NCBI RefSeq assembly: GCF_023101185.1
Contig: NZ_CP078077.1
Coordinates: forward strand, 1,579,630-1,643,629
Source: Microbacterium galbinum
Lineage (GTDB): Bacteria > Actinomycetota > Actinomycetes > Actinomycetales > Microbacteriaceae
Reading direction: 5' to 3'
DNA length: 64,000 bases
Shown: one piece after another, positions 1-64,000 of the stretch
Position numbering within the stretch: the stretch's first letter is position 1
How the letters are laid out: every line of letters starts with the position of its first letter
Program-made: the position numbers and the translations under genes
Notes under the pieces: model-generated
What the model was told of the DNA's origin: nothing
Databases searched by the model: none
Seen by the model: only the letters and a program-made list of their open reading frames with translations

Positions 1-3000
1 ACCGTGAATGCACCCGTCAGCGGCGCCGACCCGTTGTCACCGGCGTAGACCATGTTGCTCGGGCCGTTGCCGATGCGCGCATCCGCGAAGCCGCCGACGA
101 GCTGCCCGTTGACGTACACGCGTGCCGCGTCGTCGTAGGCCAGTTCTCCGTTCAGCTGAGTGATCTGCGCGAGGTCGGCCGCGTCGATGTCGAACGTCGT
201 GCGGAAGAAGAACGCCTCCGTGTTGGTGGTGCCCTCCTTGTACTGGTTCACCAGGGTGCTCGGCGTGTAGCCGCCGCCCAGGTCGCCGATCACGCCGTTC
301 TTCGCGCCGAAGCTGCCGGTGCCGGTCTTCCACGACGCGTCGTCGTAGTCGGCGGCGGTCCAGCCGGTGTGGGTCGCAAGACCCGCGGCGGGGTCGTCGG
401 TCGTGTCGTGGAAGCGCCACACGGTGTCGGCGTTCGTGACCTCGGTGCCGTCGATGTCGATCGGCGCCTGCACGGTCGGCTCGGTCGGCTCCTGCGCATC
501 GGGGCGCGTCGGCAGCGTCGGCTCACCCGGTTCGGTCGCATCGAGCGGGCGCAGTGCGACGTCGAAGACGTGCATGATGCCCTTCGACACGTCGTTCGGC
601 AGGGTGACGCTCTTGACCGTCTTCTTCGTGTCGAGCGGAACGACCGCCGTCGCGAAGAGGGTCGGCTTGGCGGTGTCGGAGCCACCGGCGAGCGTGTTGC
701 GCTTCGTGAGCGGCACCAGGCGGATGTTCCCGGGCTCGGCGCCCGTGTTCGTCCAGTCGGTGAGGCGCACGTCGACCTTCTTCGTCGAGCCGTCGGTGTA
801 GGTCACCAGGGCGGTGCCGCGCGAGGGGCCGTTGGTCGCGAGACCGAGGAAGGAGATCCCGGATGCCGCGACGTCGCCGAAGTCGAGGACCTGGCCGTTC
901 GGGATCCAGTGGTCGACCTCGCCGGCCACCGTGTCGGGCCACGTGAACTCGACACCGGTGTCGCCGAGGGGGAGCTTCGCCCCGCCGGCGACGCCCGCCG
1001 CCGCGAGGTCCTCCCGCGAGAGGCCGATGCCACCGGCATCCAGCCCTCCCATGTTGACCGCGCCGTCGGAGGTGATGCCGACCGAGTTGCGGTTGTCGCT
1101 GCCGTCGCGGAACGACGGGGGCACGTCGCCCTCGCCGGTGCCCCACATCGAAGCCGTCGCGCCCATCGTGAAGTCGAGCGTTCCGCCCGAGCGCGCGAAG
1201 TCGGCGGGCAGCCACGATGCGGTCTGCGCCTGGCCGTTCACCGACAGGCCCGTCGTGTAGCGACGGTCGTCGCCGGCGCCGGGGGCGTCGATCGAGATGG
1301 TGCGGTCGGAGCCGATCGAGGTGATCTCGATGTGCTCGAACATCGGTGCCGAGACCAGCAGGTCGGCGGTGCCCCAGATCGCGGGCATCAGACCGATGTT
1401 GGCCCACACGTACCAGGCGCTGAACGAGCCGAGGTCGTCGTTGCCGGCCAGGCCGTCAGGAGCCGTGGTGAACAGCTCGTCGGCCGCGCGGTACAGCGTC
1501 TCGGTCGTCTTGTGCGGAGCCTGCAGCCAGTTGTAGACCCACGGGAGGCCGAAGCTGGGCTGGTTGGCGATGTACGCGGCGTCGCTGAAGGCGCCGGCGT
1601 CGAGATCACGCAGGATGCGGTCGAGCTGCTCGGTGGCCTTGTCCTTGCCGCCGCGCAGGTCGATGAGGTCGGCCATGTTGTGCGACACGTTGAAGCCGTA
1701 CTGGTACCCGGTCGACTGCTCGAACTGCGCGCCCTGCGTGGTGAGCGAGGTGTTCAGGAAGCCGTTGCGGTTGCGGGCGTCGATGTGCCCGGTGGCCGTG
1801 TTGAAGATGTTCTTCCAGTTCTGCGAGCGAGTCGAGAACTGCTCGTACGCGGCCTCGTTGCCGAGGCGCTTCGCCATCTGCGCGATCGCGAAGTCGTTCG
1901 TCGTGTACTCGATGGTGCGCGAGGTCGCGGCGCCCTGCTTGTCTCCGTCGATCCATCCGTGGATGCCGTACATCACGGCATCCGATCGTCCGGTGTTCGT
2001 CATCGGCAGCGTCTGCGTCGCGAGCATGCTCTCGAGAGCCTTCGCGCGGTCGTAGTCGGTCGAGCCGAAGTCATCCGTCGCCGCGACGATGTTCTGCAGC
2101 GAGTCGCCGCTCATCTTCGTCTGGATCTGGTTGTAGGTCGGCCAGCTCGTCCACTTGCCCGACTGCGAGACCATGTCGACGATGGACTGGTTGATGTCGC
2201 TCGCGCGCTCCGGGTAGAGCAGGGCCACCAGCTGCGACTGGCCACGGTAGGTGTCCCAGCCCGAGAAGTTCACGTAGAAGTCGCGGCCCTCCTCGACGCT
2301 GTGGATCGTTCCGTCGTATCCGGTGTAGCGACCGTCGACGTCCTGGAACGTGTTCGGGTGCAGCAGCGAGTGGTACAGCGAGGTGTAGAAGGTGATGCGG
2401 TCCCGGTCGGTGCCGCCGGTCGCGTCGATCGATCCGAGTCCCTCTTCCCAGGTCGCGCGCGACTGAGCGCGGGTCTGGTCGAAGTCGAGGGCGTCGGTCT
2501 CTGCCTGCGCGTTCGCGCGGGCGCCGTCGACCGAGACGTAGCTCAGGCCGATCTTGGCCGTGACATCCGCGCCGTCCGCGAAGGTCAGGTAGGCGCCGGC
2601 GCCGTGCTTGGTGGCGGCGGATGCTTCGGTGCCGCCGGCCTGCACGCCTGCCGGTGTCCACGTGCCGAACGACTCGACCGGCTGGTCGAAGGTCGCCGAG
2701 AAGTAGGCGGTGTACTGCGAGCCGCCGTTGCAGACGATGTTGGCCTTGACCGAGCCGGTGAGCTCACCGGTCGCGGGGTCGAAGGCGATGTCGGAGGCGT
2801 GCACCTGGTTGTTCGATCCGCCCGCCTCGAAGAGCAGCGTCGAGGTCGCGGCCGTCTCGTCGAACGAGTAGCGGCTGACCGCGGTGCGGGTGGTGCTGGT
2901 GAGCTCGGCCTGCACGTTCTCGAGGCCGACCGAGTAGTAACCGGGCTCGGCGGTCTCGTCGTCGTGCGAGAAGTCGAGGAAGTACTCGCCGATCGCGCTC

Positions 3001-3458
3001 GCCGGGTTGGTCGGCAGAGCGCCGTCGGTCAGGGCTCCCGTGAAGGGGATGACGGGGAAGTCGAAGCCACCGAAGTTCGACCGGCATCCCGTGCCCGAGA
3101 GGCGGGTCATGCCGAAGCCGCGGATCTGGTCGGCGTCGTACTCGTAGCCGCCGAACTGCTGGCCGTTGCCGGTCTCGAACGTGGTGGGGCTGGACTGCAC
3201 CATGCCGAACGGCACGGTCGCGCCGGGGAAGGTGTTGCCGTAGTGGTCGTTGCCGCGAGTGTTGTTGGCGTCGTTCATCTGGGCGCCGATGAACGGGTCG
3301 ACGGCCTCGAACGGGGTGAGCGTCGAGACCTCTTCGGCGTAGGCGGCGGGCGTCACGAGGACGGACGACGCTACGAGGGCGGTGATGACTCCGGCGGCGA
3401 GGGCCGCGCGGCGTCTTCTCATGTGTCGGCCGGGGGATGCCGAACGCATGGGGGGCAT
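1..3458 (-). CDS. Secreted GH92 alpha-mannosidase, C-terminus beyond window
   Basis: Exo-acting alpha-mannosidase of family GH92 (calcium-dependent in this family), exported. The frame is open from ATG 3458 to the window edge, 1152 codons. GGAGG lies 7 nt before this ATG; in-frame ATGs at 3449 and 3422 are alternatives. An Arg-rich signal peptide ends near VTPAAYA. Family motifs are present: LYHSLLHPNTFQDVDGR and NFSGWDTYRGQ at about residues 360-400, and PDGLAGNDDLGSFSAWYV at about 668-685, which contains the acidic pair expected of the catalytic base. After the catalytic part come beta-sandwich-like regions, ending in a jelly-roll-like segment with ARVYVNGQLVGG near residue 1115. A LacI-type palindrome sits upstream. 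It is separated from the PL8/ABC sugar locus by about 8 kb, so a shared substrate is only inferred. Confidence 0.9.
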   Translation of the reverse strand, partial: MPPMRSASPGRHMRRRRAALAAGVITALVASSVLVTPAAYAEEVSTLTPFEAVDPFIGAQMNDANNTRGNDHYGNTFPGATVPFGMVQSSPTTFETGNGQQFGGYEYDADQIRGFGMTRLSGTGCRSNFGGFDFPVIPFTGALTDGALPTNPASAIGEYFLDFSHDDETAEPGYYSVGLENVQAELTSTTRTAVSRYSFDETAATSTLLFEAGGSNNQVHASDIAFDPATGELTGSVKANIVCNGGSQYTAYFSATFDQPVESFGTWTPAGVQAGGTEASAATKHGAGAYLTFADGADVTAKIGLSYVSVDGARANAQAETDALDFDQTRAQSRATWEEGLGSIDATGGTDRDRITFYTSLYHSLLHPNTFQDVDGRYTGYDGTIHSVEEGRDFYVNFSGWDTYRGQSQLVALLYPERASDINQSIVDMVSQSGKWTSWPTYNQIQTKMSGDSLQNIVAATDDFGSTDYDRAKALESMLATQTLPMTNTGRSDAVMYGIHGWIDGDKQGAATSRTIEYTTNDFAIAQMAKRLGNEAAYEQFSTRSQNWKNIFNTATGHIDARNRNGFLNTSLTTQGAQFEQSTGYQYGFNVSHNMADLIDLRGGKDKATEQLDRILRDLDAGAFSDAAYIANQPSFGLPWVYNWLQAPHKTTETLYRAADELFTTAPDGLAGNDDLGSFSAWYVWANIGLMPAIWGTADLLVSAPMFEHIEITSIGSDRTISIDAPGAGDDRRYTTGLSVNGQAQTASWLPADFARSGGTLDFTMGATASMWGTGEGDVPPSFRDGSDNRNSVGITSDGAVNMGGLDAGGIGLSREDLAAAGVAGGAKLPLGDTGVEFTWPDTVAGEVDHWIPNGQVLDFGDVAASGISFLGLATNGPSRGTALVTYTDGSTKKVDVRLTDWTNTGAEPGNIRLVPLTKRNTLAGGSDTAKPTLFATAVVPLDTKKTVKSVTLPNDVSKGIMHVFDVALRPLDATEPGEPTLPTRPDAQEPTEPTVQAPIDIDGTEVTNADTVWRFHDTTDDPAAGLATHTGWTAADYDDASWKTGTGSFGAKNGVIGDLGGGYTPSTLVNQYKEGTTNTEAFFFRTTFDIDAADLAQITQLNGELAYDDAARVYVNGQLVGGFADARIGNGPSNMVYAGDNGSAPLTGAFT

Positions 3459-3500
3459 GCGATTACCTCCATGTGGTGGGTGGATGCGCTGCCCGCATTC

Positions 3501-3514
3501 TGACAACGCTGTCA
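3501..3514. promoter_or_regulatory. LacI-family operator upstream of the GH92 gene
   Basis: TGACAACGCTGTCA is a near-perfect palindrome 42 bp upstream of the GH92 start codon. It fits the TGNCAACGNTGNCA pattern of LacI-family operators in actinobacterial sugar genes. It differs from the AAACCGGTTT operators at 11493 and 20886, so a different repressor probably controls this gene. Confidence 0.6.
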
Positions 3515-3573
3515 GGAACACTATGGAGGTTTGTGGACGGGATGTCCAACAACAGGTGAACGAAAGATGTCGG

Positions 3574-3653
3574 CCCTTCGTCTCGTCGCTGCGCTCCTCG
3601 CTCAGGAACCGGGTGTCTTCCGGTTCCTGAGCGAGCGAAGCGAGACGAAGGGC
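3574..3653. repeat. Inverted pair of the CTTCGTCTCG..CTCAGGAACCGG repeat, terminator-like
   Basis: The left arm (3576-3613) begins CTTCGTCTCGTCGCTG and ends CTCAGGAACCGGG. The right arm (3620-3652) begins CCGGTTCCTGAGCGA and ends GAGACGAAGGG. They form a long hairpin with a short loop just after the SDR stop at 3672 on the minus strand, so it could terminate that gene. The left arm matches 48423-48460 in 37 of 38 positions; related copies lie at 4650, 42695 and 59761. The rest of the 3459-3671 gap holds only the operator described separately. Confidence 0.8.
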
Positions 3654-3671
3654 CCGCCCCGCGGCATCCGC

Positions 3672-4424
3672 TTACTGGGCGGTGTAACCGCCGTCGACGA
3701 GGTGGTAGCTGCCGGTGACGAAGCTCGCCGCGTCGCTGGCGAGGAAGGCGATGAGGTTCGCGACCTCGTCGGCCTGGCCGAGGCGGCCGATCGGGTGCTT
3801 GCTCACGAGGTACGCCTTCGCCTCTTCGCCCATGGTCGCCAGCAGCGGGGTGTCGATGAAGCCGGGGCCGACCGAGTTCACGCGCACGCCCTGCGCCGAG
3901 TACTCGAGGGCGGCCGACTTCGTCATGCCGACGACCGCGTGCTTCGCGGCGACGTAGGCGGGGGAGTTGGCGAAGCCGACGCTGCCGAGGATCGACGCGA
4001 CGTTGACGACCGAACCGCCGCCGTTGGCGAGGATCGCGGGCAGCTGCGCCTTCATGTTGCGGAAGACGGCGTTGAGGTTGATCGAGATGACCTTGTCCCA
4101 CGCCTCGTCGGTGTATTCGGCGGTGGGGGCGGATGCTCCGCCGATACCCGCGTTGTTCACGCCGATGCGCAGCGGGGCGAGGGAGTTCGCGAGCTCGACC
4201 GAGGAGGCGATCCAGGCCGGGTCGGTCGCATCGCCGACGGATGCCTCGGCGACGCCGCCCGCGGCACGGATCTCTTCGACGACCGCGTTCGCGTGCTCGG
4301 CGTTCAGGTCGTTGACGACGACCGCGGTGCCGTTCTTCGCGAGGAGGAGGGCGGTGGCCTTGCCGATTCCGCTGCCTGCTCCCGTGACGATCGCCGAGCG
4401 GTCCGAAACGTCGTACTGAGCCAT
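3672..4424 (-). CDS. SDR family NAD(P)-dependent oxidoreductase
   Basis: A 250-residue classical short-chain dehydrogenase/reductase, a cytoplasmic NAD(P)-dependent alcohol/ketone oxidoreductase of FabG type. The N-terminal Rossmann motif is VTGAGSGIGKATA (about residues 13-25), NNAGIGG is at about 90, the catalytic serine lies in NVASILGSVG and the YVAAK motif follows. The C-terminus reads GSYHLVDGGYTAQ, as in SDRs that add 3-oxoacyl-ACP reductase-like subunits. Length and motifs are standard, so it should be active; the substrate cannot be read from sequence. The upstream gap (4425-4688) holds a palindromic element and a dispersed repeat. Confidence 0.9.
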   Translation of the reverse strand: MAQYDVSDRSAIVTGAGSGIGKATALLLAKNGTAVVVNDLNAEHANAVVEEIRAAGGVAEASVGDATDPAWIASSVELANSLAPLRIGVNNAGIGGASAPTAEYTDEAWDKVISINLNAVFRNMKAQLPAILANGGGSVVNVASILGSVGFANSPAYVAAKHAVVGMTKSAALEYSAQGVRVNSVGPGFIDTPLLATMGEEAKAYLVSKHPIGRLGQADEVANLIAFLASDAASFVTGSYHLVDGGYTAQ

Positions 4425-4552
4425 GGGTGGGCTTCTTCCCGGGCGGGCACTGCTTCCGGGAGATCTTCTCGGACGGTCCGTCCTTCTCTCCAGCCTACGC
4501 CCGTTCCGAGTGGGTGGATTCGCGTGAATGGAGTTTTCGGGTGGTGTTCGGC

Positions 4553-4638
4553 ATCCGTTCGGGAGGAGTTCTCACGGATGGGAGGAGGAATCTCCCGCAT
4601 CCGTCCTCCCCACGCGGAGATCTCCTCCCGAACGGGTG
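4553..4638. repeat. Nested palindromic element, GTTCGGGAGGAG family, copy 1
   Basis: Outer arms CCGTTCGGGAGGAG (4555-4568) and CTCCTCCCGAACGG (4622-4635) are perfect 14-bp inverted repeats. Inside, GGGAGGA (4580-4586) pairs with TCCTCCC (4604-4610). The order is arm, similar arm, inverted arm, inverted arm (A-A-a-a). A close relative lies at 22848-22928. It sits between the stop of the 107-residue protein gene and the SDR start, all on the minus strand. Function unknown; a transcript structure or a mobile repeat are both possible. Confidence 0.75.
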
Positions 4639-4649
4639 CGGGGCGGGCG

Positions 4650-4679
4650 CTTCGTCTCGCTCCGTTCGCTCAGGAACCG
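4650..4679. repeat. Dispersed repeat CTTCGTCTCG..GCTCAGGAACCG
   Basis: A single direct copy of the repeat also found at 3576, 42695, 48423 and 59761. It directly follows the nested palindrome and ends just before the stop codon of the minus-strand gene at 4689. Confidence 0.7.
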
Positions 4680-4688
4680 AGGAAGCGG

Positions 4689-5012
4689 TCAGCGGATGCG
4701 GGCGATCTGCAGCTGGATGCGCGCGGTGTCGGGGGTGTGTGCGAGGAGCGTGTCGGCGACGCGGCGCGCGGTGGCGACGCTGCTGTCGTCGGTCGAGGTG
4801 GCGATGCGCGTCGAGACGACCGAGGTGCCATCGGGTTCGGTCGAGACGAGGATGTCGGCCACCGGGCCGTCGGAATCCTTCGCGGATGCCGCCGCGACGA
4901 CCTCCGGCAGGCGGGCGAGCAGCGGCCGCGCCGTGAAGATGTTCGTGACGCCGGGAACGGTGCGCACGTGGCGGGCGAGGTCGACGGGTTCGTCGGGCGT
5001 GGTGGTGCTCAT
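4689..5012 (-). CDS. Small protein of the sigma/Asp23 stress operon
   Basis: A 107-residue protein of no recognised family, third gene of the sigma factor operon. Its ATG overlaps the TGA of the zinc-motif/Asp23 gene (ATGA), so translation is probably coupled. No signal peptide or membrane segment is visible. The body (GVTNIFTARPLLARLP at about 20-36 and VVSTRIATS at about 65) resembles a small alpha/beta fold. Position suggests a role in the envelope-stress system. Function unknown. Confidence 0.75.
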   Translation of the reverse strand: MSTTTPDEPVDLARHVRTVPGVTNIFTARPLLARLPEVVAAASAKDSDGPVADILVSTEPDGTSVVSTRIATSTDDSSVATARRVADTLLAHTPDTARIQLQIARIR

Positions 5013-5596
5013 GACACATCCTTGATGTCGGTGTGGATGTCTTCGACGGAGATGTTGACGGCGACGACGTTCAGGTCGGTGTGCTTCGCGAGGGCGGCGT
5101 AGGCGACCTCGCGGAGCTCGTCGGTCAGGTGCTGGATCGACGTGCCGAAGCGGACGGATGCCGTCAGGTTGATCTCGACGGGAGCACCGAGCGTCTCGGC
5201 GTCGCCGACGATCTCGGTGCGGCTGATGAAGACGCCGTCGATCGCGTCTCCGCTGTCACGCAGGAGCGCGCGCACGGCTCCCTCGGTGACCGTGATCTGC
5301 ACACGCGGATCGGGGTGGCTGATGGGCAGGCTGCGGCCGGCGCGCAGCTCCTCCTGGATGGAGGTGAAGATGCGCTCGAACCAGGACTCGGGAGGTGCGG
5401 GCAGCTCGGCGGCATCCGCATCGATGAGGTCGCGCGACAGGCGACCCACGCGTTCGAGCGCCTCGAGCGCGTTGAGGCAGTCCGGGCAGCTCTCGATGTG
5501 CGGGTCGCGCGGCGTGCGGTCGCGGTCGAGGTAGTCCGAGAGCTGATCGATGGTCGTGCCGCAGTCGAGCGCGTCATCGTGATCGTGCGCGGTCAT
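5009..5596 (-). CDS. Anti-sigma-type zinc motif fused to Asp23/Gls24 domain
   Basis: A 195-residue protein. Residues 1-45 carry the Hx3Cx2C signature of zinc-binding anti-sigma domains (H33, C37, C40 in PHIESCPDC) after an acidic, His-rich start. The C-terminal region, about 95-195, is Asp23/Gls24-like: ITVTEGAVRALLRD, then VEINLTASVRFGTSIQ and the closing VVAVNISVEDIHTD strand. The ATG overlaps the TGA of the ECF sigma gene just upstream, the classic sigma/anti-sigma arrangement. Inference: it binds the sigma factor and senses the state of the Asp23 envelope complex. No membrane segment is visible, so it is probably a soluble regulator. Anti-sigma activity is predicted from the motif and gene order only. 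Confidence 0.8.
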   Translation of the reverse strand: MTAHDHDDALDCGTTIDQLSDYLDRDRTPRDPHIESCPDCLNALEALERVGRLSRDLIDADAAELPAPPESWFERIFTSIQEELRAGRSLPISHPDPRVQITVTEGAVRALLRDSGDAIDGVFISRTEIVGDAETLGAPVEINLTASVRFGTSIQHLTDELREVAYAALAKHTDLNVVAVNISVEDIHTDIKDVS

Positions 5597-6165
5597 CGCC
5601 AGCCTCCCATCTGGATCGTGATGCTCGAACGGGCACGAGAGAGGAGTCCTCTGACCGTGCTGGGTGAGGTTTCCATTTCCTCTGCAATCTCGGTGTAGCT
5701 GAGCTCTGCGACCTGGCGCAGCAGCCAGCACCGTCGTTGATCTTCGGGCAGCGAATCGAGGGCCTTCGACAGGGCCGCGAGCTGGGCGTTGCGGATCGCG
5801 ATCTGCTCGGGTTGGGTGCTCTCGGTATGAGGGGCATCGTAGCCGGTGAGCGTGGCATCCGTGGGGCGTCTGCGGATGAAGGCGAAGGCCTCGCGGCTGG
5901 CGATGCGCATGAGCCAGGACTTCACGGCATCCGGATCCCGCAGCGAGTCGAGCTGGCGCCACGCCGTGACGAGGGCGTTCTGCACGACGTCGTCGGCCTC
6001 GCTCAGGGAGCCGACGATGCGCGACACGTACGCCCGCATCGAACCCGCGTACCGCCGCACGATCTCGCGGAAGGCGGAGGAGTCGCCGTCGACGGAGCGA
6101 TGCACCAGGACGCGATCCGAGACGACCGTCAGATCGCCGCTGCGCGGATCCGTCGAGCGGGCCAT
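5593..6165 (-). CDS. ECF-type RNA polymerase sigma factor
   Basis: A 190-residue sigma-70 family factor with only regions 2 and 4. Region 2 spans about 25-95 (AFREIVRRYAGSMRAYVSRI, then SEADDVVQNALVTAWRQL). Region 4 spans about 125-185 (ALDSLPEDQRRCWLLRQV, then SYTEIAEEMETSPSTVRGLL). It directs RNA polymerase to stress promoters. It overlaps the downstream zinc-motif/Asp23 gene by 4 bp and is divergent from an Asp23-family operon across a 139-bp gap, so both arms are probably its targets and it may autoregulate. Confidence 0.92.
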   Translation of the reverse strand: MARSTDPRSGDLTVVSDRVLVHRSVDGDSSAFREIVRRYAGSMRAYVSRIVGSLSEADDVVQNALVTAWRQLDSLRDPDAVKSWLMRIASREAFAFIRRRPTDATLTGYDAPHTESTQPEQIAIRNAQLAALSKALDSLPEDQRRCWLLRQVAELSYTEIAEEMETSPSTVRGLLSRARSSITIQMGGWR

Positions 6166-6304
6166 CGGACCTCCACCAGAACTTTCTGAAACTTTTTTGT
6201 GACGGATCGCGTGATCCGCGCCTCTTACTTGTGAGCGACGTTATCGCTCCCGATCCGGATCCCCCAGGGGTTGTGGTCGGCCGTCGAAAGAGATAGGACA
6301 CGTC
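6166..6304. promoter_or_regulatory. Divergent promoter region of the stress island
   Basis: This gap must hold the promoters for the sigma operon (minus) and the Asp23 operon (plus). A GAAAC motif, like the -35 element of many ECF promoters, is at 6188-6192. A perfect inverted repeat CGGATC-GCGT-GATCCG is at 6203-6218. No -10 element can be assigned firmly. A binding site for the ECF factor, or for a repressor at the palindrome, is plausible. Confidence 0.45.
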
Positions 6305-6835
6305 ATGGCAACGCAGGACCAGAAGAACACGTCGACCAGCCCCGCCGAGAAGGAGCTGCCCGACACCACCGGCACCCCGGCGCCGGCCGCCGTCGCTCCC
6401 CGCGTGGACCGTTCCGCCGGGTTCTCGACCTCTCGCATCCCCGCGGATGTCGACGCCGCCGGTACGACCACGATCGCCGAGGGCGTGGTGGCCAAGGTCG
6501 CCGGTATCGCCGCTCGTGAGGTTCCCGGTGTGTACGCACTGGGTGGCGGCGGAGCACGCGCGTTCGGCGCGATCCGCGACGTGATCAACGCCACCGACCT
6601 CGCACAGGGCGTGAAGGTCGAGGTCGGGGAGACCCAGGCCGCGGCCGACCTGACCATCGTCGTCGAGTACCCCGCACCCATCCAGACCGTCGCGAACAAC
6701 GTCCGCGCCGCGGTCGCCGGGGCGATCACCCGTCTCGTCGGCCTCGAGGTCGTCGAGGTCAACGTCGAGGTCAACGACGTGCACGTGCCCGGTGACGACA
6801 ACACCCACGAGAACGAGGAGTCGCGCGTCTCATGA
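6305..6835 (+). CDS. Asp23/Gls24 family envelope stress protein
   Basis: A 176-residue Asp23/Gls24-family protein, a cytoplasmic-face membrane-associated stress protein in Gram-positive bacteria. After a disordered Pro/Ala/Thr-rich N-terminus, the domain runs from about 55 to 165: TTTIAEGVVAKVAGIAAREV, GVKVEVGETQAAADLTIVVE, then VVEVNVEVNDVHVPG. The acidic tail ends THENEESRVS. It is first in a six-gene operon and overlaps the next gene by 4 bp. A membrane anchor of AmaP type is encoded downstream. Expected to be induced by envelope stress through the divergent ECF sigma factor. Confidence 0.9.
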   Translation: MATQDQKNTSTSPAEKELPDTTGTPAPAAVAPRVDRSAGFSTSRIPADVDAAGTTTIAEGVVAKVAGIAAREVPGVYALGGGGARAFGAIRDVINATDLAQGVKVEVGETQAAADLTIVVEYPAPIQTVANNVRAAVAGAITRLVGLEVVEVNVEVNDVHVPGDDNTHENEESRVS

Positions 6836-7020
6836 GCCCCACCACCACCGGCGCCCTGATCGGCGCACTTCTCGCCCTCGCCGCCCTGCTCTTCGGCTTC
6901 TGGGGATTCCTCCTCATGGCCGTCTTCGCAGGGATCGGAGCGATCGTCGGACGCATCGCCTCCGGCAAGCTCGACGTCCGCGGTCTCGCCGACGTCATCA
7001 CGGGGCGGCGAACCTCCTGA
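6832..7020 (+). CDS. DUF2273-like small membrane protein
   Basis: A 62-residue protein with two hydrophobic segments (about 6-22 and 25-42) followed by the basic tail SGKLDVRGLADVITGRR. Size, topology and location beside Asp23 genes match the DUF2273 family found in alkaline-shock operons. It overlaps the previous gene (ATGA) and the next one by one base (TGATG). Probably part of the membrane platform for the Asp23 proteins. Confidence 0.75.
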   Translation: MSPTTTGALIGALLALAALLFGFWGFLLMAVFAGIGAIVGRIASGKLDVRGLADVITGRRTS

Positions 7021-7415
7021 TGCGCGTCGACCAGAACGTCATCGCCGGTGGCCGCCCCGCGGGGCAGGCCACCGGCGGGGAGTCCGTCCCGGGCCGCGTC
7101 GAGGTGAAGGAACGCGTCTATCGCACGGTCGCGGAACAGGCATCCGCATCGGTGATCGGCGTCTCCCGCAGTGACGTGAAGGCCGACGTCGTCGCGCGAG
7201 GTGCGGGGTTCGCCCTGCGCATCTCGTCACCGCTTCCCGTGCCCGATCTCGACGACACCGCCGCGATCGCCCAGACCACCCCGGTGCTCGACCGGGCCCG
7301 CGAGCTGCAGGAGCACCTGCAGCGGGAGCTGACCGGCCTCTTCGGCCACGAGGTCACCCGCGTCGCCCTCACCATCACCGGCGCCATCATCCCCGAAAGG
7401 AGACGAGTGCGATGA
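7020..7415 (+). CDS. Asp23-like stress operon protein
   Basis: A 131-residue soluble protein. It starts at the ATG that shares its A with the upstream TGA. The centre reads VEVKERVYRTVAEQASASVI and then VKADVVARGAGFALRIS, a diverged Asp23/Gls24-like pattern of helix followed by strands. The C-terminus, FGHEVTRVALTITGAI, resembles the closing strand of Asp23 domains. No signal peptide. It overlaps the next gene by 4 bp. Role inferred from the operon. Confidence 0.7.
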   Translation: MRVDQNVIAGGRPAGQATGGESVPGRVEVKERVYRTVAEQASASVIGVSRSDVKADVVARGAGFALRISSPLPVPDLDDTAAIAQTTPVLDRARELQEHLQRELTGLFGHEVTRVALTITGAIIPERRRVR

Positions 7416-7993
7416 GCACCCCCGCACTTCGCCGCGTCATCCGACGCGAGACCCACTCGCCGCGCACCGTCGCGATGTTCGTCGCGGTCGTCCTCCTCAT
7501 CCTCGCCCTCGCCTACGTCGCCCTCGAGATCGTGCTGAGCCTCGCCGCTCAGCCCGCGCTCCTCGTCGGCCCGGCGGCAGCCGCGGGCTGGCTGGTCGGC
7601 CTACCGACGCAGCCCGCCGGTCTCGTCATCGCCGGCAGCGTCGTGCTCGCGCTCATCGGCCTGGTGTTTGTCATCCTGGCGGTCACCCCGGGGCGACTGT
7701 CGAAGCACACCCTCGATGCGGGCGACCGCGCGGTCGTCGTCGACAACGGCGTGATCGCGAGTGCCCTCGCCCAGCATCTCTCCGAGGAGACCGGGATCGC
7801 GCGCGACGCCATCACCGTCGGCGTCGGCCACCGCAGCATCGACGTGACCGTGCGCCCCGGTGCCGGAGTGCCCCTCGAGCAGAGCGAGGTTCTCGCCCTC
7901 GCCGAGTCCGAGCTGCAGACGTATCGGCTGACCCGCAGCATCCGCACCCGCGTTCGCATCGAGCGCGCGACCGAGAAGGACGCAGACCTGTGA
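7412..7993 (+). CDS. DUF6286-type membrane protein of the Asp23 operon
   Basis: A 193-residue membrane protein with two hydrophobic stretches (about 20-48 and 55-93) and a soluble C-terminal domain (about 100-193) containing VVVDNGVIASALAQHLSEET and SIDVTVRPGAGVPL. This arrangement matches the DUF6286 family found next to Asp23 genes in actinobacteria. The C-terminal part could be a truncated Asp23-like fold. It overlaps both neighbours by 4 bp. Exact function unknown; a scaffold for stress proteins at the membrane is inferred. Confidence 0.7.
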   Translation: MSTPALRRVIRRETHSPRTVAMFVAVVLLILALAYVALEIVLSLAAQPALLVGPAAAAGWLVGLPTQPAGLVIAGSVVLALIGLVFVILAVTPGRLSKHTLDAGDRAVVVDNGVIASALAQHLSEETGIARDAITVGVGHRSIDVTVRPGAGVPLEQSEVLALAESELQTYRLTRSIRTRVRIERATEKDADL

Positions 7994-8604
7994 ACGCCAC
8001 TAACCGTGCGCTGAACCGCACCCTGCTGCTCCTCATCGGCCTGATCTTCCTGGCCCTCGGTGCCGTCGGCATCACCCTCCTGAGCTGGCCGACCGCGGCC
8101 GACGTCTGGACGGATGCCGGCAAGAACGCCGAGACCTGGCTCGATCAGGCGGGCGCCGCGACCGCGATCGCCGGCGGGGCCGCCTCGTGGATCGGTGTCG
8201 GAGCCGTCGTCGCGATCGTCGTCGTGATCGCGCTGCTGATCCTCGCCCTCACGAGCGTCTCGGGCCGTCGGTCGAAGACGGCGCTGCGTTCCTCCGGCGC
8301 GCAGAACCCGCTCGGACGCGTCACCGTCACGGAGTCGTTCGTGTCGGATGCCGTCAAGAAGTCGCTCGCGGGCCGCGACGAGATCCTCTCGGCGAGCGTG
8401 ACCGCCAACGACGTGCGCCACGAGCCGGTGCTCCACGTGGCCGTCACCCCGCGGCAGAACACGGATCCGCGCGAGCTGGTCGATCACCTCGATCGGCTGC
8501 TGACAAACCTCGCCACGCTCACCGGCCGCGAGACCACCGCCTACGTGTCGATCCACACCAGCCTGCGCGCCCGTCTCGCCCACGATCAGAGGCGGTTGTC
8601 GTGA
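7990..8604 (+). CDS. AmaP-like alkaline shock membrane anchor
   Basis: A 204-residue protein with two membrane segments (about 10-35 and 68-90) joined by an extracytoplasmic loop, then a cytoplasmic domain with VTVTESFVSDAVKKSLAG and VLHVAVTPRQNTDPRELV. The plan matches AmaP, which anchors Asp23 to the membrane in Staphylococcus. It follows the DUF6286 gene with a 4-bp overlap and is followed after 116 bp by csbD. Assignment rests on topology and operon context. Confidence 0.7.
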   Translation: MNATNRALNRTLLLLIGLIFLALGAVGITLLSWPTAADVWTDAGKNAETWLDQAGAATAIAGGAASWIGVGAVVAIVVVIALLILALTSVSGRRSKTALRSSGAQNPLGRVTVTESFVSDAVKKSLAGRDEILSASVTANDVRHEPVLHVAVTPRQNTDPRELVDHLDRLLTNLATLTGRETTAYVSIHTSLRARLAHDQRRLS

Positions 8605-8720
8605 CGGCATCCGCCCGCTGACCGGGCTGCACAGACTCGCCGTCGGTCGCGCATGGGCCGACGGGAGGACGGCGGGGGCAGGACCCCGCCGCCAGAAACA
8701 CCATCACGAAGGGAAACATC

Positions 8721-8894
8721 ATGGGACTCGACGACAAGATCAAGAACGCCGCAGAGGACATCGCCGGCAAGGCGAAGGAGGCTGCGGGCAAGGTGACCGG
8801 CAACGAGAAGCTCGAGGCCGAGGGCAAGGCCGATCAGGCCAAGGCCGAGGTGAAGAAGGCCGGCGAGAACGTCAAGGACGCGTTCAAGGGCTGA
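8721..8894 (+). CDS. CsbD family stress protein
   Basis: A 57-residue hydrophilic, Lys/Ala/Glu-rich protein starting MGLDDKIKNAAEDIAGKAKE, with the internal AGKVTGNEKLEAEGKADQ typical of CsbD. Members are general-stress proteins of unknown biochemical function. It starts at an ATG after GAAGGGAAAC and ends at TGA 8892. A strong terminator follows 50 bp later, so it is the last gene of the stress operon, or has its own promoter in the 116-bp gap before it. Confidence 0.9.
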   Translation: MGLDDKIKNAAEDIAGKAKEAAGKVTGNEKLEAEGKADQAKAEVKKAGENVKDAFKG

Positions 8895-8943
8895 CATGAT
8901 TCCCAGCCGCGCGCTGGGTGAGACCTGCTGGGGACAGTGGGAG

Positions 8944-8972
8944 GGGGCGGGGCCATTCGACGGCCCCGCCCC
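8944..8972 (+). terminator. Rho-independent terminator after csbD
   Basis: Perfect 11-bp stem GGGGCGGGGCC (8944-8954) / GGCCCCGCCCC (8962-8972) with a 7-nt loop, followed by TGTTTTC. It closes the Asp23/CsbD operon. Confidence 0.9.
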
Positions 8973-9029
8973 TGTTTTCGTGCCTGCGGTTCCGACGGCG
9001 AGCGCACCGAAGACTGTTGCAGATCGAGA

Positions 9030-9050
9030 ATGCTAGCTAAGCTAGAGATC
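9030..9050. promoter_or_regulatory. Palindromic promoter element at the MFS gene
   Basis: TGCTAGCTAAGCTAGA lies immediately before the MFS start. CTAGCT/AGCTAG repeats form a short palindrome that also looks like a -10 region. Such a site is typical for a local TetR/MarR-type regulator of an exporter, but no regulator gene adjoins it. An in-frame ATG at 9030 lies within it. Confidence 0.35.
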
Positions 9051-10667
9051 ATGGAAAAGCACGAGAGGCTGCGGTGGGTCGGCCTGGTCTTCATCAGCAT
9101 CGCGGTGTCGTTGATCATCGTCGACTCGACGATCGTGAACGTCGCGATCCCGGCCATCGTCGACGACCTCGGCATCACCTCCACCGAGGTGCAGTGGGTG
9201 CAGGAGTCCTACACCCTCGTCTTCGCCGCCCTGCTGCTGGTGTTCGGCAGTCTCGCCGACCGGTTCGGGCGACGGCGGATGCTGCTGATCGGCGTCGTCG
9301 TCTTCGCGGGGTCGTCGGTGCTGGCGTCGCTCGCCTCGGACGGCGGTGCGCTGATCCTCGCCCGCCTCGCCCAGGGCGTCGGTGGGGCGATGATCCTGCC
9401 GACCACGCTGTCGATCATCAACGCCACCTTCCGCGGCCGTGAACGCGGAATCGCCTTCGCGGTGTGGGGGTCGACCATCGGAGGCATGGCCGCCGTCGGG
9501 CCGCTGCTCGGCGGATGGCTGACGACCGCGTTCTCGTGGCGGTGGGCCTTCGGCATCAACATCCCGCTCGGCGTGCTGATCATCATCGGCGTCGCACTCA
9601 CCGTCGCCGAGACGCGCAGCGACCGTACCGAGCGCATCGACGGGGTGGGGGCCCTGCTCTCGGTCGTCACGATGGGCAGCCTCGTCTTCGGTCTGATCGA
9701 GGGGCGCACCTACGGTTGGTGGGGCGTCGAGCAGCGGCCCGAGATCGGCGACTGGACCTGGCCCTTCGACATCTCGCCCATCCCGTTCGCGTTCGCGCTG
9801 GCGCTGGTCGGGCTCGTCGCCTTCATCGCCTGGGGCGTTCATCGTGAGCGCGCCGGTCGCTCGACCCTCCTCGCCCTGCGGCTCTTCTCGATCACGTCGT
9901 TCCGCAACGGCAACATCGCCGCCGCGGTCGTCTCGCTCGGCGAGTTCGGGATCATCCTCGCCCTGCCGCTGTGGCTGCAGTTCGTGCTCGGCTTCGACGC
10001 GCTGCAGACGGGTCTTCTACTGCTCTCGCTCGCCGGCGGTTCGTTCCTCGCGAGCGGCATCGCGGGGGCGACGAGCGGTCGGATCGCGCCGGTATGGATC
10101 GTTCGCATCGGACTCCTCGCCGAGATCGTCGGTGTCGCCGGCGTCGGCCTCGCGATCGGTCCGGATGCCTCGTGGGTTCCGCTCATCCCTCTGCTGTTCG
10201 TCTACGGGGTCGGTGTCGGGCTCGCGACCGCCCAGCTCACCGGCGTCGTGCTGGCCGATGTGCCGGTGGCCGACAGCGGCGCCGCCTCCGGCACGCAGTC
10301 GACCTCGCGACAGCTCGGGGCGGCGCTCGGAGTGGCGATCCTCGGAACCGTGCTCTTCACCAGCACGGCCGGCATCCTCGCCGCTTCCCTCGACGACCAG
10401 GGCGTGCCGGCCGCGCAGCGCGATCAGGTGGTCTCGTCGGTGGTCGACAGTGCGGGCGCGGCGATCAGCGGACTGGCGGCGAACCCCGAGACGGCGGACG
10501 CCGCGGATGCCGCGCGCGAGGCCTTCTCGGACGGCACGCGCTACGCGGCGTGGACCGCCGCGGGCTTCCTCGCCCTCGGCCTCCTCGCGACGGTGTCGCT
10601 CGGGGGTGCGGCGGCGCGCCCGTCGGAGCGCGAGGAGAGCGGACGCGAGGCCGAGGACCCCCGATAG
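9051..10667 (+). CDS. DHA2-type MFS multidrug exporter
   Basis: A 538-residue membrane transporter of the EmrB/QacA (DHA2, 14-helix) type, a proton-driven drug efflux pump. Helix 1 contains SLIIVDSTIVNVAIPAI with the DHA2-typical Asp. Motif A is GSLADRFGRRRMLLIG (about 65-80) and GGAMILPTTLSIINATF follows. A long charged loop (RTYGWWGVEQRPEIGDW) splits the halves. The C-terminus is an acidic/Arg-rich tail. The start at 9051 gives a normal N-terminus (MEKHERLRWVGLVF); an ATG at 9030 is possible but overlaps the presumed promoter. Substrate unknown. Confidence 0.9.
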   Translation: MEKHERLRWVGLVFISIAVSLIIVDSTIVNVAIPAIVDDLGITSTEVQWVQESYTLVFAALLLVFGSLADRFGRRRMLLIGVVVFAGSSVLASLASDGGALILARLAQGVGGAMILPTTLSIINATFRGRERGIAFAVWGSTIGGMAAVGPLLGGWLTTAFSWRWAFGINIPLGVLIIIGVALTVAETRSDRTERIDGVGALLSVVTMGSLVFGLIEGRTYGWWGVEQRPEIGDWTWPFDISPIPFAFALALVGLVAFIAWGVHRERAGRSTLLALRLFSITSFRNGNIAAAVVSLGEFGIILALPLWLQFVLGFDALQTGLLLLSLAGGSFLASGIAGATSGRIAPVWIVRIGLLAEIVGVAGVGLAIGPDASWVPLIPLLFVYGVGVGLATAQLTGVVLADVPVADSGAASGTQSTSRQLGAALGVAILGTVLFTSTAGILAASLDDQGVPAAQRDQVVSSVVDSAGAAISGLAANPETADAADAAREAFSDGTRYAAWTAAGFLALGLLATVSLGGAAARPSEREESGREAEDPR

Positions 10668-10676
10668 GTTCCCGGC

Positions 10677-10748
10677 CCTCGGTGCGGCGTCCCCTCGGTG
10701 CGACGTCCCCCGGTGCGACGGCGCGCCGCACCGGGAGCGACGTCGAGT
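10677..10748. repeat. Tandem 16-bp repeat with hairpin
   Basis: CTCGGTGCGRCGTCCCC occurs twice in tandem (10678-10694 and 10694-10710) and a third partial unit continues into CCGGTGCG (10710-10717), which pairs with CGCACCGG (10727-10734). A further GCGACGTCG closes the element. It fills the gap between the MFS stop and the promoter of the next gene. It is a looser example of the direct-then-inverted architecture seen elsewhere in this window. Confidence 0.55.
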
Positions 10749-10772
10749 CTCGATGCTGATTAGCGTCGTCGT

Positions 10773-11357
10773 ATGCATCGACCGTTCATGAAGACGCCCG
10801 AGCAGCTCGAGTCCCTGGAAGGGCAGCAGTATCTCGTGCTGCGTCCGACGGGGGAGTTGGCGGATCGCTACAGCGCGGAACAGACCGACGCTCTGGCGCT
10901 GAGTCGACTCCCGCATCCGCACACCGGCCACGTGACGCTGCGGGGCTTCTACGAACCGGAGCGTCGTGCAGAGCTGAGCGCACTCGTACACGCGTGGGCG
11001 ATCGAGCAGGACCCGATCGAGATCACCGGCGAAGCCATCGACGCCTTTCCGGAACCCTGGCAGATCCTCATCCTCCGCCTGGCACGCACCGACTCCCTCC
11101 TCTCCGCCTATGCGACTCTGACCGACAGGCTCGATGCGACGGATTTCCGGCGGCTCGGCGAACTGCCGCTCGACGAGTGGACGTTCCACATGTCCGTCGT
11201 CTACGGCGCGACGCTGTCGGGCCCGGAGTGGAAGGCGCTCGAGTCTGCGCGAGTCTCGGAGTTCGCACGCCCCGTGCGCGAGACGGCCACCCAGGTCGAG
11301 CTGGTCTCGTACTCGAACGGCGTGGAACACACCGAGGTGATCCCGCTGGGGCGCTGA
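10773..11357 (+). CDS. 2H phosphoesterase family (2'-5' RNA ligase-like) protein
   Basis: A 194-residue cytoplasmic protein with the two HxT/S motifs that define the 2H phosphoesterase superfamily: HVTLRGF (H53, T55) and HMSVVYG (H139, S141). Family members hydrolyse or ligate 2',5' or cyclic phosphodiester bonds. Spacing and size fit LigT-like enzymes. Two ATGs (10773, 10788) are possible; neither has a strong ribosome site, so a leaderless start is possible. It stands alone between the MFS gene and the sugar locus. Substrate unknown. Confidence 0.8.
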   Translation: MHRPFMKTPEQLESLEGQQYLVLRPTGELADRYSAEQTDALALSRLPHPHTGHVTLRGFYEPERRAELSALVHAWAIEQDPIEITGEAIDAFPEPWQILILRLARTDSLLSAYATLTDRLDATDFRRLGELPLDEWTFHMSVVYGATLSGPEWKALESARVSEFARPVRETATQVELVSYSNGVEHTEVIPLGR

Positions 11358-11476
11358 GGACGGGTCCCGGGGGCGGGAGCCTACCCTTCGGTTTAGTTCT
11401 GTTTAGTGCCTGGCCGACATCGGCAATGTCCTTTTCGCGCGATTATTAGCTCCTTCTGTGTGCGCAGAGCACACTC

Positions 11477-11505
11477 TTGACGCATGGTTACAAAACCGGT
11501 TTACT
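11477..11505 (+). promoter_or_regulatory. Promoter with LacI operator for the sugar-binding protein gene
   Basis: TTGACG (11477-11482), 17 bp, TTTACT (11500-11505). The palindrome AAACCGGTTT (11493-11502) overlaps the -10. The same layout, TTGAC-17-TTTACT with AAACCGGTTT over the -10, stands before the permease operon at 20883-20911. The LacI regulator at 20975 is the natural repressor. TSS-to-ATG distance is about 70 nt. Confidence 0.8.
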
Positions 11506-11584
11506 TAGGTCGAGCGATCCTCCGCGATCGCCCCACCACAGCAGGTAGCCGACCCGAGGCGACCGAACGAAGGAGTTTCTCGCA

Positions 11585-12889
11585 ATGAAGCGTTATGCAG
11601 GTGTTCTCGCCCTCGCCGCCCTCGCGCTGCCCCTCGCGGCATGCGGCTCGTCCGGCGGCGACGCGGCCCCCGACGGCGGGGAGCTGACCTCCGGCCCGAT
11701 CTCGATCTGGTACTCGACGAACGAGCAGGAGATCGAGTGGGCCGAAGCCGTGGTCGAGGCGTGGAACGCCGACCACCCCGACGAGCAGGTCGCCGCCGCG
11801 GCCATCCCGTCGGGCAAGTCGTCGGAAGACGCGATCGGTGCCGCCATCACCGCCGGCAACACCCCGTGCCTCGTCTACAACACGGCGCCGGCCGCGGTTC
11901 CCGCTTTCCAGAAGCAGGGCGGTCTGGTCAACATCTCGAAGACGTTCGACGACGGCGAGTCCTTCATCACCGAGCGATCCGGCGACGCGGCCGACGGCTT
12001 CCGCTCACCCGACGGCGACCTGTACCAGGTGCCGTGGAAGGCCAACCCCTTCATGCTCTACTACAACAAGGACGTCTTCGCCGCGGCCGGACTCGACCCC
12101 GAGAATCCCGAGCTCGCGACCTACGACGACGTGCTCGCCGCCGCTGCGGCCGTGAAGGAGAGCGGCGCCGCCGACTACTCGCTGTACCCGCCGGCATCCG
12201 GCGACTACACGAACTCGCTCTTCGACTTCTACCCGTTCTTCCTCGCGAACTCGGGAGGCACCCAGCTCGTGAGCGACGGCGCCGCCGCCTTCACGAGCGA
12301 GGAGGGCCTCGAGACGCTCGAGTTCTGGAAGACCATGTACGCCGAGGGGTACTCCTCGGCCGAGGCCTACAGCGGTGACGCCTGGGCCGGTCCCTTCGCC
12401 GACGGAGTGTCGGCCATGGGCATCGCCGGGCCCTGGGGCGCCGGAGCGTTCGACGGCAAGGTCGAGTACGGCGTCGTGCCGCTGCCGACCGCCGCGGGCA
12501 CGGCCGCCGCAGACACCTACACCTTCGGCGACTCGAAGAACGTCGGCCTCTACACGTCCTGCGAGAACAAGCAGACCGCGTGGGACTTCGTGAAGTTCTC
12601 GATGGATGCCGAGAACGACCTGGCCCTCCTCGAGACCACGGGGCAGTTCCCGACCCGCACCGATGTCGATGCGATCGCCGCCGACTACCTCGCGACGAAC
12701 CCCGTGCTGGCGACCTTCGCCGCCTCGGTGCCCCTCACGGTCGACGTGCCGAACGTCGCGGACGCCACCGAGATGTGGCAGACGTTCCGCGACGCCTGGG
12801 GTCAGGCCGTGCAGGCGGGAGAGGGTGACCTCGAAGAGACCTTCTCGACCGCCGCGGACAAGATCGATGCCCTGATCGCCCAGGGCTGA
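11585..12889 (+). CDS. ABC sugar transporter substrate-binding lipoprotein
   Basis: A 434-residue family-1 carbohydrate-binding protein. The lipoprotein signal peptide has the lipobox LAAC (about residues 17-20). The fold-typical segments ISIWYSTNEQEIEWAEAVVE, PWKANPFMLYYNKDVFAAAG and GIAGPWGAGAF are present. It captures an oligosaccharide outside the cell and delivers it to the MalF/MalG-type permeases at 18975-20800, which share its operator. AAGGAG lies before the ATG. It is followed by a terminator and the PL8 lyase gene. No ATPase gene is in the locus, so a shared MsiK-type ATPase elsewhere is expected. Confidence 0.92.
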   Translation: MKRYAGVLALAALALPLAACGSSGGDAAPDGGELTSGPISIWYSTNEQEIEWAEAVVEAWNADHPDEQVAAAAIPSGKSSEDAIGAAITAGNTPCLVYNTAPAAVPAFQKQGGLVNISKTFDDGESFITERSGDAADGFRSPDGDLYQVPWKANPFMLYYNKDVFAAAGLDPENPELATYDDVLAAAAAVKESGAADYSLYPPASGDYTNSLFDFYPFFLANSGGTQLVSDGAAAFTSEEGLETLEFWKTMYAEGYSSAEAYSGDAWAGPFADGVSAMGIAGPWGAGAFDGKVEYGVVPLPTAAGTAAADTYTFGDSKNVGLYTSCENKQTAWDFVKFSMDAENDLALLETTGQFPTRTDVDAIAADYLATNPVLATFAASVPLTVDVPNVADATEMWQTFRDAWGQAVQAGEGDLEETFSTAADKIDALIAQG

Positions 12890-12922
12890 TCGATCTCGAC
12901 CGGCTCCCCGGCCGGTCACCAC

Positions 12923-12956
12923 CCCGGGGTGCGCGTGTCATGGCGCGCACCCCGGG
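12923..12956 (+). terminator. Terminator after the sugar-binding protein gene
   Basis: Perfect 13-bp stem CCCGGGGTGCGCG (12923-12935) / CGCGCACCCCGGG (12944-12956) with an 8-nt loop. No long T-run follows, so partial read-through into the lyase gene is possible. Confidence 0.75.
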
Positions 12957-13044
12957 ACTCTTCGCTCCGCCGTCGTGCCGGAGCCCCGCCGCCGCACCCG
13001 CAACGGTGCCCGGCAACGCAGAAACCCGGCAAAGGAGCCCCGCT

Positions 13045-16000
13045 ATGAAGCGCATCGCCGCGTTCATCGCCTTCACCCTCGCTCTCGTCCTCGGATCGTC
13101 CGCGCTCGCGGCTCCGGCATCCGCCGCCCCGGAGGACGACGTCGCGACCGTCATCGATCGCCTCGAGGAGTACTACCTCGGGCAGGGCGACGAGATCATC
13201 ATCGCCAACGGCATCTACCTCGCCCGCACGTCGGAGGCGCTCGACTACGTCGCGTCGCAGAACGCCGACGGCTCGTGGTCCGACGTGAACTACGCCGATC
13301 GCACCAGCTCGGCGAACGGCAGCGTGTGGTCGGCGTACACCGCGCTCTACCGGATGCTCGCGATGACGCAGGCGTACAAGGACCCGAACGCCGAGGGCTT
13401 CGGCGACCCCCGCCTCGTCGACGCGGTCGGTCGGGCGCTGCTGCACTGGGATCGCGTGAACCCGGGCAACACCAACTGGTGGGAGACCGAGATCGGCGAG
13501 TCGATCGCGATGGGGCGCATCTCGATGTTCCTCGGCTCGGCGCTGAGCCCCGAAGCGTTCGACGTCGCGCTGAAGCACAACACCGGCAAGCTCGACCCGG
13601 TCGGCGCGAACGGCGCATGGCGCACCTCGAACTACATCTTCGAGGCGCTGTCGACCCGCGACATCGCGAAGGTCAAGGAGGGGTTCGCGACCATCGTCGC
13701 CACGATCGCGGTCGATCACTCCGGCACCGTGCAGGAGGCCGTGCAACCCGACGGCAGCTTCTGGGCGCACGGCGCGCAGCTCTACAGCGAGGGCTACGGC
13801 ATGGTGCTCTTCACCTACGCCGCACTGTGGTCGGATGTCGCCCGCGGCACCGGTCTCGCCTTCACGCGCGACCAGCTCGACTCGATCGCGTTCTACTTCA
13901 TCAGCGGTACGCGCTGGCTGATCCGCGGCGAGATCGGCATGCTCTACCTCAACTACCGTCCGCCGAAGACGGTGAACGACATCACCAGCCATGCCTCCGA
14001 GTTCATCGAACCGCTGCAGCGGATGGCGCGCACCGACGCCCTGTACGCCACCGCGTACCAGGCGGTGCTCGATGGCGTGCTCGGCAAGACCGAGACGAAC
14101 GGCGTCACCGGCAACAAGTACTTCTGGCGCTCCGAGTTCTCCTCGCACCTGCGCGACGGATACGGCATCTTCACGCGCCTCAACTCGTCGCGCACCTTCG
14201 GCGCCGAGCTGCGCACCTCGTACCGCGATGAACTCGGCAACCCCGTCTACTGGAACGCGATGGGCTCGACGGCGATCCAGGTGAACAACCGCGAGTACCT
14301 CGATCTCGGACCCGCCTTCGACTGGTGGCACTACCCCGGGGTGACCGCTCCGAACGTCAAGCGCACCGAGCGCGGCTTCGAGAACCGCGGCCGCAACGGC
14401 GACGGCGGAAGCTTCACCGGCGGCACCTCGAACGGCGAGTTCGGAGCGAGCGTGCTCACCCTCGACACCGCGGGGACCACGGCGCAGAAGAGCTACTTCT
14501 CGTTCGACGAGGGCATGGTGGCGCTCGGCGCCGGCATCGCGTCGACCAGCGACGCGGCCGTGCACACGACCATCAACCAGGCAGCCGCGAAGCCGAACGC
14601 GAGCGTGGGCGGACGGCCCGTGGCCGGCGGCACCGATCAGCAGGGCGTCGGGTCGGCCACGTGGGCGTACAACGACGAGGTCGGGTACGTGTTCGCCGCG
14701 GGCCAGGACGTGAAGGTCTCGAACAAGACGCAGTCCGGCAGCTGGGAGGGCGAGGAGGCGATCAGTCGAGATGCGTTCTCGCTGTACGTCGACCACGGGG
14801 CGAAGCCCGCGGCCGGCACCTACGACTACACGGTCCTGCCCGCCGCCACTCCCGCGGAGGTCGAGGCCTACGCGGCGAAGCCCACGATCCGCACCCTGCG
14901 CAACGACACCGCGGTGCAGGCGGTGCGCAGCAGCGACGCGGGAATCACGATGGCCACCTTCTTCGCACCGGGATCCCTCGACCTCGGCGACGGCCGCACC
15001 CTGACGGTCGACCAGCCGTCGATCGTGCTGCTCGACGAGCGGAGCGATACCCCGGTCGTGAGCCTCTCGAACCCCGACCGTGCCGGCCTGTCGGTCGGTG
15101 TCACCCTGGCCGGGGGCGGGGCCGAGAAGCACGCGGTGTTCCGACTCGGTTCGGGCGAGAACCTCGGTAAGACGGTGACCGCGCCGCTCGTCGACGGGAC
15201 CCTCCCGGCGTCTTCGCCGTTCGCCGCCAGCAGCACCGCCGACGGCTCGTCCGTCGACGCCCTGGGCGATCGGGACACCGCGTCGGTGTGGCGCTCGGCA
15301 GCCGGGGGGACGCAGTGGGCCGCGGCCGCGCTGCCCCGTGGATCGTGGGTGACGAAGGTCACGATCGACTGGGCGGATGCTCACGCCACCGACTACGTGG
15401 TGCAGACCTCGCCGAACGGCGTCGACTGGACCGACCGCGCGAACATCTCCGGCGGCGACGGCGGCCTCGACGAGGTGCCGATCACCCCCACCGCTGCCGA
15501 GAACGTCCGTGTGCTCCTCCTCGGCGGAGAGGGTGCGGGCTACGGCATCCGTGAGCTGACCGTGGCGTCGAGCGTGAATCTCGCTATCGACAGTGCCACG
15601 CGGGCGTCCGGCTACGCCGGATACAACCTCGTGTTCTCCCTCGCGGACGGCGACCCCGACACGCGCTGGCGGGGCAACAACGCCGACAGTGCCTGGGCGC
15701 AGATCGACCTCGGATCCTCGAAGCCGGTCTCCACGGTGCGTTTGTCGTGGGAGGCGGCGTTCGCCAAGACCTACAAGATCCAGCTCTCCGACGATGGAAG
15801 GTCGTGGCGCGACGCGTACACGACTCCGTCCGGCGGCAGCGACGGGGGGATCGACGTCATCACGCTCGACGGGCAGACCGCGCGCTACGTGCGCATGCAG
15901 ACGCTCACCCGTGCCCTCAACTACGGACCCTCGCTCTGGGAGTTCGAGGTGTTCTCGGACCGCCTGGTCGTCGAGGCCCCGGCCGTGCCCGCCGCCAACG

Positions 16001-17616
16001 CGAACCTCGCCCTGGGCCGACCGACCACCGTCGACAGCGTGCACCAGAACAACGCCACCATCACCGGGCCCAGGGCCACCGACGGCTCGAAGTCGACCAA
16101 GTGGTCGTCGGCGCGCGCGGTCGCCGAGCACTGGCTCCAGGTCGATCTCGGGAGTGTGCGCTCGGTCTCGCGCGCCGTGGTGGCGTGGGAGGCCGGTACG
16201 TCGAACGACTACCGGATCGAGGGTTCGGTCGACGGTGCGACGTGGAGGCCGTTGGCCCGTGTGCAGACGGCGCAGCCCACGCTCACCCACACGCACGACT
16301 TCGCGCCCGCCGAGGTGCGGTACGCGCGCCTCGCGGGTCTCCCCTCGACGCAGTACGGACTCAACATCTGGGAGTTCGAGCTCTACGGCGGATACACCTT
16401 CGAGTGCACGGGTCCGGTGACGGCGCCACGCGACTCGACGGCGGTCGTCGCCGCCACCGTGTCGCCCGTGGCCCCCGACGACGTCTTCACCGCGATCTCG
16501 ATGGACGAGTCCATCGTCACCGTCGCGGGAGAGGCGCGGGTGTCGCCCGACGGGCGGGTCGAGGTCGACCTCCAGGCCCGCGAACCCGGACGCACGACGG
16601 TCGGCATCCGTCATCAGGGCGGTACCGAGATCGCGTGGTGCGGGGTGACGGTCGACGCCGACACCTCGCGGTTGCAGGCGCAGATCGATGCGGCGAACGC
16701 CCTCGACAGCACCGCCTACACCCCCGAGAGCTGGGCGCCGCTGCTCCCGGCGCTCGAGGCGGCGAAGCAGGTGCGCGGCACGCCCGGCGCTCCCCAGGAG
16801 GATGCGGATGCCGCGGCCGCTGCTCTCGAGGCGGCGCTCGCCGGCCTCGTGCGGCTCGACGCCGTGTCGAGCGCTCCGCGCGATGTCGTGGCGACGGCCT
16901 CACGGGATGTCGTGACCGTGCAGTGGTCGGCTCCCGAGCGTCTCGGCGGATCGCCCGTCACCGCCTACGAGGTCACGGTGGGCGATCACGTGGTGCAGGT
17001 GGAGGACGGTGCGCTGACGGCATCCGTCGCCGACCTCGCCCCCGGCGACTACGGCGTCACCGTGCGCGCGCAGAACGTCGGCGGATGGTCGGAGCCCTCG
17101 GCGCCGGTGACCGTCACGGTCGATCCCGATGTCGTGGCGCCCGTGGTGACGGTCGAGGGATCACCGAAGGTCGGCGGCCGCATCGACATGACGGGCAGCG
17201 GCTTCGAGCCGGGCGTCGAGTACGTCATCCAGCTGCGATCGACCCCCGCCGACCTCGGTGTCGTCATCGCGGACGACGACGGGGCGATCGCCTTCCGCGG
17301 TGTCGTCCCCGAGGACACCGATCCCGGCGAGCACACGATCGTCGTGATGCAGGCGGATGCCGACATCGCCTCGACTCCGGTGCTGATCCTCGCCGCCGAC
17401 GAGCCGGGCGTCCCCGGTGGACCGGGCACCCCCGGCACTCCCGGCGGTGGTACCCCCGGCGGTGGTACCCCCGGAGGAGGAGCCGAAGGCCCCGGTGGCC
17501 TGCCGGCGACGGGCGGCGACCTGACGTGGTTGCCCTGGACGCTCGCCATCGCGTTGCTGTTGCTCGGATCGGGCGCGGTCGCTGTGCGGTTGCGGAGAGG
17601 CGCCACGACCGATTGA
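13045..17616 (+). CDS. Cell-wall-anchored PL8 polysaccharide lyase
   Basis: A 1523-residue secreted lyase. AAAGGAG sits 7 nt before ATG 13045, and a signal peptide ends near ALAAPASAA. The PL8 catalytic region spans about 30-700: NWWETEIGESIAMGR (about 150-164), N189 in VGANGAWRT, and H242 and Y251 in WAHGAQLYSEGYG. The H-to-Y spacing of nine residues equals that of Bacillus xanthan lyase (His246/Tyr255). Three F5/8C (CBM32-like) domains follow, at about 720-840, 845-980 and 987-1120. Then come an Ig-like part, a FIVAR-like helix pair (about 1208-1270), an Fn3 domain (about 1275-1360), a Gly/Pro linker and LPATG at 1486-1490 with a membrane segment and RLRRG, a sortase signal. It cleaves uronic-acid glycans by beta-elimination; xanthan is favoured by the mannose-related neighbours, but hyaluronate-type substrates are not excluded. 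Confidence 0.88.
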   Translation: MKRIAAFIAFTLALVLGSSALAAPASAAPEDDVATVIDRLEEYYLGQGDEIIIANGIYLARTSEALDYVASQNADGSWSDVNYADRTSSANGSVWSAYTALYRMLAMTQAYKDPNAEGFGDPRLVDAVGRALLHWDRVNPGNTNWWETEIGESIAMGRISMFLGSALSPEAFDVALKHNTGKLDPVGANGAWRTSNYIFEALSTRDIAKVKEGFATIVATIAVDHSGTVQEAVQPDGSFWAHGAQLYSEGYGMVLFTYAALWSDVARGTGLAFTRDQLDSIAFYFISGTRWLIRGEIGMLYLNYRPPKTVNDITSHASEFIEPLQRMARTDALYATAYQAVLDGVLGKTETNGVTGNKYFWRSEFSSHLRDGYGIFTRLNSSRTFGAELRTSYRDELGNPVYWNAMGSTAIQVNNREYLDLGPAFDWWHYPGVTAPNVKRTERGFENRGRNGDGGSFTGGTSNGEFGASVLTLDTAGTTAQKSYFSFDEGMVALGAGIASTSDAAVHTTINQAAAKPNASVGGRPVAGGTDQQGVGSATWAYNDEVGYVFAAGQDVKVSNKTQSGSWEGEEAISRDAFSLYVDHGAKPAAGTYDYTVLPAATPAEVEAYAAKPTIRTLRNDTAVQAVRSSDAGITMATFFAPGSLDLGDGRTLTVDQPSIVLLDERSDTPVVSLSNPDRAGLSVGVTLAGGGAEKHAVFRLGSGENLGKTVTAPLVDGTLPASSPFAASSTADGSSVDALGDRDTASVWRSAAGGTQWAAAALPRGSWVTKVTIDWADAHATDYVVQTSPNGVDWTDRANISGGDGGLDEVPITPTAAENVRVLLLGGEGAGYGIRELTVASSVNLAIDSATRASGYAGYNLVFSLADGDPDTRWRGNNADSAWAQIDLGSSKPVSTVRLSWEAAFAKTYKIQLSDDGRSWRDAYTTPSGGSDGGIDVITLDGQTARYVRMQTLTRALNYGPSLWEFEVFSDRLVVEAPAVPAANANLALGRPTTVDSVHQNNATITGPRATDGSKSTKWSSARAVAEHWLQVDLGSVRSVSRAVVAWEAGTSNDYRIEGSVDGATWRPLARVQTAQPTLTHTHDFAPAEVRYARLAGLPSTQYGLNIWEFELYGGYTFECTGPVTAPRDSTAVVAATVSPVAPDDVFTAISMDESIVTVAGEARVSPDGRVEVDLQAREPGRTTVGIRHQGGTEIAWCGVTVDADTSRLQAQIDAANALDSTAYTPESWAPLLPALEAAKQVRGTPGAPQEDADAAAAALEAALAGLVRLDAVSSAPRDVVATASRDVVTVQWSAPERLGGSPVTAYEVTVGDHVVQVEDGALTASVADLAPGDYGVTVRAQNVGGWSEPSAPVTVTVDPDVVAPVVTVEGSPKVGGRIDMTGSGFEPGVEYVIQLRSTPADLGVVIADDDGAIAFRGVVPEDTDPGEHTIVVMQADADIASTPVLILAADEPGVPGGPGTPGTPGGGTPGGGTPGGGAEGPGGLPATGGDLTWLPWTLAIALLLLGSGAVAVRLRRGATTD

Positions 17617-17626
17617 GTGCGAGTGC

Positions 17627-17659
17627 GAAGGGGGCCGTCCCACCCGGGGCGGCCCCTTC
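17627..17659 (+). terminator. Terminator after the PL8 lyase gene
   Basis: Stem GAAGGGGGCCGTCCC (17627-17641) against GGGGCGGCCCCTTC (17646-17659), short loop, 10 bp after the lyase stop codon. Confidence 0.8.
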
Positions 17660-17685
17660 GTCGTGGCCTAGCGCGCGTGGCGGGT

Positions 17686-17780
17686 GCTTCGACAGGCTCA
17701 GCAACCCAGTGAGGGAGCCTGTCGAAGGGTCCCGGGTGGGCGTGAGGGTACTGGGTCCCTGAGCCTGTCGAAGGGTCCCG
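17686..17780. repeat. Three copies of the CTTCGACAGGCTCAG repeat
   Basis: A forward copy GCTTCGACAGGCTCAGCAAC (17686-17705) is followed by inverted copies AGCCTGTCGAAGGGTCCCGG at 17716-17735 and 17762-17781, making foldback structures between the convergent lyase and GH130 genes. The same core is tandemly arrayed at 42444-42692, and a single copy is at 28349. This short element is a dispersed intergenic repeat in many high-GC genomes; its role is unknown. Confidence 0.8.
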
Positions 17781-17809
17781 GACGAGGAGCCCGGGCGGGG
17801 GGACACGAC

Positions 17810-17839
17810 GAAGGCCGCCTCCCGAGGGAGGCGGCCTTC
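17810..17839. terminator. Terminator hairpin after the GH130 gene
   Basis: Perfect 14-bp arms GAAGGCCGCCTCCC (17810-17823) and GGGAGGCGGCCTTC (17826-17839). It lies 12 bp beyond the GH130 stop (minus strand) and could act in both directions for the convergent pair. Confidence 0.85.
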
Positions 17840-17851
17840 GAGGTCCGCGGC

Positions 17852-18940
17852 TCAGAGGTGCGTGAGCTCGGCCACGCCGATCGACGAGTCGGCCATGCCG
17901 TAGAACACGAACGTGCGCTCGCCGATCTTCTCGACCGCGGTCGGGAAGACGACGTTCGCGAGCGTGCCCTGCGTCTCCTCGGCGGTCTCGGGCGCGAGCA
18001 GCGGCTCGGGCGAGCGCGCGAGGATGCGCCGCGGATCATCGGCGTCGAGCAGGATCGCACCGGCGGAGTACACCGACCCGTGCGCCAGCTCGAAGCCCTT
18101 CGGGGTCGCGCCGGAGACGCCGTGGTGCAGCAGCAGCCACCCCTCCGGCACGCGCAGCGGCGAGGGGCCGGCGCCGATCTTCGCACTCTCGTACGCCATC
18201 TCGGGCGCGGCGATCATGGCCGAGCCGTGCACGCGGGTGAGGGCGGAGGCATCCGCTCGTGCCGCCTCGACGTCGACGTAACCGATCCAGATCGACGGAC
18301 GGTCGTCGTCGATCCCGGCCGGCGGGCGCGCACCCTCACCGGGGCGCAGCCAGTCGAGGTCCCACATCGGGCGATGCAGCAGGGCGATGCTCGGGCGGCC
18401 GTCGGGGCCGGGGACGAGTTCGGGGAAGAACACGATGTCCTTATTGGCGAACAGGTTGAGATCGCTCGCGAGCTCGGGCTGGTACGCGAACTGGATCGGT
18501 CCGAGCCGTTCCCACGAGACGGTGTCGCGTGAGATCGCGAGGGCGGGCCGCGGGCCGAGCGGGCCGTAGGCGATGTAGGTCATCACGTGCAGGCCGAGGG
18601 GCTCGAGGAAGGTGATGCGGGGGTCCTCGACCCCGCCGTTCTGGCGCCCGTGCTCCCACTGCTCGTCGGGGGCGAGCACGACGCCGAGGCGCTCGACACC
18701 GACCGGCACACCGTCCTCGACGATCACCCTCGCGCGCGCGATGCGCGAGACGTTGCCCGCGGCCACGACGCGCGGGAAGAGGTAGAGCTCGCCGTCGGGG
18801 CCCCAGGCCGTGCCGGGGTTGAGCACCCCCTCGGCCTCGAGCGGGTCGTCATCGCTCGCCGTCATGATCGTGCCGAGACGGGTCAGTGCGTAGGGGATCC
18901 GCGTCGTGAGGTCGGCGGCGGGTGGGGAGGATGGAGTCAT
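17852..18940 (-). CDS. GH130 family mannoside phosphorylase/mannosidase
   Basis: A 362-residue cytoplasmic five-bladed propeller enzyme of family GH130. Family motifs: GVLNPGTAWGPDGELYLFPR (about 38-57) and GGVEDPRITFLEPLG (about 102-116), where the Asp of EDPR is the family's proton donor. The C-terminal AELTHL is typical. GH130 enzymes phosphorolyse beta-1,4-mannosides or hydrolyse or phosphorolyse beta-1,2-mannosides; the subtype cannot be settled by eye. It is the last gene of the permease operon (34 bp after the MalG-type gene), so it probably processes the imported mannose-containing oligosaccharide. Confidence 0.88.
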   Translation of the reverse strand: MTPSSPPAADLTTRIPYALTRLGTIMTASDDDPLEAEGVLNPGTAWGPDGELYLFPRVVAAGNVSRIARARVIVEDGVPVGVERLGVVLAPDEQWEHGRQNGGVEDPRITFLEPLGLHVMTYIAYGPLGPRPALAISRDTVSWERLGPIQFAYQPELASDLNLFANKDIVFFPELVPGPDGRPSIALLHRPMWDLDWLRPGEGARPPAGIDDDRPSIWIGYVDVEAARADASALTRVHGSAMIAAPEMAYESAKIGAGPSPLRVPEGWLLLHHGVSGATPKGFELAHGSVYSAGAILLDADDPRRILARSPEPLLAPETAEETQGTLANVVFPTAVEKIGERTFVFYGMADSSIGVAELTHL

Positions 18941-18974
18941 GGCGATGCCTTCGGGATCTTTCGGTGTCGAGTGC

Positions 18975-19862
18975 TCAGCCCTTGATGGCCGAGCCGAGGT
19001 TCGCGGACGTGAAGTGCCGCTGGAACAGGAGGAAGAGCACGACCACCGGCACAGCGAGCACGCAGGCGCCGGCGAGCACGGCGCCCATCGGGTTCTCGAG
19101 GAACGAGCCGTTCGTCTGCGAGAAGTTCGCCAGGCTCACGGCCAAGGTCTGCTTCGTCGCGTCCTTCGTGACGAGGAACGGCCACAGGAACTCGTTCCAG
19201 GGCCCGATGAAGGTCACGAGCATCGCGGTGAGCACGGCGGGGCGCACGAGCGGGACGGCGATGAAGAGCAGGATGCGCACCTCGCTCGCGCCGTCGATGC
19301 GCGCGGCGTCGAACACGTCGCGGGGGATCTGCAGGAAGTACTGGCGGAAGATGAGCACGGCGACCGAGTTGATCGCGAAGGGCAGAATCATGCCGATGAA
19401 GTTGTCGGCGAGACCGAAGTAGCGCACGACCATGACGTACAGCGGGATCATGAGCAGTTGGAACGGGATCGCCTGCACGAGCAGCACGAGCGCGAAGACC
19501 ATCCCTCGACCGCGGAACGAGAGAACCGCGAGCGCATAGCCGACGAGCAGACCGAACACGAGGGTGCAGCCCACCACACCGGCGGTGAAGATCAGGGAGT
19601 TCAGCAGTGAGCCGAGCAGGTTCACCGACTGGTTGATCGCGACGAAGTTGTCGAAGGTGAGGTTCTGCGGAAGCGGCAGCAGACCGAACAGACTGGTGTC
19701 GCGCGTGCGCTGGAGGGCGCCGATGATCATGTAGTAGAAGGGCACGAGCGCCGCGAGCGCCCCGATGAGCAGCAGCACGAAGCGCAGCACACCGAGCACC
19801 CGTCCGCTGCGCGCGGGGCGGGCGGCCTTGTCGGGAGCGGTGCGGGTCGTCGACGTGATCAT
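18975..19862 (-). CDS. MalG-type sugar ABC permease
   Basis: A 295-residue inner-membrane permease with six predicted helices. The ABC-coupling EAA-like loop reads DAARIDGASEVRILLFIAVP (about 208-227). The N-terminus MITSTTRTAPDKAARPARSG is cytoplasmic. Its ATG overlaps the TGA of the MalF-type gene (ATGA). Pairs with that permease and the binding protein at 11585 to import an oligosaccharide. Confidence 0.93.
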   Translation of the reverse strand: MITSTTRTAPDKAARPARSGRVLGVLRFVLLLIGALAALVPFYYMIIGALQRTRDTSLFGLLPLPQNLTFDNFVAINQSVNLLGSLLNSLIFTAGVVGCTLVFGLLVGYALAVLSFRGRGMVFALVLLVQAIPFQLLMIPLYVMVVRYFGLADNFIGMILPFAINSVAVLIFRQYFLQIPRDVFDAARIDGASEVRILLFIAVPLVRPAVLTAMLVTFIGPWNEFLWPFLVTKDATKQTLAVSLANFSQTNGSFLENPMGAVLAGACVLAVPVVVLFLLFQRHFTSANLGSAIKG

Positions 19863-20800
19863 CGGTTCTTGCCTTCCGTGATGCGGCGCGAGACGAGCGA
19901 GACGATCATCACGGCGATGACGAGGATCATGCCGATCGCGGCGGCGATGTCGGGCTTCCCCTGTTGGATGCCCTGCTGGTACATGAGCAGCGCGGGGGTC
20001 ATCGAGGCGTTGTTGGGTCCTCCGCCGGTGAGCAGGTACGGCTCGGTGAAGATCTGCCCGGTGGTGATGATCGACAGCAGCACGACGAGCGAGGTGACCG
20101 GGCGCACGGCGGGCAGCGTCACCGAGCGGAACCGTTGCCAGCGTCCGGCACCGTCGAGCTGGGCCGCCTCGTGCAGTTCCTTGGGCACGTTCTGGAGCGC
20201 GGCGAGGTACAGCAGGATGTAGAACCCGAGGTTCTTCCAGGTGACGTACACGGCGATGAGCGGCATGATCAGCGCCGGGTTGGCGAGCCACGACGGGTCG
20301 GGGGCGAGAGAGCCGAGCAGGGAGTTCACGACGCCGTTGCCGTTGAACAGGAAGATCCAGACGGCGAGCGTCGCGACGGATGCCGTCACGTAGGGCACGT
20401 AGTACGAGATGCGGAAGAAGCCCTTCCAGTGCACGACGGCGTCGAGCCCGGACGAGAGCAGCAGACCGAGCACGACGGTGAGCGGCACGTTGATGACGAG
20501 GAAGATCAGCAGGTTGCCGAACGCCTGCCGCACGATCGGGTCGGCCAGCACGGTCGCGAAGTTCTCGAAGCCGACGAACGGATGCTCGACCGCGACGCCC
20601 GGGGCGGTGAAGTAGAAGTCGTGCACCGACATCCAGATCCCGAATCCGAACGGGATGAGGAAGACGACGACGACGAAGAGGATGTACGGAGAGCTCAGCA
20701 GGAGGCCGAGGGGATTGTCGCCGAGCCATCGGTGCAGCGCGCCGCCGCGACGACGCGGCGGGTCGGCCTTCGATCTCTGCGCTGGTGCGGCACTGCCCAT
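19859..20800 (-). CDS. MalF-type sugar ABC permease
   Basis: A 313-residue permease with six helices and the EAA loop HEAAQLDGAGRWQRFRSVTLP (about 214-234). An N-terminal basic segment precedes helix 1 (LLLSSPYILFVVVVFLIPFG). It is first in the operon permease-permease-GH130, driven by the promoter at 20883-20911 with the AAACCGGTTT operator. Substrate is inferred from the locus: a mannose-containing oligosaccharide released by the PL8 lyase or GH92. Confidence 0.93.
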   Translation of the reverse strand: MGSAAPAQRSKADPPRRRGGALHRWLGDNPLGLLLSSPYILFVVVVFLIPFGFGIWMSVHDFYFTAPGVAVEHPFVGFENFATVLADPIVRQAFGNLLIFLVINVPLTVVLGLLLSSGLDAVVHWKGFFRISYYVPYVTASVATLAVWIFLFNGNGVVNSLLGSLAPDPSWLANPALIMPLIAVYVTWKNLGFYILLYLAALQNVPKELHEAAQLDGAGRWQRFRSVTLPAVRPVTSLVVLLSIITTGQIFTEPYLLTGGGPNNASMTPALLMYQQGIQQGKPDIAAAIGMILVIAVMIVSLVSRRITEGKNR

Positions 20801-20882
20801 GGCGATTGTTCCTCACTGATACGACCGTTCCGTCGTCGCATCCGGCTGTGGTCCGGTGGTGCGCGACGGTGACAACTCCTTT

Positions 20883-20911
20883 AGTAAACCGGTTTTGCTG
20901 TGCGAGGTCAA
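20883..20911 (-). promoter_or_regulatory. Promoter with LacI operator for the permease/GH130 operon
   Basis: On the minus strand: TTGACC (20911-20906), 17 bp, TTTACT (20888-20883). The palindrome AAACCGGTTT (20886-20895) overlaps the -10, exactly as in the promoter at 11477-11505. This links the two transcription units into one regulon. Confidence 0.8.
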
Positions 20912-20950
20912 CCTGCCGGACTTCCGGTGGAAGACGGAGCTAAATCTCGC

Positions 20951-20974
20951 TAAACGGTCGGTTACACTACAACC
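20951..20974 (+). promoter_or_regulatory. Promoter of the lacI-type gene, possibly leaderless and autoregulated
   Basis: TACACT (20963-20968) looks like a -10 and would start transcription at or next to the ATG at 20975. TAAACGGTCGGTTA (20951-20964) overlaps it and resembles a degenerate AAAC...GGTT operator, suggesting autoregulation. Confidence 0.4.
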
Positions 20975-22075
20975 ATGAACGCGACTCCCCCCGACGGCGT
21001 CGGCGCCGATCGGCCCGCCTCGCCCGTGCTGCAGCGCAAGATCACCATCGGCGACGTCGCGGCCAGGGCCGGTGTCTCGAAGAGCGCCGTGTCCTTCGTC
21101 TTCAACGGCCGCTCCGGCGTGGGTGAAGAGGCGCGCGAGCGCATCCTCGAAGCCGCTCGCGCTCTCGAATGGCGTCCGGATGCCCGGGCGCGCGCTCTCT
21201 CGCGCAGCCGGGCCCAGGCGCTGGGCCTCGTGATCCGTCGCGCCCCCGAGCTGCTGAGCACCGACCCGTTCTTCCCGCAGTTCGTCGCGGGGGTCGAGAG
21301 CTTCCTCTCGACCGTCGGCTACGCCCTCGTGCTGCAGGTCGTCGATGGCGAGGAGGCCGAGCGCGAGGCCTACTCGCGCTTCGCCCACGAAGCCCGGGTC
21401 GACGGCGTCTTCCTCACCGACCTCCGCGTCGAGGACGAGCGTCCGGCCGAGCTCGCCGGACTCGGGATGCCCTGCGTGCTGCTCGGTTCCGGGACCGGCG
21501 AGGGCACGGCCCCCATCGGGCTCGACGACGCCGCCGGCATCCGTCGCGCCGTCCGCCATCTGCACGCCCTGGGTCATGAGCGCATCGCGCACGTCTCGGG
21601 TTCCGATCGCTACGTGCACTCGCGCGTGCGTCGCGAGGCCTGGGCCTCCGAGCTCGCCCAGCTGGGGCTGCGCCCCGGCACCGTCGTCGAGGCCGACTTC
21701 ACCGGCGCGGCCGGCGCGCGCGCGACCCACGAACTGCTCGACGACCCCGAACCGCCGACCGCCATCATCTACGCGAACGACATCATGGCGATCGCCGGCA
21801 TCTCCGCCGCGATCGATCGGGGCGTCCGCGTGCCCCACGATCTCTCGATCATCGGCTTCGACGACATCCCGCTCGCGCCGTACATCATCCCGCCGCTGAC
21901 GACCGTGCGACAGGACGTCTTCCAGTGGGGCAACGCCTGCGCGCGCGCCCTCGTCTCGATCGTCGAGGGGAACGAGCCGGGAGCGATCGAGCTGCCTCCG
22001 GTCGAGTTCATCGTGCGGGGCAGCACGGGGCCCGTGCGGGGGCAGGGCGAGGCGATCATCGAGGCGGCGGGATGA
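20975..22075 (+). CDS. LacI family transcriptional regulator
   Basis: A 366-residue repressor. The helix-turn-helix and hinge helix are at about 18-70 (ITIGDVAARAGVSKSAVSFV, then NGRSGVGEEARERIL). The periplasmic-binding-protein-like effector domain is at about 75-355, with SIIGFDDIPLAPYIIPPLTT near the end. It is divergent from the permease operon, and two matching operators (11493, 20886) lie in the locus, so it is the likely regulator of both. The ATG of the HAD gene overlaps its TGA. Probable inducer: an imported sugar. Confidence 0.93.
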   Translation: MNATPPDGVGADRPASPVLQRKITIGDVAARAGVSKSAVSFVFNGRSGVGEEARERILEAARALEWRPDARARALSRSRAQALGLVIRRAPELLSTDPFFPQFVAGVESFLSTVGYALVLQVVDGEEAEREAYSRFAHEARVDGVFLTDLRVEDERPAELAGLGMPCVLLGSGTGEGTAPIGLDDAAGIRRAVRHLHALGHERIAHVSGSDRYVHSRVRREAWASELAQLGLRPGTVVEADFTGAAGARATHELLDDPEPPTAIIYANDIMAIAGISAAIDRGVRVPHDLSIIGFDDIPLAPYIIPPLTTVRQDVFQWGNACARALVSIVEGNEPGAIELPPVEFIVRGSTGPVRGQGEAIIEAAG

Positions 22076-22833
22076 CCGCGCCCGCTCCGCGCCTCGTGGC
22101 CTTCGATCTCGACGACACGCTGGCGCCGTCCAAGAGCGCGATCGACCCCCGGATGGGGGCGCTCCTGGTGGCGCTCGCCGAGCGCGTGACCGTCGCCATC
22201 ATCTCCGGCGGGCGACTCGAGCAGTTCACGGCGCAGGTCGTCGACAGGCTGCCCGCCGCCGGCCCGGAGACGCTGGCGAACTTCCACCTGCTCCCGGCCT
22301 GCGGCACCCAGTACTACCGCATCCGTCCGCACGGGATCGAGACCGTCTACGCGCTCGACCTCGCTGCGGGGCGTCGCGCCGCAGCGACGGCCGTGTTCGA
22401 AGAAGAGGCGCGCCGGCTCGGCCTGTGGGAGGAGACGACCTGGGGCGACGTCATCGAGGACCGCGGCTCGCAGATCACCTTCTCGGCGCTGGGGCAGCAG
22501 GCTCCGCTCGATGCCAAGGCGGCCTGGGATCCGACGGGCGAGAAGCGCAACGCGCTCAGCGCCGCCGTCGCCGCTCGGTTGCCGGATCTCGAGGTGCGCT
22601 CGGGAGGGTCGACGTCGATCGACGTCACCGAGCGGGGCATCGACAAGGCGTACGGCATGCGACGGCTGGTCGAGCAGACCGGCATCCCGCTCGACGACAT
22701 GCTGTTCGTCGGCGACCGGCTCGATCCCGCCGGGAACGACTACCCCGTGCTCGCGATGGGCGTCGCGTGCCATGCGGTCATCGGTTGGGAATCGACGGCG
22801 GAGTTCCTGGAGGGTCTCCTCCCTCGGTTGTGA
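22072..22833 (+). CDS. HAD-IIB phosphatase, phosphomannomutase-like
   Basis: A 253-residue HAD-superfamily protein. Motif I is FDLDDTLAPSKSAI (about 10-23), motif II is IISGG, a Lys is in TERGIDKAYGMRRL, and motif IV is GDRLDPAGNDYPV. The spacing and the CGTQYYR and GGSTSIDVTERG segments resemble eukaryotic-type phosphomannomutase (PMM) rather than Cof phosphatases. It could convert mannose 6-phosphate and mannose 1-phosphate, or dephosphorylate them, downstream of GH130. Overlap with the lacI gene (ATGA) implies co-expression. Confidence 0.8.
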   Translation: MTAPAPRLVAFDLDDTLAPSKSAIDPRMGALLVALAERVTVAIISGGRLEQFTAQVVDRLPAAGPETLANFHLLPACGTQYYRIRPHGIETVYALDLAAGRRAAATAVFEEEARRLGLWEETTWGDVIEDRGSQITFSALGQQAPLDAKAAWDPTGEKRNALSAAVAARLPDLEVRSGGSTSIDVTERGIDKAYGMRRLVEQTGIPLDDMLFVGDRLDPAGNDYPVLAMGVACHAVIGWESTAEFLEGLLPRL

Positions 22834-22847
22834 GGCGGGGCCGACAC

Positions 22848-22928
22848 CCGTTCGGGAGGAGATCACACGGATGGGAGGACGGATTCCGAGAATTCGTCCT
22901 CCCATCGCGGTGTTATCCTCCCGAACCG
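22848..22928. repeat. Nested palindromic element, GTTCGGGAGGAG family, copy 2
   Basis: Outer arms GTTCGGGAGGA (22850-22860) and TCCTCCCGAAC (22916-22926) enclose the perfect 12-bp pair GATGGGAGGACG (22870-22881) / CGTCCTCCCATC (22895-22906), with GGATTC/GAATTC at the tip. It is clearly related along its length to 4553-4638. Here it separates the convergent HAD and aztD genes, so a terminator role is possible at this site. Confidence 0.8.
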
Positions 22929-22950
22929 AGGGCGGGAAGAGTGCCCGGGA

Positions 22951-24153
22951 TCAGCCGGCGGCCGGCGCGATCTCGTTCGGCGTGACCTCGAGCTCGGTGC
23001 TCGCGAGCACCTCGCCGGTGGTGAGGTCGACGGCGTGCACGCTGTTCGCGGCGGGCTCGGTCACGTAGGCGATGTCACCGGCCACGACGATCGCGGGGTG
23101 AGCGTCCTGCCACTCGGCGGGGCCCTCCCACGCGTCGATCACGGGGTAGGTGTCGGTGATCTCGCCGGACTCGGGGTCGAGCACGTGGATCGACCCGTCG
23201 GATCCGAGGATGTACGCGAGCTCACCCGGGCCGCGGGCGACGTCGCGGAACGTGTACTCCGCGCCCTCGGGCAGGTCGACGACCTCGTACGTCAGCGCCT
23301 CGGTGTCGATGAGGGTGACGGCGCCGAGCAGGTAGCCCTCGGCGTCGGGGTCGTTCTTGTAGTCGCCGACGATGATCGGGCTGGATTCGCTCACGTAGGC
23401 GTTGCCCATCCGGCCGTAGGGCTGGTCGGGAGCGGAGAGCTTCGTGATCTCGCCGTCGGCGTAGACCAGGGCGCCGTCCTCGCAGCCGAAGACGACGACC
23501 TCGTTCGCGGCCGTGCCCTCGCCGTGCACGCCGGGGCACTGGTCCGACGAGGCGATCTCCGCGCCGTCGGCGTCGCGCACGACGATGCCGTTGCGCCCGT
23601 CGGCGTTGCCCACGGTGGTGAGGAACGTGCCGTCCTCGAGCACGATCGAGACGCCGTGGTGCGCCTCGACGCCCGCGATCGTCTCGACCTCGGGAAGTCC
23701 CTCGGATGCCGCGAGATCGGCCGTGTCGAAGATGGTCGTGTCGCTCGTGCCGTCGGCGTAGAGGATCGTCTTGCCACCGTGGCGAACGACGTGACCGGGG
23801 GTGTCGGCCGCGAAGACCGTGTCGGTGAGGGCCGCGTCGTCGGAGGAGCCGGCGCCGGTGTCGAGCACCTGGAAGCCCTCGCTCATCGTGACCATGACGT
23901 GCCGGTCGTCGCCGGCCGGATTGAGGCGGGTGAACTCCTCGGAGTCGAAGTCCGCGACGGTCTCGAGGGTCTCGCCGTCCAGCACCAGGATGCCGCCCTC
24001 ATAGGCGACGGCGACCCGGGGGCCGGCCTCGGTGGCGGATGCTGCGCTCGCCGGGGCATCCGCGGCGGGGGTGGTCGAGCAGGACGCGAGGGTCACGACC
24101 GCGCCGAGGGCGACGGCACCGACCAGCGCTCTGCGCAGGGGGAGTTTCTTCAT
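22951..24153 (-). CDS. aztD: Zinc metallochaperone AztD-like propeller lipoprotein
   Basis: A 400-residue lipoprotein. The signal peptide MKKLPLRRALVGAVALGAVV ends at lipobox LASC. The mature part has regular WD-like beta-propeller repeats (GGILVLDGETLETVADF, VEAHHGVSIVLEDGTFLTTV, HVLDPESGEITDTYPVID) and a HH pair suited to zinc binding. AztD hands zinc to the AztC binding protein outside the membrane. It is the last gene of the zinc operon, 30 bp after aztC. A second, diverged propeller is encoded two genes upstream. Confidence 0.85.
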   Translation of the reverse strand: MKKLPLRRALVGAVALGAVVTLASCSTTPAADAPASAASATEAGPRVAVAYEGGILVLDGETLETVADFDSEEFTRLNPAGDDRHVMVTMSEGFQVLDTGAGSSDDAALTDTVFAADTPGHVVRHGGKTILYADGTSDTTIFDTADLAASEGLPEVETIAGVEAHHGVSIVLEDGTFLTTVGNADGRNGIVVRDADGAEIASSDQCPGVHGEGTAANEVVVFGCEDGALVYADGEITKLSAPDQPYGRMGNAYVSESSPIIVGDYKNDPDAEGYLLGAVTLIDTEALTYEVVDLPEGAEYTFRDVARGPGELAYILGSDGSIHVLDPESGEITDTYPVIDAWEGPAEWQDAHPAIVVAGDIAYVTEPAANSVHAVDLTTGEVLASTELEVTPNEIAPAAG

Positions 24154-24183
24154 GCAGGTGCTTCTTTCTCTGTGGGGGTGGTC

Positions 24184-25116
24184 TCAGCGGGTGAGACCGG
24201 AAACGATGCGCTCGGTGTTGACGCGCATCATGGTCAGGTAGTCGGGGGCGCCGCCGTCGGCGTCGGTGAGCGACTCGGTGAAGAGCTCGATCACCTCGAC
24301 GTCGATGTCGGCCTCATCGGCGAGAGCCCGTGCGAGACGATCGGGCGACGACGACTCGGCGAAGATCGCCGGGACACCGGTCTCCTCGACCGCGTCGACG
24401 AGGTCGGCGAGATCGGATGCCGAGGGCGCGGCGAGCGTCGTGCCGCCGGGGATCACGGCCCCGACGACGTCGAAGTCGAAGCGCTCCGCCAGGTAGCCGA
24501 AGACGTGGTGGTTGGTGACGAGGGCGCGACGGTCGGCGGGGATGCGCGCGAAGGCATCCGTCATCTCGGCATCCAGGTCGTCGAGCTCGGTGCGATAGTC
24601 GGCGACGCTCGACTGCAGGGCGTCGGGATCGATCCCCTCGATCTCGGCGAGCGCGGGTTCGAGCGCGTCGACGACGGCGAGCATCTGCGCTGGGTCGGTC
24701 CAGAAGTGCGAATCCGGCATGCCCGCGGCATCGCCCTCGCTGTAGTCGAGCACCTCGATCGCATCGCCGGCGACGAAGGTGCGGGCGTCGGAGGCGGATG
24801 CCGCATCGAGGTGCTGCTGCAGACCCTCCTCGAGTCCGAGTCCGTTCGAGACGATCAGGTCGGCCTCGCGCAGGGTGGCCGCCTCCTGCGCCGAGATCTC
24901 GAAGGAGTGCGGGTCGGCGTTCGGCTTCATGAGCGTGACCACGCGCGCCTGATCACCGACGAGCTGCTCGACGACGTCGCCGAGGATGTTCGTCGAGACG
25001 ACGACGAGGGGGCGCGCGTCGGTCGCGGGCGGCGCGCACGCCGTGAGGGTCGCGGTGAGCAGGCCGACGGCGGCGAGGGCGGTCGCGGCGCGGGAGTGGA
25101 GGCGGGGCGGTCGCAT
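24184..25116 (-). CDS. aztC: Zinc ABC transporter substrate-binding lipoprotein
   Basis: A 310-residue cluster A-I metal-binding protein. The lipobox LTAC follows a hydrophobic signal. The mature part shows VVVSTNILGDVVEQLVGDQA, MKPNADPHSFEISAQEA (first His ligand), SHFWTDP, TNHHVFGYLAERF (His ligand) and SSSPDRLARAL. No His-rich flexible loop is present, as expected when an AztD chaperone delivers zinc. ATG 25116 was chosen because it gives a proper signal peptide and follows the upstream stop by 1 bp. Confidence 0.9.
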   Translation of the reverse strand: MRPPRLHSRAATALAAVGLLTATLTACAPPATDARPLVVVSTNILGDVVEQLVGDQARVVTLMKPNADPHSFEISAQEAATLREADLIVSNGLGLEEGLQQHLDAASASDARTFVAGDAIEVLDYSEGDAAGMPDSHFWTDPAQMLAVVDALEPALAEIEGIDPDALQSSVADYRTELDDLDAEMTDAFARIPADRRALVTNHHVFGYLAERFDFDVVGAVIPGGTTLAAPSASDLADLVDAVEETGVPAIFAESSSPDRLARALADEADIDVEVIELFTESLTDADGGAPDYLTMMRVNTERIVSGLTR

Positions 25117-25117
25117 G

Positions 25118-26356
25118 TCAGCGTCCTGTCTCGGCGACGAAGGCCGGCTCGGTGGCGGTCTCGAACGTGCGGGCGATGCGGGCGGCATCGGCGTAGTCGA
25201 TCTCGTACAGCTGCCGCTCGACGGGGGCGCTGAGGTAGGCGCGGTGCTGGTCGGCGACGAGCACCGGGGCCGCGCCCGACGCGAGCGAGGCGGCGACGAG
25301 GGGCGCCGTCTCGGCGAGCAGCGAGCCGTCGGCGGCGCTGAGCACGAGCATCCGCCCGTCCTCGGCCAGCCCGAGAAGGTGGCCGTCCTCGTCGTCGACC
25401 GCGGTCACGTGCACGAGCGGTGCCGGTGCCGTGAGCAGCGTCCAGGTGCGGGCTCGGGTGTCGAGCAGTCGGATGTCGGTCGGGCTCGCGAGGCCGGCGA
25501 CGGTCGGGCGGCCCTCGCGGTTGTCGAACGAGGCGACCGCGCCGGTGGGAGCATCCGCGGGGTACGGGATGCGCTCGACGACGAGCTCGCCGTCGCCGAC
25601 GTGGGCGAGCAGGGCGCCGTCGGCGCAGCCGATCACGGCGCCGACCCGGGTCGTGATCGTGCCCGAGGGAGTGGCGCACGTCTCGTCGAGTCCGGTCGGT
25701 TCGCCCTCGGCGGTGTAGCCGGCGACGCGTGCCCCGACCCCGTCGACCGCTTCGGTGACGAGCGCGAACGACCCGACGGGAACGACGAGTCCGGCGTGCG
25801 GCTCGCGCTCGAGGCGGAACTGCTCGCGGATCTCGCCCTTCGAGAGAGCCTCGGTGCTGAGCAGCACGGCATCCCCCGAATCGGTGAACGAGATGCCGGT
25901 GCCGCCGGAGGTCGAGCTGTTCGTCGTGGCGACGGTCGCCGAGCCGTCGCCGTCGACCGTTCCGAGCATGGCCGGGGAGGCGCGGTAGTAGTGGAAGTGG
26001 TCGACGTGGTCCCACGTCCACACGCCGCTGTCGACGATCTCGATGCCGTCGCCGACGTCGGCGAAGAGGTAGCGGCCGTCGGTGGTCATCGCCCGCGGTG
26101 CGTCGATCGCGCCGATCCCGGTCACGGTCTCGTCGAGCAGGTCGAGGTGCGTGACCGTTCCGGCGGGATCGATCGCCGTGAGTCCGAGCGGGGGTTCGGC
26201 GACCTCCTCGGCTCCGGCGATCGCGCCGTGACCGTCGCCGGTGGAGGGGGTGTCGGTCGCGGTCTCGGCTGGGAGGTCGGCGGGCGCGCCGGTGCAGGCG
26301 GCGAGGCCGAGCGCGAGGGCGCCCAGGAGGGCGAGGGAGGTCGAGCGGGAACGCAC
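25118..26356 (-). CDS. Second propeller lipoprotein of the zinc system
   Basis: A 412-residue lipoprotein from GTG 26356, which is preceded by AAAGGA. ATG 26398, overlapping the permease stop, would add 14 residues. Lipobox LAAC. The mature protein has repeated beta-propeller strands and a His-rich segment, WTWDHVDHFHYYRA, plausible as a metal site, plus two Cys-containing loops (DETCATPSG, IGCADGALL). It resembles AztD in plan but is clearly diverged. Located between permease and binding-protein genes, it probably takes part in zinc acquisition. Confidence 0.78.
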   Translation of the reverse strand: MRSRSTSLALLGALALGLAACTGAPADLPAETATDTPSTGDGHGAIAGAEEVAEPPLGLTAIDPAGTVTHLDLLDETVTGIGAIDAPRAMTTDGRYLFADVGDGIEIVDSGVWTWDHVDHFHYYRASPAMLGTVDGDGSATVATTNSSTSGGTGISFTDSGDAVLLSTEALSKGEIREQFRLEREPHAGLVVPVGSFALVTEAVDGVGARVAGYTAEGEPTGLDETCATPSGTITTRVGAVIGCADGALLAHVGDGELVVERIPYPADAPTGAVASFDNREGRPTVAGLASPTDIRLLDTRARTWTLLTAPAPLVHVTAVDDEDGHLLGLAEDGRMLVLSAADGSLLAETAPLVAASLASGAAPVLVADQHRAYLSAPVERQLYEIDYADAARIARTFETATEPAFVAETGR

Positions 26357-26394
26357 GGGGTCCTTTCGGGGGCGGGTGGGGCCGGTTCGGGCGG

Positions 26395-27255
26395 TCATGC
26401 CGACACCGGTGCGGTCGTGGCGTGGGTCGTCGAGCGGATGCCGGCGACGGCTGCGCGGACGACCCACGAGAGGCAGGTCAGGGCGATCGCCGCGGCGGCG
26501 ACGGATGCTCCGGCGGCGGTCGCCGCGAACCAGGAGGTGACCAGGCCGAGGAACACGGCGACGATGCCGAACAGGCAGGCGAGCAGCATCCGTGTGGGGA
26601 TGCGGGTGGTCCAGTGGCCGGCGGCGACCGCGGGGGCGAGCAGCAGACCGACCACGAGCATCGAACCGACGGCCTGGTACGAGGCGACGACCGCGAGGGT
26701 GACGAGGCCCACGAGCGCGGCCTGTGCGAGCCGCGGGCGCAGGCCGAGCACGGTGGCGATGCGGGTGTCGAGCGCCAGCGCGACGAACGAGCGGTGGAAT
26801 CCGCAGGTCACGGCGAGACCGATCGCGGCGGCCGCGGCCAGCAGCACGAGATCGGCCGAGGTGATGGCGAGGATGTCGCCGAAGAGGATCGCGGTCGCGT
26901 CGGTGGCGAAGCTGCCCGAGTGGGAGATGATGATGACCCCGAGCGCCAGCATCGAGACGAAGAGCAGTCCGATGCTCGTGTCGTAGGAGAGTTTCGCTCG
27001 GCGCTGGAGCGCACCGATCCCGACACTCATGGCGACCGCGCTCAGTGCGCCGCCGACCAGCACGGGCAGGCCCAGCACCGTGGCCAGCGCGACGCCGGGG
27101 AGCATGCCGTGGGCCAAGGCCTCACCGAGGAAAGCCATGCCGCGGATCACGACCCACGTGCCGACGACGCCGCAGAGGATCGCCACGAGTGCGCCGCCGA
27201 GCATGCCGCGCTGCACGAACTCGAGCGCGAAGGGGGCGAGGAGAGAAAGGGTCAC
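26395..27255 (-). CDS. aztB: Zinc ABC transporter permease
   Basis: A 286-residue ABC-3 family metal permease with about eight hydrophobic helices: GVVGTWVVIRGMAFLGEALA (about 28-47), ALAHGMLPGVALATVLGLPV, and VTLAVVASYQAVGSMLVVGLL near 200-220. GTG 27255 is chosen because the Zur-like palindrome lies only 21 bp upstream; an internal ATG (MLGGAL) is an alternative. First gene of the minus-strand operon aztB, propeller, aztC, aztD. Confidence 0.88.
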   Translation of the reverse strand: MTLSLLAPFALEFVQRGMLGGALVAILCGVVGTWVVIRGMAFLGEALAHGMLPGVALATVLGLPVLVGGALSAVAMSVGIGALQRRAKLSYDTSIGLLFVSMLALGVIIISHSGSFATDATAILFGDILAITSADLVLLAAAAAIGLAVTCGFHRSFVALALDTRIATVLGLRPRLAQAALVGLVTLAVVASYQAVGSMLVVGLLLAPAVAAGHWTTRIPTRMLLACLFGIVAVFLGLVTSWFAATAAGASVAAAAIALTCLSWVVRAAVAGIRSTTHATTAPVSA

Positions 27256-27275
27256 GTTGAGCGAGCCTAGGGCTT

Positions 27276-27304
27276 TTTGAGAATGATTATCAAACTCATA
27301 TGAT
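27276..27304. promoter_or_regulatory. Zur-like box in the divergent azt promoter
   Basis: TTTGAGAATGATTATCAAA (27276-27294) is a near-perfect palindrome matching the TGAAAATGATTTTCA type bound by actinobacterial Zur. It lies between aztA and aztB. TATGAT (27299-27304) is a good -10 for aztA and puts the transcription start at the aztA ATG, suggesting a leaderless message. Zinc-replete Zur would block both arms. Confidence 0.85.
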
Positions 27305-27310
27305 CGAGAC

Positions 27311-27958
27311 ATGACTTCGCCCCCTGTGCTCGCCGATCCGATCGCCGTCCTCGACGACGTGCACGTCGCCTTCGACGGCGTCGACGTGGTGTGCGGCGTC
27401 GATCTGCACATCGTGCCGGGGGAGTTCGCGGTCATCGCCGGGCCCAACGGCGCCGGCAAGTCGACCCTGCTCGAAGTGCTCGCCGGCACGCGCTCGCCGC
27501 GGCGCGGTCAGCGTTCGGTGCCCGGCGCCGTCGCCTTCGTGCCGCAGCGCGCGGCGATTCCGCCCCGGTTGCCCGTCACGGTGCGCGACGTCGTCGCCGT
27601 CGGGGTCTGGGGTCGGCTCGGCCCGTGGCGACGGATGGACGGCGAGGCGCGCACGGTCGTGGCTCGGTCGCTGGAGCGACTGGACATCACCCGCCTCGCG
27701 TCGAGTCCGTTCGCCTCACTCTCGGGCGGGCAGCAGCAGCGCGCCCTGCTCGCTCAGGGTCTCGCGCGGCAGGCCGACCTGCTGCTCCTCGACGAGCCCA
27801 CGACCGGGTTGGATGCCGAGAGCAGTCGGCGCATCCGTTCGGTGCTGCGCGAGGAGGCCGATCGGGGCGTGGCGGTGGTGTGCGTCTCGCACGATTCGGC
27901 ATTGCTGGATGCCGCGGATCGGGTGGTGCGGGTGGACGAGGGGCGGGTCGTTCGGTAG
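27311..27958 (+). CDS. aztA: Zinc ABC transporter ATP-binding protein
   Basis: A 215-residue ABC ATPase. Walker A is GPNGAGKST (about 42-50), the signature is LSGGQQQRALLAQGLARQ (about 137-154), Walker B is LLLLDEPTTGLD and the switch His is in VVCVSHDSALLDAAD. Powers the AztB permease encoded divergently. Probably leaderless. It stands alone on the plus strand. Confidence 0.92.
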   Translation: MTSPPVLADPIAVLDDVHVAFDGVDVVCGVDLHIVPGEFAVIAGPNGAGKSTLLEVLAGTRSPRRGQRSVPGAVAFVPQRAAIPPRLPVTVRDVVAVGVWGRLGPWRRMDGEARTVVARSLERLDITRLASSPFASLSGGQQQRALLAQGLARQADLLLLDEPTTGLDAESSRRIRSVLREEADRGVAVVCVSHDSALLDAADRVVRVDEGRVVR

Positions 27959-27983
27959 CTCCGCCCCGCCCCATTCTCAGTTC

Positions 27984-28190
27984 TCAGGTCTCGGTCGGAG
28001 TCGGGGCCGACCGCTTCTGCGGCACCGGCTCCCACACGACGAGCAGGAACGCCGCGATCGGTCCGAAGAAGAGCGTGAGCAGGAACCACGTCCACGCCGA
28101 GCGGTTGCGCGTGCGGGCGTAGCCGCCCGCGAGCAGCGCCACGGAGGTCCACATCGCGGAGACCAGGGGGAACAGGGAGTTGTAGTCCAT
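27984..28190 (-). CDS. Small two-helix membrane protein
   Basis: A 68-residue protein with two hydrophobic segments (about 6-22 and 33-53: WTWFLLTLFFGPIAAFLLVVW) and a polar tail ending PTPTET. Architecture resembles small phospholipase-D-N-like or superinfection-immunity-like membrane proteins, but no family is assigned. Convergent with aztA. Confidence 0.65.
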   Translation of the reverse strand: MDYNSLFPLVSAMWTSVALLAGGYARTRNRSAWTWFLLTLFFGPIAAFLLVVWEPVPQKRSAPTPTET

Positions 28191-28251
28191 GCGCTCGACC
28201 CTAGGTCGAGGTTCCGGGCGGTGGCGGCGCCGGTCGGGCGCGCCCGCCGAT

Positions 28252-28328
28252 CACCTGCAGGGAGTTCTGACACGTGCAGGGGGGAACCGGCGGATGCTCC
28301 CTGCATATGTGTTCTCTCCCTGCAGGTG
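28252..28328. repeat. Nested palindromic element, CACGTGCAGGGAG family, copy 1
   Basis: Outer arms CACCTGCAGGGAG (28252-28264) and CTCCCTGCAGGTG (28316-28328) are perfect 13-bp inverted repeats. The inner arms CACGTGCAGGGGG (28271-28283) and TCCCTGCATATGTG (28298-28311) repeat the same word: A-A-a-a. It shares this core with 40917-41000. It lies between divergent genes, where a terminator would not be expected. A CTTCGACGGGCTCAG repeat copy follows at 28349. Confidence 0.8.
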
Positions 28329-28393
28329 AGCGCGGAACTGGGGCGCTTCGACGGGCTCAGCGACCCAGATCGGCGTGGTTCTGGGGGAACCTC

Positions 28394-28437
28394 TTGACAC
28401 GCCCCCCGCCCGGGTCTAACGTACAACCAAATGGTTG
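28394..28437 (+). promoter_or_regulatory. Promoter and autoregulatory operator of the arsR-type gene
   Basis: TTGACA (28394-28399), 17 bp, TAACGT (28417-28422). The palindrome CAACCA-AA-TGGTTG (28424-28437) covers the start codon at 28431, so the message is probably leaderless or nearly so, and bound repressor would block transcription start directly. Confidence 0.75.
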
Positions 28438-28835
28438 CACAACGAGAACTCACCGAAGCGGAGGTCGACCGTGTCTTCCACGCACTGGCCACGTCGACCC
28501 GGCGCGACATCCTGCGCCGGACGATCGAGAACGAGCAGTCGGTCTCGACCCTCGCCGCCGAGTACGAGATGTCGTTCGCCGCGGTGCAGAAGCACGTCGC
28601 CGTGCTGGAGGCCGCGAACCTCATCGTCAAGCGCGCCGAGGGACGCGAGCGCCTCGTGCGCGCGAATCCCGAGATGATCGCCCGGGCCAAGGCGCTGCTC
28701 GCCCGCTACGAAGAGCTGTGGCGATCGCGCATCGCTCGCCTCGACGACCTGCTGGCCGCGCCCGCCCCGAGCACCGACAGCACCACGAGCACCACGAAGA
28801 ACACCGAACACACCGAACACGAACAAGGAGACTGA
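28431..28835 (+). CDS. ArsR/SmtB family regulator of the SRPBCC gene
   Basis: A 134-residue winged-helix protein. The HTH lies at about 12-85 (FHALATSTRRDILRRTIENE, then TLAAEYEMSFAAVQKHVAVL). There are no metal-binding Cys motifs, so it is of the non-metal type commonly paired with AHSA1/SRPBCC genes. The C-terminal tail is a Thr/Ser/Glu/His low-complexity stretch. It precedes the SRPBCC gene by 2 bp and has a palindromic operator over its own start codon. Confidence 0.9.
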   Translation: MVAQRELTEAEVDRVFHALATSTRRDILRRTIENEQSVSTLAAEYEMSFAAVQKHVAVLEAANLIVKRAEGRERLVRANPEMIARAKALLARYEELWRSRIARLDDLLAAPAPSTDSTTSTTKNTEHTEHEQGD

Positions 28836-28837
28836 CA

Positions 28838-29815
28838 ATGCCTGTCACCGATGTGATCACGGATGCCGAGAACCTCACCATGACGGTCGTCGCCGATCTG
28901 GCGGCCCCGGTCGAGCGGGTGTGGGACGCCTACAGCGACCCGCGTCAGCTCGAGCGCTTCTGGGGTCCTCCCGGATGGCCCGCGACCTTCACCCACTGGG
29001 ACCACACCGTGGGCGGAAAGGCGAACTACACGATGAACGGACCGCGCGGCGAGAAGGCCTCCGGCACCTGGGAGTTCCTCAACATCGACGGCCCGAACGG
29101 CTTCGAGGTGCTCGACGCCTTCGCCGACGAGGACGGAACCCCGAACCCCGACCTGCCGTCGATGCGCATGACGTTCACGTTCACGCCGACCGCCGAGGGC
29201 ACGCGCATGGTCAACACGAGCTACTTCGCCTCGGCCGAGGCGCTCGAGCAGGTCGTGGCGATGGGCGCCGTCGAAGGCACGACGCTCGCGATGAGCCAGC
29301 TCGACGCCGTGCTGCAGGACCTCCGCGACTACGCGCAGGGCAAGGGCACGCGGGTCGAACTGCTCGACGACACCCATGTGCGCATCACGCGCCTCGTCGA
29401 GGGTCCGCGCGACCTGGTCTGGCGTGCGCACAACGAGCCCGAGCTCATGAAGCAGTGGCTGCTCGGCCCCGACGGCTGGGTGATGACGGAGTGCACGGTC
29501 GCGACCGAGGTCGGTCAGGGCTACGTCACCTCCTGGGCTCCGGTCGGCGACACCGAGGGCGAACCGTTCGGATTCGAGGGGGAGGCGCTGCTGATCGACG
29601 CCCCGAAGCGGTCGGTGCAGACCGAGCGGATGATCGGGATGCCGGTCGAGACGCTCAACGACCTCAACCTCTACGAGGAGGACGGCGCGACCCTCATCAC
29701 GCTGTACATCGAGTACCCCGACAAGGAGACGCGCGACATGATCCTCGCCACCGGCATGGCCGACGGCATGGAGACCTCGTACGCCCGCCTCGAGCGGGAG
29801 CTGCTCGCCGTCTGA
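28838..29815 (+). CDS. Two-domain SRPBCC (AHSA1-type) protein
   Basis: A 325-residue protein made of two SRPBCC/START-like domains. The first (about 10-160) contains VVADLAAPVERVWDAYSDPR, LERFWGPPGWPATF and the AHSA1-like GTTLAMSQLDAVLQDL end. The second (about 165-320) contains RITRLVEGPRDLVWRAHNEP, MKQWLLGPDGWVM and a similar ending, METSYARLERELL. Each forms a hydrophobic pocket; the ligand is unknown. Cotranscribed with the ArsR-type regulator. Confidence 0.88.
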   Translation: MPVTDVITDAENLTMTVVADLAAPVERVWDAYSDPRQLERFWGPPGWPATFTHWDHTVGGKANYTMNGPRGEKASGTWEFLNIDGPNGFEVLDAFADEDGTPNPDLPSMRMTFTFTPTAEGTRMVNTSYFASAEALEQVVAMGAVEGTTLAMSQLDAVLQDLRDYAQGKGTRVELLDDTHVRITRLVEGPRDLVWRAHNEPELMKQWLLGPDGWVMTECTVATEVGQGYVTSWAPVGDTEGEPFGFEGEALLIDAPKRSVQTERMIGMPVETLNDLNLYEEDGATLITLYIEYPDKETRDMILATGMADGMETSYARLERELLAV

Positions 29816-29905
29816 CCGTTCACAACTCCGGAGAAACCGGCCGATTCCGCACGGATCGGCCGGTTTCTCTGCGATTCGGGAGCAGATCTCCGGAGTCGTG
29901 GACGG
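29816..29905. repeat. Nested palindrome forming the convergent gene end and VanZ C-terminus
   Basis: Outer arms CCGTTCACAACTCCGGAGA (29816-29834) and TCTCCGGAGTCGTGGACGG (29887-29905) match in 17 of 19 positions as inverted repeats. Inside, GAGAAACCGGCCGAT (29831-29845) / ATCGGCCGGTTTCTC (29855-29869) is a perfect 15-bp hairpin. It begins at the SRPBCC stop and contains the last codons of the convergent VanZ gene, so it is probably a bidirectional terminator that has also become coding. Confidence 0.85.
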
Positions 29906-30455
29906 TTGCCGGTGCCCAGCGGAACCTGTCGATGAACCGGCCCAGCCGAGGCATCCGCACGAGGAGGAGCAGGATGCCGTAGCCCAGAGCGCCGCCGGTG
30001 ATGTTCGAGAGGAAGTCGTTGATGTCGGCGACGTGCCCGCCCGCGAAGAACCGCTGCGCCGCGAGCTGGGAGAGCTCGACGGTAAGGCTCACTCCGGCGC
30101 TGATCCCGACGACACGCGGCCACGTCGGGCTGGCGAGCAGCAGGGCGACGAGGATGCCGAGCGGCACGAAGACGAGAACATTCGTGAGAGCGTCGGCGAT
30201 CTCGTAGTCGGCGAAGGGCACGAGCGCGAGCGCTGGAGTCCAGGGTTCCCCGCTGCTCGGCTTGTTCAGGAAGATCGGAAAGATCGTGTTGCCGACGATG
30301 CCTGCTCCGTAGACGGCGAGGGCCGCGGCCACCGCGGCGCGGGGCCACGAGAACGCACGGCGGATCTGCAATCGCCACAGCATCAGCAGGAAGACCACGA
30401 GCGCGAGGGGAATGACGACCGGCAGCACCGGCACTTCGCCGAAGGGATTGTCCAT
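29820..30455 (-). CDS. VanZ family membrane protein
   Basis: A 211-residue membrane protein with about five hydrophobic helices and the VanZ motif GGHVADINDFLSNITGGALG (about 141-160). VanZ-like proteins influence glycopeptide susceptibility in some bacteria, but most members are uncharacterised. ATG 30455 was chosen over an upstream TTG. The last roughly 26 residues (from VHDSGD on) are encoded by the palindromic element at 29816-29905 and look unlike the rest of the protein. It is 12 kb from the van-like operon, so no functional link is assumed. Confidence 0.85.
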   Translation of the reverse strand: MDNPFGEVPVLPVVIPLALVVFLLMLWRLQIRRAFSWPRAAVAAALAVYGAGIVGNTIFPIFLNKPSSGEPWTPALALVPFADYEIADALTNVLVFVPLGILVALLLASPTWPRVVGISAGVSLTVELSQLAAQRFFAGGHVADINDFLSNITGGALGYGILLLLVRMPRLGRFIDRFRWAPATVHDSGDLLPNRRETGRSVRNRPVSPEL

Positions 30456-30530
30456 CGCATTCGACGTTACGGTCAATGCCGTCGCCGCCGCGTCATCCTG
30501 CGGAGTGATGTTCGGCGCTCGCCCGTGGCA

Positions 30531-30608
30531 CCAACTCAGGAGGAATGGACGATCCGGGCCCGAATCCGGGGGTTTCCGTGCCCGACGGCCGCACTCTTCC
30601 TGAGTTGG
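30531..30608. repeat. Nested palindromic element between divergent genes
   Basis: Outer arms CCAACTCAGGA (30531-30541) and TCCTGAGTTGG (30598-30608) are perfect 11-bp inverted repeats. Inner segments GACGATCCGGGCCCGAATCC and GTTTCCGTGCCCGACGGCC are imperfectly inverted. It lies between the vanZ start and the amine oxidase start, both reading outward, so it is not a terminator by position. Confidence 0.7.
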
Positions 30609-30662
30609 GTACGCCCTCCCGAGGAGCCACCGTCCACCCGGGCGGGATAAAGTGGCGACACG

Positions 30663-32024
30663 ATGAGGATCACGCGCCGCACTCTGCTTCTGGGCGCCGG
30701 GGCCGGAGCCCTTTCGGTGCTGCTCGCCTCGTGCACGCCCGAACCCGAGCCCACGCCCACGCGCACTCCGACGCGTTCGCCCGAGCCGCAGCCCACGAAC
30801 GGCGTGCCGCTTCCGGCCGCCAGCATCCGCTCGACCTGGACGAGCGACCAGTACGCGTTCGGTGCCGTCAGCTTCGTGCCCGCCGGCGTCGGGGCCGAGA
30901 CCCGCAGCGCCCTCGCGCGTCCGGTCGACGACCGCCTGTTCTTCGCCGGCGAGGCCACCGATGAAGAGGCCCCGGCCACCATGCGCGGAGCGATCGCCTC
31001 GGGTGAGCGCGCCGCCGATGAACTGCGGGATGCCGCGGGCGACGGCGAGCGCATCGCCGTGATCGGTGCGGGGCTCGCCGGCGCCACGGCAGCCGCGCGG
31101 CTGAACGACGCGGGCTTCGAGGTCACCGTTCTCGAAGCGCGCGACCGCGTCGGCGGACGCGTGTACTCGCGGGTCGACGACGCCTGGCCACTTCCTCCGC
31201 AGCTCGGTGCGTGGCTGTTCGGCGAGGCGGATGCCGACCTCGTGCAGACCCTCGAGGCCGAGGACATCTCCGTCGTCGACCTCGCGGGCTCGCTCTGGCG
31301 CTCACCCGACGGAGACACGGATGCCGTCGCCACCGAGTCCCTCACGGCGGCGATCGCCACCGCTCAGGCCGCCCCCGTCGACAGCTCGGTCGCGGATGCT
31401 CTCGTCGCGGCCGGCGTCGACACGGCCGACCCCACGATCCTCGCCCTGCTCGCGCTTCTCTCGACGGCCTCGGGCGCGGAGGCCGCGAAGCTCTCGAGCT
31501 GGTTCGCCCCGCCGCTCCCTCCGACCGAGCCCGGCGCCGCCCGCGACAGCCTGCTGCCGTTCATCGAGCACACGCTCGACGGCGTGCAGGTCGGTCTCAA
31601 CCAGCCGGTCACCCGCCTCGCCTACGACGACACCGGCGTGAGCGTGCGCATGGGCACCGGTGAGGCGCTGTCGTTCGATCGCGTCGTCGTGACGGTGCCG
31701 CTCGGAGTGCTGCAGGAGCAGGGCATCGAGTTCGACCCGCCGCTGCCGTTCGCCAACCGCGGCGCGATCTCGGCGCTCGCGATGGGGTCGATCGAGACCG
31801 TGTGGCTGCGCTGGGACGAGCCGTTCTGGAATGCCGAGGAGGCGGTGTGGCACACGGTCGGCGGCGATGTCGGCATCCGCACCTGGATCAACCTGCTCCC
31901 CGCGACCGGCGAGAACGTGCTGGTGGGGATCGTCGGCGGCGACGCTGCGGCGAGGTTCTCGGAACTCGGCAAGGACGAGGCGATCACCCTGGCGCTGGAG
32001 GCGCTCGGGCCCTACGCCGCCTGA
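30663..32024 (+). CDS. Circularly permuted flavin amine oxidase, exported lipoprotein
   Basis: A 453-residue FAD-dependent monoamine-oxidase-like protein. The Tat-like lipoprotein signal MRITRRTLLLGAGAGALSVL has lipobox LASC (C24), then a Pro/Thr linker. Residues 56-121 (STWTSDQYAFGAV, FFAGEATDEEAPATMRGAIA, SGERAADEL) are the segment that normally closes amine oxidases. Only afterwards come the N-terminal FAD motifs: VIGAGLAGATAAARL (133-147) and EARDRVGGRVYSR (158-170). The protein ends at LALEALGPYAA, where the permuted piece would normally follow. So the C-terminal FAD-binding part has moved to the front; no frameshift or truncation is needed to explain it. Expected substrate is an amine outside the membrane; actual substrate unknown. 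Confidence 0.85.
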   Translation: MRITRRTLLLGAGAGALSVLLASCTPEPEPTPTRTPTRSPEPQPTNGVPLPAASIRSTWTSDQYAFGAVSFVPAGVGAETRSALARPVDDRLFFAGEATDEEAPATMRGAIASGERAADELRDAAGDGERIAVIGAGLAGATAAARLNDAGFEVTVLEARDRVGGRVYSRVDDAWPLPPQLGAWLFGEADADLVQTLEAEDISVVDLAGSLWRSPDGDTDAVATESLTAAIATAQAAPVDSSVADALVAAGVDTADPTILALLALLSTASGAEAAKLSSWFAPPLPPTEPGAARDSLLPFIEHTLDGVQVGLNQPVTRLAYDDTGVSVRMGTGEALSFDRVVVTVPLGVLQEQGIEFDPPLPFANRGAISALAMGSIETVWLRWDEPFWNAEEAVWHTVGGDVGIRTWINLLPATGENVLVGIVGGDAAARFSELGKDEAITLALEALGPYAA

Positions 32025-32071
32025 CGCGAGGCCGTGCCGCCTGACGCGGCGGCATGCGGCCGGTCCGTCGT

Positions 32072-32722
32072 CTACTCGGCCTGATCCTGCCGCAGGCGCC
32101 GGGGCAGCGGCATCCGACTGATGAGCACGAGCGCGGTCGCGACGGTCGCGAACGTCGCGAGGGCGATGCCCGACGACACCAGGAACTCGGCCGGTCCGCT
32201 GATCTGCCGAGGGTCGAGGAAGTAGTACGGGTACCAGCCGATGATCGGGCCGCGGATCATCGTGAACCCGCCCCACACGAGCGGGTAGATCAGCGTCGCC
32301 GGGATGACCCGCCACGGCACCGCGCGATGGCCGGGCGCGAGCGCCCAGGCGAGTGCGGCGCAGGCCGGCAGGTAGAAGTGCAGCACCTGATCGGACCAGG
32401 GCACGTCGATGCGGATGCCGCGCAGCCCCGCCTGCCAGACGAGGATGGCGAACACGATGCCGGCCGTGATCGTCCAGGTGAGCACGAGGGCGAGGGTGAC
32501 GGTGAGCCAACGCGGATCGCGGGCCTTGCGGAGCGCGATGATGCCGGCGATCGTGAGCAGCACCACGAACGCGACGTTCGACTGGTTGGTCAGGTAGGCG
32601 AAGAAGTTCTGGCTGGCGATCGTGTGCGAGGCGAGCCCCCACGCGAGACGGTGGATGAGGGCGACCAGGCACAGCGCGGCGGCGCCGAGTCGGAGCAGGC
32701 CGAAGACGGTACGCGTCCTCAC
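32072..32722 (-). CDS. Pr6Pr family membrane protein
   Basis: A 216-residue membrane protein with six or seven helices. Family-like motifs: FFAYLTNQSNVAFVVLLTIA (about 40-59), DQVLHFYLPACAALAWAL and the WGGFTMIRGPIIGWYPYYFL loop (about 150-170), as in the Pr6Pr (FAR-17a/AIG1-like) family. GTG start. Function unknown. The gap before the amine oxidase stop holds a duplicated GCCGCCTGACGCG word and nothing else clear. Confidence 0.8.
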   Translation of the reverse strand: MRTRTVFGLLRLGAAALCLVALIHRLAWGLASHTIASQNFFAYLTNQSNVAFVVLLTIAGIIALRKARDPRWLTVTLALVLTWTITAGIVFAILVWQAGLRGIRIDVPWSDQVLHFYLPACAALAWALAPGHRAVPWRVIPATLIYPLVWGGFTMIRGPIIGWYPYYFLDPRQISGPAEFLVSSGIALATFATVATALVLISRMPLPRRLRQDQAE

Positions 32723-32795
32723 CGCTGCGTCACCCGCCGTCCACCCATCCGCCGAGTCTACTTTTGGTCGGCTCCGCGGGTCGTGGGAACGCGCC

Positions 32796-33182
32796 TCAGC
32801 GGCGCGTGCGGGTCGACCACAGAGCCAGTGCGACCAGCGCCGGCTGGAAGAACAGTCGCACGAAGCGCTTCATGTCGGTGTCGAGGCCGAAGCCGTCACG
32901 CTGGTGCATCCACTGCGAGACGTTGCCGGGGAACACCGCGATGAAGAACAGCGCGGCGATCGTGCCGACGCGACGGCGTCGCTTGCGGGCCAGGAGCAGC
33001 GCCGAGCCGAGACCGACCTCGACGACGCCCGAGGCGAGCACGGTGACGTCGGGGTCGAGTGGCAGCGATTCGGGAACCTGGGCCTGGAACTCCCGGCGGG
33101 CGAACGTCAGGTGCGAGACGCCGGCGAAGACGAGGGAGGATCCGAGGAAGATGCGGCCGATCGTGCGCGCGGTTGTCGACAT
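32796..33182 (-). CDS. DoxX-like membrane protein
   Basis: A 128-residue protein with four hydrophobic segments. The N-terminus ARTIGRIFLGSSLVFAGVSH and the VEVGLGSALLLARKRRR segment are DoxX-like. Such proteins are linked to quinone or redox functions in some bacteria, but this subgroup is uncharacterised. ATG start, 18 bp after the stop region of the RNase HI gene on the other side. Confidence 0.75.
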   Translation of the reverse strand: MSTTARTIGRIFLGSSLVFAGVSHLTFARREFQAQVPESLPLDPDVTVLASGVVEVGLGSALLLARKRRRRVGTIAALFFIAVFPGNVSQWMHQRDGFGLDTDMKRFVRLFFQPALVALALWSTRTRR

Positions 33183-33200
33183 GAGGCGAGTGTACGCGCG

Positions 33201-33935
33201 TCAGATCAGACGGCGCAGGGCCGCTTCGAGCGAGATGCCCTGCGCCTCGGCGCGGTCTCGCAGGCGGGCGTGCTCGTCGCCGGTGAGGCTCAGGCGCAGC
33301 TCGATCGGGTCGGCCGAGGGAGTGTCGAAGTCGTCGAACAGCGACGACGTCTCTGCCCAGAGCGGGGCATCCGAGGGGGCGGTCGTGACCGGTGCGGATG
33401 CCGTAGACGGGGCGTGCTGCGCGGATGCCGCGACCGGGGCGGATGCGGCGACGGCGGCGCCGGCGCCGGACGCGAGCGTGAACCCGGGGCCGCGGCGCGG
33501 TTCCTGCTTCGCCTGATAGGCCTTCGCCGCGGCGTTCGCCCGCTCGTCGGCGGCTTCGTTCAGCCGGTCGCCGGCATGCCCCTTGACCCACGAGAACTCG
33601 ACGTCGCGCCCGCGCATCGCCTCGTCGATGCCCTCGAGGATGTCGCGGTTGAGCACGGGGCCGCCGTCGGACTTGCGCCAGCCCTTGCGCTTCCAGCCCG
33701 GCATCCACTTCGTCACCGAGTCGATCACGTACCGGCTGTCGCAGCGGATGAGCAGCTTCTCGTCGGTGCCGGCCGTCGCGCGCAGCAGTTCGAGCACCGC
33801 CTGCAGCTCGCCCTGGTTGTTGGTGCCGTGAGGAGACCCGCCCGCCGCCCAGTTGTCGTCGTCGATGTACCAGGCCCAGCCGTTGGGGCCGGGGTTGCCC
33901 AGGGCGGAGCCGTCTGCGGCGGCGGTGATCGTCAT
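33201..33935 (-). CDS. rnhA: Ribonuclease HI with C-terminal extension
   Basis: A 244-residue RNase H. The catalytic domain (1-140) shows all DEDD residues: D8 in AAADGSALGNPGPNGWAW, E43 in NNQGELQAVLELL, D66 in IRCDSRYVID and D130 in HAGDRLNEAADERAN, plus H120. It removes RNA from RNA-DNA hybrids. A 60-residue Ala/Pro/Ser-rich linker follows. The last about 40 residues (IELRLSLTGDEHARLRDRAEAQ onward) look like a small helical, ribbon-helix-helix-like DNA-binding module rather than part of RNase H. Stand-alone gene. Confidence 0.9.
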   Translation of the reverse strand: MTITAAADGSALGNPGPNGWAWYIDDDNWAAGGSPHGTNNQGELQAVLELLRATAGTDEKLLIRCDSRYVIDSVTKWMPGWKRKGWRKSDGGPVLNRDILEGIDEAMRGRDVEFSWVKGHAGDRLNEAADERANAAAKAYQAKQEPRRGPGFTLASGAGAAVAASAPVAASAQHAPSTASAPVTTAPSDAPLWAETSSLFDDFDTPSADPIELRLSLTGDEHARLRDRAEAQGISLEAALRRLI

Positions 33936-33985
33936 CCCTCCACCGTAGCCCGGGCCGCCGACGTCACACGGCGGGGGCGCGTCTC

Positions 33986-34130
33986 GTGAGGGGTCGCAAC
34001 ACGCCGTTGCGGATGCCGGTCGTGCGGCGTGTTTTGACCCCTCACATGAGGGTGTGCGGGCGCGCGGGCGTGAGGGGTCAAGACACGCCGTGTCGGATGC
34101 CGGTCGTGCGGCGTGTTGTGACCCCTCGCG
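33986..34130. repeat. Tandem pair of about 60-bp hairpins, GTGAGGGGTC family
   Basis: First hairpin: GTGAGGGGTCGCAACACGCC (33986-34005) pairs with GCGGCGTGTTTTGACCCCTC (34024-34043). Second, 84 bp on: GTGAGGGGTCAAGACACGCC (34070-34089) pairs with GCGGCGTGTTGTGACCCCTC (34108-34127). Both share the loop word GGATGCCGGTCGT. The element lies in the tandem gap between the GNAT stop and the RNase H start on the minus strand. Confidence 0.85.
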
Positions 34131-34145
34131 TGGATAGAGGGCGGG

Positions 34146-34652
34146 TCAGCGCAGGGTTCGGCGCATCCGGATCTCGCGGCGACCGTCGGGGAGCAGGTCG
34201 CCGGGCTCGTCGAGGGGTGTGAAACCCGCGCGCTCGTAGGCGCGGTGCGCCGACGGGTTGTCTGGCATGACCGAGAGATCGAGGACGGATGCTCCGGCCT
34301 CCGTCGCCCAATCGACGATGCGATCGATCAAATCGGCGGCGAGTCCCGTGCCGCGCGCCGACGGAGCGACCCACATCGAGATCAGTTCGGTGCGGGAGGG
34401 GTCGTCGGCCACCGGCATGCCGGTGATCATTCCGACGACGTGCTCGCCGTCGACCGCGAGCAGGTCGTGCGCCCCGGGAACCGACAGCCGCTCGCGCCAC
34501 CGCGACTCGGGCGCCTCGATCCAGTCGGTGAGCTGCGAGCCGAAGGCGGCGGGTGATTCGCGCAGGGCTTCGAGGCGCGCGGCGCGCCACAGCATCCATT
34601 CGTCGGCCGTCACACGGCGGACCTCGATGCCGTCGGATGCGGGGGAGGTCAT
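34146..34652 (-). CDS. GNAT family N-acetyltransferase
   Basis: A 168-residue acetyl-CoA-dependent acyltransferase. The acetyl-CoA loop is SMWVAPSARGTGLAADLIDR (about 91-110), and SVMPDNPSAHRAYERAGFTP (about 127-146) is the C-terminal GNAT signature. The N-terminus has EALRESPAAFGSQL, seen in small-molecule or protein acetyltransferases. ATG 34652 with GGGGGAGG-like upstream sequence was chosen over earlier starts. Substrate unknown. Confidence 0.88.
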   Translation of the reverse strand: MTSPASDGIEVRRVTADEWMLWRAARLEALRESPAAFGSQLTDWIEAPESRWRERLSVPGAHDLLAVDGEHVVGMITGMPVADDPSRTELISMWVAPSARGTGLAADLIDRIVDWATEAGASVLDLSVMPDNPSAHRAYERAGFTPLDEPGDLLPDGRREIRMRRTLR

Positions 34653-34653
34653 G

Positions 34654-34875
34654 TCAGTCCTCGTCCGGTTCGCGGTTCTCGGTCGACACCGCGGATGGCG
34701 CCGGGGGCGCGACCGGGAACACGATCGAGCCGAGCTCGGCGCCGAGGCCGATCGACAGTGGGTCGACGGCGGGCGTGGTGGCGAGCGCGTCGACGCCGTC
34801 ACGTTCGAGCGGCTCGGACGGAAGCCCGGCCCACTGGTTCTCTTCTTCTTCCGGGCGGTGCTGGAACAGTCCCAT
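34654..34875 (-). CDS. Small hypothetical protein
   Basis: A 73-residue acidic protein with no membrane segment. MGLFQHRPEEEENQWAGLPS at the N-terminus is followed by ALATTPAVDPLSIGLGAELG and an acidic end. It stops 1 bp before the GNAT gene, so the two are probably cotranscribed. No family recognised. Confidence 0.65.
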   Translation of the reverse strand: MGLFQHRPEEEENQWAGLPSEPLERDGVDALATTPAVDPLSIGLGAELGSIVFPVAPPAPSAVSTENREPDED

Positions 34876-34999
34876 TCGCCCATTGTCTCTCCGTCGCGGC
34901 CGGGTGGGGTGGGATTCACACCGGATTGGTCGGTTGTCGCCGGAGGCCCGGTCAGGTCACGGTCAGACCCGCCGCCGTCGCTTCTTCTACGGTGGGGGC

Positions 35000-36046
35000 A
35001 TGGCCGAAGACTTCTCGTGGAACCCGTGGCTCTCGACGGTCGTCGCCGTCGGTGTCGCCCTGCTGACCGCTGCCGCCGCGCTCCTGCTTCTCACCCTGAT
35101 CGTCGTGCTCGTCAGCCGCAGGGTCGAATGGGTGAGGGAGCTGGCGCGTCGCGCCCGCAACGCCCTGTTCGCGGTCGTCGCGGTGGTGGCCGTGTGGATC
35201 TCCTGCTCGGTGTCGGAGCCGGCGAACGCGGACTGGTGGCCCGCGATCTCGCGACTGTTCCTCATCGCGACGATCCTCACGGGGGCATGGTTGCTCGGGG
35301 CGCTCGCCTCCTTCGGGTTCGAAAGGCTCATGGAGCGCGAGGAGCAGGAACGGATGGGCCCCGATGCGCGGCGCCGCCGGACGCAGCTCCTCGTCATCCA
35401 CCGGCTCGTGCTCGTCACGATCGCCATCCTCGCGCTCGGCACGGTGCTGTTCACCTTCCCCGAGATGCGAGCGGTCGGGGCCAGCCTTCTCGCCTCGGCG
35501 GGAATCGTCAGCATCATCGCGGGCCTCGCGGCGCAGTCGATCCTCGGCAACCTCATCGCGGGCGTCCAGATCGCGTTCACCGATGCGATCCGGGTCGGTG
35601 ACGTCGTGGTCGTGGAGGGCGAGTGGGGACGGATCGGCGAGATCAACCTCTCGTACGTCGTCGTCTACATCTGGGACGAGCGGCGGCTCGTGGTTCCCTG
35701 CAACTACTTCACCACGACTCCGATCGAGACCTGGACGCGGCGGTCCGACAAGATCCTCGGCACCGTGTTCATGGACCTGGACTGGCGTGTGCCGATGGCG
35801 GAGGTGCGGGCCGAGTTCCAGCGGATCGTCGAGGAGTCGCCCTACTGGGACGGGCGGTCGTCGAGCGCGCTGGTCACCGACTCGCAGGGCGGGTGCGTGA
35901 CGGTGCGCTTCGTGATGTCGGCGAAGAACTCCTCGGATCAGTGGGATATCCGATGCGAGGTGCGGGAGCAGATGATGACGTGGCTGCAGCGCACCCACCC
36001 CGAGGCGCTGCCGCTCACCCGGGTGGCGATGGAACAGCCCCGCTAG
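35000..36046 (+). CDS. MscS-type mechanosensitive channel
   Basis: A 348-residue membrane protein. The N-terminal helices are at about 12-35, 48-64, 75-95 and 128-146. The pore and beta-domain region is SLLASAGIVSIIAGLAAQSI (about 165-184), then GNLIAGVQIAFTDAIRVGDV and VVVEGEWGRIGEINLSYVVV, as in MscS family channels. Releases solutes during hypo-osmotic shock. ATG 35000 follows GGTGGGGG. Confidence 0.9.
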   Translation: MAEDFSWNPWLSTVVAVGVALLTAAAALLLLTLIVVLVSRRVEWVRELARRARNALFAVVAVVAVWISCSVSEPANADWWPAISRLFLIATILTGAWLLGALASFGFERLMEREEQERMGPDARRRRTQLLVIHRLVLVTIAILALGTVLFTFPEMRAVGASLLASAGIVSIIAGLAAQSILGNLIAGVQIAFTDAIRVGDVVVVEGEWGRIGEINLSYVVVYIWDERRLVVPCNYFTTTPIETWTRRSDKILGTVFMDLDWRVPMAEVRAEFQRIVEESPYWDGRSSSALVTDSQGGCVTVRFVMSAKNSSDQWDIRCEVREQMMTWLQRTHPEALPLTRVAMEQPR

Positions 36047-36059
36047 ACCCTGAACCGGG

Positions 36060-36107
36060 GTGCCCGGGGTCAGCGTGCCGGGGTCGGCGTGCCGGGGTCA
36101 GCGTGCC
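36060..36107. repeat. Short tandem repeat GTGCCGGGGTCAGC
   Basis: About three and a half units of a 14-bp repeat lie between the convergent MscS and emfourin genes and include the emfourin stop codon at 36098. No hairpin of note. Confidence 0.6.
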
Positions 36108-36433
36108 GCCGCGCGGACGGCGTCGACGAGGTCCCGCCACGGTCCGGACAGGGCCGTGTCGGGGACATCGCGCTCGCGCCGCTCGCGGGGCGTGCGCGCA
36201 CGGATGCTCCAGACGAAGCGGTCCGCCCCGGAGCTGCTCTCCAGATCGGCGTCCCACGGGCAACGGTCGATGCGATCGATCCACTCGCCCGCCTGATCGG
36301 GGGCGGCCTCGATGGTCCACCGACGGGAGATCCCGGCGATGCCGCCCGTGCGGACGACGGCGATGACCACCGGTGTTGCTTCGTCGTCGGCGGGCACCGA
36401 TGCCGGATCAGTCGGCTGCGGGGACTCGCTCAT
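36098..36433 (-). CDS. Emfourin-type protease inhibitor
   Basis: A 111-residue protein with VVIAVVRTGGIAGISRRWTI (about 21-40) and SGPWRDLVDAVRAA near the end, the pattern of protealysin inhibitor emfourin. Members bind and inhibit the adjacent M4 protease. It overlaps the protease gene by 26 bp. ATG 36433 was chosen; ATG 36439 is also possible. No signal peptide, matching the cytoplasmic-looking protease. Confidence 0.85.
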   Translation of the reverse strand: MSESPQPTDPASVPADDEATPVVIAVVRTGGIAGISRRWTIEAAPDQAGEWIDRIDRCPWDADLESSSGADRFVWSIRARTPRERRERDVPDTALSGPWRDLVDAVRAAAR

Positions 36434-37472
36434 CCTCATAGACTCCCACGGTCGTCCAGGCGCGTCGAGCGGCTGTCGCGGTGGCCTCATCGACCTCGGA
36501 TGCGGCCGCGACCGTTGCGTCGGCGAAGGCCGTGAACGTCGCCGTGCTCGACAGCCCTCCGGTGAGCGCGCGGTACCAGACGGTGCCGGCGGTCTCCCAC
36601 GCGTTGCCGCCGAGGTCGGTGGCGAAGAGGGCGAAGGCGCGGTTGGGGATGCCGGAGTTGATGTGCACGCCGCCGTTGTCTTCGGTCGTGCGCACGAAGC
36701 CGCTCATGTGGTCGGGCTGGGGGTCCTTGCCGAGCTCGTCGTCGTCGTAGCCCGTTCCGGGCGCGATCATCGAGCGCAGCGCCACGCCTTCCACCGCCTC
36801 GGTGAAGATCTCGGCGCCGATGAGCCAGGTGGCGTCGGCGGCGCTCTGCCCCTGCGCGTACTGCTCGGTCAGCGCGCCGAACACATCGGCGATCGACTCG
36901 TTGAGCGCGCCGGGCTGCCCCTGGTACTCGAGGTTCGCGGTGTGCTGCACGACCCCGTGGGCGAGTTCGTGGCCGATCACCGTGAGCGATCCGGTGAACC
37001 CGCGGAACACCTCGCCGTCGCCGTCGCCGAACACCATGCGCTCGCCGTCCCAGAAGGCGTTGTCGTAGTCGACGCCGTAGTGCACCGTCGCGTCGAGAGG
37101 TGCGCCGGCATCGTCGAGCGAGTTGCGGCCGAACGCCGAGAGCAGCAGTTCGAACGTCGCCCCGAGCCCGTCGTAGGCCTCGTTGACCGGCGCATCGGCG
37201 ACGGGCGGGTCGTCTTCGGAGCGCACGACCGCGCCCGGAAGGTCTTGCGTGTTCGCCGCGTCGTTGATCGTGCGGTTCGGGGCATCCGACAGCTGCGCGA
37301 CCAAGTCGCCGTTCTCGTCGATCGAGAGGTCGATGCGGGCGCGGAACGGCGGCCGGCCCGCGGTGAGGGTCTGCCGCGCGGCGGCGGCCGCACGCGGGAA
37401 CCGCCCCGATGCGGCCAGCCGGGCGAGCAGATAAGACGGGACGACTCCGTGGCTTTCGATCTGTGCGCTCAT
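36408..37472 (-). CDS. Protealysin-like M4 metalloprotease
   Basis: A 354-residue zinc endopeptidase. The zinc site is complete: HELAH (168-172), E192 in GALNESIADVFG, and H270 in GGVHINSGIPN. There is no signal peptide, only a short propeptide (about 1-50, starting IESHGVVPSYLLARL), which is characteristic of protealysin-type M4 enzymes as opposed to thermolysin. Paired with emfourin downstream. These proteases reach targets by unknown export or lysis; a role in interactions with other cells is reported for relatives. Confidence 0.92.
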   Translation of the reverse strand: MSAQIESHGVVPSYLLARLAASGRFPRAAAAARQTLTAGRPPFRARIDLSIDENGDLVAQLSDAPNRTINDAANTQDLPGAVVRSEDDPPVADAPVNEAYDGLGATFELLLSAFGRNSLDDAGAPLDATVHYGVDYDNAFWDGERMVFGDGDGEVFRGFTGSLTVIGHELAHGVVQHTANLEYQGQPGALNESIADVFGALTEQYAQGQSAADATWLIGAEIFTEAVEGVALRSMIAPGTGYDDDELGKDPQPDHMSGFVRTTEDNGGVHINSGIPNRAFALFATDLGGNAWETAGTVWYRALTGGLSSTATFTAFADATVAAASEVDEATATAARRAWTTVGVYEDERVPAAD

Positions 37473-37522
37473 GCAGCGACCCTACGCCGGGTCTCCGACA
37501 CTGCGGCAGGCTCTTGCGCCCG

Positions 37523-37993
37523 TCACGCCGGTTCGATGCTCATCACCGTCGTGCGCAGCACCCCGCCGTCGAGCGGCACCTCGTAGCGCACCGGCATGCC
37601 GGGGTGGGCGGGCGAGAACCAGTACGTCTCCACCGGGGCATCCGGGCCGTCGGACGTGTCGTAGCGCGTGCACTCGACGCGGCCGAGGGGGATGTCGATC
37701 GCCTCGGTCGTGACGGTGGTGTGGTCGGCGGGGAACGCCGCGTGGTGCTGCAGATCGGTCCAGGTGACCCGGCTCGTCACGACATCGGCGGGGTTCTCGG
37801 CGAACCAGGCGCGGAGGGTGGCGCCCTCGGCATCCGTCTGCTCGAATCGGTTGAACCGCTCGTGCTGAGATCCGTCGGGTGACTCGACGAACAGGCGGAT
37901 GGTCTTACCGGCGCCGGTCGCCTCGCGGATCTCGTCGGCCGTGAACGGCGTCGGCAGCAGGCCGGGGCCGAGGACATGCGCATCAGTGGGCAT
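37523..37993 (-). CDS. Conserved hypothetical protein
   Basis: A 156-residue soluble protein of unknown family. It contains LGPGLLPTPFTADEIREATG, KTIRLFVESPDG and SRVTWTDLQHHAAFPADHTT, then ETYWFSPAHPGMPVRYEV, in a beta-rich pattern. ATG 37993 was chosen because it gives a normal N-terminus and is close to the divergent gene at 38083. Confidence 0.7.
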   Translation of the reverse strand: MPTDAHVLGPGLLPTPFTADEIREATGAGKTIRLFVESPDGSQHERFNRFEQTDAEGATLRAWFAENPADVVTSRVTWTDLQHHAAFPADHTTVTTEAIDIPLGRVECTRYDTSDGPDAPVETYWFSPAHPGMPVRYEVPLDGGVLRTTVMSIEPA

Positions 37994-38082
37994 GCAGACA
38001 TTGTGCCCCCGTCGGGTGGCTCGGGTCGAGGGCTGCTCCCGCCCGCAGGGCACGCCCGGGTTTCTCGCGTAAAATCGGCACA

Positions 38083-39612
38083 ATGACCGATGCGCCCCGC
38101 GACGACCCCAGCGATTCCGGCGACCTCGGCCCCGGCATCGATCCCGACGATCTCGCCACGACCCTGCGCGTGCTGAGCGAGCTGCACGAGATCGACAACG
38201 AGCACCCAGACTTCGTGGCCGTGCGCCACGCGACCGCCGCGATGTTCAAGGCCGTCAAGCGCGTGCGCCGCAAGGAGATCCGCGACGCCATCGCCGAGGC
38301 CGACAAGGCCGTCGTCGCCCGCACGGCGACCGGTGCCCCCGACCGCATCGATGACGAGACGCGCGGCAACGACCTCGCCACGAGCGTCGTCGACGCCCCC
38401 ATCGCCGGCGAGCTGCTCAAGCCCCGCAACTGCTACATCTGCAAGCAGCCGTACACGCTGGTCGACGCGTTCTATCACCAGCTGTGCCCGGACTGCGCCC
38501 GCTTCAGCCACGGCAAGCGCAACGCCCGCACCGACCTCACCGGCAAGCGCGCACTGCTCACGGGCGGCCGCGCGAAGATCGGCATGCACATCGCGCTCCG
38601 GCTGCTGCGCGACGGCGCGCACACCACGATCACCACGCGCTTCCCGCGCGATGCCGTGCGCCGGTTCACCGCGCTGCCCGACTCCGCCGACTGGCTGCAC
38701 CGCCTGCGCGTGGTCGGCATCGACCTGCGCGACCCCGCCCAGGTGATCGGCCTCGCCGACTCCGTCGCGGCCCAGGGCCCGCTCGACATCCTCATCAACA
38801 ACGCCGCGCAGACCGTGCGCCGCTCGCCGGGTTCGTACTCGCTGCTGGCGGATGCCGAACTCCACCCGCTTCCCGACGGCCCGCTCCCCGAGATGGAGAC
38901 CTTCGGGCACACCGCCGACCCGCACCCGCAGGCGCTGCAGGCATCCGTCGATGCCCACCCGCTGCTGTCGGTCGCGGCTCTCGGCGGAACCGTCGCCGAG
39001 CAGGGCGGCCAGGCGCTGACCGCCGAGGACCTCGCCCGCGTCGCGATGGCGCCCGGTTCGTCGTCGCTCGAGAAGCACGCCGACGGCACCGCGATCGACG
39101 CCGGCGGACTCGTGCCCGACGTCAACACCGTCAACAGCTGGGTGCAGTCGGTCGACCAGGTCGATCCGCTCGAGATGCTCGAGGTGCAGCTCGCCAACAC
39201 GACCGCGCCGTTCCTGCTCATCAGTCGCCTGCGCGCGTCGATGGCGGCGTCGTCGGCGCACCGCAAGTACGTGGTGAACGTGTCGGCGATGGAGGGGCAG
39301 TTCTCGCGCCGGTACAAGGGTCCGGGGCATCCGCACACCAACATGGCCAAGGCCGCGCTCAACATGCTCACGCGCACCAGTGCGGGCGAGATGCTCGAGA
39401 AGGACGGCATCCTGATGACCGCCGTCGACACCGGCTGGATCACCGACGAGCGCCCGCACTACACGAAGGTGCGCCTCGCGGAGGAGGGCTTCCACGCCCC
39501 GCTCGACCTGGTCGACGGCGCCGCCCGCGTGTACGACCCGATCGTGCGCGGCGAGGCGGGCGACGACATCCACGGCGTCTTCCTCAAGGACTACGAGCCC
39601 AGCCCCTGGTGA
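38083..39612 (+). CDS. SDR-fold oxidoreductase with N-terminal zinc ribbon, atypical active site
   Basis: A 509-residue protein. Residues 1-110 are helical and charged. A Cys4 zinc ribbon follows: C117, C120, C135, C138 in NCYICKQPYTL and LCPDCARF. The Rossmann domain starts at KRALLTGGRAKIGMHIALRL (155-175), where GGRAKIG replaces the usual TGxxxGIG. An insertion with low similarity to SDRs (about 250-360) follows NNAAQTVRRSPG. Where YxxxK is expected the sequence is HPHTNMAK, so the catalytic Tyr is replaced, although the Ser (VVNVSAMEG) and Lys remain. Activity as a dehydrogenase is uncertain. It could bind NAD(P) for sensing. Confidence 0.8.
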   Translation: MTDAPRDDPSDSGDLGPGIDPDDLATTLRVLSELHEIDNEHPDFVAVRHATAAMFKAVKRVRRKEIRDAIAEADKAVVARTATGAPDRIDDETRGNDLATSVVDAPIAGELLKPRNCYICKQPYTLVDAFYHQLCPDCARFSHGKRNARTDLTGKRALLTGGRAKIGMHIALRLLRDGAHTTITTRFPRDAVRRFTALPDSADWLHRLRVVGIDLRDPAQVIGLADSVAAQGPLDILINNAAQTVRRSPGSYSLLADAELHPLPDGPLPEMETFGHTADPHPQALQASVDAHPLLSVAALGGTVAEQGGQALTAEDLARVAMAPGSSSLEKHADGTAIDAGGLVPDVNTVNSWVQSVDQVDPLEMLEVQLANTTAPFLLISRLRASMAASSAHRKYVVNVSAMEGQFSRRYKGPGHPHTNMAKAALNMLTRTSAGEMLEKDGILMTAVDTGWITDERPHYTKVRLAEEGFHAPLDLVDGAARVYDPIVRGEAGDDIHGVFLKDYEPSPW

Positions 39613-39690
39613 GTCGCGCGCCGAGATCCGTCGCCGAGAAGTACGGATACTCTGGCGCAGCGGATGCCGTCGGGCGGGCGGATGCCGTCG

Positions 39691-40023
39691 TCAGCGGCGT
39701 ACGAGGTTGGCGGATGCCCAGGTGCCGAGGTCGTCGAGGATCGGCAGCAGTCCCTCGCCGCCGGGTGTGAGTGCGTAGGAGACGGTGACCGGCGGGCCGG
39801 CGTCGACGGTGCGTGCGACGAGACCAGCGTCGGCGAGTTCGGCGAGGCGGTCGGAGAGCACGGTGTCGCTGATGCCCGCGACGGCGCGGCGCAGGGCGAC
39901 GAACGTGGAGGGGCCGCCGCCGAGCGACGACACGATCATGCCGTTCCAGCGCTTTCCGAGCACGCTGAAGGCGAGTGTGACGGCGGCGTCGCACCGGTGC
40001 AGATCGTGCTCGATCTCGGCCAT
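39691..40023 (-). CDS. HxlR family transcriptional regulator
   Basis: A 110-residue winged-helix regulator. C11 sits in HDLHRCDAAVTLAFSVLGKRW, where HxlR proteins often carry a redox Cys. The HTH and wing are at about 40-95 (TFVALRRAVAGISDTVLSDR, then LVARTVDAGPPVTVSYALTP). It is divergent from the azoreductase gene, its probable target. Confidence 0.88.
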   Translation of the reverse strand: MAEIEHDLHRCDAAVTLAFSVLGKRWNGMIVSSLGGGPSTFVALRRAVAGISDTVLSDRLAELADAGLVARTVDAGPPVTVSYALTPGGEGLLPILDDLGTWASANLVRR

Positions 40024-40091
40024 GCCCCCATTCTAGCGTGCTACGTTAACCGGTATCGCTAAGAAAAACCGAGCGACTACGAAAACGAGAG
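40024..40091. promoter_or_regulatory. Divergent promoter between hxlR-type and azoreductase genes
   Basis: The 68-bp gap contains GCTACGTTAACCGGTATCGCTA (40034-40055), with an imperfect dyad around TTAACCGG, a plausible HxlR site. No firm -10/-35 can be assigned. Confidence 0.4.
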
Positions 40092-40754
40092 ATGTCATCC
40101 ATGTCCCTGTTCCGCCTCGATGCGAGCATCCTTCCCGCGTCGTCCGCCAGCCGGTCGCTCGCCGACCTCGTCGAAGCCGAGTGGACCGCGTCGCACCCCG
40201 ATTCCCCCGTCACCCGGCGCGACCTCGCCGCCGACCCCGTGCCCGCGACCGCGTGGGCGGATGCCGTCACCGGCGGCTTCGTCGACGAGGCCCAGCGCAC
40301 TCCCGGACAGGTCGAGGCCCGCGCCCTCGCGACCTCGTTCGCCGACGAGCTGATCGGCGCCGACGCGCTGCTCTTCGCGGTGCCGCTGTACAACTACGGC
40401 GTCTCGCAGCACTTCAAGACCTGGTTCGACGTGGCCTACACCGACCCGCGCATCGACCCGACCGGCACCGCGCTGCGCGGCAAGCCCGCCACCCTCGTCA
40501 CGGTGCTCGGCGGCAACTACGCGCCCGGCACTCCCAAGGAGGGCTGGGACCACTCGACCGGCTGGCTGCGTCGCGTGCTCGAAGACGTGTGGGGCCTCGA
40601 CCTGCGCGTCGTGGAGCGTCCGTTCACGCTCGTCGGTGTGAATCCCGCGCTCGACGCTTTCGCCGACACCGCGCGTGAACTCAAGGAGAACGCCGAGACG
40701 GATGCCCGCACCTACGGGCGCGAGATCGCGGCGCTGCGCGGCAACGTCGCCTGA
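40092..40754 (+). CDS. FMN-dependent NADH-azoreductase-like flavoprotein
   Basis: A 220-residue flavodoxin-fold enzyme of the AcpD/azoreductase group. Segments: LFRLDASILPASSASRSLAD (5-24), DALLFAVPLYNYGVSQHFKT (about 91-110) and KPATLVTVLGGNYAPGTPKE. Reduces quinones or azo compounds with NAD(P)H via FMN. Divergent from an HxlR regulator, the usual partner in electrophile or quinone response. Confidence 0.88.
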   Translation: MSSMSLFRLDASILPASSASRSLADLVEAEWTASHPDSPVTRRDLAADPVPATAWADAVTGGFVDEAQRTPGQVEARALATSFADELIGADALLFAVPLYNYGVSQHFKTWFDVAYTDPRIDPTGTALRGKPATLVTVLGGNYAPGTPKEGWDHSTGWLRRVLEDVWGLDLRVVERPFTLVGVNPALDAFADTARELKENAETDARTYGREIAALRGNVA

Positions 40755-40781
40755 GCCGGGGCGGGGCGGGGCGGCCGCGCG

Positions 40782-40862
40782 CTCGTCTGCACGGAGATGT
40801 CACGTCTGCACGGAGCATCCGGTGGTTTCGTCGTGCGGGTGTGATCGATCCGTGCAGATGAG
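40782..40862. repeat. Nested palindromic element, TCTGCACGGA family
   Basis: CTCGTCTGCACGGA (40782-40795) is repeated directly as CACGTCTGCACGGA (40801-40814) and then inverted as TCGTGCGGGTGTGA (40831-40844, imperfect) and TCCGTGCAGATGAG (40849-40862, 13 of 14). The architecture is A-A-a-a. It stands 28 bp after the azoreductase stop. Confidence 0.75.
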
Positions 40863-40916
40863 ACGGCGGGAGGCTCGGTACCGGGGGCCCCGAGGTCGTC
40901 GAAGGGCCCGCCGTCG

Positions 40917-41000
40917 TGTGCACGTGCAGGGAGGATGCACACGTGCAGGGAGGACCGGGGGGATTCTCCCTGCACGTGTGCATCGCACCTGCAGGTGCAT
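40917..41000. repeat. Nested palindromic element, CACGTGCAGGGAG family, copy 2
   Basis: TGCACGTGCAGGGAGGA (40919-40935) is followed by TGCACACGTGCAGGGAG (40936-40952), then its perfect 17-bp inverse (40966-40982) and the palindrome GCACCTGCAGGTGC (40985-40998). Same core as 28252-28328. It ends 2 bp from the stop of the next gene on the minus strand. With the preceding element it fills the convergent gap 40755-41002. Confidence 0.85.
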
Positions 41001-41002
41001 GT

Positions 41003-41848
41003 TCAGCAGCCGGGGGCGGTGGGTTGTTCGGTGCAGGTGTGGGCGACGAGGGCGGTGTGGGCTTCGTAGATGCGGATCTGTTGGGTGGGTCCGGGGATGG
41101 TGAGGGTGCCGGTGAGGGGGATCCACCCGGTGCCGAGGTCGATCTCGGCGGTGTAGTGGATGGTGACGGTGGTGTCGTAGATGCCGCGGTCGGTGTAGCT
41201 GTGGCTCGTGGCGGTGGGGGTGAACTGGGGCTGGCCGAGGGCGTCCCAAGTGGCGCCGGGAGTGGTGGTGTGGACGGTGATGCCGTCGCCGTAGATGAAG
41301 TCGTAGCCGGCGGGGGTGAATCGGGCGGTGAGGGGTGCGCCGAAGAGGGTGCCGGTGCGGGTGTGCACGGATGCGGTCGTGACGAAGTTCGTGGGGAGTC
41401 CGGCGATGCCGACGTTGGAGGGGTCGGCGGTCGGCGTCGCGGTCGCCGGGGTGAGGGTGACGAGGTCGGTGATGGAGATCGTCGGGGCGGCGGGGGCGGA
41501 TGCCGGGGCTGGAGCCGAGGGCTCGGTGCGGCGGCGGGGCTCGAGGCAGACGCGTGCGCGGCCGGCGTCGGCGCGGCAGCGTTCCAGCTCACTCGGGCCG
41601 GTGTCGACCGGGGCGCCCGAGGTTCCCGGAGTGCCGGAGTTGGAGGGGGACCAGGAGGAAGACGGGGAGCCGGGGGACTGCGCGGCGGGTTGAGTGCCGG
41701 TGACGGTTACTGAGGTGCCGTTGGTCGAGCCGCAGACTCCTGCATATGTCGCCTCGGCGGTGCACGTGTTCTGCGTCGAGACACCCGTGGCGACGCTCGT
41801 AACGAGTCCTGAAATGACAACGAGCACGGCAAGCCTTGAGGTCAACAC
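41003..41848 (-). CDS. Secreted Pro/Ser/Thr-rich protein
   Basis: A 281-residue exported protein of unknown function. The signal peptide is MLTSRLAVLVVISGLVTSVA (GTG start, GAGGA upstream). A Cys-containing part (CTAEATYAGVCG, ERCRADAGRARVCLEPRRR) and a low-complexity Pro/Ser/Ala linker follow. The C-terminal domain (about 140-281: TARFTPAGYDFIYGDG, SHSYTDRGIYDTTVTIHYTA) looks like a PKD/Ig beta-sandwich. Its start overlaps the lipoprotein gene upstream by 7 bp. Confidence 0.75.
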   Translation of the reverse strand: MLTSRLAVLVVISGLVTSVATGVSTQNTCTAEATYAGVCGSTNGTSVTVTGTQPAAQSPGSPSSSWSPSNSGTPGTSGAPVDTGPSELERCRADAGRARVCLEPRRRTEPSAPAPASAPAAPTISITDLVTLTPATATPTADPSNVGIAGLPTNFVTTASVHTRTGTLFGAPLTARFTPAGYDFIYGDGITVHTTTPGATWDALGQPQFTPTATSHSYTDRGIYDTTVTIHYTAEIDLGTGWIPLTGTLTIPGPTQQIRIYEAHTALVAHTCTEQPTAPGC

Positions 41849-42366
41849 GTCGGATCCTCGGGAAGTTCAGAGTTCGAGATCTGATATCTCCCATCGACAG
41901 ACACGAAAGTCACTCGCAACAAGGAGGTCTCCGGGCGATCCTTCGGTGTGACGTCTGCGCCTTCGTCGGTGACCACTCGTGTGCGCGTCGCGTCGAGACA
42001 GACTGCGGCGACGACTGTGGTGGCGGCGGTGCTCAGATCTGCCGATTCGCCCGAGAACGAAGCCACCACGGAGGTTCCTTCCAGGTGAATCTTCCGTGCG
42101 CTGAAGAGGTTCAGAGTGTCAATATCCGCCTCTAAGGCTGAGCCGATCAGATAGTCCTGAGGGTCCGGAGTCGAGGCTCCAGCTATACGGGCAGTCACTG
42201 CCTCGTTGTACTCCCGGTACACCTCCTCCGCGGCCGCGAATGCCTCTTCCTCGCTGGCGAACGCCGGCGTCGGGGTGGGCGAAGGCTCCGGGGCGGGTGC
42301 GCAGCCGCTGAGGGCGGCGGCGACCACGGCGAGTGCGAGGGTGGCAGTGGGGTATCGAGTCGACAT
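41842..42366 (-). CDS. Lipoprotein of unknown function
   Basis: A 174-residue lipoprotein. The signal MSTRYPTATLALAVVAAALS ends at lipobox LSGC, followed by a Pro-rich linker. The mature part (about 40-174) contains FASEEEAFAAAEEVYREYNE and DYLIGSALEADIDTLNLFSA, a small alpha/beta domain with two Cys (VCLDATR and the C-terminal DPTC). It is translationally coupled to the secreted protein downstream, and the two probably act together at the cell surface. No family assigned. Confidence 0.75.
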   Translation of the reverse strand: MSTRYPTATLALAVVAAALSGCAPAPEPSPTPTPAFASEEEAFAAAEEVYREYNEAVTARIAGASTPDPQDYLIGSALEADIDTLNLFSARKIHLEGTSVVASFSGESADLSTAATTVVAAVCLDATRTRVVTDEGADVTPKDRPETSLLRVTFVSVDGRYQISNSELPEDPTC

Positions 42367-42443
42367 CACCGCCACAAAGTAGCCCGAATCTGAGCGCACC
42401 CGCGGGAGTTATCCACAGGTCGCCGTCGCGCATCGCGGGCGGG

Positions 42444-42722
42444 CCCTTCGACAGGCTCAGGGACCCAGTTCCGGTGCGGGGTGGGGCCTTTTGACAGGCT
42501 CTCAGGGGCCCAGTTGCGGTGGGGCGGGACCCTTCGACAGGCTCAGGGACCCAGTTGCGGTGGGGTGGGGCCCTTCGACAGGCTCAGGGACCCAGTTGCG
42601 GTGGGGTGGGACCCTTCGACGGGCTCGGGGACCCAGTTCCGGTGGGGTGGGGCCCTTCGACAGGCTCAGGGACCCAGTTGCGGTGGGGTGGGCCCTTCGT
42701 CTCGCTGCGCTCGCTCAGGGGC
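42444..42722. repeat. Tandem array of a 41-bp repeat (CCCTTCGACAGGCTCAG..)
   Basis: Units start at about 42444, 42486 (diverged), 42530, 42571, 42612 and 42653. They have the core CCCTTCGACAGGCTCAGGGA followed by CCCAGTTGCGGTGGGGTGGG and a period of 41 bp in the last four. The array ends in a copy of the other dispersed repeat (CTTCGTCTCGCTGCGCTCGC, 42695-42714), whose CTCAGGGG contains the stop codon of the histidine kinase. The 349-bp gap 42367-42714 holds nothing else. No spacers, so not a CRISPR. Confidence 0.9.
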
Positions 42723-43800
42723 CGGCGGGCCGGGGCAGCCACACCGTCACGATGAGGCCGCCGTCGGGGCGCGGGGTGAGCACGAGACTCCCGTCGTGGG
42801 CCTGGGCGATCCGCTCGGCGATCGCGAGGCCGAGACCGACTCCGACATGGTCGTCGCCGCGGGCGCGCTCGGCACCCCGCTGGAACGGTTCGACGAGCAC
42901 CTCCACGCGATCGGCCGAAACGACCGCCCCGGTGTTCTCGACCACGACCGCGAGCCCCTCGGGGAGGTCATGGGTGCGCACGGCGACGCGTCCGTCGAAG
43001 TCGAGGTTGTGCACGATCGCGTTGTGCACGAGGTTCGTCACCAGCTGCTGCAGCAGCGCCCCCGACCCCGAGACGACCGCGGGAACCCCACCGACCTCGA
43101 CCGTGACCCCGCGGCGGTCGGCCAACGGCAGCAGGGCCTCGACCGCCTCTTCCGACACGAGCGACAGATCGACGGGCTCATGCGTGAACGTCCGCCGGTC
43201 GGCACGGCTCAGCAGCAGCAGCGCCTCGGTCAGTTCGATCGCCCGGACGTTGACCTCGTCCAGCCGCGAGATCAGGGCGTCGACGTCGCGATCGGGGTCG
43301 GTGCGGGCGACTTCGAGCAGCGTCTGCGAGATCGCCAGAGGGGTGCGCAGTTCGTGCGAAGCGTTCGCGGCGAATCGGCGCTCCTCCTCGACATGGGCCT
43401 CGATCCGTTCGAGCATCGCGTCGAACACGTCGGCCAGGTCGCGGAACTCATCGGCCGGCCCCTCCAACCGCACCCGATGCGACAGCGACCCCTGGGCGGC
43501 GAGCTGAGCGGCGGCGCCTATGCGCGACAGCGGCGCGAGCATCCGTCCGGCCAGCAGCCATCCGCCGGCGAGCCCGACGGCGATCAATCCGATCATCGCC
43601 CAGGTCGCGAACGGGGTGAACGCGCGGATCAGGTCGGAGCGATTCGGCACGAAGAATCCCGCATCGATGTTCTGATCCGGCACGTACCGCAGCAGCCACA
43701 ACCACACGACCGCCAGCAGCACGAAACCCGCCAGCGCGACGACCCCGGCGTAGCTGATCGCGAGTCGCAGACGTGCGCTCATCCCGCGGTGTCTAAGCAT
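42715..43800 (-). CDS. Sensor histidine kinase of the van-like cluster
   Basis: A 361-residue membrane kinase from ATG 43800 (ATG 43782 also possible). There are two transmembrane helices (about 16-38 and 65-88) around a short external loop, a HAMP region, the dimerisation box AANASHELRTPLAISQTLLE with the phospho-accepting His, and an ATPase domain with VTNLVHNAIVHN and VGLGLAIAERIA. It phosphorylates the response regulator whose gene it overlaps by 8 bp. The short sensor loop suggests detection of a membrane or wall signal. Its stop codon lies in a dispersed repeat. Confidence 0.9.
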   Translation of the reverse strand: MLRHRGMSARLRLAISYAGVVALAGFVLLAVVWLWLLRYVPDQNIDAGFFVPNRSDLIRAFTPFATWAMIGLIAVGLAGGWLLAGRMLAPLSRIGAAAQLAAQGSLSHRVRLEGPADEFRDLADVFDAMLERIEAHVEEERRFAANASHELRTPLAISQTLLEVARTDPDRDVDALISRLDEVNVRAIELTEALLLLSRADRRTFTHEPVDLSLVSEEAVEALLPLADRRGVTVEVGGVPAVVSGSGALLQQLVTNLVHNAIVHNLDFDGRVAVRTHDLPEGLAVVVENTGAVVSADRVEVLVEPFQRGAERARGDDHVGVGLGLAIAERIAQAHDGSLVLTPRPDGGLIVTVWLPRPAGP

Positions 43801-44542
43801 CGGCATCCGCCCTGGCATCCGCCCCGGCATCCGCCGCGGAACCCCCGGCATCCGATACCGCACCCCCGGCATCCGCCGCCGCATCCGTCGCGATCCGATA
43901 CCCGACGCCCGGCACCGTCACGATCACCCAGGGTTCCCCGAGCCGCTTGCGCAGCGATGACACGGTGATGCGCACGGCGTTGGTGAAGGGGTCGGCGTTC
44001 TCGTCCCAGGCGCGCTCCAGCAACTCCTCGGCGCTCACCACCCCTCCCGCCGCGTCGACGAGCACCTCGAGCACCGCGAACTGCTTGCGGGTGAGGGCGA
44101 CGTACCGCTCGTCGCGGAAGACCTCGCGGCGGAACGGGTCGAGCCGCAGCCCCGCGACCTCGAGCACCGGCGGCCGGGCGCGCTCGCGGCGCCGCCCCAG
44201 CGCACGCAGGCGCAGCACGAGTTCGCGCAGTTCGAAGGGCTTCGTGAGGTAGTCGTCGGCGCCGAGCTCGAACCCCGAGGCCTTGTCGTCGAGGCGGTCG
44301 GCGGCGGTGAGCATGATGATCGGGATGCCGCTGCCCGACGCGACGATCGCGCGGGCGATGTCGTCGCCCGACGGGTCGGGGATGTCGCGATCGAGCACCG
44401 CGATGTCGTAGGAGTTGATGTCGAGCAGCTCCAACGCGACGTGCCCGTCGCCCGCGATGTCGGCGGCGATCGCCTCGAGCCGCAGCCCGTCGCGGACGGC
44501 CTCGGCGAGGTAGGGCTCGTCCTCGACGATCAGCACACGCAT
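43793..44542 (-). CDS. OmpR-type response regulator with Ala/Asp tail
   Basis: A 249-residue regulator. The receiver is MRVLIVEDEPYLAEAVRDGL with the phospho-Asp in DIAVLDRDIPDPSGDD and the conserved Lys in DDYLTKPFELREL. The winged helix is at about 125-220 (RYVALTRKQFAVLEVLVDAA, then NAVRITVSSLRKRLGEP). It is divergent from the vanY/alr/ddl operon by 88 bp, its likely target. The last about 30 residues are an Ala/Asp/Gly repeat encoded by copies of GCATCCG and have no role in the fold. Confidence 0.92.
   Translation of the reverse strand: MRVLIVEDEPYLAEAVRDGLRLEAIAADIAGDGHVALELLDINSYDIAVLDRDIPDPSGDDIARAIVASGSGIPIIMLTAADRLDDKASGFELGADDYLTKPFELRELVLRLRALGRRRERARPPVLEVAGLRLDPFRREVFRDERYVALTRKQFAVLEVLVDAAGGVVSAEELLERAWDENADPFTNAVRITVSSLRKRLGEPWVIVTVPGVGYRIATDAAADAGGAVSDAGGSAADAGADARADADA
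43802..43887. repeat. Cluster of GCATCCG heptamers in the regulator's 3' end
   Basis: GGCATCCG or GCATCCG occurs six times in 86 bp, encoding the Asp-Ala tail of the response regulator. The same word is frequent across the whole window, usually as Ala-Asp-Ala or Gly-Ile-Arg codons. Confidence 0.8.
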
Positions 44543-44630
44543 GGCTGCGATCCTACGCACCCGCGCATATCGGGAGCATATGCAGAACCGCATACGCCAC
44601 GGCAACAGCCCGGCGACTGCACTGGGGGTT

Positions 44631-45317
44631 ATGAACAGCACCACCTCCACCGCCCGCCGAGCGCGGCGGATCGTCTGGTCGGCGATCACACTGATCGTCG
44701 CCGTCATCGCCGCCTTCGCCGTGCAGCAGTCGCTCGCCGCAGCGGATGCCGTGCTCTCGCACAGCTTCACCGCCGGCCCCGGATCCGACGCCTCCACCGA
44801 CGACAGCGCCGCCGAGACCTCGGCGGGTGCCGCCTCGATCCCGCCGGGAGGATCGGTGCTCGCCCCGAGCGACGCCGACGGTGTGATCCGCGACGGCGAC
44901 CAGCCGACGGTCTTCGACACCGACCGCGTGGCCGTCGGCAACCTCGACCCGGCGCTGCTCGACGCGCTGCAGCGCGCGGCATCCGACGCCGACGTCCCCT
45001 TCCTCGTCAACAGCGGCTGGCGCTCGGCGGCCCTGCAGCAGCACATGCTCGACCAGGCCGTGATCAGCTACGGATCGGCCGAGGAGGCGGCGCGCTGGGT
45101 CGCGACGCCCGAGACCTCGCTGCACGTGTCGGGCGAGGCTGTCGACCTCGGCGGTCTTCCGACCCTCGACTGGCTCGCCCAGCACGGCGCCGGCTACGGC
45201 CTCTGCCAGATCTACGCGAACGAGTCGTGGCACTACGAACTCCGGCCGGATGCCGTCACTCAGGGCTGCCCCGAGATGTACGCCGACCCGACCGAAGACC
45301 CGCGGATGCAGCGATGA
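44631..45317 (+). CDS. VanY-like D,D-carboxypeptidase
   Basis: A 228-residue peptidase of the M15/VanY type anchored by one N-terminal membrane helix (SAITLIVAVIAAFAVQQ). The zinc-binding motifs are complete: SLHVSGEAVDLG (SxHxxGxAxD) and NESWHYEL (ExxWH). The substrate-binding part is LVNSGWRSAALQQHML. It removes D-Ala from pentapeptides outside the membrane. ATG 44631 was chosen; ATG 44580 is in frame. First gene of an operon with the racemase (overlap ATGA) and ligase. Confidence 0.88.
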   Translation: MNSTTSTARRARRIVWSAITLIVAVIAAFAVQQSLAAADAVLSHSFTAGPGSDASTDDSAAETSAGAASIPPGGSVLAPSDADGVIRDGDQPTVFDTDRVAVGNLDPALLDALQRAASDADVPFLVNSGWRSAALQQHMLDQAVISYGSAEEAARWVATPETSLHVSGEAVDLGGLPTLDWLAQHGAGYGLCQIYANESWHYELRPDAVTQGCPEMYADPTEDPRMQR

Positions 45318-46432
45318 GCGCCGTCATCGAGGGGGTCGCGCTCTCGCGGCTGCACGCGCCGACGCTCACCGTCCTGCCGACGGGCGTCGCCGCGAACGTC
45401 GCGCGGGTGCGCGCCTCGACGGGCGCCGCCGTCATGGCGGTCGTCAAGGCCGACGGCTACGGCCTCGGGGCCGTGCCGATCGCGCGTGCCGCGGTCACCG
45501 CCGGGGCGACCTGGCTGGGAGTGACGGATGCCGCCGACGCCGTCGAGCTGCGTGAGGCCGGGCTCACGGAGCCGATCCTCGCGTGGCTGAATCCCTCGGG
45601 CGTCGATGCGCGGCTCGCGCACGAGCATCGCGTCGACATCGCGGTGGGATCGGTCGAGGAGCTGCGACAGCTGGCCGCGGATGCCGCCGCTCCCGTGCGC
45701 GTGCACCTGCATCTCGACACCGGGATGGCCCGCGGCGGATGCCCGGCCGAGGACTGGGCCGAACTGCTGCGGGTCGCGCGGTCGGCCCGCGGACGGATCG
45801 AGGTCACAGGTGTCATGGGGCATCTGCCGCGGGCCGACGCCGGCGACCCGTGCGCGAACGCGGCGGCGGTGCGGCGATTGCGCCAGGGGAGGGATGCCGT
45901 GCTGCGCGCCGGCTTCGGGCCGCTGACCGTGCACCTCGCCGCGACCGCCGGGGCGCTCACCGACCCCGCCACCCACTTCGACCTCGTGCGGATCGGAGCC
46001 GGCCTCGTGGGGATCGATCCCTCCGAGACCACGGCGCTCGCCGGGGCCGCACGGTGGACGGCATCCGTCGTGCACAGCGCGCGCGTGCCGGCCGGAACCC
46101 CGGTCGGGTACGGCGGAGACCACGTCGCGGAGCGCGCGACGCACCTGAGCGTGATCGGCGTCGGATACGCCGATGGGGTGCCCCGCGAGCTGTCGCCGGC
46201 GGCGGGTGTCGCGATCGAGGGGGCGCGGCATCCGATCGTCGGACGGGTGTCGATGGATCAGATCGTCGTCGACACGGGAGGCACCGCGGTTCCGCGCGGT
46301 GCGGAGGCGGTGCTGCTCGGGCCGGAGGGCGGTGCGGTGCCGTCGCTGCAGGACTGGGCGCGCTGGGCCGGAACGATCCCGCACACCATCCTCACGGGAA
46401 TCGGCCCCCGCGTGCAGAGGAGCATCGCATGA
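45314..46432 (+). CDS. alr: Alanine racemase
   Basis: A 372-residue PLP enzyme that makes D-Ala, or possibly D-Ser, for the ligase next door. The PLP lysine K45 is in AVVKADGYGLG, and the second catalytic residue Y285 is in VIGVGYADGVPR. The C-terminal domain has VGRVSMDQIVVDTG. No membrane domain, so it resembles the soluble half of VanT. Overlaps both neighbours by 4 bp. Whether it is the housekeeping alr or a second copy cannot be known from this window. Confidence 0.88.
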   Translation: MSAVIEGVALSRLHAPTLTVLPTGVAANVARVRASTGAAVMAVVKADGYGLGAVPIARAAVTAGATWLGVTDAADAVELREAGLTEPILAWLNPSGVDARLAHEHRVDIAVGSVEELRQLAADAAAPVRVHLHLDTGMARGGCPAEDWAELLRVARSARGRIEVTGVMGHLPRADAGDPCANAAAVRRLRQGRDAVLRAGFGPLTVHLAATAGALTDPATHFDLVRIGAGLVGIDPSETTALAGAARWTASVVHSARVPAGTPVGYGGDHVAERATHLSVIGVGYADGVPRELSPAAGVAIEGARHPIVGRVSMDQIVVDTGGTAVPRGAEAVLLGPEGGAVPSLQDWARWAGTIPHTILTGIGPRVQRSIA

Positions 46433-47388
46433 CCGTGCACGTGCTGGTGATCGGGGGAGGGCAGAACGCCGAGCACGAGGTGTCGCTCGCCTCGGCGGCC
46501 GCGGTCGCGGCGGCCCTGCGGATGGGGGACCACACGGTGACCTGCGTCACGATCGACCGGGAGGGGATCTGGCGGGCCGACGGCATCCGGGCGGGAGCGT
46601 CGGCGGCGGAGTCGCTGGCGCTCGCGATGCCGCTGATCGCGCAGGCCGATGTCGTGTTCCCTGCGGTGCACGGAGCGCCGGGCGAGGACGGCGCGCTCGC
46701 AGCGCTCTGCGCGCTCGCCGGAGTACGCGTGGTCGGCTCGGGGGTACGCGCCGGCGCGCTCGGGATGGACAAGTGGGCGACGAAGGTGGTGGCGGATGCC
46801 GTCGGCATCCGGACGGCGCGGGGACGCGTGATCTCGGCCGAGGACATCGGCGACGTGGAGTTCGGCGGTGCCGTCGTCGTCAAGCCGGTCTCGGCCGGAT
46901 CGAGTCACGGGGTCGCGTTCGTGCGCGAGGAGGCCGAACTGCTTCCCGCGCTGCGCGCGGCGGCGCGACTCGACCGGCGCATCCTCGTGGAGGAGGTCGT
47001 GCGCGGACGCGAGATCGACGTCGCCGTGCTGTGCGAGACGGGCGGAATCCGCTGGGCGGCACCGCCGCTCGAGATCCATGCCGAGGGGCTGTTCGACACG
47101 GCGACGAAGTACGACGGAACCGCGCGCTTCACGGTGCCGGCGCAGCTCACGTCCGACGAGTCGGCGGGCCTCAAGCGAGCCGCGCTGGCGATGTTCGACG
47201 CGCTCGGATGCGGGGGCCTGGCCCGCATGGACTTCTTCCTCACCGACGAGGGGCCGGTGTTCAATGAGGTCAACACCATGCCCGGGCTCACCGCCGCCTC
47301 GCAGGCGCCGCGCATGTTCGCCGCCGCTGGGGTGGCGTATCCCGACCTGGTGGCGCGGCTCGTGAAGGGGGCTCGGGTGCCGCGCTGA
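46429..47388 (+). CDS. D-alanine-D-alanine (D-Ala-D-X) ligase
   Basis: A 319-residue ATP-grasp ligase. The N-terminal motif NAEHEVSLASA carries E15, VVKPVSAGSSHGVAFV has S158/S159, ATKYDGTARFTVPAQL has the K227-Y228 pair of the omega loop, and ARMDFFLTDEGPVFNEVNTM holds the metal and ATP residues. In most Ddl the position after GSS is V or F; here it is His, and the surrounding loop differs from the usual. This, plus context with VanY, racemase and a two-component system, makes a D-Ala-D-Ser or other D-Ala-D-X ligase possible. Confidence 0.85.
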   Translation: MTVHVLVIGGGQNAEHEVSLASAAAVAAALRMGDHTVTCVTIDREGIWRADGIRAGASAAESLALAMPLIAQADVVFPAVHGAPGEDGALAALCALAGVRVVGSGVRAGALGMDKWATKVVADAVGIRTARGRVISAEDIGDVEFGGAVVVKPVSAGSSHGVAFVREEAELLPALRAAARLDRRILVEEVVRGREIDVAVLCETGGIRWAAPPLEIHAEGLFDTATKYDGTARFTVPAQLTSDESAGLKRAALAMFDALGCGGLARMDFFLTDEGPVFNEVNTMPGLTAASQAPRMFAAAGVAYPDLVARLVKGARVPR

Positions 47389-47406
47389 CTCGCTCCCCGT
47401 GGCCGA

Positions 47407-49941
47407 CTAGAGCCGGTCGACCGCCGTGACCGTCACGATCGCTTCCCCGGCCTCATCGGATGCCGCGAGGTCGACGGTCGCCGAGATGCCCCAGTCGTGG
47501 TCGCCGGCCGGGTCGTCGAAGATCTGGCGCGCCGTCCACGTCGTCTCGCCGGGGGTCAGGATCAGCAGCGCGGAGCTGCGCGCATCCGCCCCGGTGAGGA
47601 TCTGGTCGTGCTCGGCGAAGTAGCCGTCGAGGGCGTCGTTCCAGGCATCCGCTCCGAAGGCGGGATCGAGTTCGGCGAGGGCGTCGACGTCTTCACGTGC
47701 GGCGAGCTGCACCCGGCGGAACAGCTCGTTGCGCACGAGGGTGCGGAACGCGCGCACGTTGCTCGTCAGGCGCTTCGGTGCGGGCGGCACGATCTCGTCG
47801 GGGGAATCGACGCGTCCGTTGTCGATGCCGGCCCGCAGCTCTTCCCACTCGTCGAGCAGGCTCGAGTCGACCTGGCGCACGAGTTCACCCAGCCACTCGA
47901 TCAGGTCGCGGAGGTCTTCGGTCTTGAGCTCTTCGGGGATGGTCTGGGACGCCGCGCGGTAGGCATCCGACAGGTAGCGCAGCACCACGCCCTCCGAGCG
48001 CGCGATCTTGTAGAAGGCGACATATTCCCCGAACGACATGGCGCGCTCGTACATGTCGCGCACGACCGACTTCGGGTGCAGTTCGAAGTCGCGGATCCAC
48101 GGCTGCGCGGCGCTGAAGGTCTCGAACGCGGCGGTCAGCAGCTCGTCGAGCGGCTTCGGGTAGGTGACCTGCTCGAGCAGCTCCATGCGCTCGTCGTACT
48201 CGATGCCCTCGGACTTCATCGCCGCGACCGCCTCGCCGCGAGCCTGGAACTCCTGCTGGCTCAGCACGGCGCGCGGATCGTCGAGAGTGGCCTCGACGAT
48301 CGAGATCATGTCGAGGGCGTAGCTGGGGGACTCCTCGCCGAGAAGCTCGAACGCCGCGAGGGCGAACGGAGACAGCGGCTGGTTGAGGGCGAAGTTCGGC
48401 TGCAGATCGACCGTGAGTCGCACTTCGTCTCGTCGCTGCGCTCCTCGCTCAGCAACCGGGCCTTGTGGGACCTGCTCCACCACTCCGGATTCGAGCAGGG
48501 TGCGGTAGATGCCGATCGCCCGCAGGGCGAGTTCGCGCTGGCGTGCGCGCGGCTCGTGATTGTCGTATACCAGCGCGCGCATATTGCCGAACACGTCGCC
48601 TCCGCGGCCGATGACGTTCAGCATCATCGCGCTGGTGATCTGCATGTGCGAGGTGAGCGTCTCGGGTGTCGCATCGATGAGCTTGCGGAACGAGGGCTCG
48701 CCCCACGACACGAAGCCGTCGGGCGCCTTCTTGCGGATGATCTTGCGCTTCTTCTTCGGGTCGTCGCCCGCCTTGCGGATGGCGGCGAGGTTCTCGCTCT
48801 CGTGCTCGGGCGCCTGCGCGACCACGGTTCCGGCGGTGTCGTAGCCCGCACGACCCGCGCGGCCGGCGATCTGATGGAACTCGCGGGCGTTGAGCTGCCG
48901 CATCCTCGTTCCGTCGAACTTGGTCAGTGCGGTGAGCAGCACCGTGCGGATCGGCACGTTGATCCCGACGCCGAGCGTGTCGGTTCCGCAGATCACGCGC
49001 AGCAGACCGCGCTGCGCGAGCTGCTCGACGAGACGACGGTACTTGGGCAGCATCCCCGCGTGGTGCACGCCGATCCCCGCCCGCAGGAAGCGCGAGAGCG
49101 TCTTGCCGAACGCCGTCGTGAAGCGGAACGCACCGATCAGATCCGCGATCGCGTCGCGCTGCTCGCGGGTGGCGACCTTCGTGCTCGACAGCGCCTGTGC
49201 CCGCTCCATCGCCGCGGCCTGCGAGAAGTGCACGACGTACACCGGTGCCTGGTTGGTGTTCAGCAGTTCCTCGATCGTCTCGTGGATCGGGGTCTGCTCG
49301 TAGAAGAAGTGCAGGGGCACCGGGCGCTCGACACCCGTCACCGTCGCCGTGTCGCGGCCCGTGCGCCGGGTCAGGTCGGACGCGAGCGCGGTCACGTCAC
49401 CGAGCGTGGCCGACATCAGGATGAACTGCGCCTGCGGCAGCTCGAGCAGCGGCACCTGCCAGGCCCATCCGCGGTCGGGGTCGCCGTAGAAGTGGAACTC
49501 GTCCATCACGACCTGGCCGACCTCGGCATCCGTCCCCTGCCGCAGCGAGAGGTTCGCGAGGATCTCGGCGGTGCAGCAGATGATCGGAGCATCCGCGTTG
49601 ACCGAGGAATCACCCGTGACCATGCCGACGTTCTCGGCGCCGAATACCTCGACCAGTGCGAAGAACTTTTCGCTCACCAGGGCTTTGATCGGCGCGGTGT
49701 AGTAACTGCGGCGTCCGTCGAGCAAGGCGGCGAAGTGCGCGCCGATCGCGACGAGCGACTTCCCGGTGCCGGTCGGGGTCGACAGGATGAGGTTGTTGCC
49801 CGACACGATCTCGATGATCGCCTCGTCCTGCGCGGGGTAGAGGGTCAGGCCGGTCGACTCGGCCCATTCGACGAACGCCGTGTAGACGGCATCCGCATCG
49901 GATCCGTCGGGAAGGGTGGCCGGGTCGAGGAGGGATGCCAT
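47407..49941 (-). CDS. DEAD/DEAH-box helicase with DUF3516-type C-terminus
   Basis: An 844-residue superfamily 2 helicase of the Ski2/HelY-like type. Walker A/motif I is STPTGTGKSLVAIGAH (about 54-69), motif II is VVMDEFHFYGDP (about 145-156), the motif III-like segment is ILMSATLGD, and motif VI is QIAGRAGRAGYDT (about 357-369). The C-terminal half is the DUF3516 region. Residues about 494-507 (PVAERGAQRRDEV) are encoded by the dispersed repeat at 48423-48460, inserted in frame. RNA or DNA processing role; precise function unknown. Confidence 0.9.
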   Translation of the reverse strand: MASLLDPATLPDGSDADAVYTAFVEWAESTGLTLYPAQDEAIIEIVSGNNLILSTPTGTGKSLVAIGAHFAALLDGRRSYYTAPIKALVSEKFFALVEVFGAENVGMVTGDSSVNADAPIICCTAEILANLSLRQGTDAEVGQVVMDEFHFYGDPDRGWAWQVPLLELPQAQFILMSATLGDVTALASDLTRRTGRDTATVTGVERPVPLHFFYEQTPIHETIEELLNTNQAPVYVVHFSQAAAMERAQALSSTKVATREQRDAIADLIGAFRFTTAFGKTLSRFLRAGIGVHHAGMLPKYRRLVEQLAQRGLLRVICGTDTLGVGINVPIRTVLLTALTKFDGTRMRQLNAREFHQIAGRAGRAGYDTAGTVVAQAPEHESENLAAIRKAGDDPKKKRKIIRKKAPDGFVSWGEPSFRKLIDATPETLTSHMQITSAMMLNVIGRGGDVFGNMRALVYDNHEPRARQRELALRAIGIYRTLLESGVVEQVPQGPVAERGAQRRDEVRLTVDLQPNFALNQPLSPFALAAFELLGEESPSYALDMISIVEATLDDPRAVLSQQEFQARGEAVAAMKSEGIEYDERMELLEQVTYPKPLDELLTAAFETFSAAQPWIRDFELHPKSVVRDMYERAMSFGEYVAFYKIARSEGVVLRYLSDAYRAASQTIPEELKTEDLRDLIEWLGELVRQVDSSLLDEWEELRAGIDNGRVDSPDEIVPPAPKRLTSNVRAFRTLVRNELFRRVQLAAREDVDALAELDPAFGADAWNDALDGYFAEHDQILTGADARSSALLILTPGETTWTARQIFDDPAGDHDWGISATVDLAASDEAGEAIVTVTAVDRL
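48423..48460. repeat. Dispersed repeat inside the helicase gene
   Basis: This 38-bp segment matches the left arm at 3576-3613 in 37 positions (CTTCGTCTCG...CTCAGSAACCGGG). It maintains the helicase reading frame and adds an Arg-rich surface segment. Confidence 0.9.
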
Positions 49942-49981
49942 GGTGCTTCGATCATCCCATCCGGCGCGGGCGGTCGATGCC

Positions 49982-50698
49982 TCAGACCGAGGTCGCGGCG
50001 CGCAGCGCGATGCGGATCATGTCGCCGAAGGTCTGCTCGCGCTCCTGCGCCGTGGTCTCCTCGCCCGTGACGATGTGGTCGGAGACCGTGCAGATCGCGA
50101 GCGCGCGGCGGCCGTGGAAGGCGGCGAGCGTGTAGAGGCCCGCGGCCTCCATCTCGACGCCGAGGATGCCGTGCTTCACGAAGGGCTCCGTGAGTTCGGG
50201 ACGCGTGCTGTAGAACTGGTCGCTCGAGAACAGCTGGCCCACGTGCACGGCCGAATCGAGTTCTTCGCTCTCGCTCGCCTCGACCGCCGCGCGCAGCAGG
50301 GCGAAGTCGGCGACGGGGGCGTAGTCGAGCCCGTGGAAGCGCACCCGGTTGATGCCCGAGTCGGTGCTCGCGGCGTTCGCGATGATGATGTCGCGCACCT
50401 TGAGCTTCTCGGTCAGCGCACCGCACGAGCCCACGCGCACGATCGTCTGCACGTCGTACGAGTCGAACAGCTCGTTCGCGTAGATCGCCATCGAGGGCTG
50501 GCCCATGCCCGAACCCTGCACCGAGACGCGGTGACCCTGCCAGGTACCGGTGAAACCGAGCATCCCGCGGGTCTCGGAGTACAGCTCGGCGTCATCCAGG
50601 AAGGTCTCGGCGATCCACTTGGCCCGCAGCGGGTCGCCGGGGAAGAGGACGATGGGGGCGATCTGACCGGGCTCCGCCGCGATGTGGGTGCTCATCAT
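49982..50698 (-). CDS. deoD: Purine-nucleoside phosphorylase
   Basis: A 238-residue hexameric-type phosphorylase that cleaves purine nucleosides with phosphate. Motifs: LFPGDPLRAKWIAETFL (about 18-34), GSGMGQPSMAIYANEL (about 62-77), VRVGSCGAL (phosphate site) and GVEMEAAGLYTLAA. The catalytic Asp is in CTVSDHIVTGE. Two adjacent ATGs (50698, 50695) are possible. Divergent from putP; the 126-bp gap shows no clear operator. Confidence 0.92.
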   Translation of the reverse strand: MMSTHIAAEPGQIAPIVLFPGDPLRAKWIAETFLDDAELYSETRGMLGFTGTWQGHRVSVQGSGMGQPSMAIYANELFDSYDVQTIVRVGSCGALTEKLKVRDIIIANAASTDSGINRVRFHGLDYAPVADFALLRAAVEASESEELDSAVHVGQLFSSDQFYSTRPELTEPFVKHGILGVEMEAAGLYTLAAFHGRRALAICTVSDHIVTGEETTAQEREQTFGDMIRIALRAATSV

Positions 50699-50824
50699 TC
50701 CAATGTACTGATGCTCCTTGTGTGCAGAACTGGCGGGTCGCGTCCTCGTTTGACATCATCGGAGCGCGACGCGGCGACGATGCCGGGTCGTGATGCGGCT
50801 CACGACGCCGCCGAAAGGGAGACC

Positions 50825-52309
50825 ATGTCAGACCAGATCTTCACGTTCGCCGCTCTCGCGCTGTACTTCGCCGGGATGCTCCTCATCGGATGGTTCGCGT
50901 TCCGCCGCACCTCCGACCACGAGGACTACATGCTCGGCGGGCGCAACCTGCCGCCGTGGGTCGCGGCGCTCAGCGCCGGAGCGTCCGACATGTCGGGGTG
51001 GCTCGTGATGGGTCTGCCCGGTGCGATCTACGTCTCCGGCCTGATCGAGGCGTGGATCGCCATCGGCCTGACGATCGGCGCGTACCTGAACTGGCTGCTC
51101 GTCGCTCCGCGCCTCCGCGCGTACACGGAGGTCTCGCGCAACTCGATCACGGTTCCGAGCTTCTTCGAGAACCGGCTGCGCGACGGCACGCGCCTGTTGC
51201 GCATCATCTCCGGTGTCGTCATCCTCGTGTTCTTCACGCTCTACATCTCGTCGGGAATGGTCGCCGGAGGCGTGTTCTTCGAGAGCTCCTTCCAGGGCGA
51301 CTACCTCGTCGGGATGCTCCTCGTCACCGGGGTCACCCTCGCGTACACGCTGTTCGGCGGTTTCCTCGGGGCATCCCTCACCGACGTCGTGCAGGGCCTG
51401 ATGATGGTGATCGCGTTGATCGTGGTGCCCGTCGCGGCCATCGTGGCGATCGGCGGATTCGCGGAGACGGGCGACCTGATCGCCGAGGTCGCCCCCGATC
51501 ACCTCTCGCTGCTGTCGGGCACGGCTCTCACGGGCGGCACCCTGCTGGCGATCGTCTCGGCCCTCGCCTGGGGCCTCGGCTACTTCGGTCAGCCGCACAT
51601 CATCGTGCGCTTCATGGCGCTGCGCTCGCCGCAGGAAGCCAAGAGCGCCCGCCGTATCGGCATCTCGTGGATGGTGCTCTCCCTCGGCGGCGCCGTGTTC
51701 TCGGGCCTGGTCGGCATCGCGTTCATCGCCCAGCGCGGCATCGATCTCGCCAACCCCGAGACCGTCGTACTGCTCATGTCGCAGACGCTGCTGCATCCCT
51801 TCGTCGCCGGTCTCGTGCTCGCGGCCGTGCTCGCCGCCATCATGAGCACGGTCTCGAGCCAGCTGATCGTGAGTTCGTCGGCCCTGGTCGAAGACATCTA
51901 CAGGGTGTTCCGCAAGACGCCGCCGTCGAGCAAGACGCTCGTGCTGCTGGGGCGCATCGGCGTGCTGGGTGTGACCGTCGTCGCGGCCGTGCTCGCGGTC
52001 ACGCCGAACGACACGATCCTCGGCCTCGTCTCGTTCGCCTGGGCGGGCTTCGGTGCGGCGTTCGGCCCGATCATCCTGCTCAGCCTCTTCTGGCGACGGC
52101 TCACCAACTGGGGTGCGCTCGCGGGCATGGTCGTCGGCGCGGCGACCGTGTTCCTGTGGAAGCCGCTGAACACGGGGCTCTACGAGCTGCTCCCGGCCTT
52201 CGTCTTCGCGCTGATCGCCGCTGTGGTGGTGAGCCTGCTCACGTATCGTGCGAACGCCGAGATCGACGAGGAATTCGCCGAAGCCGGCGCCATGGTGGCC
52301 GCGAAGTAG
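50825..52309 (+). CDS. putP: Sodium/proline symporter
   Basis: A 494-residue sodium:solute symporter with about 13 helices. The N-terminus has DHEDYMLGGRNLPPWVAALS with the family Asp, then ASDMSGWLVMGLPGAIYVSG as in PutP. The sodium-binding region VSSQLIVSSSALVEDIYR (about 345-362) is intact. GAAAGGGAG precedes the ATG. Imports proline for nutrition or osmoprotection. Confidence 0.92.
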   Translation: MSDQIFTFAALALYFAGMLLIGWFAFRRTSDHEDYMLGGRNLPPWVAALSAGASDMSGWLVMGLPGAIYVSGLIEAWIAIGLTIGAYLNWLLVAPRLRAYTEVSRNSITVPSFFENRLRDGTRLLRIISGVVILVFFTLYISSGMVAGGVFFESSFQGDYLVGMLLVTGVTLAYTLFGGFLGASLTDVVQGLMMVIALIVVPVAAIVAIGGFAETGDLIAEVAPDHLSLLSGTALTGGTLLAIVSALAWGLGYFGQPHIIVRFMALRSPQEAKSARRIGISWMVLSLGGAVFSGLVGIAFIAQRGIDLANPETVVLLMSQTLLHPFVAGLVLAAVLAAIMSTVSSQLIVSSSALVEDIYRVFRKTPPSSKTLVLLGRIGVLGVTVVAAVLAVTPNDTILGLVSFAWAGFGAAFGPIILLSLFWRRLTNWGALAGMVVGAATVFLWKPLNTGLYELLPAFVFALIAAVVVSLLTYRANAEIDEEFAEAGAMVAAK

Positions 52310-52310
52310 C

Positions 52311-52979
52311 TCAGCCCTCGGCTCGCCGCACCATCTCGCCGATCCAGATCGGGGCGAACGGAGAGGTGCAGCCGGGTGCCGTCGGGTAGTCGGCGAGCAC
52401 CTGCAGGCGGTCGCCGATCGCGAGGGCGCGCTCGCGCAGATCCGGATGATGGATGCCGATCTGCGCGAGCGTCTCGTTCATCGACCATTGCGGCCGTGCC
52501 GGGGCATCCTTCATCTGCGCCTCGATCAGGTCGAGCAGACGGTCGAGGTCGAGACCGTCGGCGTCCTTGACGACCCGCACCGAGGTGAGCGACCAGGCCG
52601 CCGCAGCGACCGTCGGATCGGCGTCGTCGAACCAACGCAGGCGCATCTCCTCGGCGAGCGGGGTCTTCTTGGCGACGTAGTTCACGAACCAGTCGTTGAC
52701 CTTCGGCGGATCGGTCTCGCGCAGCATGGCGTCGAGTTCGTCGGCGCTGAAGTCCTTCGGGCGGCAGACGAGGAGGGCGAGCAGGCGGGCGGGCGTCTCG
52801 CCCGTCGCCCACAGCTCCTGCGCGAGCGGGTGGTCGACCTTGATGGTCTTCGCCAGCGCGCGCAGGCGGCTCAGGTTCATGCCGTGGTCGTCGCCGCGCT
52901 TCTCGTTGGCCGCGCGCATCTTCGGGTCTTCGAGGGCGGCGAGTTCGGCGAGTGCCCGGTCGAGGGTGACGTCGCTCAT
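52311..52979 (-). CDS. AlkD-like DNA alkylation repair protein
   Basis: A 222-residue all-helical HEAT-repeat protein. GMNLSRLRALAKTIKVDHPL (about 33-52), ELWATGETPARLLALLVC and KVNDWFVNYVAKKTPLAEEM match the AlkD-like DNA alkylation repair family, although this subgroup may not be an active glycosylase. Convergent with putP, whose stop is 2 bp away. Confidence 0.8.
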   Translation of the reverse strand: MSDVTLDRALAELAALEDPKMRAANEKRGDDHGMNLSRLRALAKTIKVDHPLAQELWATGETPARLLALLVCRPKDFSADELDAMLRETDPPKVNDWFVNYVAKKTPLAEEMRLRWFDDADPTVAAAAWSLTSVRVVKDADGLDLDRLLDLIEAQMKDAPARPQWSMNETLAQIGIHHPDLRERALAIGDRLQVLADYPTAPGCTSPFAPIWIGEMVRRAEG

Positions 52980-53034
52980 GGGACCAGAGTAGGCCGCCCG
53001 GCCGACATTCCGACGTGCGGATGCCGCCGCCGGA

Positions 53035-54072
53035 TCACTCGTCGTCGACGAGCTCGCCGCGGATACGGCGGAGATCCTCCATGAGCGATCCGATGAGGAT
53101 CCAGTGCTGGCTCGACGGCGGCCGGATCACGAGCGGCGCGGTGAGGGCCGGGATGGCGGAGGTCAGCGTCTCGGGTTCGGGGGCGACATCGGCGATCTGC
53201 ACGGCGAGGCGCACGTCGTGCCCGGCTCGTCGAAGTTGCTCGGCGATGGCGATCACCGCGGGTTCCTCGCCGATCGAGTCGTCGTAGTGGTCGGCGTAGG
53301 CGCGGGTCATCCCGATCACCTGCGTGACGATCGGCGACAGCCGTTCGAGCAGCGCGCGCATCTCCCGCAGATCTGCGCGGTGCGTGGATCTGCGCGGGTT
53401 GAGGGTGAGCGATTCCTCGCCCGCGGCGATCGCGGCATCCGCGGCATCCTTCATCGGGCGCAGCAGGCGGGCCTCGAGCATCAGCTCCTGCATCCGTGCC
53501 GGGGGTTGCGGGTTCGGGAGAGCGTCGGCCAGCCGGTCGAGGCTCGCCGCGAGCTCGGCACCGAGCAGGCCGAGGTGGTGACGCGCGGGGGCCACGAGCA
53601 CGGGCGGCACGATCAGGGCGTTCACGACGATGCCGATCGCGACGCCGATGAGCGTCTCGATGATGCGGGCGAACGCGTACTCTGGGCTCGACGAGCCCAG
53701 GGCGAGCACGAGCATGGCCGAGATCGCGACCTGGTTGCCGGTGCCGGGGGAGGCGCGAAAGATCCAGGCCACGAGCATCGCGACGACGATCGCGAGCAGC
53801 ACGATCCAGCTCGGGGACCCGAGGAGCAGACCCAGGCCCATCGCGATCACGACGCCCGCGATCACCCCGATGCTGCGCTCGAGGGCCTTCGAGAGCGACT
53901 GGTTGACGCTCGGCTGCACGACGAGGAGGGCGGCGATCGCGGCGAACACGGGCAGCTGAGAGGGGAAGACCCATCCGGCGACGAGCCAGGCGGCGATGGT
54001 CGCCGCCGCGGATTTCACGACCTGCAGCAGCGGGGATCGCTGGCTGGCGCGGATCGCGGCGGGAATGCGCAT
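53035..54072 (-). CDS. FUSC family membrane protein
   Basis: A 345-residue protein with about six helices in the first 150 residues (AATIAAWLVAGWVFPSQLPV, FAAIAALLVVQPSVNQSLSK, then IGVIAGVVIAMGLGLLLG), followed by a cytoplasmic helical domain. This is the half-size FUSC/aromatic-acid exporter plan. May export organic acids or act in the envelope. The DEAFARI-like segment EYAFARIIETLIGVAIGIVV is conserved in the family. Confidence 0.85.
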   Translation of the reverse strand: MRIPAAIRASQRSPLLQVVKSAAATIAAWLVAGWVFPSQLPVFAAIAALLVVQPSVNQSLSKALERSIGVIAGVVIAMGLGLLLGSPSWIVLLAIVVAMLVAWIFRASPGTGNQVAISAMLVLALGSSSPEYAFARIIETLIGVAIGIVVNALIVPPVLVAPARHHLGLLGAELAASLDRLADALPNPQPPARMQELMLEARLLRPMKDAADAAIAAGEESLTLNPRRSTHRADLREMRALLERLSPIVTQVIGMTRAYADHYDDSIGEEPAVIAIAEQLRRAGHDVRLAVQIADVAPEPETLTSAIPALTAPLVIRPPSSQHWILIGSLMEDLRRIRGELVDDE

Positions 54073-54131
54073 GTCCCCACGGTAGTCCCGGAGCACCGCT
54101 TCTCGCGGTGTGCGCGGGAACGGGTGGATGC

Positions 54132-54176
54132 TTCGACCAATTGCTGATATACCGGCGTAACCAGTTAGTGGTTCGA
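54132..54176. promoter_or_regulatory. Possible operator upstream of the membrane protein gene at 54184
   Basis: TTCGACCAATTGCTG and CAGTTAGTGGTTCGA are imperfect inverted copies 15 bp apart, ending just before the start codon. They look like an operator, and no regulator gene adjoins. Assignment is weak. Confidence 0.3.
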
Positions 54177-54183
54177 TGTACCC

Positions 54184-55239
54184 ATGGACCAGGGACAACG
54201 GCTGCGCGGCGAGACCGTCGCGGTCTGGGCCACGGTCGTCTGCTTCGTGCTCGGCACCTCCGCCGGCTTCCTGCTGCTGGGCCCCGAGCCTCGGATGCTC
54301 ATCGGCTCCGGCTCCCTGGCGCTTCCCGCCGCCTCCGCCGCCGGTGTCATCGCCGGCGGCGCCTTCGTCGTGAGCACGCTCCGGCATCGTCGGAACGAGA
54401 CCGCACCCATGCCGCGCTGGCAGCGCATCATCACCGATATCTCGGCGATCGCCCTCACCGTCGCCTTCGCCGGTGTCGCGGGCATGGGCGTGCTCCTCGG
54501 CACCCAGGTGCTGGCGATCGGGCTGCAGGGCCTCGAGCTGACCCTCGTCGGCGGCGCCCTCGTCACCGGGTTCGCCGCGGCCGTGGGCGGACGATTCGCC
54601 TTCGCGGCGGGCATCGGGCTGCGAACAGCCGACCTGTCGAGCATCCTGTTCGGCTATCTGGTGATCGGCACCCTCTTCGCGATGGTGACCGCCGCAGACC
54701 CCCGATGGTGGGAGATCAACTTCTCGCAGCTCGGCATGGGCGACGACGCCTGGGCGTTCAACGGCACCCTGGTCGTCGCCGGTGCGCTGGTCGGCACGGT
54801 CGGTGCGTACATCGGCCGCGACCTGCACCGCATCCTCGGAGACCCGGCGCTCGGACGCATCGCGGTCACCTCGGGACTGTGGATCGTCACCGGGTTCGCG
54901 CTCGCCGGGGTGGGCCTGCTGCCGCTGCACCGCTTCCCCGAGGCGCACAACATCGTGGCGCCCATCACGCTCCTGTTCTTCGCTGCGTCGATGACCGTGA
55001 CGGCGATCGTCGTGCCCGGGGCGCCGCGCGCACTGAGCATCACCACGATCGGGGTGGGGGCGCTGGTCACGGTCGCGTTCGTGCTGTTCGCGGTGTTCGG
55101 TCTCATCACGATGACCGCGCTCGAGGCGATGGCCGTCGGTCTCGGGCTGCTCTGGATGACGACCCTCGTGCGCGTGCTCGCGATCCTCTCGCCCGACGTG
55201 CCGCGTCCGTCGGCGCGCGCGCACCTGCTGCACGCCTGA
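54184..55239 (+). CDS. Polytopic membrane protein of unknown function
   Basis: A 351-residue protein with about ten hydrophobic helices. The second half, from SSILFGYLVIGTLFAMVTAA onward with WWEINFSQLGMGDDAWAFNG, resembles DUF998-like proteins. The first part (VAVWATVVCFVLGTSAGFLL) forms four further helices. It may regulate a transport or stress process, but nothing specific is visible. Monocistronic, preceded by an imperfect palindrome. Confidence 0.75.
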   Translation: MDQGQRLRGETVAVWATVVCFVLGTSAGFLLLGPEPRMLIGSGSLALPAASAAGVIAGGAFVVSTLRHRRNETAPMPRWQRIITDISAIALTVAFAGVAGMGVLLGTQVLAIGLQGLELTLVGGALVTGFAAAVGGRFAFAAGIGLRTADLSSILFGYLVIGTLFAMVTAADPRWWEINFSQLGMGDDAWAFNGTLVVAGALVGTVGAYIGRDLHRILGDPALGRIAVTSGLWIVTGFALAGVGLLPLHRFPEAHNIVAPITLLFFAASMTVTAIVVPGAPRALSITTIGVGALVTVAFVLFAVFGLITMTALEAMAVGLGLLWMTTLVRVLAILSPDVPRPSARAHLLHA

Positions 55240-55342
55240 CCCGGGCGCCGAGCGTCCGCCTTCGAACGGGTGCTGTCAACCCCGTCGTCTCGATCGGCGA
55301 TGCCGTGCTGAATAGGACTCCGACTTACAAGGAGGAATCACC

Positions 55343-55798
55343 ATGGCGCAGATCATCGAGACCATCGACGTGGACGTCCCCGTCACCACCGCCTACAACC
55401 AGTGGACGCAGTTCGAGAGCTTCCCGCAGTTCCTGTCGGAGGTCGAGTCGATCACCCAGATCGACGACACCCACAACCGCTGGAAGGTCAAGGTCGGCGG
55501 TGTCGAGCGCGAGTTCGACGCCGAGATCACCGAGCAGCACCCCGACGAGCGCGTCGCGTGGAACAGCATCGGCGGCGACACCGAGCACGCGGGTGTCGTG
55601 ACCTTCCACAAGCTCTCCGACATCAAGACACGGGTCACCGTTCAGATCGACTGGGAGCCCGAGGGCTTCGTCGAGAAGGTCGGCTCTCTCGTGGGAGCCG
55701 GATCGCACGCCGTGAAGAAGGACCTCGAGAACTTCAAGGAGTTCATCGAGACGCGCGGCGCCGAGACCGGCGAGTGGCGGGGCGACGTCGACGCCTGA
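55343..55798 (+). CDS. SRPBCC family (cyclase/dehydrase-like) protein
   Basis: A 151-residue START-like protein: IDVDVPVTTAYNQWTQFESF (about 8-27), SEVESITQIDDTHNRWKVKV, RVAWNSIGGDTEHAGVVTFH and the C-terminal helix KKDLENFKEFIETRG. It resembles the coenzyme Q-binding/polyketide cyclase group, single-domain. AAGGAGGA precedes the ATG. Typical companion of stress proteins; ligand unknown. Confidence 0.88.
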   Translation: MAQIIETIDVDVPVTTAYNQWTQFESFPQFLSEVESITQIDDTHNRWKVKVGGVEREFDAEITEQHPDERVAWNSIGGDTEHAGVVTFHKLSDIKTRVTVQIDWEPEGFVEKVGSLVGAGSHAVKKDLENFKEFIETRGAETGEWRGDVDA

Positions 55799-55816
55799 CG
55801 TACGCGGGCTCGATCG

Positions 55817-55897
55817 CCGAGCCACCCCTCTGCAGTCCAGCCACCCCCTTCTGCCCCGTGCAGGAGGGGGTGGCTGGCGCATAAGGGGGTGGGTCGG
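55817..55897. repeat. Nested palindromic element, GCCACCCC family
   Basis: The inner arms CCAGCCACCCCCTTCTGC (55837-55854) and GCAGGAGGGGGTGGCTGG (55860-55877) match in 17 of 18 positions with a 5-nt loop. The outer arms CCGAGCCACCCCTCTGC (55817-55833) and GCATAAGGGGGTGGGTCGG (55879-55897) repeat the same word: A-A-a-a. Tandem gene context (plus to plus), so it may terminate the SRPBCC gene. Confidence 0.8.
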
Positions 55898-55975
55898 CCG
55901 AAGATAGGGAATCCGTCCGATGTCGGGAGGGGGCCTCAGAGCGTTGTCTAGGGATATCGACAACGAGGAGGCCTC

Positions 55976-56254
55976 ATGTACGAGCAGACCTATTCGCACC
56001 AGGTGGTCACTGCATTCGAGCAGCAGCAGCGGGAGCAGGCGATCGAACGGCGCCGGTCGATCCGCGAGCACGCCGACCAGATCGTGCCGCGGCCGGTGGG
56101 AGTGATCGGGCGGATGCTGGGGCGTCGGGCGAGCGCACTTCCTGTCGTGCGTGGCCGGCGTCGGGCGCCCGCCCCGCAGGGCTCGACGACGGATGCAGCG
56201 CCCGCACGCAGCCGCGCCGCCGGTGTGACGCGCGAGCCGGTCGCGGCCCGGTGA
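55976..56254 (+). CDS. Small basic hypothetical protein
   Basis: A 92-residue protein: an N-terminal helix rich in Gln, Glu and Arg (AFEQQQREQAIERRRSIREH) and an Arg/Ala/Pro-rich tail. No membrane segment. CGAGGAGG upstream supports the start. It lies just before the LuxR-type regulator gene. Unknown function. Confidence 0.6.
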   Translation: MYEQTYSHQVVTAFEQQQREQAIERRRSIREHADQIVPRPVGVIGRMLGRRASALPVVRGRRRAPAPQGSTTDAAPARSRAAGVTREPVAAR

Positions 56255-56343
56255 ATCCGGTCGTCGCACTGCGCCGAGACCGGCCCGGCGCCGGTGATCG
56301 GGCGAGCCCGGCGGATGTCGGAGGGGAGTGGCACGATGAAGGC

Positions 56344-59250
56344 ATGTCCTCCTTCGCGCCGAGCTCCGCGATGGTCGGGCGCGAAGCCGAGATCGGCCTC
56401 GTGCGCCGGCTCTTCGAGGGTGCGGCCGACGGGGTCCCGGTCGGTGTGCTGATCGACGGCGAGGCCGGTATCGGCAAGTCGCGGCTGCTGCGCGAGTTCG
56501 CGACCGAGGTCTCGACGCGCGCCGACGTGCACGTGGGCTGGTGCCTCGATCTCGGCGCGGCCCGCACCGCCTACGGCCCGCTCACGGCGATCCTGCGCTC
56601 GATCGTGGGGCATCTGGGTGCCGAACGCGTGCGCGAGGCCGTCGGCGTCGGTGCCGAGGCACTCGGCATGCTGCTGCCCGAACTCGTCGACGAGCCCGCC
56701 GACCGGGCGCGCACGAGCCCCGACCGCCTGCGCGACGCGATCGCCACGCTCATCGAGACCGCGGCCGAGGCGGCCCCGCAGGTGCTCGTGATCGAAGACC
56801 TGCACTGGGCCGACGAGTCGACACTCGCGCTCCTCTCCTTCCTGCTGCGCACCCTCGCGCGGGGCCGGGTGCTCCTGCTGCTCAGCTGCCGCAGCGACGA
56901 CGTGCGCCGGGGTGATGCCGTGAGCCGGTTCATCGTCGAGGCGACGCGGTCCCGCCTGATCGAGCGGGTGACTCTGCCGCGGCTCGACGGCGACGCCGTG
57001 CGCGCCCTGGCCGAGCAGCTCACCGGCCGCTCGGTCTCCGACGGCGCTCTCGCCCGCATGCAGGAGCGCGCCGAGGGAGTGCCGTTCTTCGTCGAGGAGA
57101 TCGCCGACTGCACGACGGGTCCGCTGCCCGACGGCCTGCGCGACGTGCTCCTCACCCGCTTCGACCGCCTCGGCGACGACGCGCAGCGGGTGGTGCAGGT
57201 CGCCTCGGGAGCCGAGCGCCCCCTCTCGCACCCGCTGCTGTCGACGCTGGCGGGGCTGCCCGAGGATCGGCTCGACGAGGCGATCCGTGAGGCGGCGCGC
57301 GGCGGCATCCTGGTGATCGATTCCGACCTCTACCGGTTCCGGCACGCGCTGCTGCGCGAGGCCGTGCACGACGACCTCCTGCCCGGAGAGCGGTCTCGGC
57401 TGCACCGCGCCTACGCCGAGGCGCTCGAGGCGCAGCGCGACGGAACCGACGGCGTCGACACCGCCTCGCTCGCACATCACTGGCATCTCGCGCAGGACGA
57501 ACCGCGGGCGCTCCTCGCCTCGATCGACGCGATGCGCGATGCGAAGGGGCGCTTCGCGTTCGCGGCCGCCGCGCGCTTCGGCGAGCTCGCGCTCGAGATC
57601 TGGCCGAGCGTGCCCGACGCCGCGACCGTCGCCGGGCTCTCGCACGTCGACCTATTGCAGACGCTCGGATCCGTGCTCCGCAACGCCGGTGACGGCGAAC
57701 GCGCACTCGCCGTGATCAGCGCCGCACTCGACGAGATCGACCCCGAGACGGTCGCGCCGAGGCTCCATGCCCGTCTGCTGCGCGACAAGGCCCAGTACCT
57801 CGCCAACCTTGGCCGCCCCGGGGCGATCCCGCTCACCGAGCAGGCACTCGACCTCGCGGCGCGGGTCGGCGACGACGCGCTGCACGCCACCGTTCTCAAC
57901 CAGCTCGCCAGCCGCTACATGGTCGCCGGGCGACTGCACGATGCGCTCCGCGTCGCCGACGAGGCCGAGCGGATCGCGAGCCGTGCGGGCGACCGCGATC
58001 AGATGTCGATCGCGGCGAACGTGCACGGCGTCTCACTCGCACACCTGGGCGACATCACGGGCGGCATCCTGGAGTTCGACCGCGCGCGCGACCTCGCCCG
58101 CAGCTCCAACGCCGACCTGCGCTACCGCGTCAACTACTCCGACGCCCTCACCCTGCTCGGTCGCTACGGCGAGGCGGTGCTCATCGCCGAAGAAGGCCTC
58201 GCCCTCGCGCGATCGCTCGGTGTCGGTCGCAGCTCGGGCTCGATCATGATGCAGAACATGTCGGTCGCGCTGTTCGAACGCGGCGAGATCGAGCGGGTCG
58301 ACGAGATGATGTCGCGCGATCACCGGCAGGGAGCGCTGCGGGTCTTCCGCATGTACTCGAGCATGACGCGGGTGCGCGCACTCGCCTGGCGCGGGCGGTC
58401 GACCGAGGCCGCCGACATGCTGCGCGAATGGCGCCCGGCCTTCGTCGAGACCGGGCAGACCGAGCGGCAGATCTGGTACGACCTCATCACGATGACCGTC
58501 GCCGTGGCCGAGAGCGCGGGCGACCTGCGCGGTGCGCTCGCCGAGATCGTCGCGATGCTCGACGACGACGGCCCCGTGCTGCTGCACCAGAGGCGGCTGC
58601 TGCTGCAGGCGGCGGCGATCATCGCCGATCTGCGCGCCGAGGGCGACGACACCGCTGCGGTGTCGGAACGGGTGGCGGATGCCTGGGCGGCGCAGCCCGC
58701 TCAGCTGCTCGCCGACTCGTGGTCGCCGATCGTCGAAGCGCTGCTGTCGCCGTCCGACCCCGCGTTGCAGCGAGCGATCGACCTGGCCGAGGGAGACGAC
58801 GTGCCCGTGGTGTTCCGCGTCATCACCCGTCTCGAGCGAGCGCGACTGCTGCTGCGCACGGGCGACCGAACGGCGGCGGGGACCCTGCTGGCCGAAGCCG
58901 CGACGATTGCGCGGACGCTCGGCCACGCCCGCCTCACGACCACGGTCACGACCTTCGCGCACGCGGCGGGGCTCTCGCTCGATCCGGTGCGCGGTGACAG
59001 CGCGGCGACGGCATCCGCGTCCGATCCCGACGCGCTCACCGCCCGCGAACGGCAGGTGCTCGACCTCCTGGCCGAGGGGCTGAGCAACCGCCAGATCGGC
59101 GAGCAGCTCTTCATCAGCGTCAAGACGGTGAGCGTGCACGTCTCGGCCGTGCTGCGCAAGCTCGGCGTCAGCACCCGCACCGAGGCGGCCATCGCGGCGG
59201 GTGCGCGCATGCCCGCCCAGGTGAACTCCCGACCGGGCGTGATACGGTGA
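56344..59250 (+). CDS. Large ATP-binding LuxR-family regulator
   Basis: A 968-residue LAL-type transcription factor. The N-terminal AAA-like ATPase has Walker A IDGEAGIGKSRLLREF (about 38-53) and Walker B VLVIEDLHWADESTLALLSF (about 143-162). The central region is TPR-like (about 380-830). The C-terminal LuxR HTH spans about 896-960: LTARERQVLDLLAEGLSNRQ, IGEQLFISVKTVSVHVSAVL. Such regulators integrate ATP and ligand signals. ATG 56344 was chosen for the complete ATPase start. No obvious target operon adjoins. Confidence 0.9.
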   Translation: MSSFAPSSAMVGREAEIGLVRRLFEGAADGVPVGVLIDGEAGIGKSRLLREFATEVSTRADVHVGWCLDLGAARTAYGPLTAILRSIVGHLGAERVREAVGVGAEALGMLLPELVDEPADRARTSPDRLRDAIATLIETAAEAAPQVLVIEDLHWADESTLALLSFLLRTLARGRVLLLLSCRSDDVRRGDAVSRFIVEATRSRLIERVTLPRLDGDAVRALAEQLTGRSVSDGALARMQERAEGVPFFVEEIADCTTGPLPDGLRDVLLTRFDRLGDDAQRVVQVASGAERPLSHPLLSTLAGLPEDRLDEAIREAARGGILVIDSDLYRFRHALLREAVHDDLLPGERSRLHRAYAEALEAQRDGTDGVDTASLAHHWHLAQDEPRALLASIDAMRDAKGRFAFAAAARFGELALEIWPSVPDAATVAGLSHVDLLQTLGSVLRNAGDGERALAVISAALDEIDPETVAPRLHARLLRDKAQYLANLGRPGAIPLTEQALDLAARVGDDALHATVLNQLASRYMVAGRLHDALRVADEAERIASRAGDRDQMSIAANVHGVSLAHLGDITGGILEFDRARDLARSSNADLRYRVNYSDALTLLGRYGEAVLIAEEGLALARSLGVGRSSGSIMMQNMSVALFERGEIERVDEMMSRDHRQGALRVFRMYSSMTRVRALAWRGRSTEAADMLREWRPAFVETGQTERQIWYDLITMTVAVAESAGDLRGALAEIVAMLDDDGPVLLHQRRLLLQAAAIIADLRAEGDDTAAVSERVADAWAAQPAQLLADSWSPIVEALLSPSDPALQRAIDLAEGDDVPVVFRVITRLERARLLLRTGDRTAAGTLLAEAATIARTLGHARLTTTVTTFAHAAGLSLDPVRGDSAATASASDPDALTARERQVLDLLAEGLSNRQIGEQLFISVKTVSVHVSAVLRKLGVSTRTEAAIAAGARMPAQVNSRPGVIR

Positions 59251-59484
59251 CCTTGCTCCTCCTTCCGGGGGATCGTTCATCACCGGCCCGCGAATCTCCA
59301 CGAGACGTGTGCGGCCCTCTACACGGATCCGACTTCTGCGCCGATCGGTTCGGCACGGATTCCGAAAAACCTTCATCTCACGCCTCCTCGCCGGAGAGCG
59401 TCACCCTGTACCCATCGGATGCTCCGGTGCGGTGCTGCGGCCGTGTACAACAGCGGCCACATCAAAAAAGAAAGAAGAAAACAC
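59251..59484 (+). promoter_or_regulatory. Long leader of the cold-shock gene
   Basis: The 234-bp gap upstream of the cold-shock gene should contain its promoter and a long 5' leader, as is common for csp genes. An A-rich tract (AAAAAAGAAAGAAGAAAA) lies just before the ATG and gives a ribosome site. No defined cold-box can be pinned down by eye. Confidence 0.4.
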
Positions 59485-59688
59485 ATGGCCACTGGCACTG
59501 TGAAATGGTTCAACGCGGAAAAGGGCTTCGGCTTCATCGCTCCCGATGACGGCACCGACGACCTGTTCGCCCACTACTCGGCGATCACCGGAAGCGGCTT
59601 CAAGGAGCTGCGCGAGAACCAGAAGGTCGAATTCGACGCTGAGCGCGGCCCCAAGGGCATGCAGGCTGCGAACATTCGCCCCCTCTGA
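59485..59688 (+). CDS. cspA: Cold-shock protein
   Basis: A 67-residue single CSD protein: [20 protein letters not shown] (RNP1 KGFGFI) and [20 protein letters not shown] (RNP2-like), ending ANIRPL. It binds single-stranded RNA/DNA as a chaperone. The ATG is preceded by AAAGAAGAAA. A strong terminator follows. Confidence 0.95.
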
Positions 59689-59707
59689 TCCCTCGTGATC
59701 GTATGAG

Positions 59708-59737
59708 GCCGGTCGGCTCCTTCGGGAGCCGGCCGGC
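59708..59737 (+). terminator. Terminator after the cold-shock gene
   Basis: 13-bp stem GCCGGTCGGCTCC (59708-59720) / GGAGCCGGCCGGC (59725-59737) with a TTCG tetraloop, then TTCTTCGTTT. Confidence 0.92.
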
Positions 59738-59757
59738 TTCTTCGTTTCCGGGGTGAG

Positions 59758-59820
59758 GCCCTTCGTCTCGCTCCGCTCGCTCAGGAACCGGATCCGGCTC
59801 CGCTCGCTCAGGAACCGGCT
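59758..59820. repeat. Two copies of the CTTCGTCTCG..CTCAGGAACCGG repeat
   Basis: A full copy (59761-59790) is followed by a truncated direct copy, GGCTCCGCTCGCTCAGGAAC (59794-59813). They lie between the cold-shock terminator and the iron-regulated promoter. Confidence 0.85.
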
Positions 59821-59861
59821 CGGGGACCACTGGAATACGGGTAACGATGCGGCCACCCGAA

Positions 59862-59907
59862 TTGAGGTTCGCCTTACTTCAGGTTACATTAGGTCAGCCT
59901 TACCAAA
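59862..59907 (+). promoter_or_regulatory. Two IdeR/DtxR-like iron boxes
   Basis: TTGAGGTTCGCCTTACTTC (59862-59880) and TTAGGTCAGCCTTACCAAA (59889-59907) each resemble the 19-bp iron box TTAGGTTAGGCTAACCTAA, nine bases apart. Iron-loaded IdeR/DtxR would repress the downstream ABC operon. Confidence 0.82.
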
Positions 59908-59955
59908 CCGGCGCGACTCTGCGCCTCACCCCTCCTCAACCCGAAGGGATCTGCT

Positions 59956-60984
59956 GTGCGCACTTCTCGTCTCCTCGCCGTCGGTGCCGCCGCGGCACTC
60001 GCGCTGAGCCTCACGGCCTGCGCGACGTCCGCCTCCGAGAGCGGTTCGGATGCCGGCGCCAACCCGGCCTCCGACGACGCCTTCCCCGTGACGATCGAGC
60101 ACGTCTACGGCGAGACCACGATCGAGTCCAAGCCCGAGCGCGTGGCGACGGTCGCCTGGGCGAACCACGAGGTGCCGCTGGCGCTCGGCATCGTGCCGGT
60201 CGGTTTCAGCAAGGCCAGCTGGGGCGACGACGACGACAACGGCATCCTGCCCTGGGTCGAGGAGAAGCTCGACGAGCTCGGCGGCGAAGAGCCGGTGCTC
60301 TTCGACGAGGCCGACGGCATCGACTACGAGGCCGTCGCCGACACGAACCCCGACGTCATCCTCGCCTCGTACTCCGGCCTGACGCAGGAGGAGTACGACA
60401 CCCTCTCCAAGATCGCTCCGGTCGTCGCCTACCCCGAGATCGCCTGGGGCACCCCGGTCGACGAGATGATCGAGATGAACTCGAAGGCCCTCGGCCTCGA
60501 GGAGGAGGGTCAGGCCCTCATCGACGACCTCCACGCCGACGCCGATGCAGCGCTCGAGGAGAACAGCGTCCTCAAGGACAAGAAGGTGCTCTTCGCCTTC
60601 TTCGACCCGACCGACCTGAGCCAGATCGGCTACTACACGGCCGTCGACACGCGCCCCGGCTACCTGCACGACGACCTCGGTCTGCCGTTCCCCTCGATCG
60701 TCGAGGAGTCCGCCGACAGCAAGGAGTTCTACCTGTCGGTGAGCGCCGAGGACGCCGCGAAGTTCGACGACGTCGACGTGATCGCCACCTACGGCGACGA
60801 GTCGCTCATCGCGACCCTGCAGGCCGACCCGCTGCTGTCGAAGATCCCGGCCATCGCCGAGGGACGCATCGCGATCCTCCCCGACGCCACCCCGATCGCG
60901 GCATCCGCCAACCCGTCGCCGCTGTCGATTCCGTGGGGTCTCAGCGACTACCTCGCCCTGCTGGCCGCGCCGCTCGCTCAGTAA
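59956..60984 (+). CDS. Iron-siderophore ABC transporter binding lipoprotein
   Basis: A 342-residue FecB/FepB-type binding protein. The signal MRTSRLLAVGAAAALALSLT (GTG start) ends at lipobox LTAC. The mature part contains VTIEHVYGETTIESKPERVA and VADTNPDVILASYSGLTQEE. It captures ferric siderophores and passes them to the two FecCD permeases downstream. GAAGGGA precedes the GTG. Confidence 0.93.
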   Translation: MRTSRLLAVGAAAALALSLTACATSASESGSDAGANPASDDAFPVTIEHVYGETTIESKPERVATVAWANHEVPLALGIVPVGFSKASWGDDDDNGILPWVEEKLDELGGEEPVLFDEADGIDYEAVADTNPDVILASYSGLTQEEYDTLSKIAPVVAYPEIAWGTPVDEMIEMNSKALGLEEEGQALIDDLHADADAALEENSVLKDKKVLFAFFDPTDLSQIGYYTAVDTRPGYLHDDLGLPFPSIVEESADSKEFYLSVSAEDAAKFDDVDVIATYGDESLIATLQADPLLSKIPAIAEGRIAILPDATPIAASANPSPLSIPWGLSDYLALLAAPLAQ

Positions 60985-61017
60985 TCGATCAGTCCGCTCG
61001 CGCGGAGTGACACCTCA

Positions 61018-62061
61018 GTGACCGCCACCACCACCATCGCACCGGGCGCCGCAGACCTGCGGCGCCCGGTGCTGGTGCGCACGCTCTGGCTTCTCGCCGG
61101 AGTCGTACTCCTGCTGGTCCTCAGCATCCTGTCGGTGTCGTTCGGCGTGCGCGCCGTGTCGTTCGACGACATCGTCGCGGCGTTCAGCGGCCACAGCGAC
61201 ACGATCGAGCAGGCCGCGATCGTCAAGCGCATCCCGCGCACGGTGCTCGCTCTGCTCGTCGGCGCCGCGCTCGCTCTCTCGGGTGCCACGATGCAGGCCG
61301 TCACCCGCAACCCGATCGCCGACCCCGGCATCCTGGGCGTCTCGAACGGCGCATCGCTCGCCGTCGTCATCGGCATCGCCTTCTTCGGACTGGCCAACCC
61401 CTACGGGCAGATGGCCTTCGCGATCGTCGGTGCCGCTGCCGCGGCGACCTTCGTCTACACGGTCGGGTCGCTCGGCCGCGGCGGTGCGACCCCCCTCAAA
61501 CTCGCCCTGGCGGGCGCCGCTACCTCGGCCGCGTTCGCCTCGCTCATCAGCGCCATCATGCTGCCCCGCGTCGATCTGCTGCAGACGTTCCAGTCGTGGC
61601 AGGTCGGTGGCGTCGGCGGCGCCGAGTGGCCCCGCATCGCTCTCACCGCCCCGGTGCTCCTCGTCGGTGCTCTCATCTGCTTCGCCAGCTCGCGTGGCAT
61701 GAACTCGCTCGCGCTGGGCGACGACATGGCCAAGGGGCTGGGCGAGCACGTCTTCCGCACCCGGATGCTGTCGGCCCTGGGCGCAGTCATCCTCGCCGGT
61801 GCCGCTACCGCCATCGCCGGACCGATCGGATTCGTCGGCCTCGTCATCCCCCACGTCTGCCGCATGCTGATCGGCACCGACCACCGCTGGCTGCTGCCGT
61901 TCTCGGCGGTCGCCGGCGCCGCGCTGCTGACCGCGAGCGACATCGTCGGCCGTGTGATCTCGCCGTCGTCCGAAGAGATCCAGGTCGGCATCATCACCGC
62001 GATCATCGGCGCCCCGTTCTTCATCTGGATCGTCCGCCGTCAGAAGGTGCGTGAGCTGTGA
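61018..62061 (+). CDS. FecCD-type iron-siderophore permease 1
   Basis: A 347-residue BtuC/FecCD permease with about nine or ten helices: RIPRTVLALLVGAALALSGA (about 79-98), GATMQAVTRNPIADPGILGVSNGA-type signature (shown here in part) and TAIAGPIGFVGLVIPHVCRM near 265-285. GTG start. It overlaps the second permease by 4 bp. Forms the heterodimeric channel with it. Confidence 0.92.
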   Translation: MTATTTIAPGAADLRRPVLVRTLWLLAGVVLLLVLSILSVSFGVRAVSFDDIVAAFSGHSDTIEQAAIVKRIPRTVLALLVGAALALSGATMQAVTRNPIADPGILGVSNGASLAVVIGIAFFGLANPYGQMAFAIVGAAAAATFVYTVGSLGRGGATPLKLALAGAATSAAFASLISAIMLPRVDLLQTFQSWQVGGVGGAEWPRIALTAPVLLVGALICFASSRGMNSLALGDDMAKGLGEHVFRTRMLSALGAVILAGAATAIAGPIGFVGLVIPHVCRMLIGTDHRWLLPFSAVAGAALLTASDIVGRVISPSSEEIQVGIITAIIGAPFFIWIVRRQKVREL

Positions 62062-63176
62062 CCACGACCGACCGCACGAAATCCTCGGGAAGCACCGGCC
62101 CCGCCGGTGCCCCCGAACACACGCTCGACCGCCCGGAGCAGACGGCATCCGCCCGCGTCGCCGCCATCGTCGCCGGGCGCCGTGCGCGCCACCGCCGCCA
62201 CGCCAGCGCGACGATCGTGCTCGGCATCCTCGTCTTCGCGCTGTTCGCCGTCGCGCTCATGGTCGGCAACACGTTCTACACGCCCGACGAGGTCATCCGC
62301 GTGATCCTCGGCGAGACCGTGCCCGGGGCCTCGTTCACGGTCGGCGACCTGCGTCTGCCGCGCGCGGTGCTCGCGATCCTCACCGGTTTCGGATTCGGCA
62401 TCGCAGGCGTGAGCTTCCAGACCCTGCTGCGCAACCCGCTCGCCTCGCCCGACATCATCGGCATCTCGGCGGGGGCGGGCGCGGCGGCCGTGTTCGGCAT
62501 CATCGTGCTGTCGCTCAACGGCCCGGTCGTCTCGGTCTTCGCGCTGGCGGGAGCCGTGCTCACCGCGCTCGTGATCTACCTGCTCTCGATCAAGGGCGGC
62601 TTCGCGGGCACCCGGCTCATCCTGATCGGCATCGGCGTCGCGGCCATGCTGCAGAGCCTCATCTCGTACATGCTGTCGCGCGCCGCGAACTGGGACATCC
62701 AGACCGCGATGCAGTGGCTCACCGGCAGCCTCAACAACGCCTCGTGGGAGCGGGTGCTGCCGATGGCGATCGCCGCGGCCGTGATCGTTCCGCTGATGCT
62801 GTCGCAGGGGCGGGCGCTGGGCGCCCTGCAGCTCGGCGACGACTCGGCATCCGGCCTCGGCATCCGCGTGAACGTCACCCGCCTGCTGTTCATCCTCGGG
62901 GCCGTCACCCTGCTCGCCTTCGCGACCGCCGCGACGGGGCCGATCGCCTTCGTCGCGTTCATGGCCGGTCCGATCGCTGCACGCATCACCGGCCCCGGCG
63001 CGAACCTGCTGCTGCCCAGCGCCTTCGTCGGCGCCGTGCTCGTGCTCGGCAGCGACCTGATCGCCCAGTTCCTGCTCGGCACCCGCTACCCGGTCGGCGT
63101 CGTCACCGGCGTGCTCGGCGCGCCGTATCTGATCTACCTGCTCATCCGCACCAACCGCTCGGGAGGATCGCTGTGA
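62058..63176 (+). CDS. FecCD-type iron-siderophore permease 2
   Basis: A 372-residue permease with an unusually long polar N-terminus of about 50 residues (Thr/Ser/Arg-rich, including GRRARHRRHASA) before helix 1. The body is FecCD-like: RLPRAVLAILTGFGFGIAGV, SFQTLLRNPLASPDIIGISA and TAATGPIAFVAFMAGPIAAR. GTG start, overlapping both neighbours by 4 bp. Confidence 0.92.
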   Translation: MTTTDRTKSSGSTGPAGAPEHTLDRPEQTASARVAAIVAGRRARHRRHASATIVLGILVFALFAVALMVGNTFYTPDEVIRVILGETVPGASFTVGDLRLPRAVLAILTGFGFGIAGVSFQTLLRNPLASPDIIGISAGAGAAAVFGIIVLSLNGPVVSVFALAGAVLTALVIYLLSIKGGFAGTRLILIGIGVAAMLQSLISYMLSRAANWDIQTAMQWLTGSLNNASWERVLPMAIAAAVIVPLMLSQGRALGALQLGDDSASGLGIRVNVTRLLFILGAVTLLAFATAATGPIAFVAFMAGPIAARITGPGANLLLPSAFVGAVLVLGSDLIAQFLLGTRYPVGVVTGVLGAPYLIYLLIRTNRSGGSL

Positions 63177-63973
63177 CCGTCTCGCACAGCCTGTCGGCCG
63201 AAGGGGTCACCCTCTCCTACGGCGACCGCACCATCATCGACGGCCTCGACCTCACGGTCGCGCCCGGCAAGATCACGACGATCGTCGGGGCGAACGGATG
63301 CGGCAAGTCGACGCTCCTGCGCTCGCTGGCGCGCCTGCTCTCGCCGGCCGCCGGGCAGATCGTGCTCGACGGCAAGTCCGTGCACGCGCGACCGACCAAA
63401 GAGGTCGCCCGCATCCTGGGACTGCTGCCGCAGTCGCCGGTCGCCCCCGAGGGGATCGCCGTCGCCGACCTCGTCGGGCGCGGACGGCATCCGCATCAGA
63501 AGACGCTCGCCCGCTGGAGCGCCCACGACTACGAGGTCGTCGCCGATGCGCTCGACGCCACCGGGGTGACCGAGCTCGCCGACCGCAGCGTCGACGAACT
63601 CTCGGGCGGACAGCGCCAGCGCGTGTGGATCGCGATGGCGCTCGCGCAGGAGACCGACATCCTGCTGCTCGACGAGCCCACCACGTTCCTCGATGTCGCC
63701 CACCAGGTCGAGGTGCTCGACCTGCTCACCGACCTCAGCGTCGCCCGCGGCACCACGATCGTGATGGTGCTGCACGACCTGAATCTCGCCGCGCGCTACG
63801 CCGACGAGCTCGTGGCGATGAAGGAGGGGCGCGTGCACGCGATCGGCGCCCCGGCCGAGGTCGTCACCGCCGAACTCGTCGAAGAGGTCTTCGGCCTCGC
63901 CAATCAGATCACCATCGACCCGGTCTCCGGCAAGCCGATGGTCACACCCATCGGGAGGCACCATGTCCGCTGA
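63173..63973 (+). CDS. FepC-type siderophore ABC ATPase
   Basis: A 266-residue ABC ATPase. Walker A VGANGCGKSTLLRSL (about 38-52), signature DELSGGQRQRVWIAMALAQE (about 141-160), Walker B ILLLDEPTTFLD and switch His in VMVLHDLNLAARYAD. GTG start at 63173, overlapping the permease TGA. Overlaps the next gene by 11 bp. Confidence 0.93.
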   Translation: MTVSHSLSAEGVTLSYGDRTIIDGLDLTVAPGKITTIVGANGCGKSTLLRSLARLLSPAAGQIVLDGKSVHARPTKEVARILGLLPQSPVAPEGIAVADLVGRGRHPHQKTLARWSAHDYEVVADALDATGVTELADRSVDELSGGQRQRVWIAMALAQETDILLLDEPTTFLDVAHQVEVLDLLTDLSVARGTTIVMVLHDLNLAARYADELVAMKEGRVHAIGAPAEVVTAELVEEVFGLANQITIDPVSGKPMVTPIGRHHVR

Positions 63974-64000
63974 GACCACCACCACCGAGAAGCCCGCGTA
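63963..64000 (+). CDS. Start of the next gene in the siderophore operon, cut by window
   Basis: ATG 63963 overlaps the ATPase stop codon and reads MSAETTTTEKPA before the window ends. Position suggests a siderophore-interacting (ferric reductase) protein, which commonly follows such operons, but twelve residues are too few to say. Confidence 0.6.
   Translation, partial: MSAETTTTEKPA

What the first reader, a model, noticed from the sequence alone, without database searches (positions are those of the whole stretch)
30663..32024. Circularly permuted amine oxidase exported as a lipoprotein
Motif order is reversed. The segment that ends canonical flavin amine oxidases (W..D.Y..G, FAGEAT, GA..SG.RAA) lies at residues 58-121, before the GAGLAG dinucleotide motif at 135-140. 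The protein ends where that segment would normally begin. Signal peptide, linker and frame are intact, so this looks like a real circular permutation rather than an error. Joining the present C-terminus to residue 52 would restore the canonical order.
Basis: partly seen in the sequence, partly recalled or inferred. Interest (0 to 1): 0.78.

Follow-up and report, generated by a model that had tools for sequence, protein, structure and literature searches.

The report
Circularly permuted exported flavin amine oxidase
A bacterial enzyme of the monoamine-oxidase family has the last part of its chain moved to the front, behind an export tag, and many related bacteria share the same rearrangement, so it is a real and old evolutionary change rather than an error.

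Summary
In P0001 (window 30663-32024 +, 453 aa) the segment that ends canonical flavin amine oxidases (FAOs) lies at residues 53-121, before the FAD motif (135-140); the chain stops where that segment should begin, with no second copy. PF01593 pieces run 369-442, 1-60, 213-364; in a rotated copy the middle piece and the moved segment fuse into one match, 213-442 of 443. The same genome has a canonical-order paralogue.

It is a family: I scored 68 permuted homologues, all with a 5-7 residue join, 64 with an RR-plus-lipobox leader. The junction occurs in the window's family (Microbacteriaceae, inferred) and 11 further families, six in its class and five outside it. AlphaFold gives one confident fold (pLDDT 91.5) whose N-end repeats the canonical C-end's strands and helices.

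Most likely a Tat-exported, lipid-anchored, FAD-dependent amine-type oxidoreductase (inferred, untested). The flavin-N5 lysine is Thr here, so a dehydrogenase is plausible. One versus several origins is unresolved. Eight literature searches found no report of it.

The parts
30663..32024 (+). Whole gene: circularly permuted flavin amine oxidase, exported (453 aa plus stop)
   Evidence: PF01593 6.8e-53 in 3 stretches
30663..30734 (+). Leader peptide, residues 1-24: twin arginine (TRRTLL), hydrophobic stretch, lipobox LLASC with Cys24
   Evidence: sequence; T4 R5 R6 L8 G13 G15 L20 L21 S23 C24 invariant in the 27 rows of A1; RR plus lipobox regular expression in 64 of 68 permuted homologues
30735..30818 (+). 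Pro/Thr-rich tether, residues 25-52
   Evidence: sequence; mean pLDDT 30-81 in the 10-residue blocks over residues 11-50
30819..31025 (+). Moved segment, residues 53-121: the canonical C-terminal segment (W..D....G..S, FAGEAT, GA..SG.RAA), expected to complete the FAD site
   Evidence: matches LSD2 700-773 (query 48-121) and PF01593 369-442 of 443; strand/helix string equals the canonical C-end; dN/dS 0.09-0.40 in five pairs
31026..31046 (+). Join of the old C- and N-termini, residues 122-128
   Evidence: 5-7 residues between the segment models in the 68 permuted ORFs, exactly 7 in 64
31047..31178 (+). Start of the canonical protein, residues 129-172: FAD Rossmann motif GAGLAG (135-140), E158, R160, GGR (164-166)
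   Evidence: PF13450 and PF01593 1-60; G135, G137, G140, G164, G165, R166 identical in 56 of 56 rows
31179..32021 (+). Remainder of the FAD and substrate domains, residues 173-453; ends where the canonical C-terminal segment would begin
   Evidence: A3-A4 profile alignment ends at residue 453; PF01593 213-364
31797..31799 (+). Codon of T379, in the column of the conserved flavin-N5 lysine
   Evidence: aligned to K277 of the canonical paralogue and to the Lys of LSD2 'iiekial'; T in 32, K in 16, others in 8 of 56 permuted rows
32072..32722 (-). Conserved tail-to-tail neighbour: Pr6Pr-family membrane protein (convergent, so not an operon partner)
   Evidence: NF038065 1.7e-30; found beside the gene in 15 of 16 loci of the window's family (once with a 115-aa predicted ORF between) and in 0 of 5 other loci

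Best explanation
[quoted passage not shown] The ~70-residue C-terminal segment, which carries the GE..T motif and the last helix of the FAD domain, was moved to the front, between a twin-arginine lipoprotein leader and the dinucleotide-binding motif; the old ends are joined by about 7 residues, and the new C-terminus lies after the helix that used to precede the segment. The polypeptide most likely folds into the ordinary FAO structure with FAD in the cytoplasm, is exported folded by Tat, is lipidated on Cys24, and works on the outer face of the membrane as an FAD-dependent oxidoreductase that takes a hydride from an amine-type C-N bond. Shown here: order, intactness, conservation, purifying selection, a confident single-chain model. 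Inferred from families and motifs: FAD binding, Tat export, lipidation, amine-type chemistry. [quoted passage not shown] The unpermuted ancestor was probably itself exported, because canonical-order relatives with such leaders exist (by eye) in the same family, other actinobacteria, a haloarchaeon and a cyanobacterium.
For: Order from three comparisons. Rotated sequence: two PF01593 stretches instead of three, one unbroken over 213-442 of 443, 197.3 against 180.9 bits. Profile-profile alignment of 56 permuted with 14 canonical rows, probability 100, permuted 128-461 against canonical 2-346 of 428. The same join, 5-7 residues, in 68 permuted homologues. AF2 model mean pLDDT 91.5, pTM 0.87; every 10-residue block from 51 to 450 averages 91 or more. 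Elements E53-56 E69-71 H79-85 E92-94 H107-124 correspond to E360-363 E377-380 H385-391 E399-401 H414-429 of the canonical paralogue, starts offset by 306-308. Sequential structural alignment: permuted model on 1b37 5-378 (Z 24.4, rmsd 2.4, 320 aligned), canonical paralogue on 5-463 (Z 40.5, rmsd 2.7, 417 aligned). G96 and E97 identical in 56 of 56 rows, T106 in 53. Moved segment under purifying selection like the rest. Canonical-order relatives with RR...Cys leaders: L120, L123, L134, L135, L137, L144, L145.
Against: No biochemical evidence of FAD, substrate or activity. The flavin-N5 lysine, present in 13 of 14 canonical rows, is missing in this member. Four of 68 permuted homologues lack the lipobox pattern; one of them (L070) has no evident leader. 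The family is patchy even within the genus.
Confidence: 0.85

Rival explanations
1. Pseudoenzyme: the permuted protein keeps the FAO fold and perhaps FAD, but is a binding or sensing lipoprotein, not a catalyst.
For: Flavin-N5 Lys replaced in 40 of 56 rows, P0001 included.
Against: FAD-motif residues and the F/Y71-T106 pair are strongly kept; Lys kept in 10 of 10 rows outside the window's family and 6 of 46 inside; purifying selection.
Confidence: 0.12
2. Swapped dimer: the moved segment completes the FAD site of a neighbouring subunit rather than its own.
For: Nothing specific; it is possible in principle for a terminal segment.
Against: A single-chain model has block pLDDT 96-99 over residues 51-120 and pTM 0.87.
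Confidence: 0.06
3. Assembly error, frameshift or fusion of broken gene pieces.
For: None found for this gene; two other genomes have copies that look frame-shifted.
Against: The genome is one contig, 100% complete; 57 of 149 genomes of the genus have the collinear permuted match; dN/dS well under 1 in both parts.
Confidence: 0.01
4. The N-terminal part is an unrelated domain that resembles the C-terminal segment by chance.
For: None.
Against: 29 bits to LSD2 700-773 alone, 45 bits with the family profile, matching secondary-structure string, and the protein lacks that segment elsewhere.
Confidence: 0.01

Closest known systems
Flavin-containing amine oxidoreductases, Pfam PF01593 (MAO, polyamine oxidase, LSD1/LSD2, bacterial MAOs)
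   Same: Sequence motifs, FAD-site glycines and Glu, predicted fold; best PDB relatives LSD2 (phmmer 1.7e-29) and LSD2, LSD1 and maize PAO by structure.
   Different: Order of the chain is permuted; exported lipoprotein-type leader; flavin-N5 Lys is Thr in P0001.
Canonical-order FAOs with RR...Cys leaders (loci L120, L123, L134, L135, L137, L144, L145 found here)
   Same: Leader type and FAO domain; the likely ancestral arrangement.
   Different: Leader runs straight into the Rossmann motif; C-terminal segment at the C-end.
Canonical paralogue in the same genome, P0002 (G000 C1:3123761-3125011)
   Same: Same superfamily; its pieces match P0001 as 131-255, 301-445, then 48-121.
   Different: Canonical order, no evident leader, Lys277 present.
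Circularly permuted FMN-bind1 proteins (PMC11334425, passages seen)
   Same: A published natural permutation in an extracytosolic flavoprotein.
   Different: Another domain family (FMN-bind1); a helix of the first domain is displaced to the C-terminus of a multi-domain protein.

Membership tests
Flavin-containing amine oxidase superfamily (PF01593) | Significant similarity to the family model | tested here: met
   180.9 bits, cut-off 19.8; the three pieces are each over the cut-off in the genome scan
Flavin-containing amine oxidase superfamily (PF01593) | FAD dinucleotide motif GxGxxG ... E ... R, GGR | tested here: met
   G135, G137, G140, G164-R166 in 56 of 56 rows; E158 55 of 56; R160 54 of 56
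Flavin-containing amine oxidase superfamily (PF01593) | C-terminal FAD segment (GE..T ... A..SG) present | tested here: met
   present once, at residues 53-121
Flavin-containing amine oxidase superfamily (PF01593) | Canonical linear order of the segments | tested here: not met
   segment-Rossmann-middle instead of Rossmann-middle-segment; a permuted relative, not an ordinary member
Flavin-containing amine oxidase superfamily (PF01593) | Lysine hydrogen-bonded through water to flavin N5 | tested here: not met
   T379 in P0001; K in 16 of 56 permuted rows, 13 of 14 canonical rows
Flavin-containing amine oxidase superfamily (PF01593) | Bound FAD and amine-dependent flavin reduction | not testable with these tools
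   needs purified protein
Natural circular permutant | Sequence pieces in rotated order, collinear after rotation | tested here: met
Natural circular permutant | Old termini joined by a short linker; new termini at a former internal site | tested here: met
   linker 5-7 in the 68 permuted ORFs; tail past the middle-segment model 3-11 residues in 64, 15-42 in 4
Natural circular permutant | Same three-dimensional fold with the moved segment in the canonical place | tested here: inconclusive
   confident single model and matching secondary structure, but no non-sequential superposition could be run
Tat-exported lipoprotein | Twin arginine, hydrophobic stretch, lipobox Cys | tested here: met
   MRITRRTLLLGAGAGALSVLLASC; permissive regular expression met in 64 of 68; motif level only
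Tat-exported lipoprotein | Tat-dependent export and lipidation | not testable with these tools
   needs experiment

The most novel reading that the evidence does not exclude
The same cut was made more than once: actinobacterial exported amine oxidases were circularly permuted independently at the same loop (core clade versus the f40-type group near canonical L126), because moving the C-terminal segment behind the lipid anchor re-orients the active site to the membrane, and in Microbacteriaceae this went with loss of the O2-activating lysine and a switch from oxidase to membrane-linked dehydrogenase.
Probability: 0.12. Interest if true: 0.82.

Novelty: new variant of a known kind. Interest (0 to 1): 0.66.

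Why it matters
Natural circular permutation is a known process, but my eight searches found no description of one in the MAO/LSD1/polyamine-oxidase superfamily. A conserved permuted clade with canonical-order exported relatives gives a natural experiment on how a cofactor-binding exported enzyme tolerates new termini, on what happens when the flavin-N5 lysine is lost in a lineage, and on how membrane tethering evolves. It also warns that linear domain models split such proteins into pieces: PF01593 gives three stretches, and none of the 25 best NCBIfam models shown (of 68) reached its cut-off.

Tried and rejected
Assembly error, frameshift and chance similarity were considered and rejected. 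A second C-terminal segment was sought with filters off and not found (best 4.7 bits); no two-copy intermediate turned up among those ORFs. Operon function: the only widely conserved neighbour is a convergent Pr6Pr membrane gene, so context gives no substrate. In that script my ORF picker missed the permuted gene of L114, one of the five loci outside the window's family.

Selection of the 68: loci L009-L037 are the best matches of a full-length permuted query, L038-L039 came, and L040-L082 are the best matches of a permuted-junction profile; canonical genes were also left out of the count by the script. So '68 of 68' would be circular as a proof of order, and I use the number only for the constancy of join, tail and leader. 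Among the full-length-query loci of the genus, 29 of 29 besides the window's own are permuted. L040-L042 repeat other loci; L052, L075 and L081 were not counted because the ORF lacks the middle segment.

One origin or several: in a 50-row tree 32 of 37 permuted rows form one starred clade (98/90), and five (L073, L074, L076, L079, L082) fall in an unresolved fork with canonical rows. After leaving out two long canonical rows, holding all permuted rows together is not rejected (p-AU 0.161). In a second tree of 44 rows (eight canonical added; nine permuted and five long canonical rows dropped) 24 of 28 permuted rows are parted from the rest by a starred branch (95/91), starred branches force at least two changes, and canonical L126 groups with L073/L076 at 96/86; one clade is rejected at p-AU 0.031, but not when L126 is also left out (0.188). 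I chose the second set of rows and the L126 omission after seeing earlier trees, so the question stays open. The shared cut and linker argue for one event; the trees do not show it.

Distribution outside the phylum could not be tested properly. The plasmid collection gave 9 records, none covering 80% of the query in one place; the four that I fetched are canonical (L096; L134, L135, L136). A viral-contig scan found no relative, and the search of predicted viral structures gave only distant matches such as giant-virus amine oxidases. One genome-contig scan gave two loci, both from Microbacteriaceae. The structural aligners are sequential, so the moved segment was not itself superposed. I first recalled that NicA2 lacks the lysine; the paper says that it has it (PMC9396064, passages), so that comparison was dropped. 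That F/Y71 and T106 correspond to LSD1 Y761 and T810 is recalled, from no call.

Literature: (listings; 63 and 65 empty) sought a permuted amine oxidase or flavoenzyme, and no listed title or abstract start fits; sought the lysine. Passages were seen of PMC9396064, PMC12272882, PMC2213659 and PMC11334425. The superfamily review PMC7321841 was not held, so it was not checked.

Full report
What is there. Window 30663-32024 (+) is an intact ORF of 453 residues. It starts MRITRRTLLLGAGAGALSVLLASC, a twin-arginine leader with a lipobox, followed by a Pro/Thr-rich tether. Pfam gives Flavin containing amine oxidoreductase at 6.8e-53, in three separate stretches.

The order is permuted. Against LSD2 (4gu0), the best PDB match, residues 128-169 fall on chain 336-377, 300-436 on 536-679, and 48-121 on 700-773. 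In the genome scan with PF01593 (443 positions) the pieces in gene order are 369-442, 1-60 and 213-364. In a rotated copy (128-453 then 46-127) there are two PF01593 stretches, one unbroken over 213-442, and the score rises from 180.9 to 197.3 bits. A profile of 56 permuted rows aligned to one of 14 canonical rows matches from residue 128 to the present C-terminus and to canonical columns 2-346 of 428, so the chain ends where the moved segment would start. No second copy of the segment was found. The genome's own paralogue P0002 has the canonical order.

It is a conserved but patchy family. In the genus, 64 of 149 genomes match at E<=1e-15; by my count of the rows 57 are collinear from query residue 1-2 to at least 348, two are partial (G103, G108), five match only the middle part, and 85 have no match. 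A2, a gapless 24-row alignment of the 111-residue junction, should match end to end only in a permuted protein. In the window's family 120 of 349 genomes match it; three of these (G172, G335, G453) match only the segment side and are canonical, and G160 matches 1-101 in a short frame. In the class 32 of 394 match; in four (G679, G703, G823, G866) only the segment side matched and the fetched genes are canonical, which leaves 28, of which 14 lie outside the window's family, in f24, f26, f32, f37, f40 and f43. In the phylum 11 of 396 match, six of them outside the class, in f61, f69, f71, f74 and f110. In the order 15 of 297 match, all in the window's family except G1395, a weaker match (7.2e-21) in a genome with 7% contamination. 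The searches share genomes, so these counts do not add up. Outside the window's family the full gene order was checked in ten loci (L070, L071, L073, L074, L076-L080, L082); the rest rest on the junction match.

Join and leader. I scored 68 permuted ORFs with all three segments. They were fetched with permuted queries, so their order is no independent proof, but the join between segment and Rossmann motif is 5-7 residues in all 68 (7 in 64), and RR plus a lipobox lies upstream in 64 of 68; L073, L074 and L076 have RR but no lipobox pattern, and L070 shows no evident leader. In five pairs dN/dS of the moved segment is 0.09-0.40 and of residues 128-449 0.25-0.43.

Structure. With a 56-row alignment AlphaFold2 gives mean pLDDT 91.5 and pTM 0.87; the stretch under 50 is residues 1-30. 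The strands and helices of residues 53-124 repeat those of the canonical paralogue's C-end, starts offset by 306-308. In sequential structural alignment the permuted model covers maize PAO 1b37 from 5 to 378 (Z 24.4, rmsd 2.4, 320 aligned), the canonical paralogue 5 to 463 (Z 40.5, rmsd 2.7, 417 aligned). What is missing in the first corresponds to the segment found at the other end of the chain.

Active site. G96, E97, G135, G137, G140, G164, G165 and R166 are identical in 56 of 56 rows; T106 in 53; position 71 is Phe or Tyr in 52. The column of the flavin-N5 lysine is Thr in 32 rows including P0001, Lys in 16, others in 8. Lys is present in 10 of 10 rows outside the window's family and in 6 of 46 inside, and in 13 of 14 canonical rows. 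[quoted passage not shown] Loss within the window's family after the permutation is the simplest reading and makes a dehydrogenase plausible; this is inference. The same laboratory literature shows that having the lysine does not make an oxidase: NicA2 and Pnao keep it and react poorly with O2 (PMC9396064 and PMC12272882, passages).

Origin. Canonical-order relatives with twin-arginine/Cys leaders (judged by eye) exist: L120 and L123, L137, L144 and L145 in the window's own family, a haloarchaeal L134 and a cyanobacterial L135. So the likely change was leader-Rossmann-middle-segment to leader-segment-Rossmann-middle. Tandem duplication with in-frame fusion and new ends is a proposed mechanism (PMC2213659, passages); no intermediate was seen. 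Whether it happened once is open: 32 of 37 permuted rows are one well-supported clade, five are unresolved, and the test of one clade gives p-AU 0.161, then 0.031, or 0.188 without L126, on a second set of rows.

Context. The gene lies between a VanZ-like gene (29820-30476 -) and a convergent Pr6Pr membrane gene (32072-32722 -). The latter is beside it in 15 of 16 loci of the window's family and in 0 of 5 others, which points to vertical inheritance in the family rather than to a shared pathway.

Known or new. It works like, and descends from, the flavin amine oxidases, but fails two tested features of an ordinary member: linear order and, in this member, the lysine. In the 60 PDB sequences shown of 286 that match the junction profile, the best stretch covers one side of it only. 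None of the 25 best NCBIfam models shown reaches its cut-off for P0001; at 1e-20 only HpnE matches, in 21 of 56 members. Eight literature searches found no report; the library lacks most subscription journals.

Noticed in passing
window 32072-32722 (-): Pr6Pr-family membrane protein gene lies tail-to-tail with the permuted gene in 15 of 16 loci examined from the window's family; reason unknown.
   Followed up: partly
G527, G762 against G679, G703, G823, G866 (loci L070, L138-L143): One genus (g132 of family f24) holds both permuted and canonical versions; G527 carries both, the permuted one cut by a contig end.
   Followed up: partly
L137, L144, L145 (same family as the window): Canonical-order amine oxidases with Tat-lipoprotein-like leaders, in genomes where the same search listed no permuted junction.
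   Followed up: partly
L052 (G366) and G083:C1:2255177-2256539: Permuted genes that appear split over two frames: frameshifts or sequencing errors.
   Followed up: no
L126 (G1094) and L073/L076: A canonical protein groups with permuted f40 proteins at 96/86; possible second origin, reversal or long-branch artefact.
   Followed up: partly
window 36408-37472 (-): Thermolysin-like M4 peptidase gene (PF02868 and PF01447) a few kb downstream.
   Followed up: no
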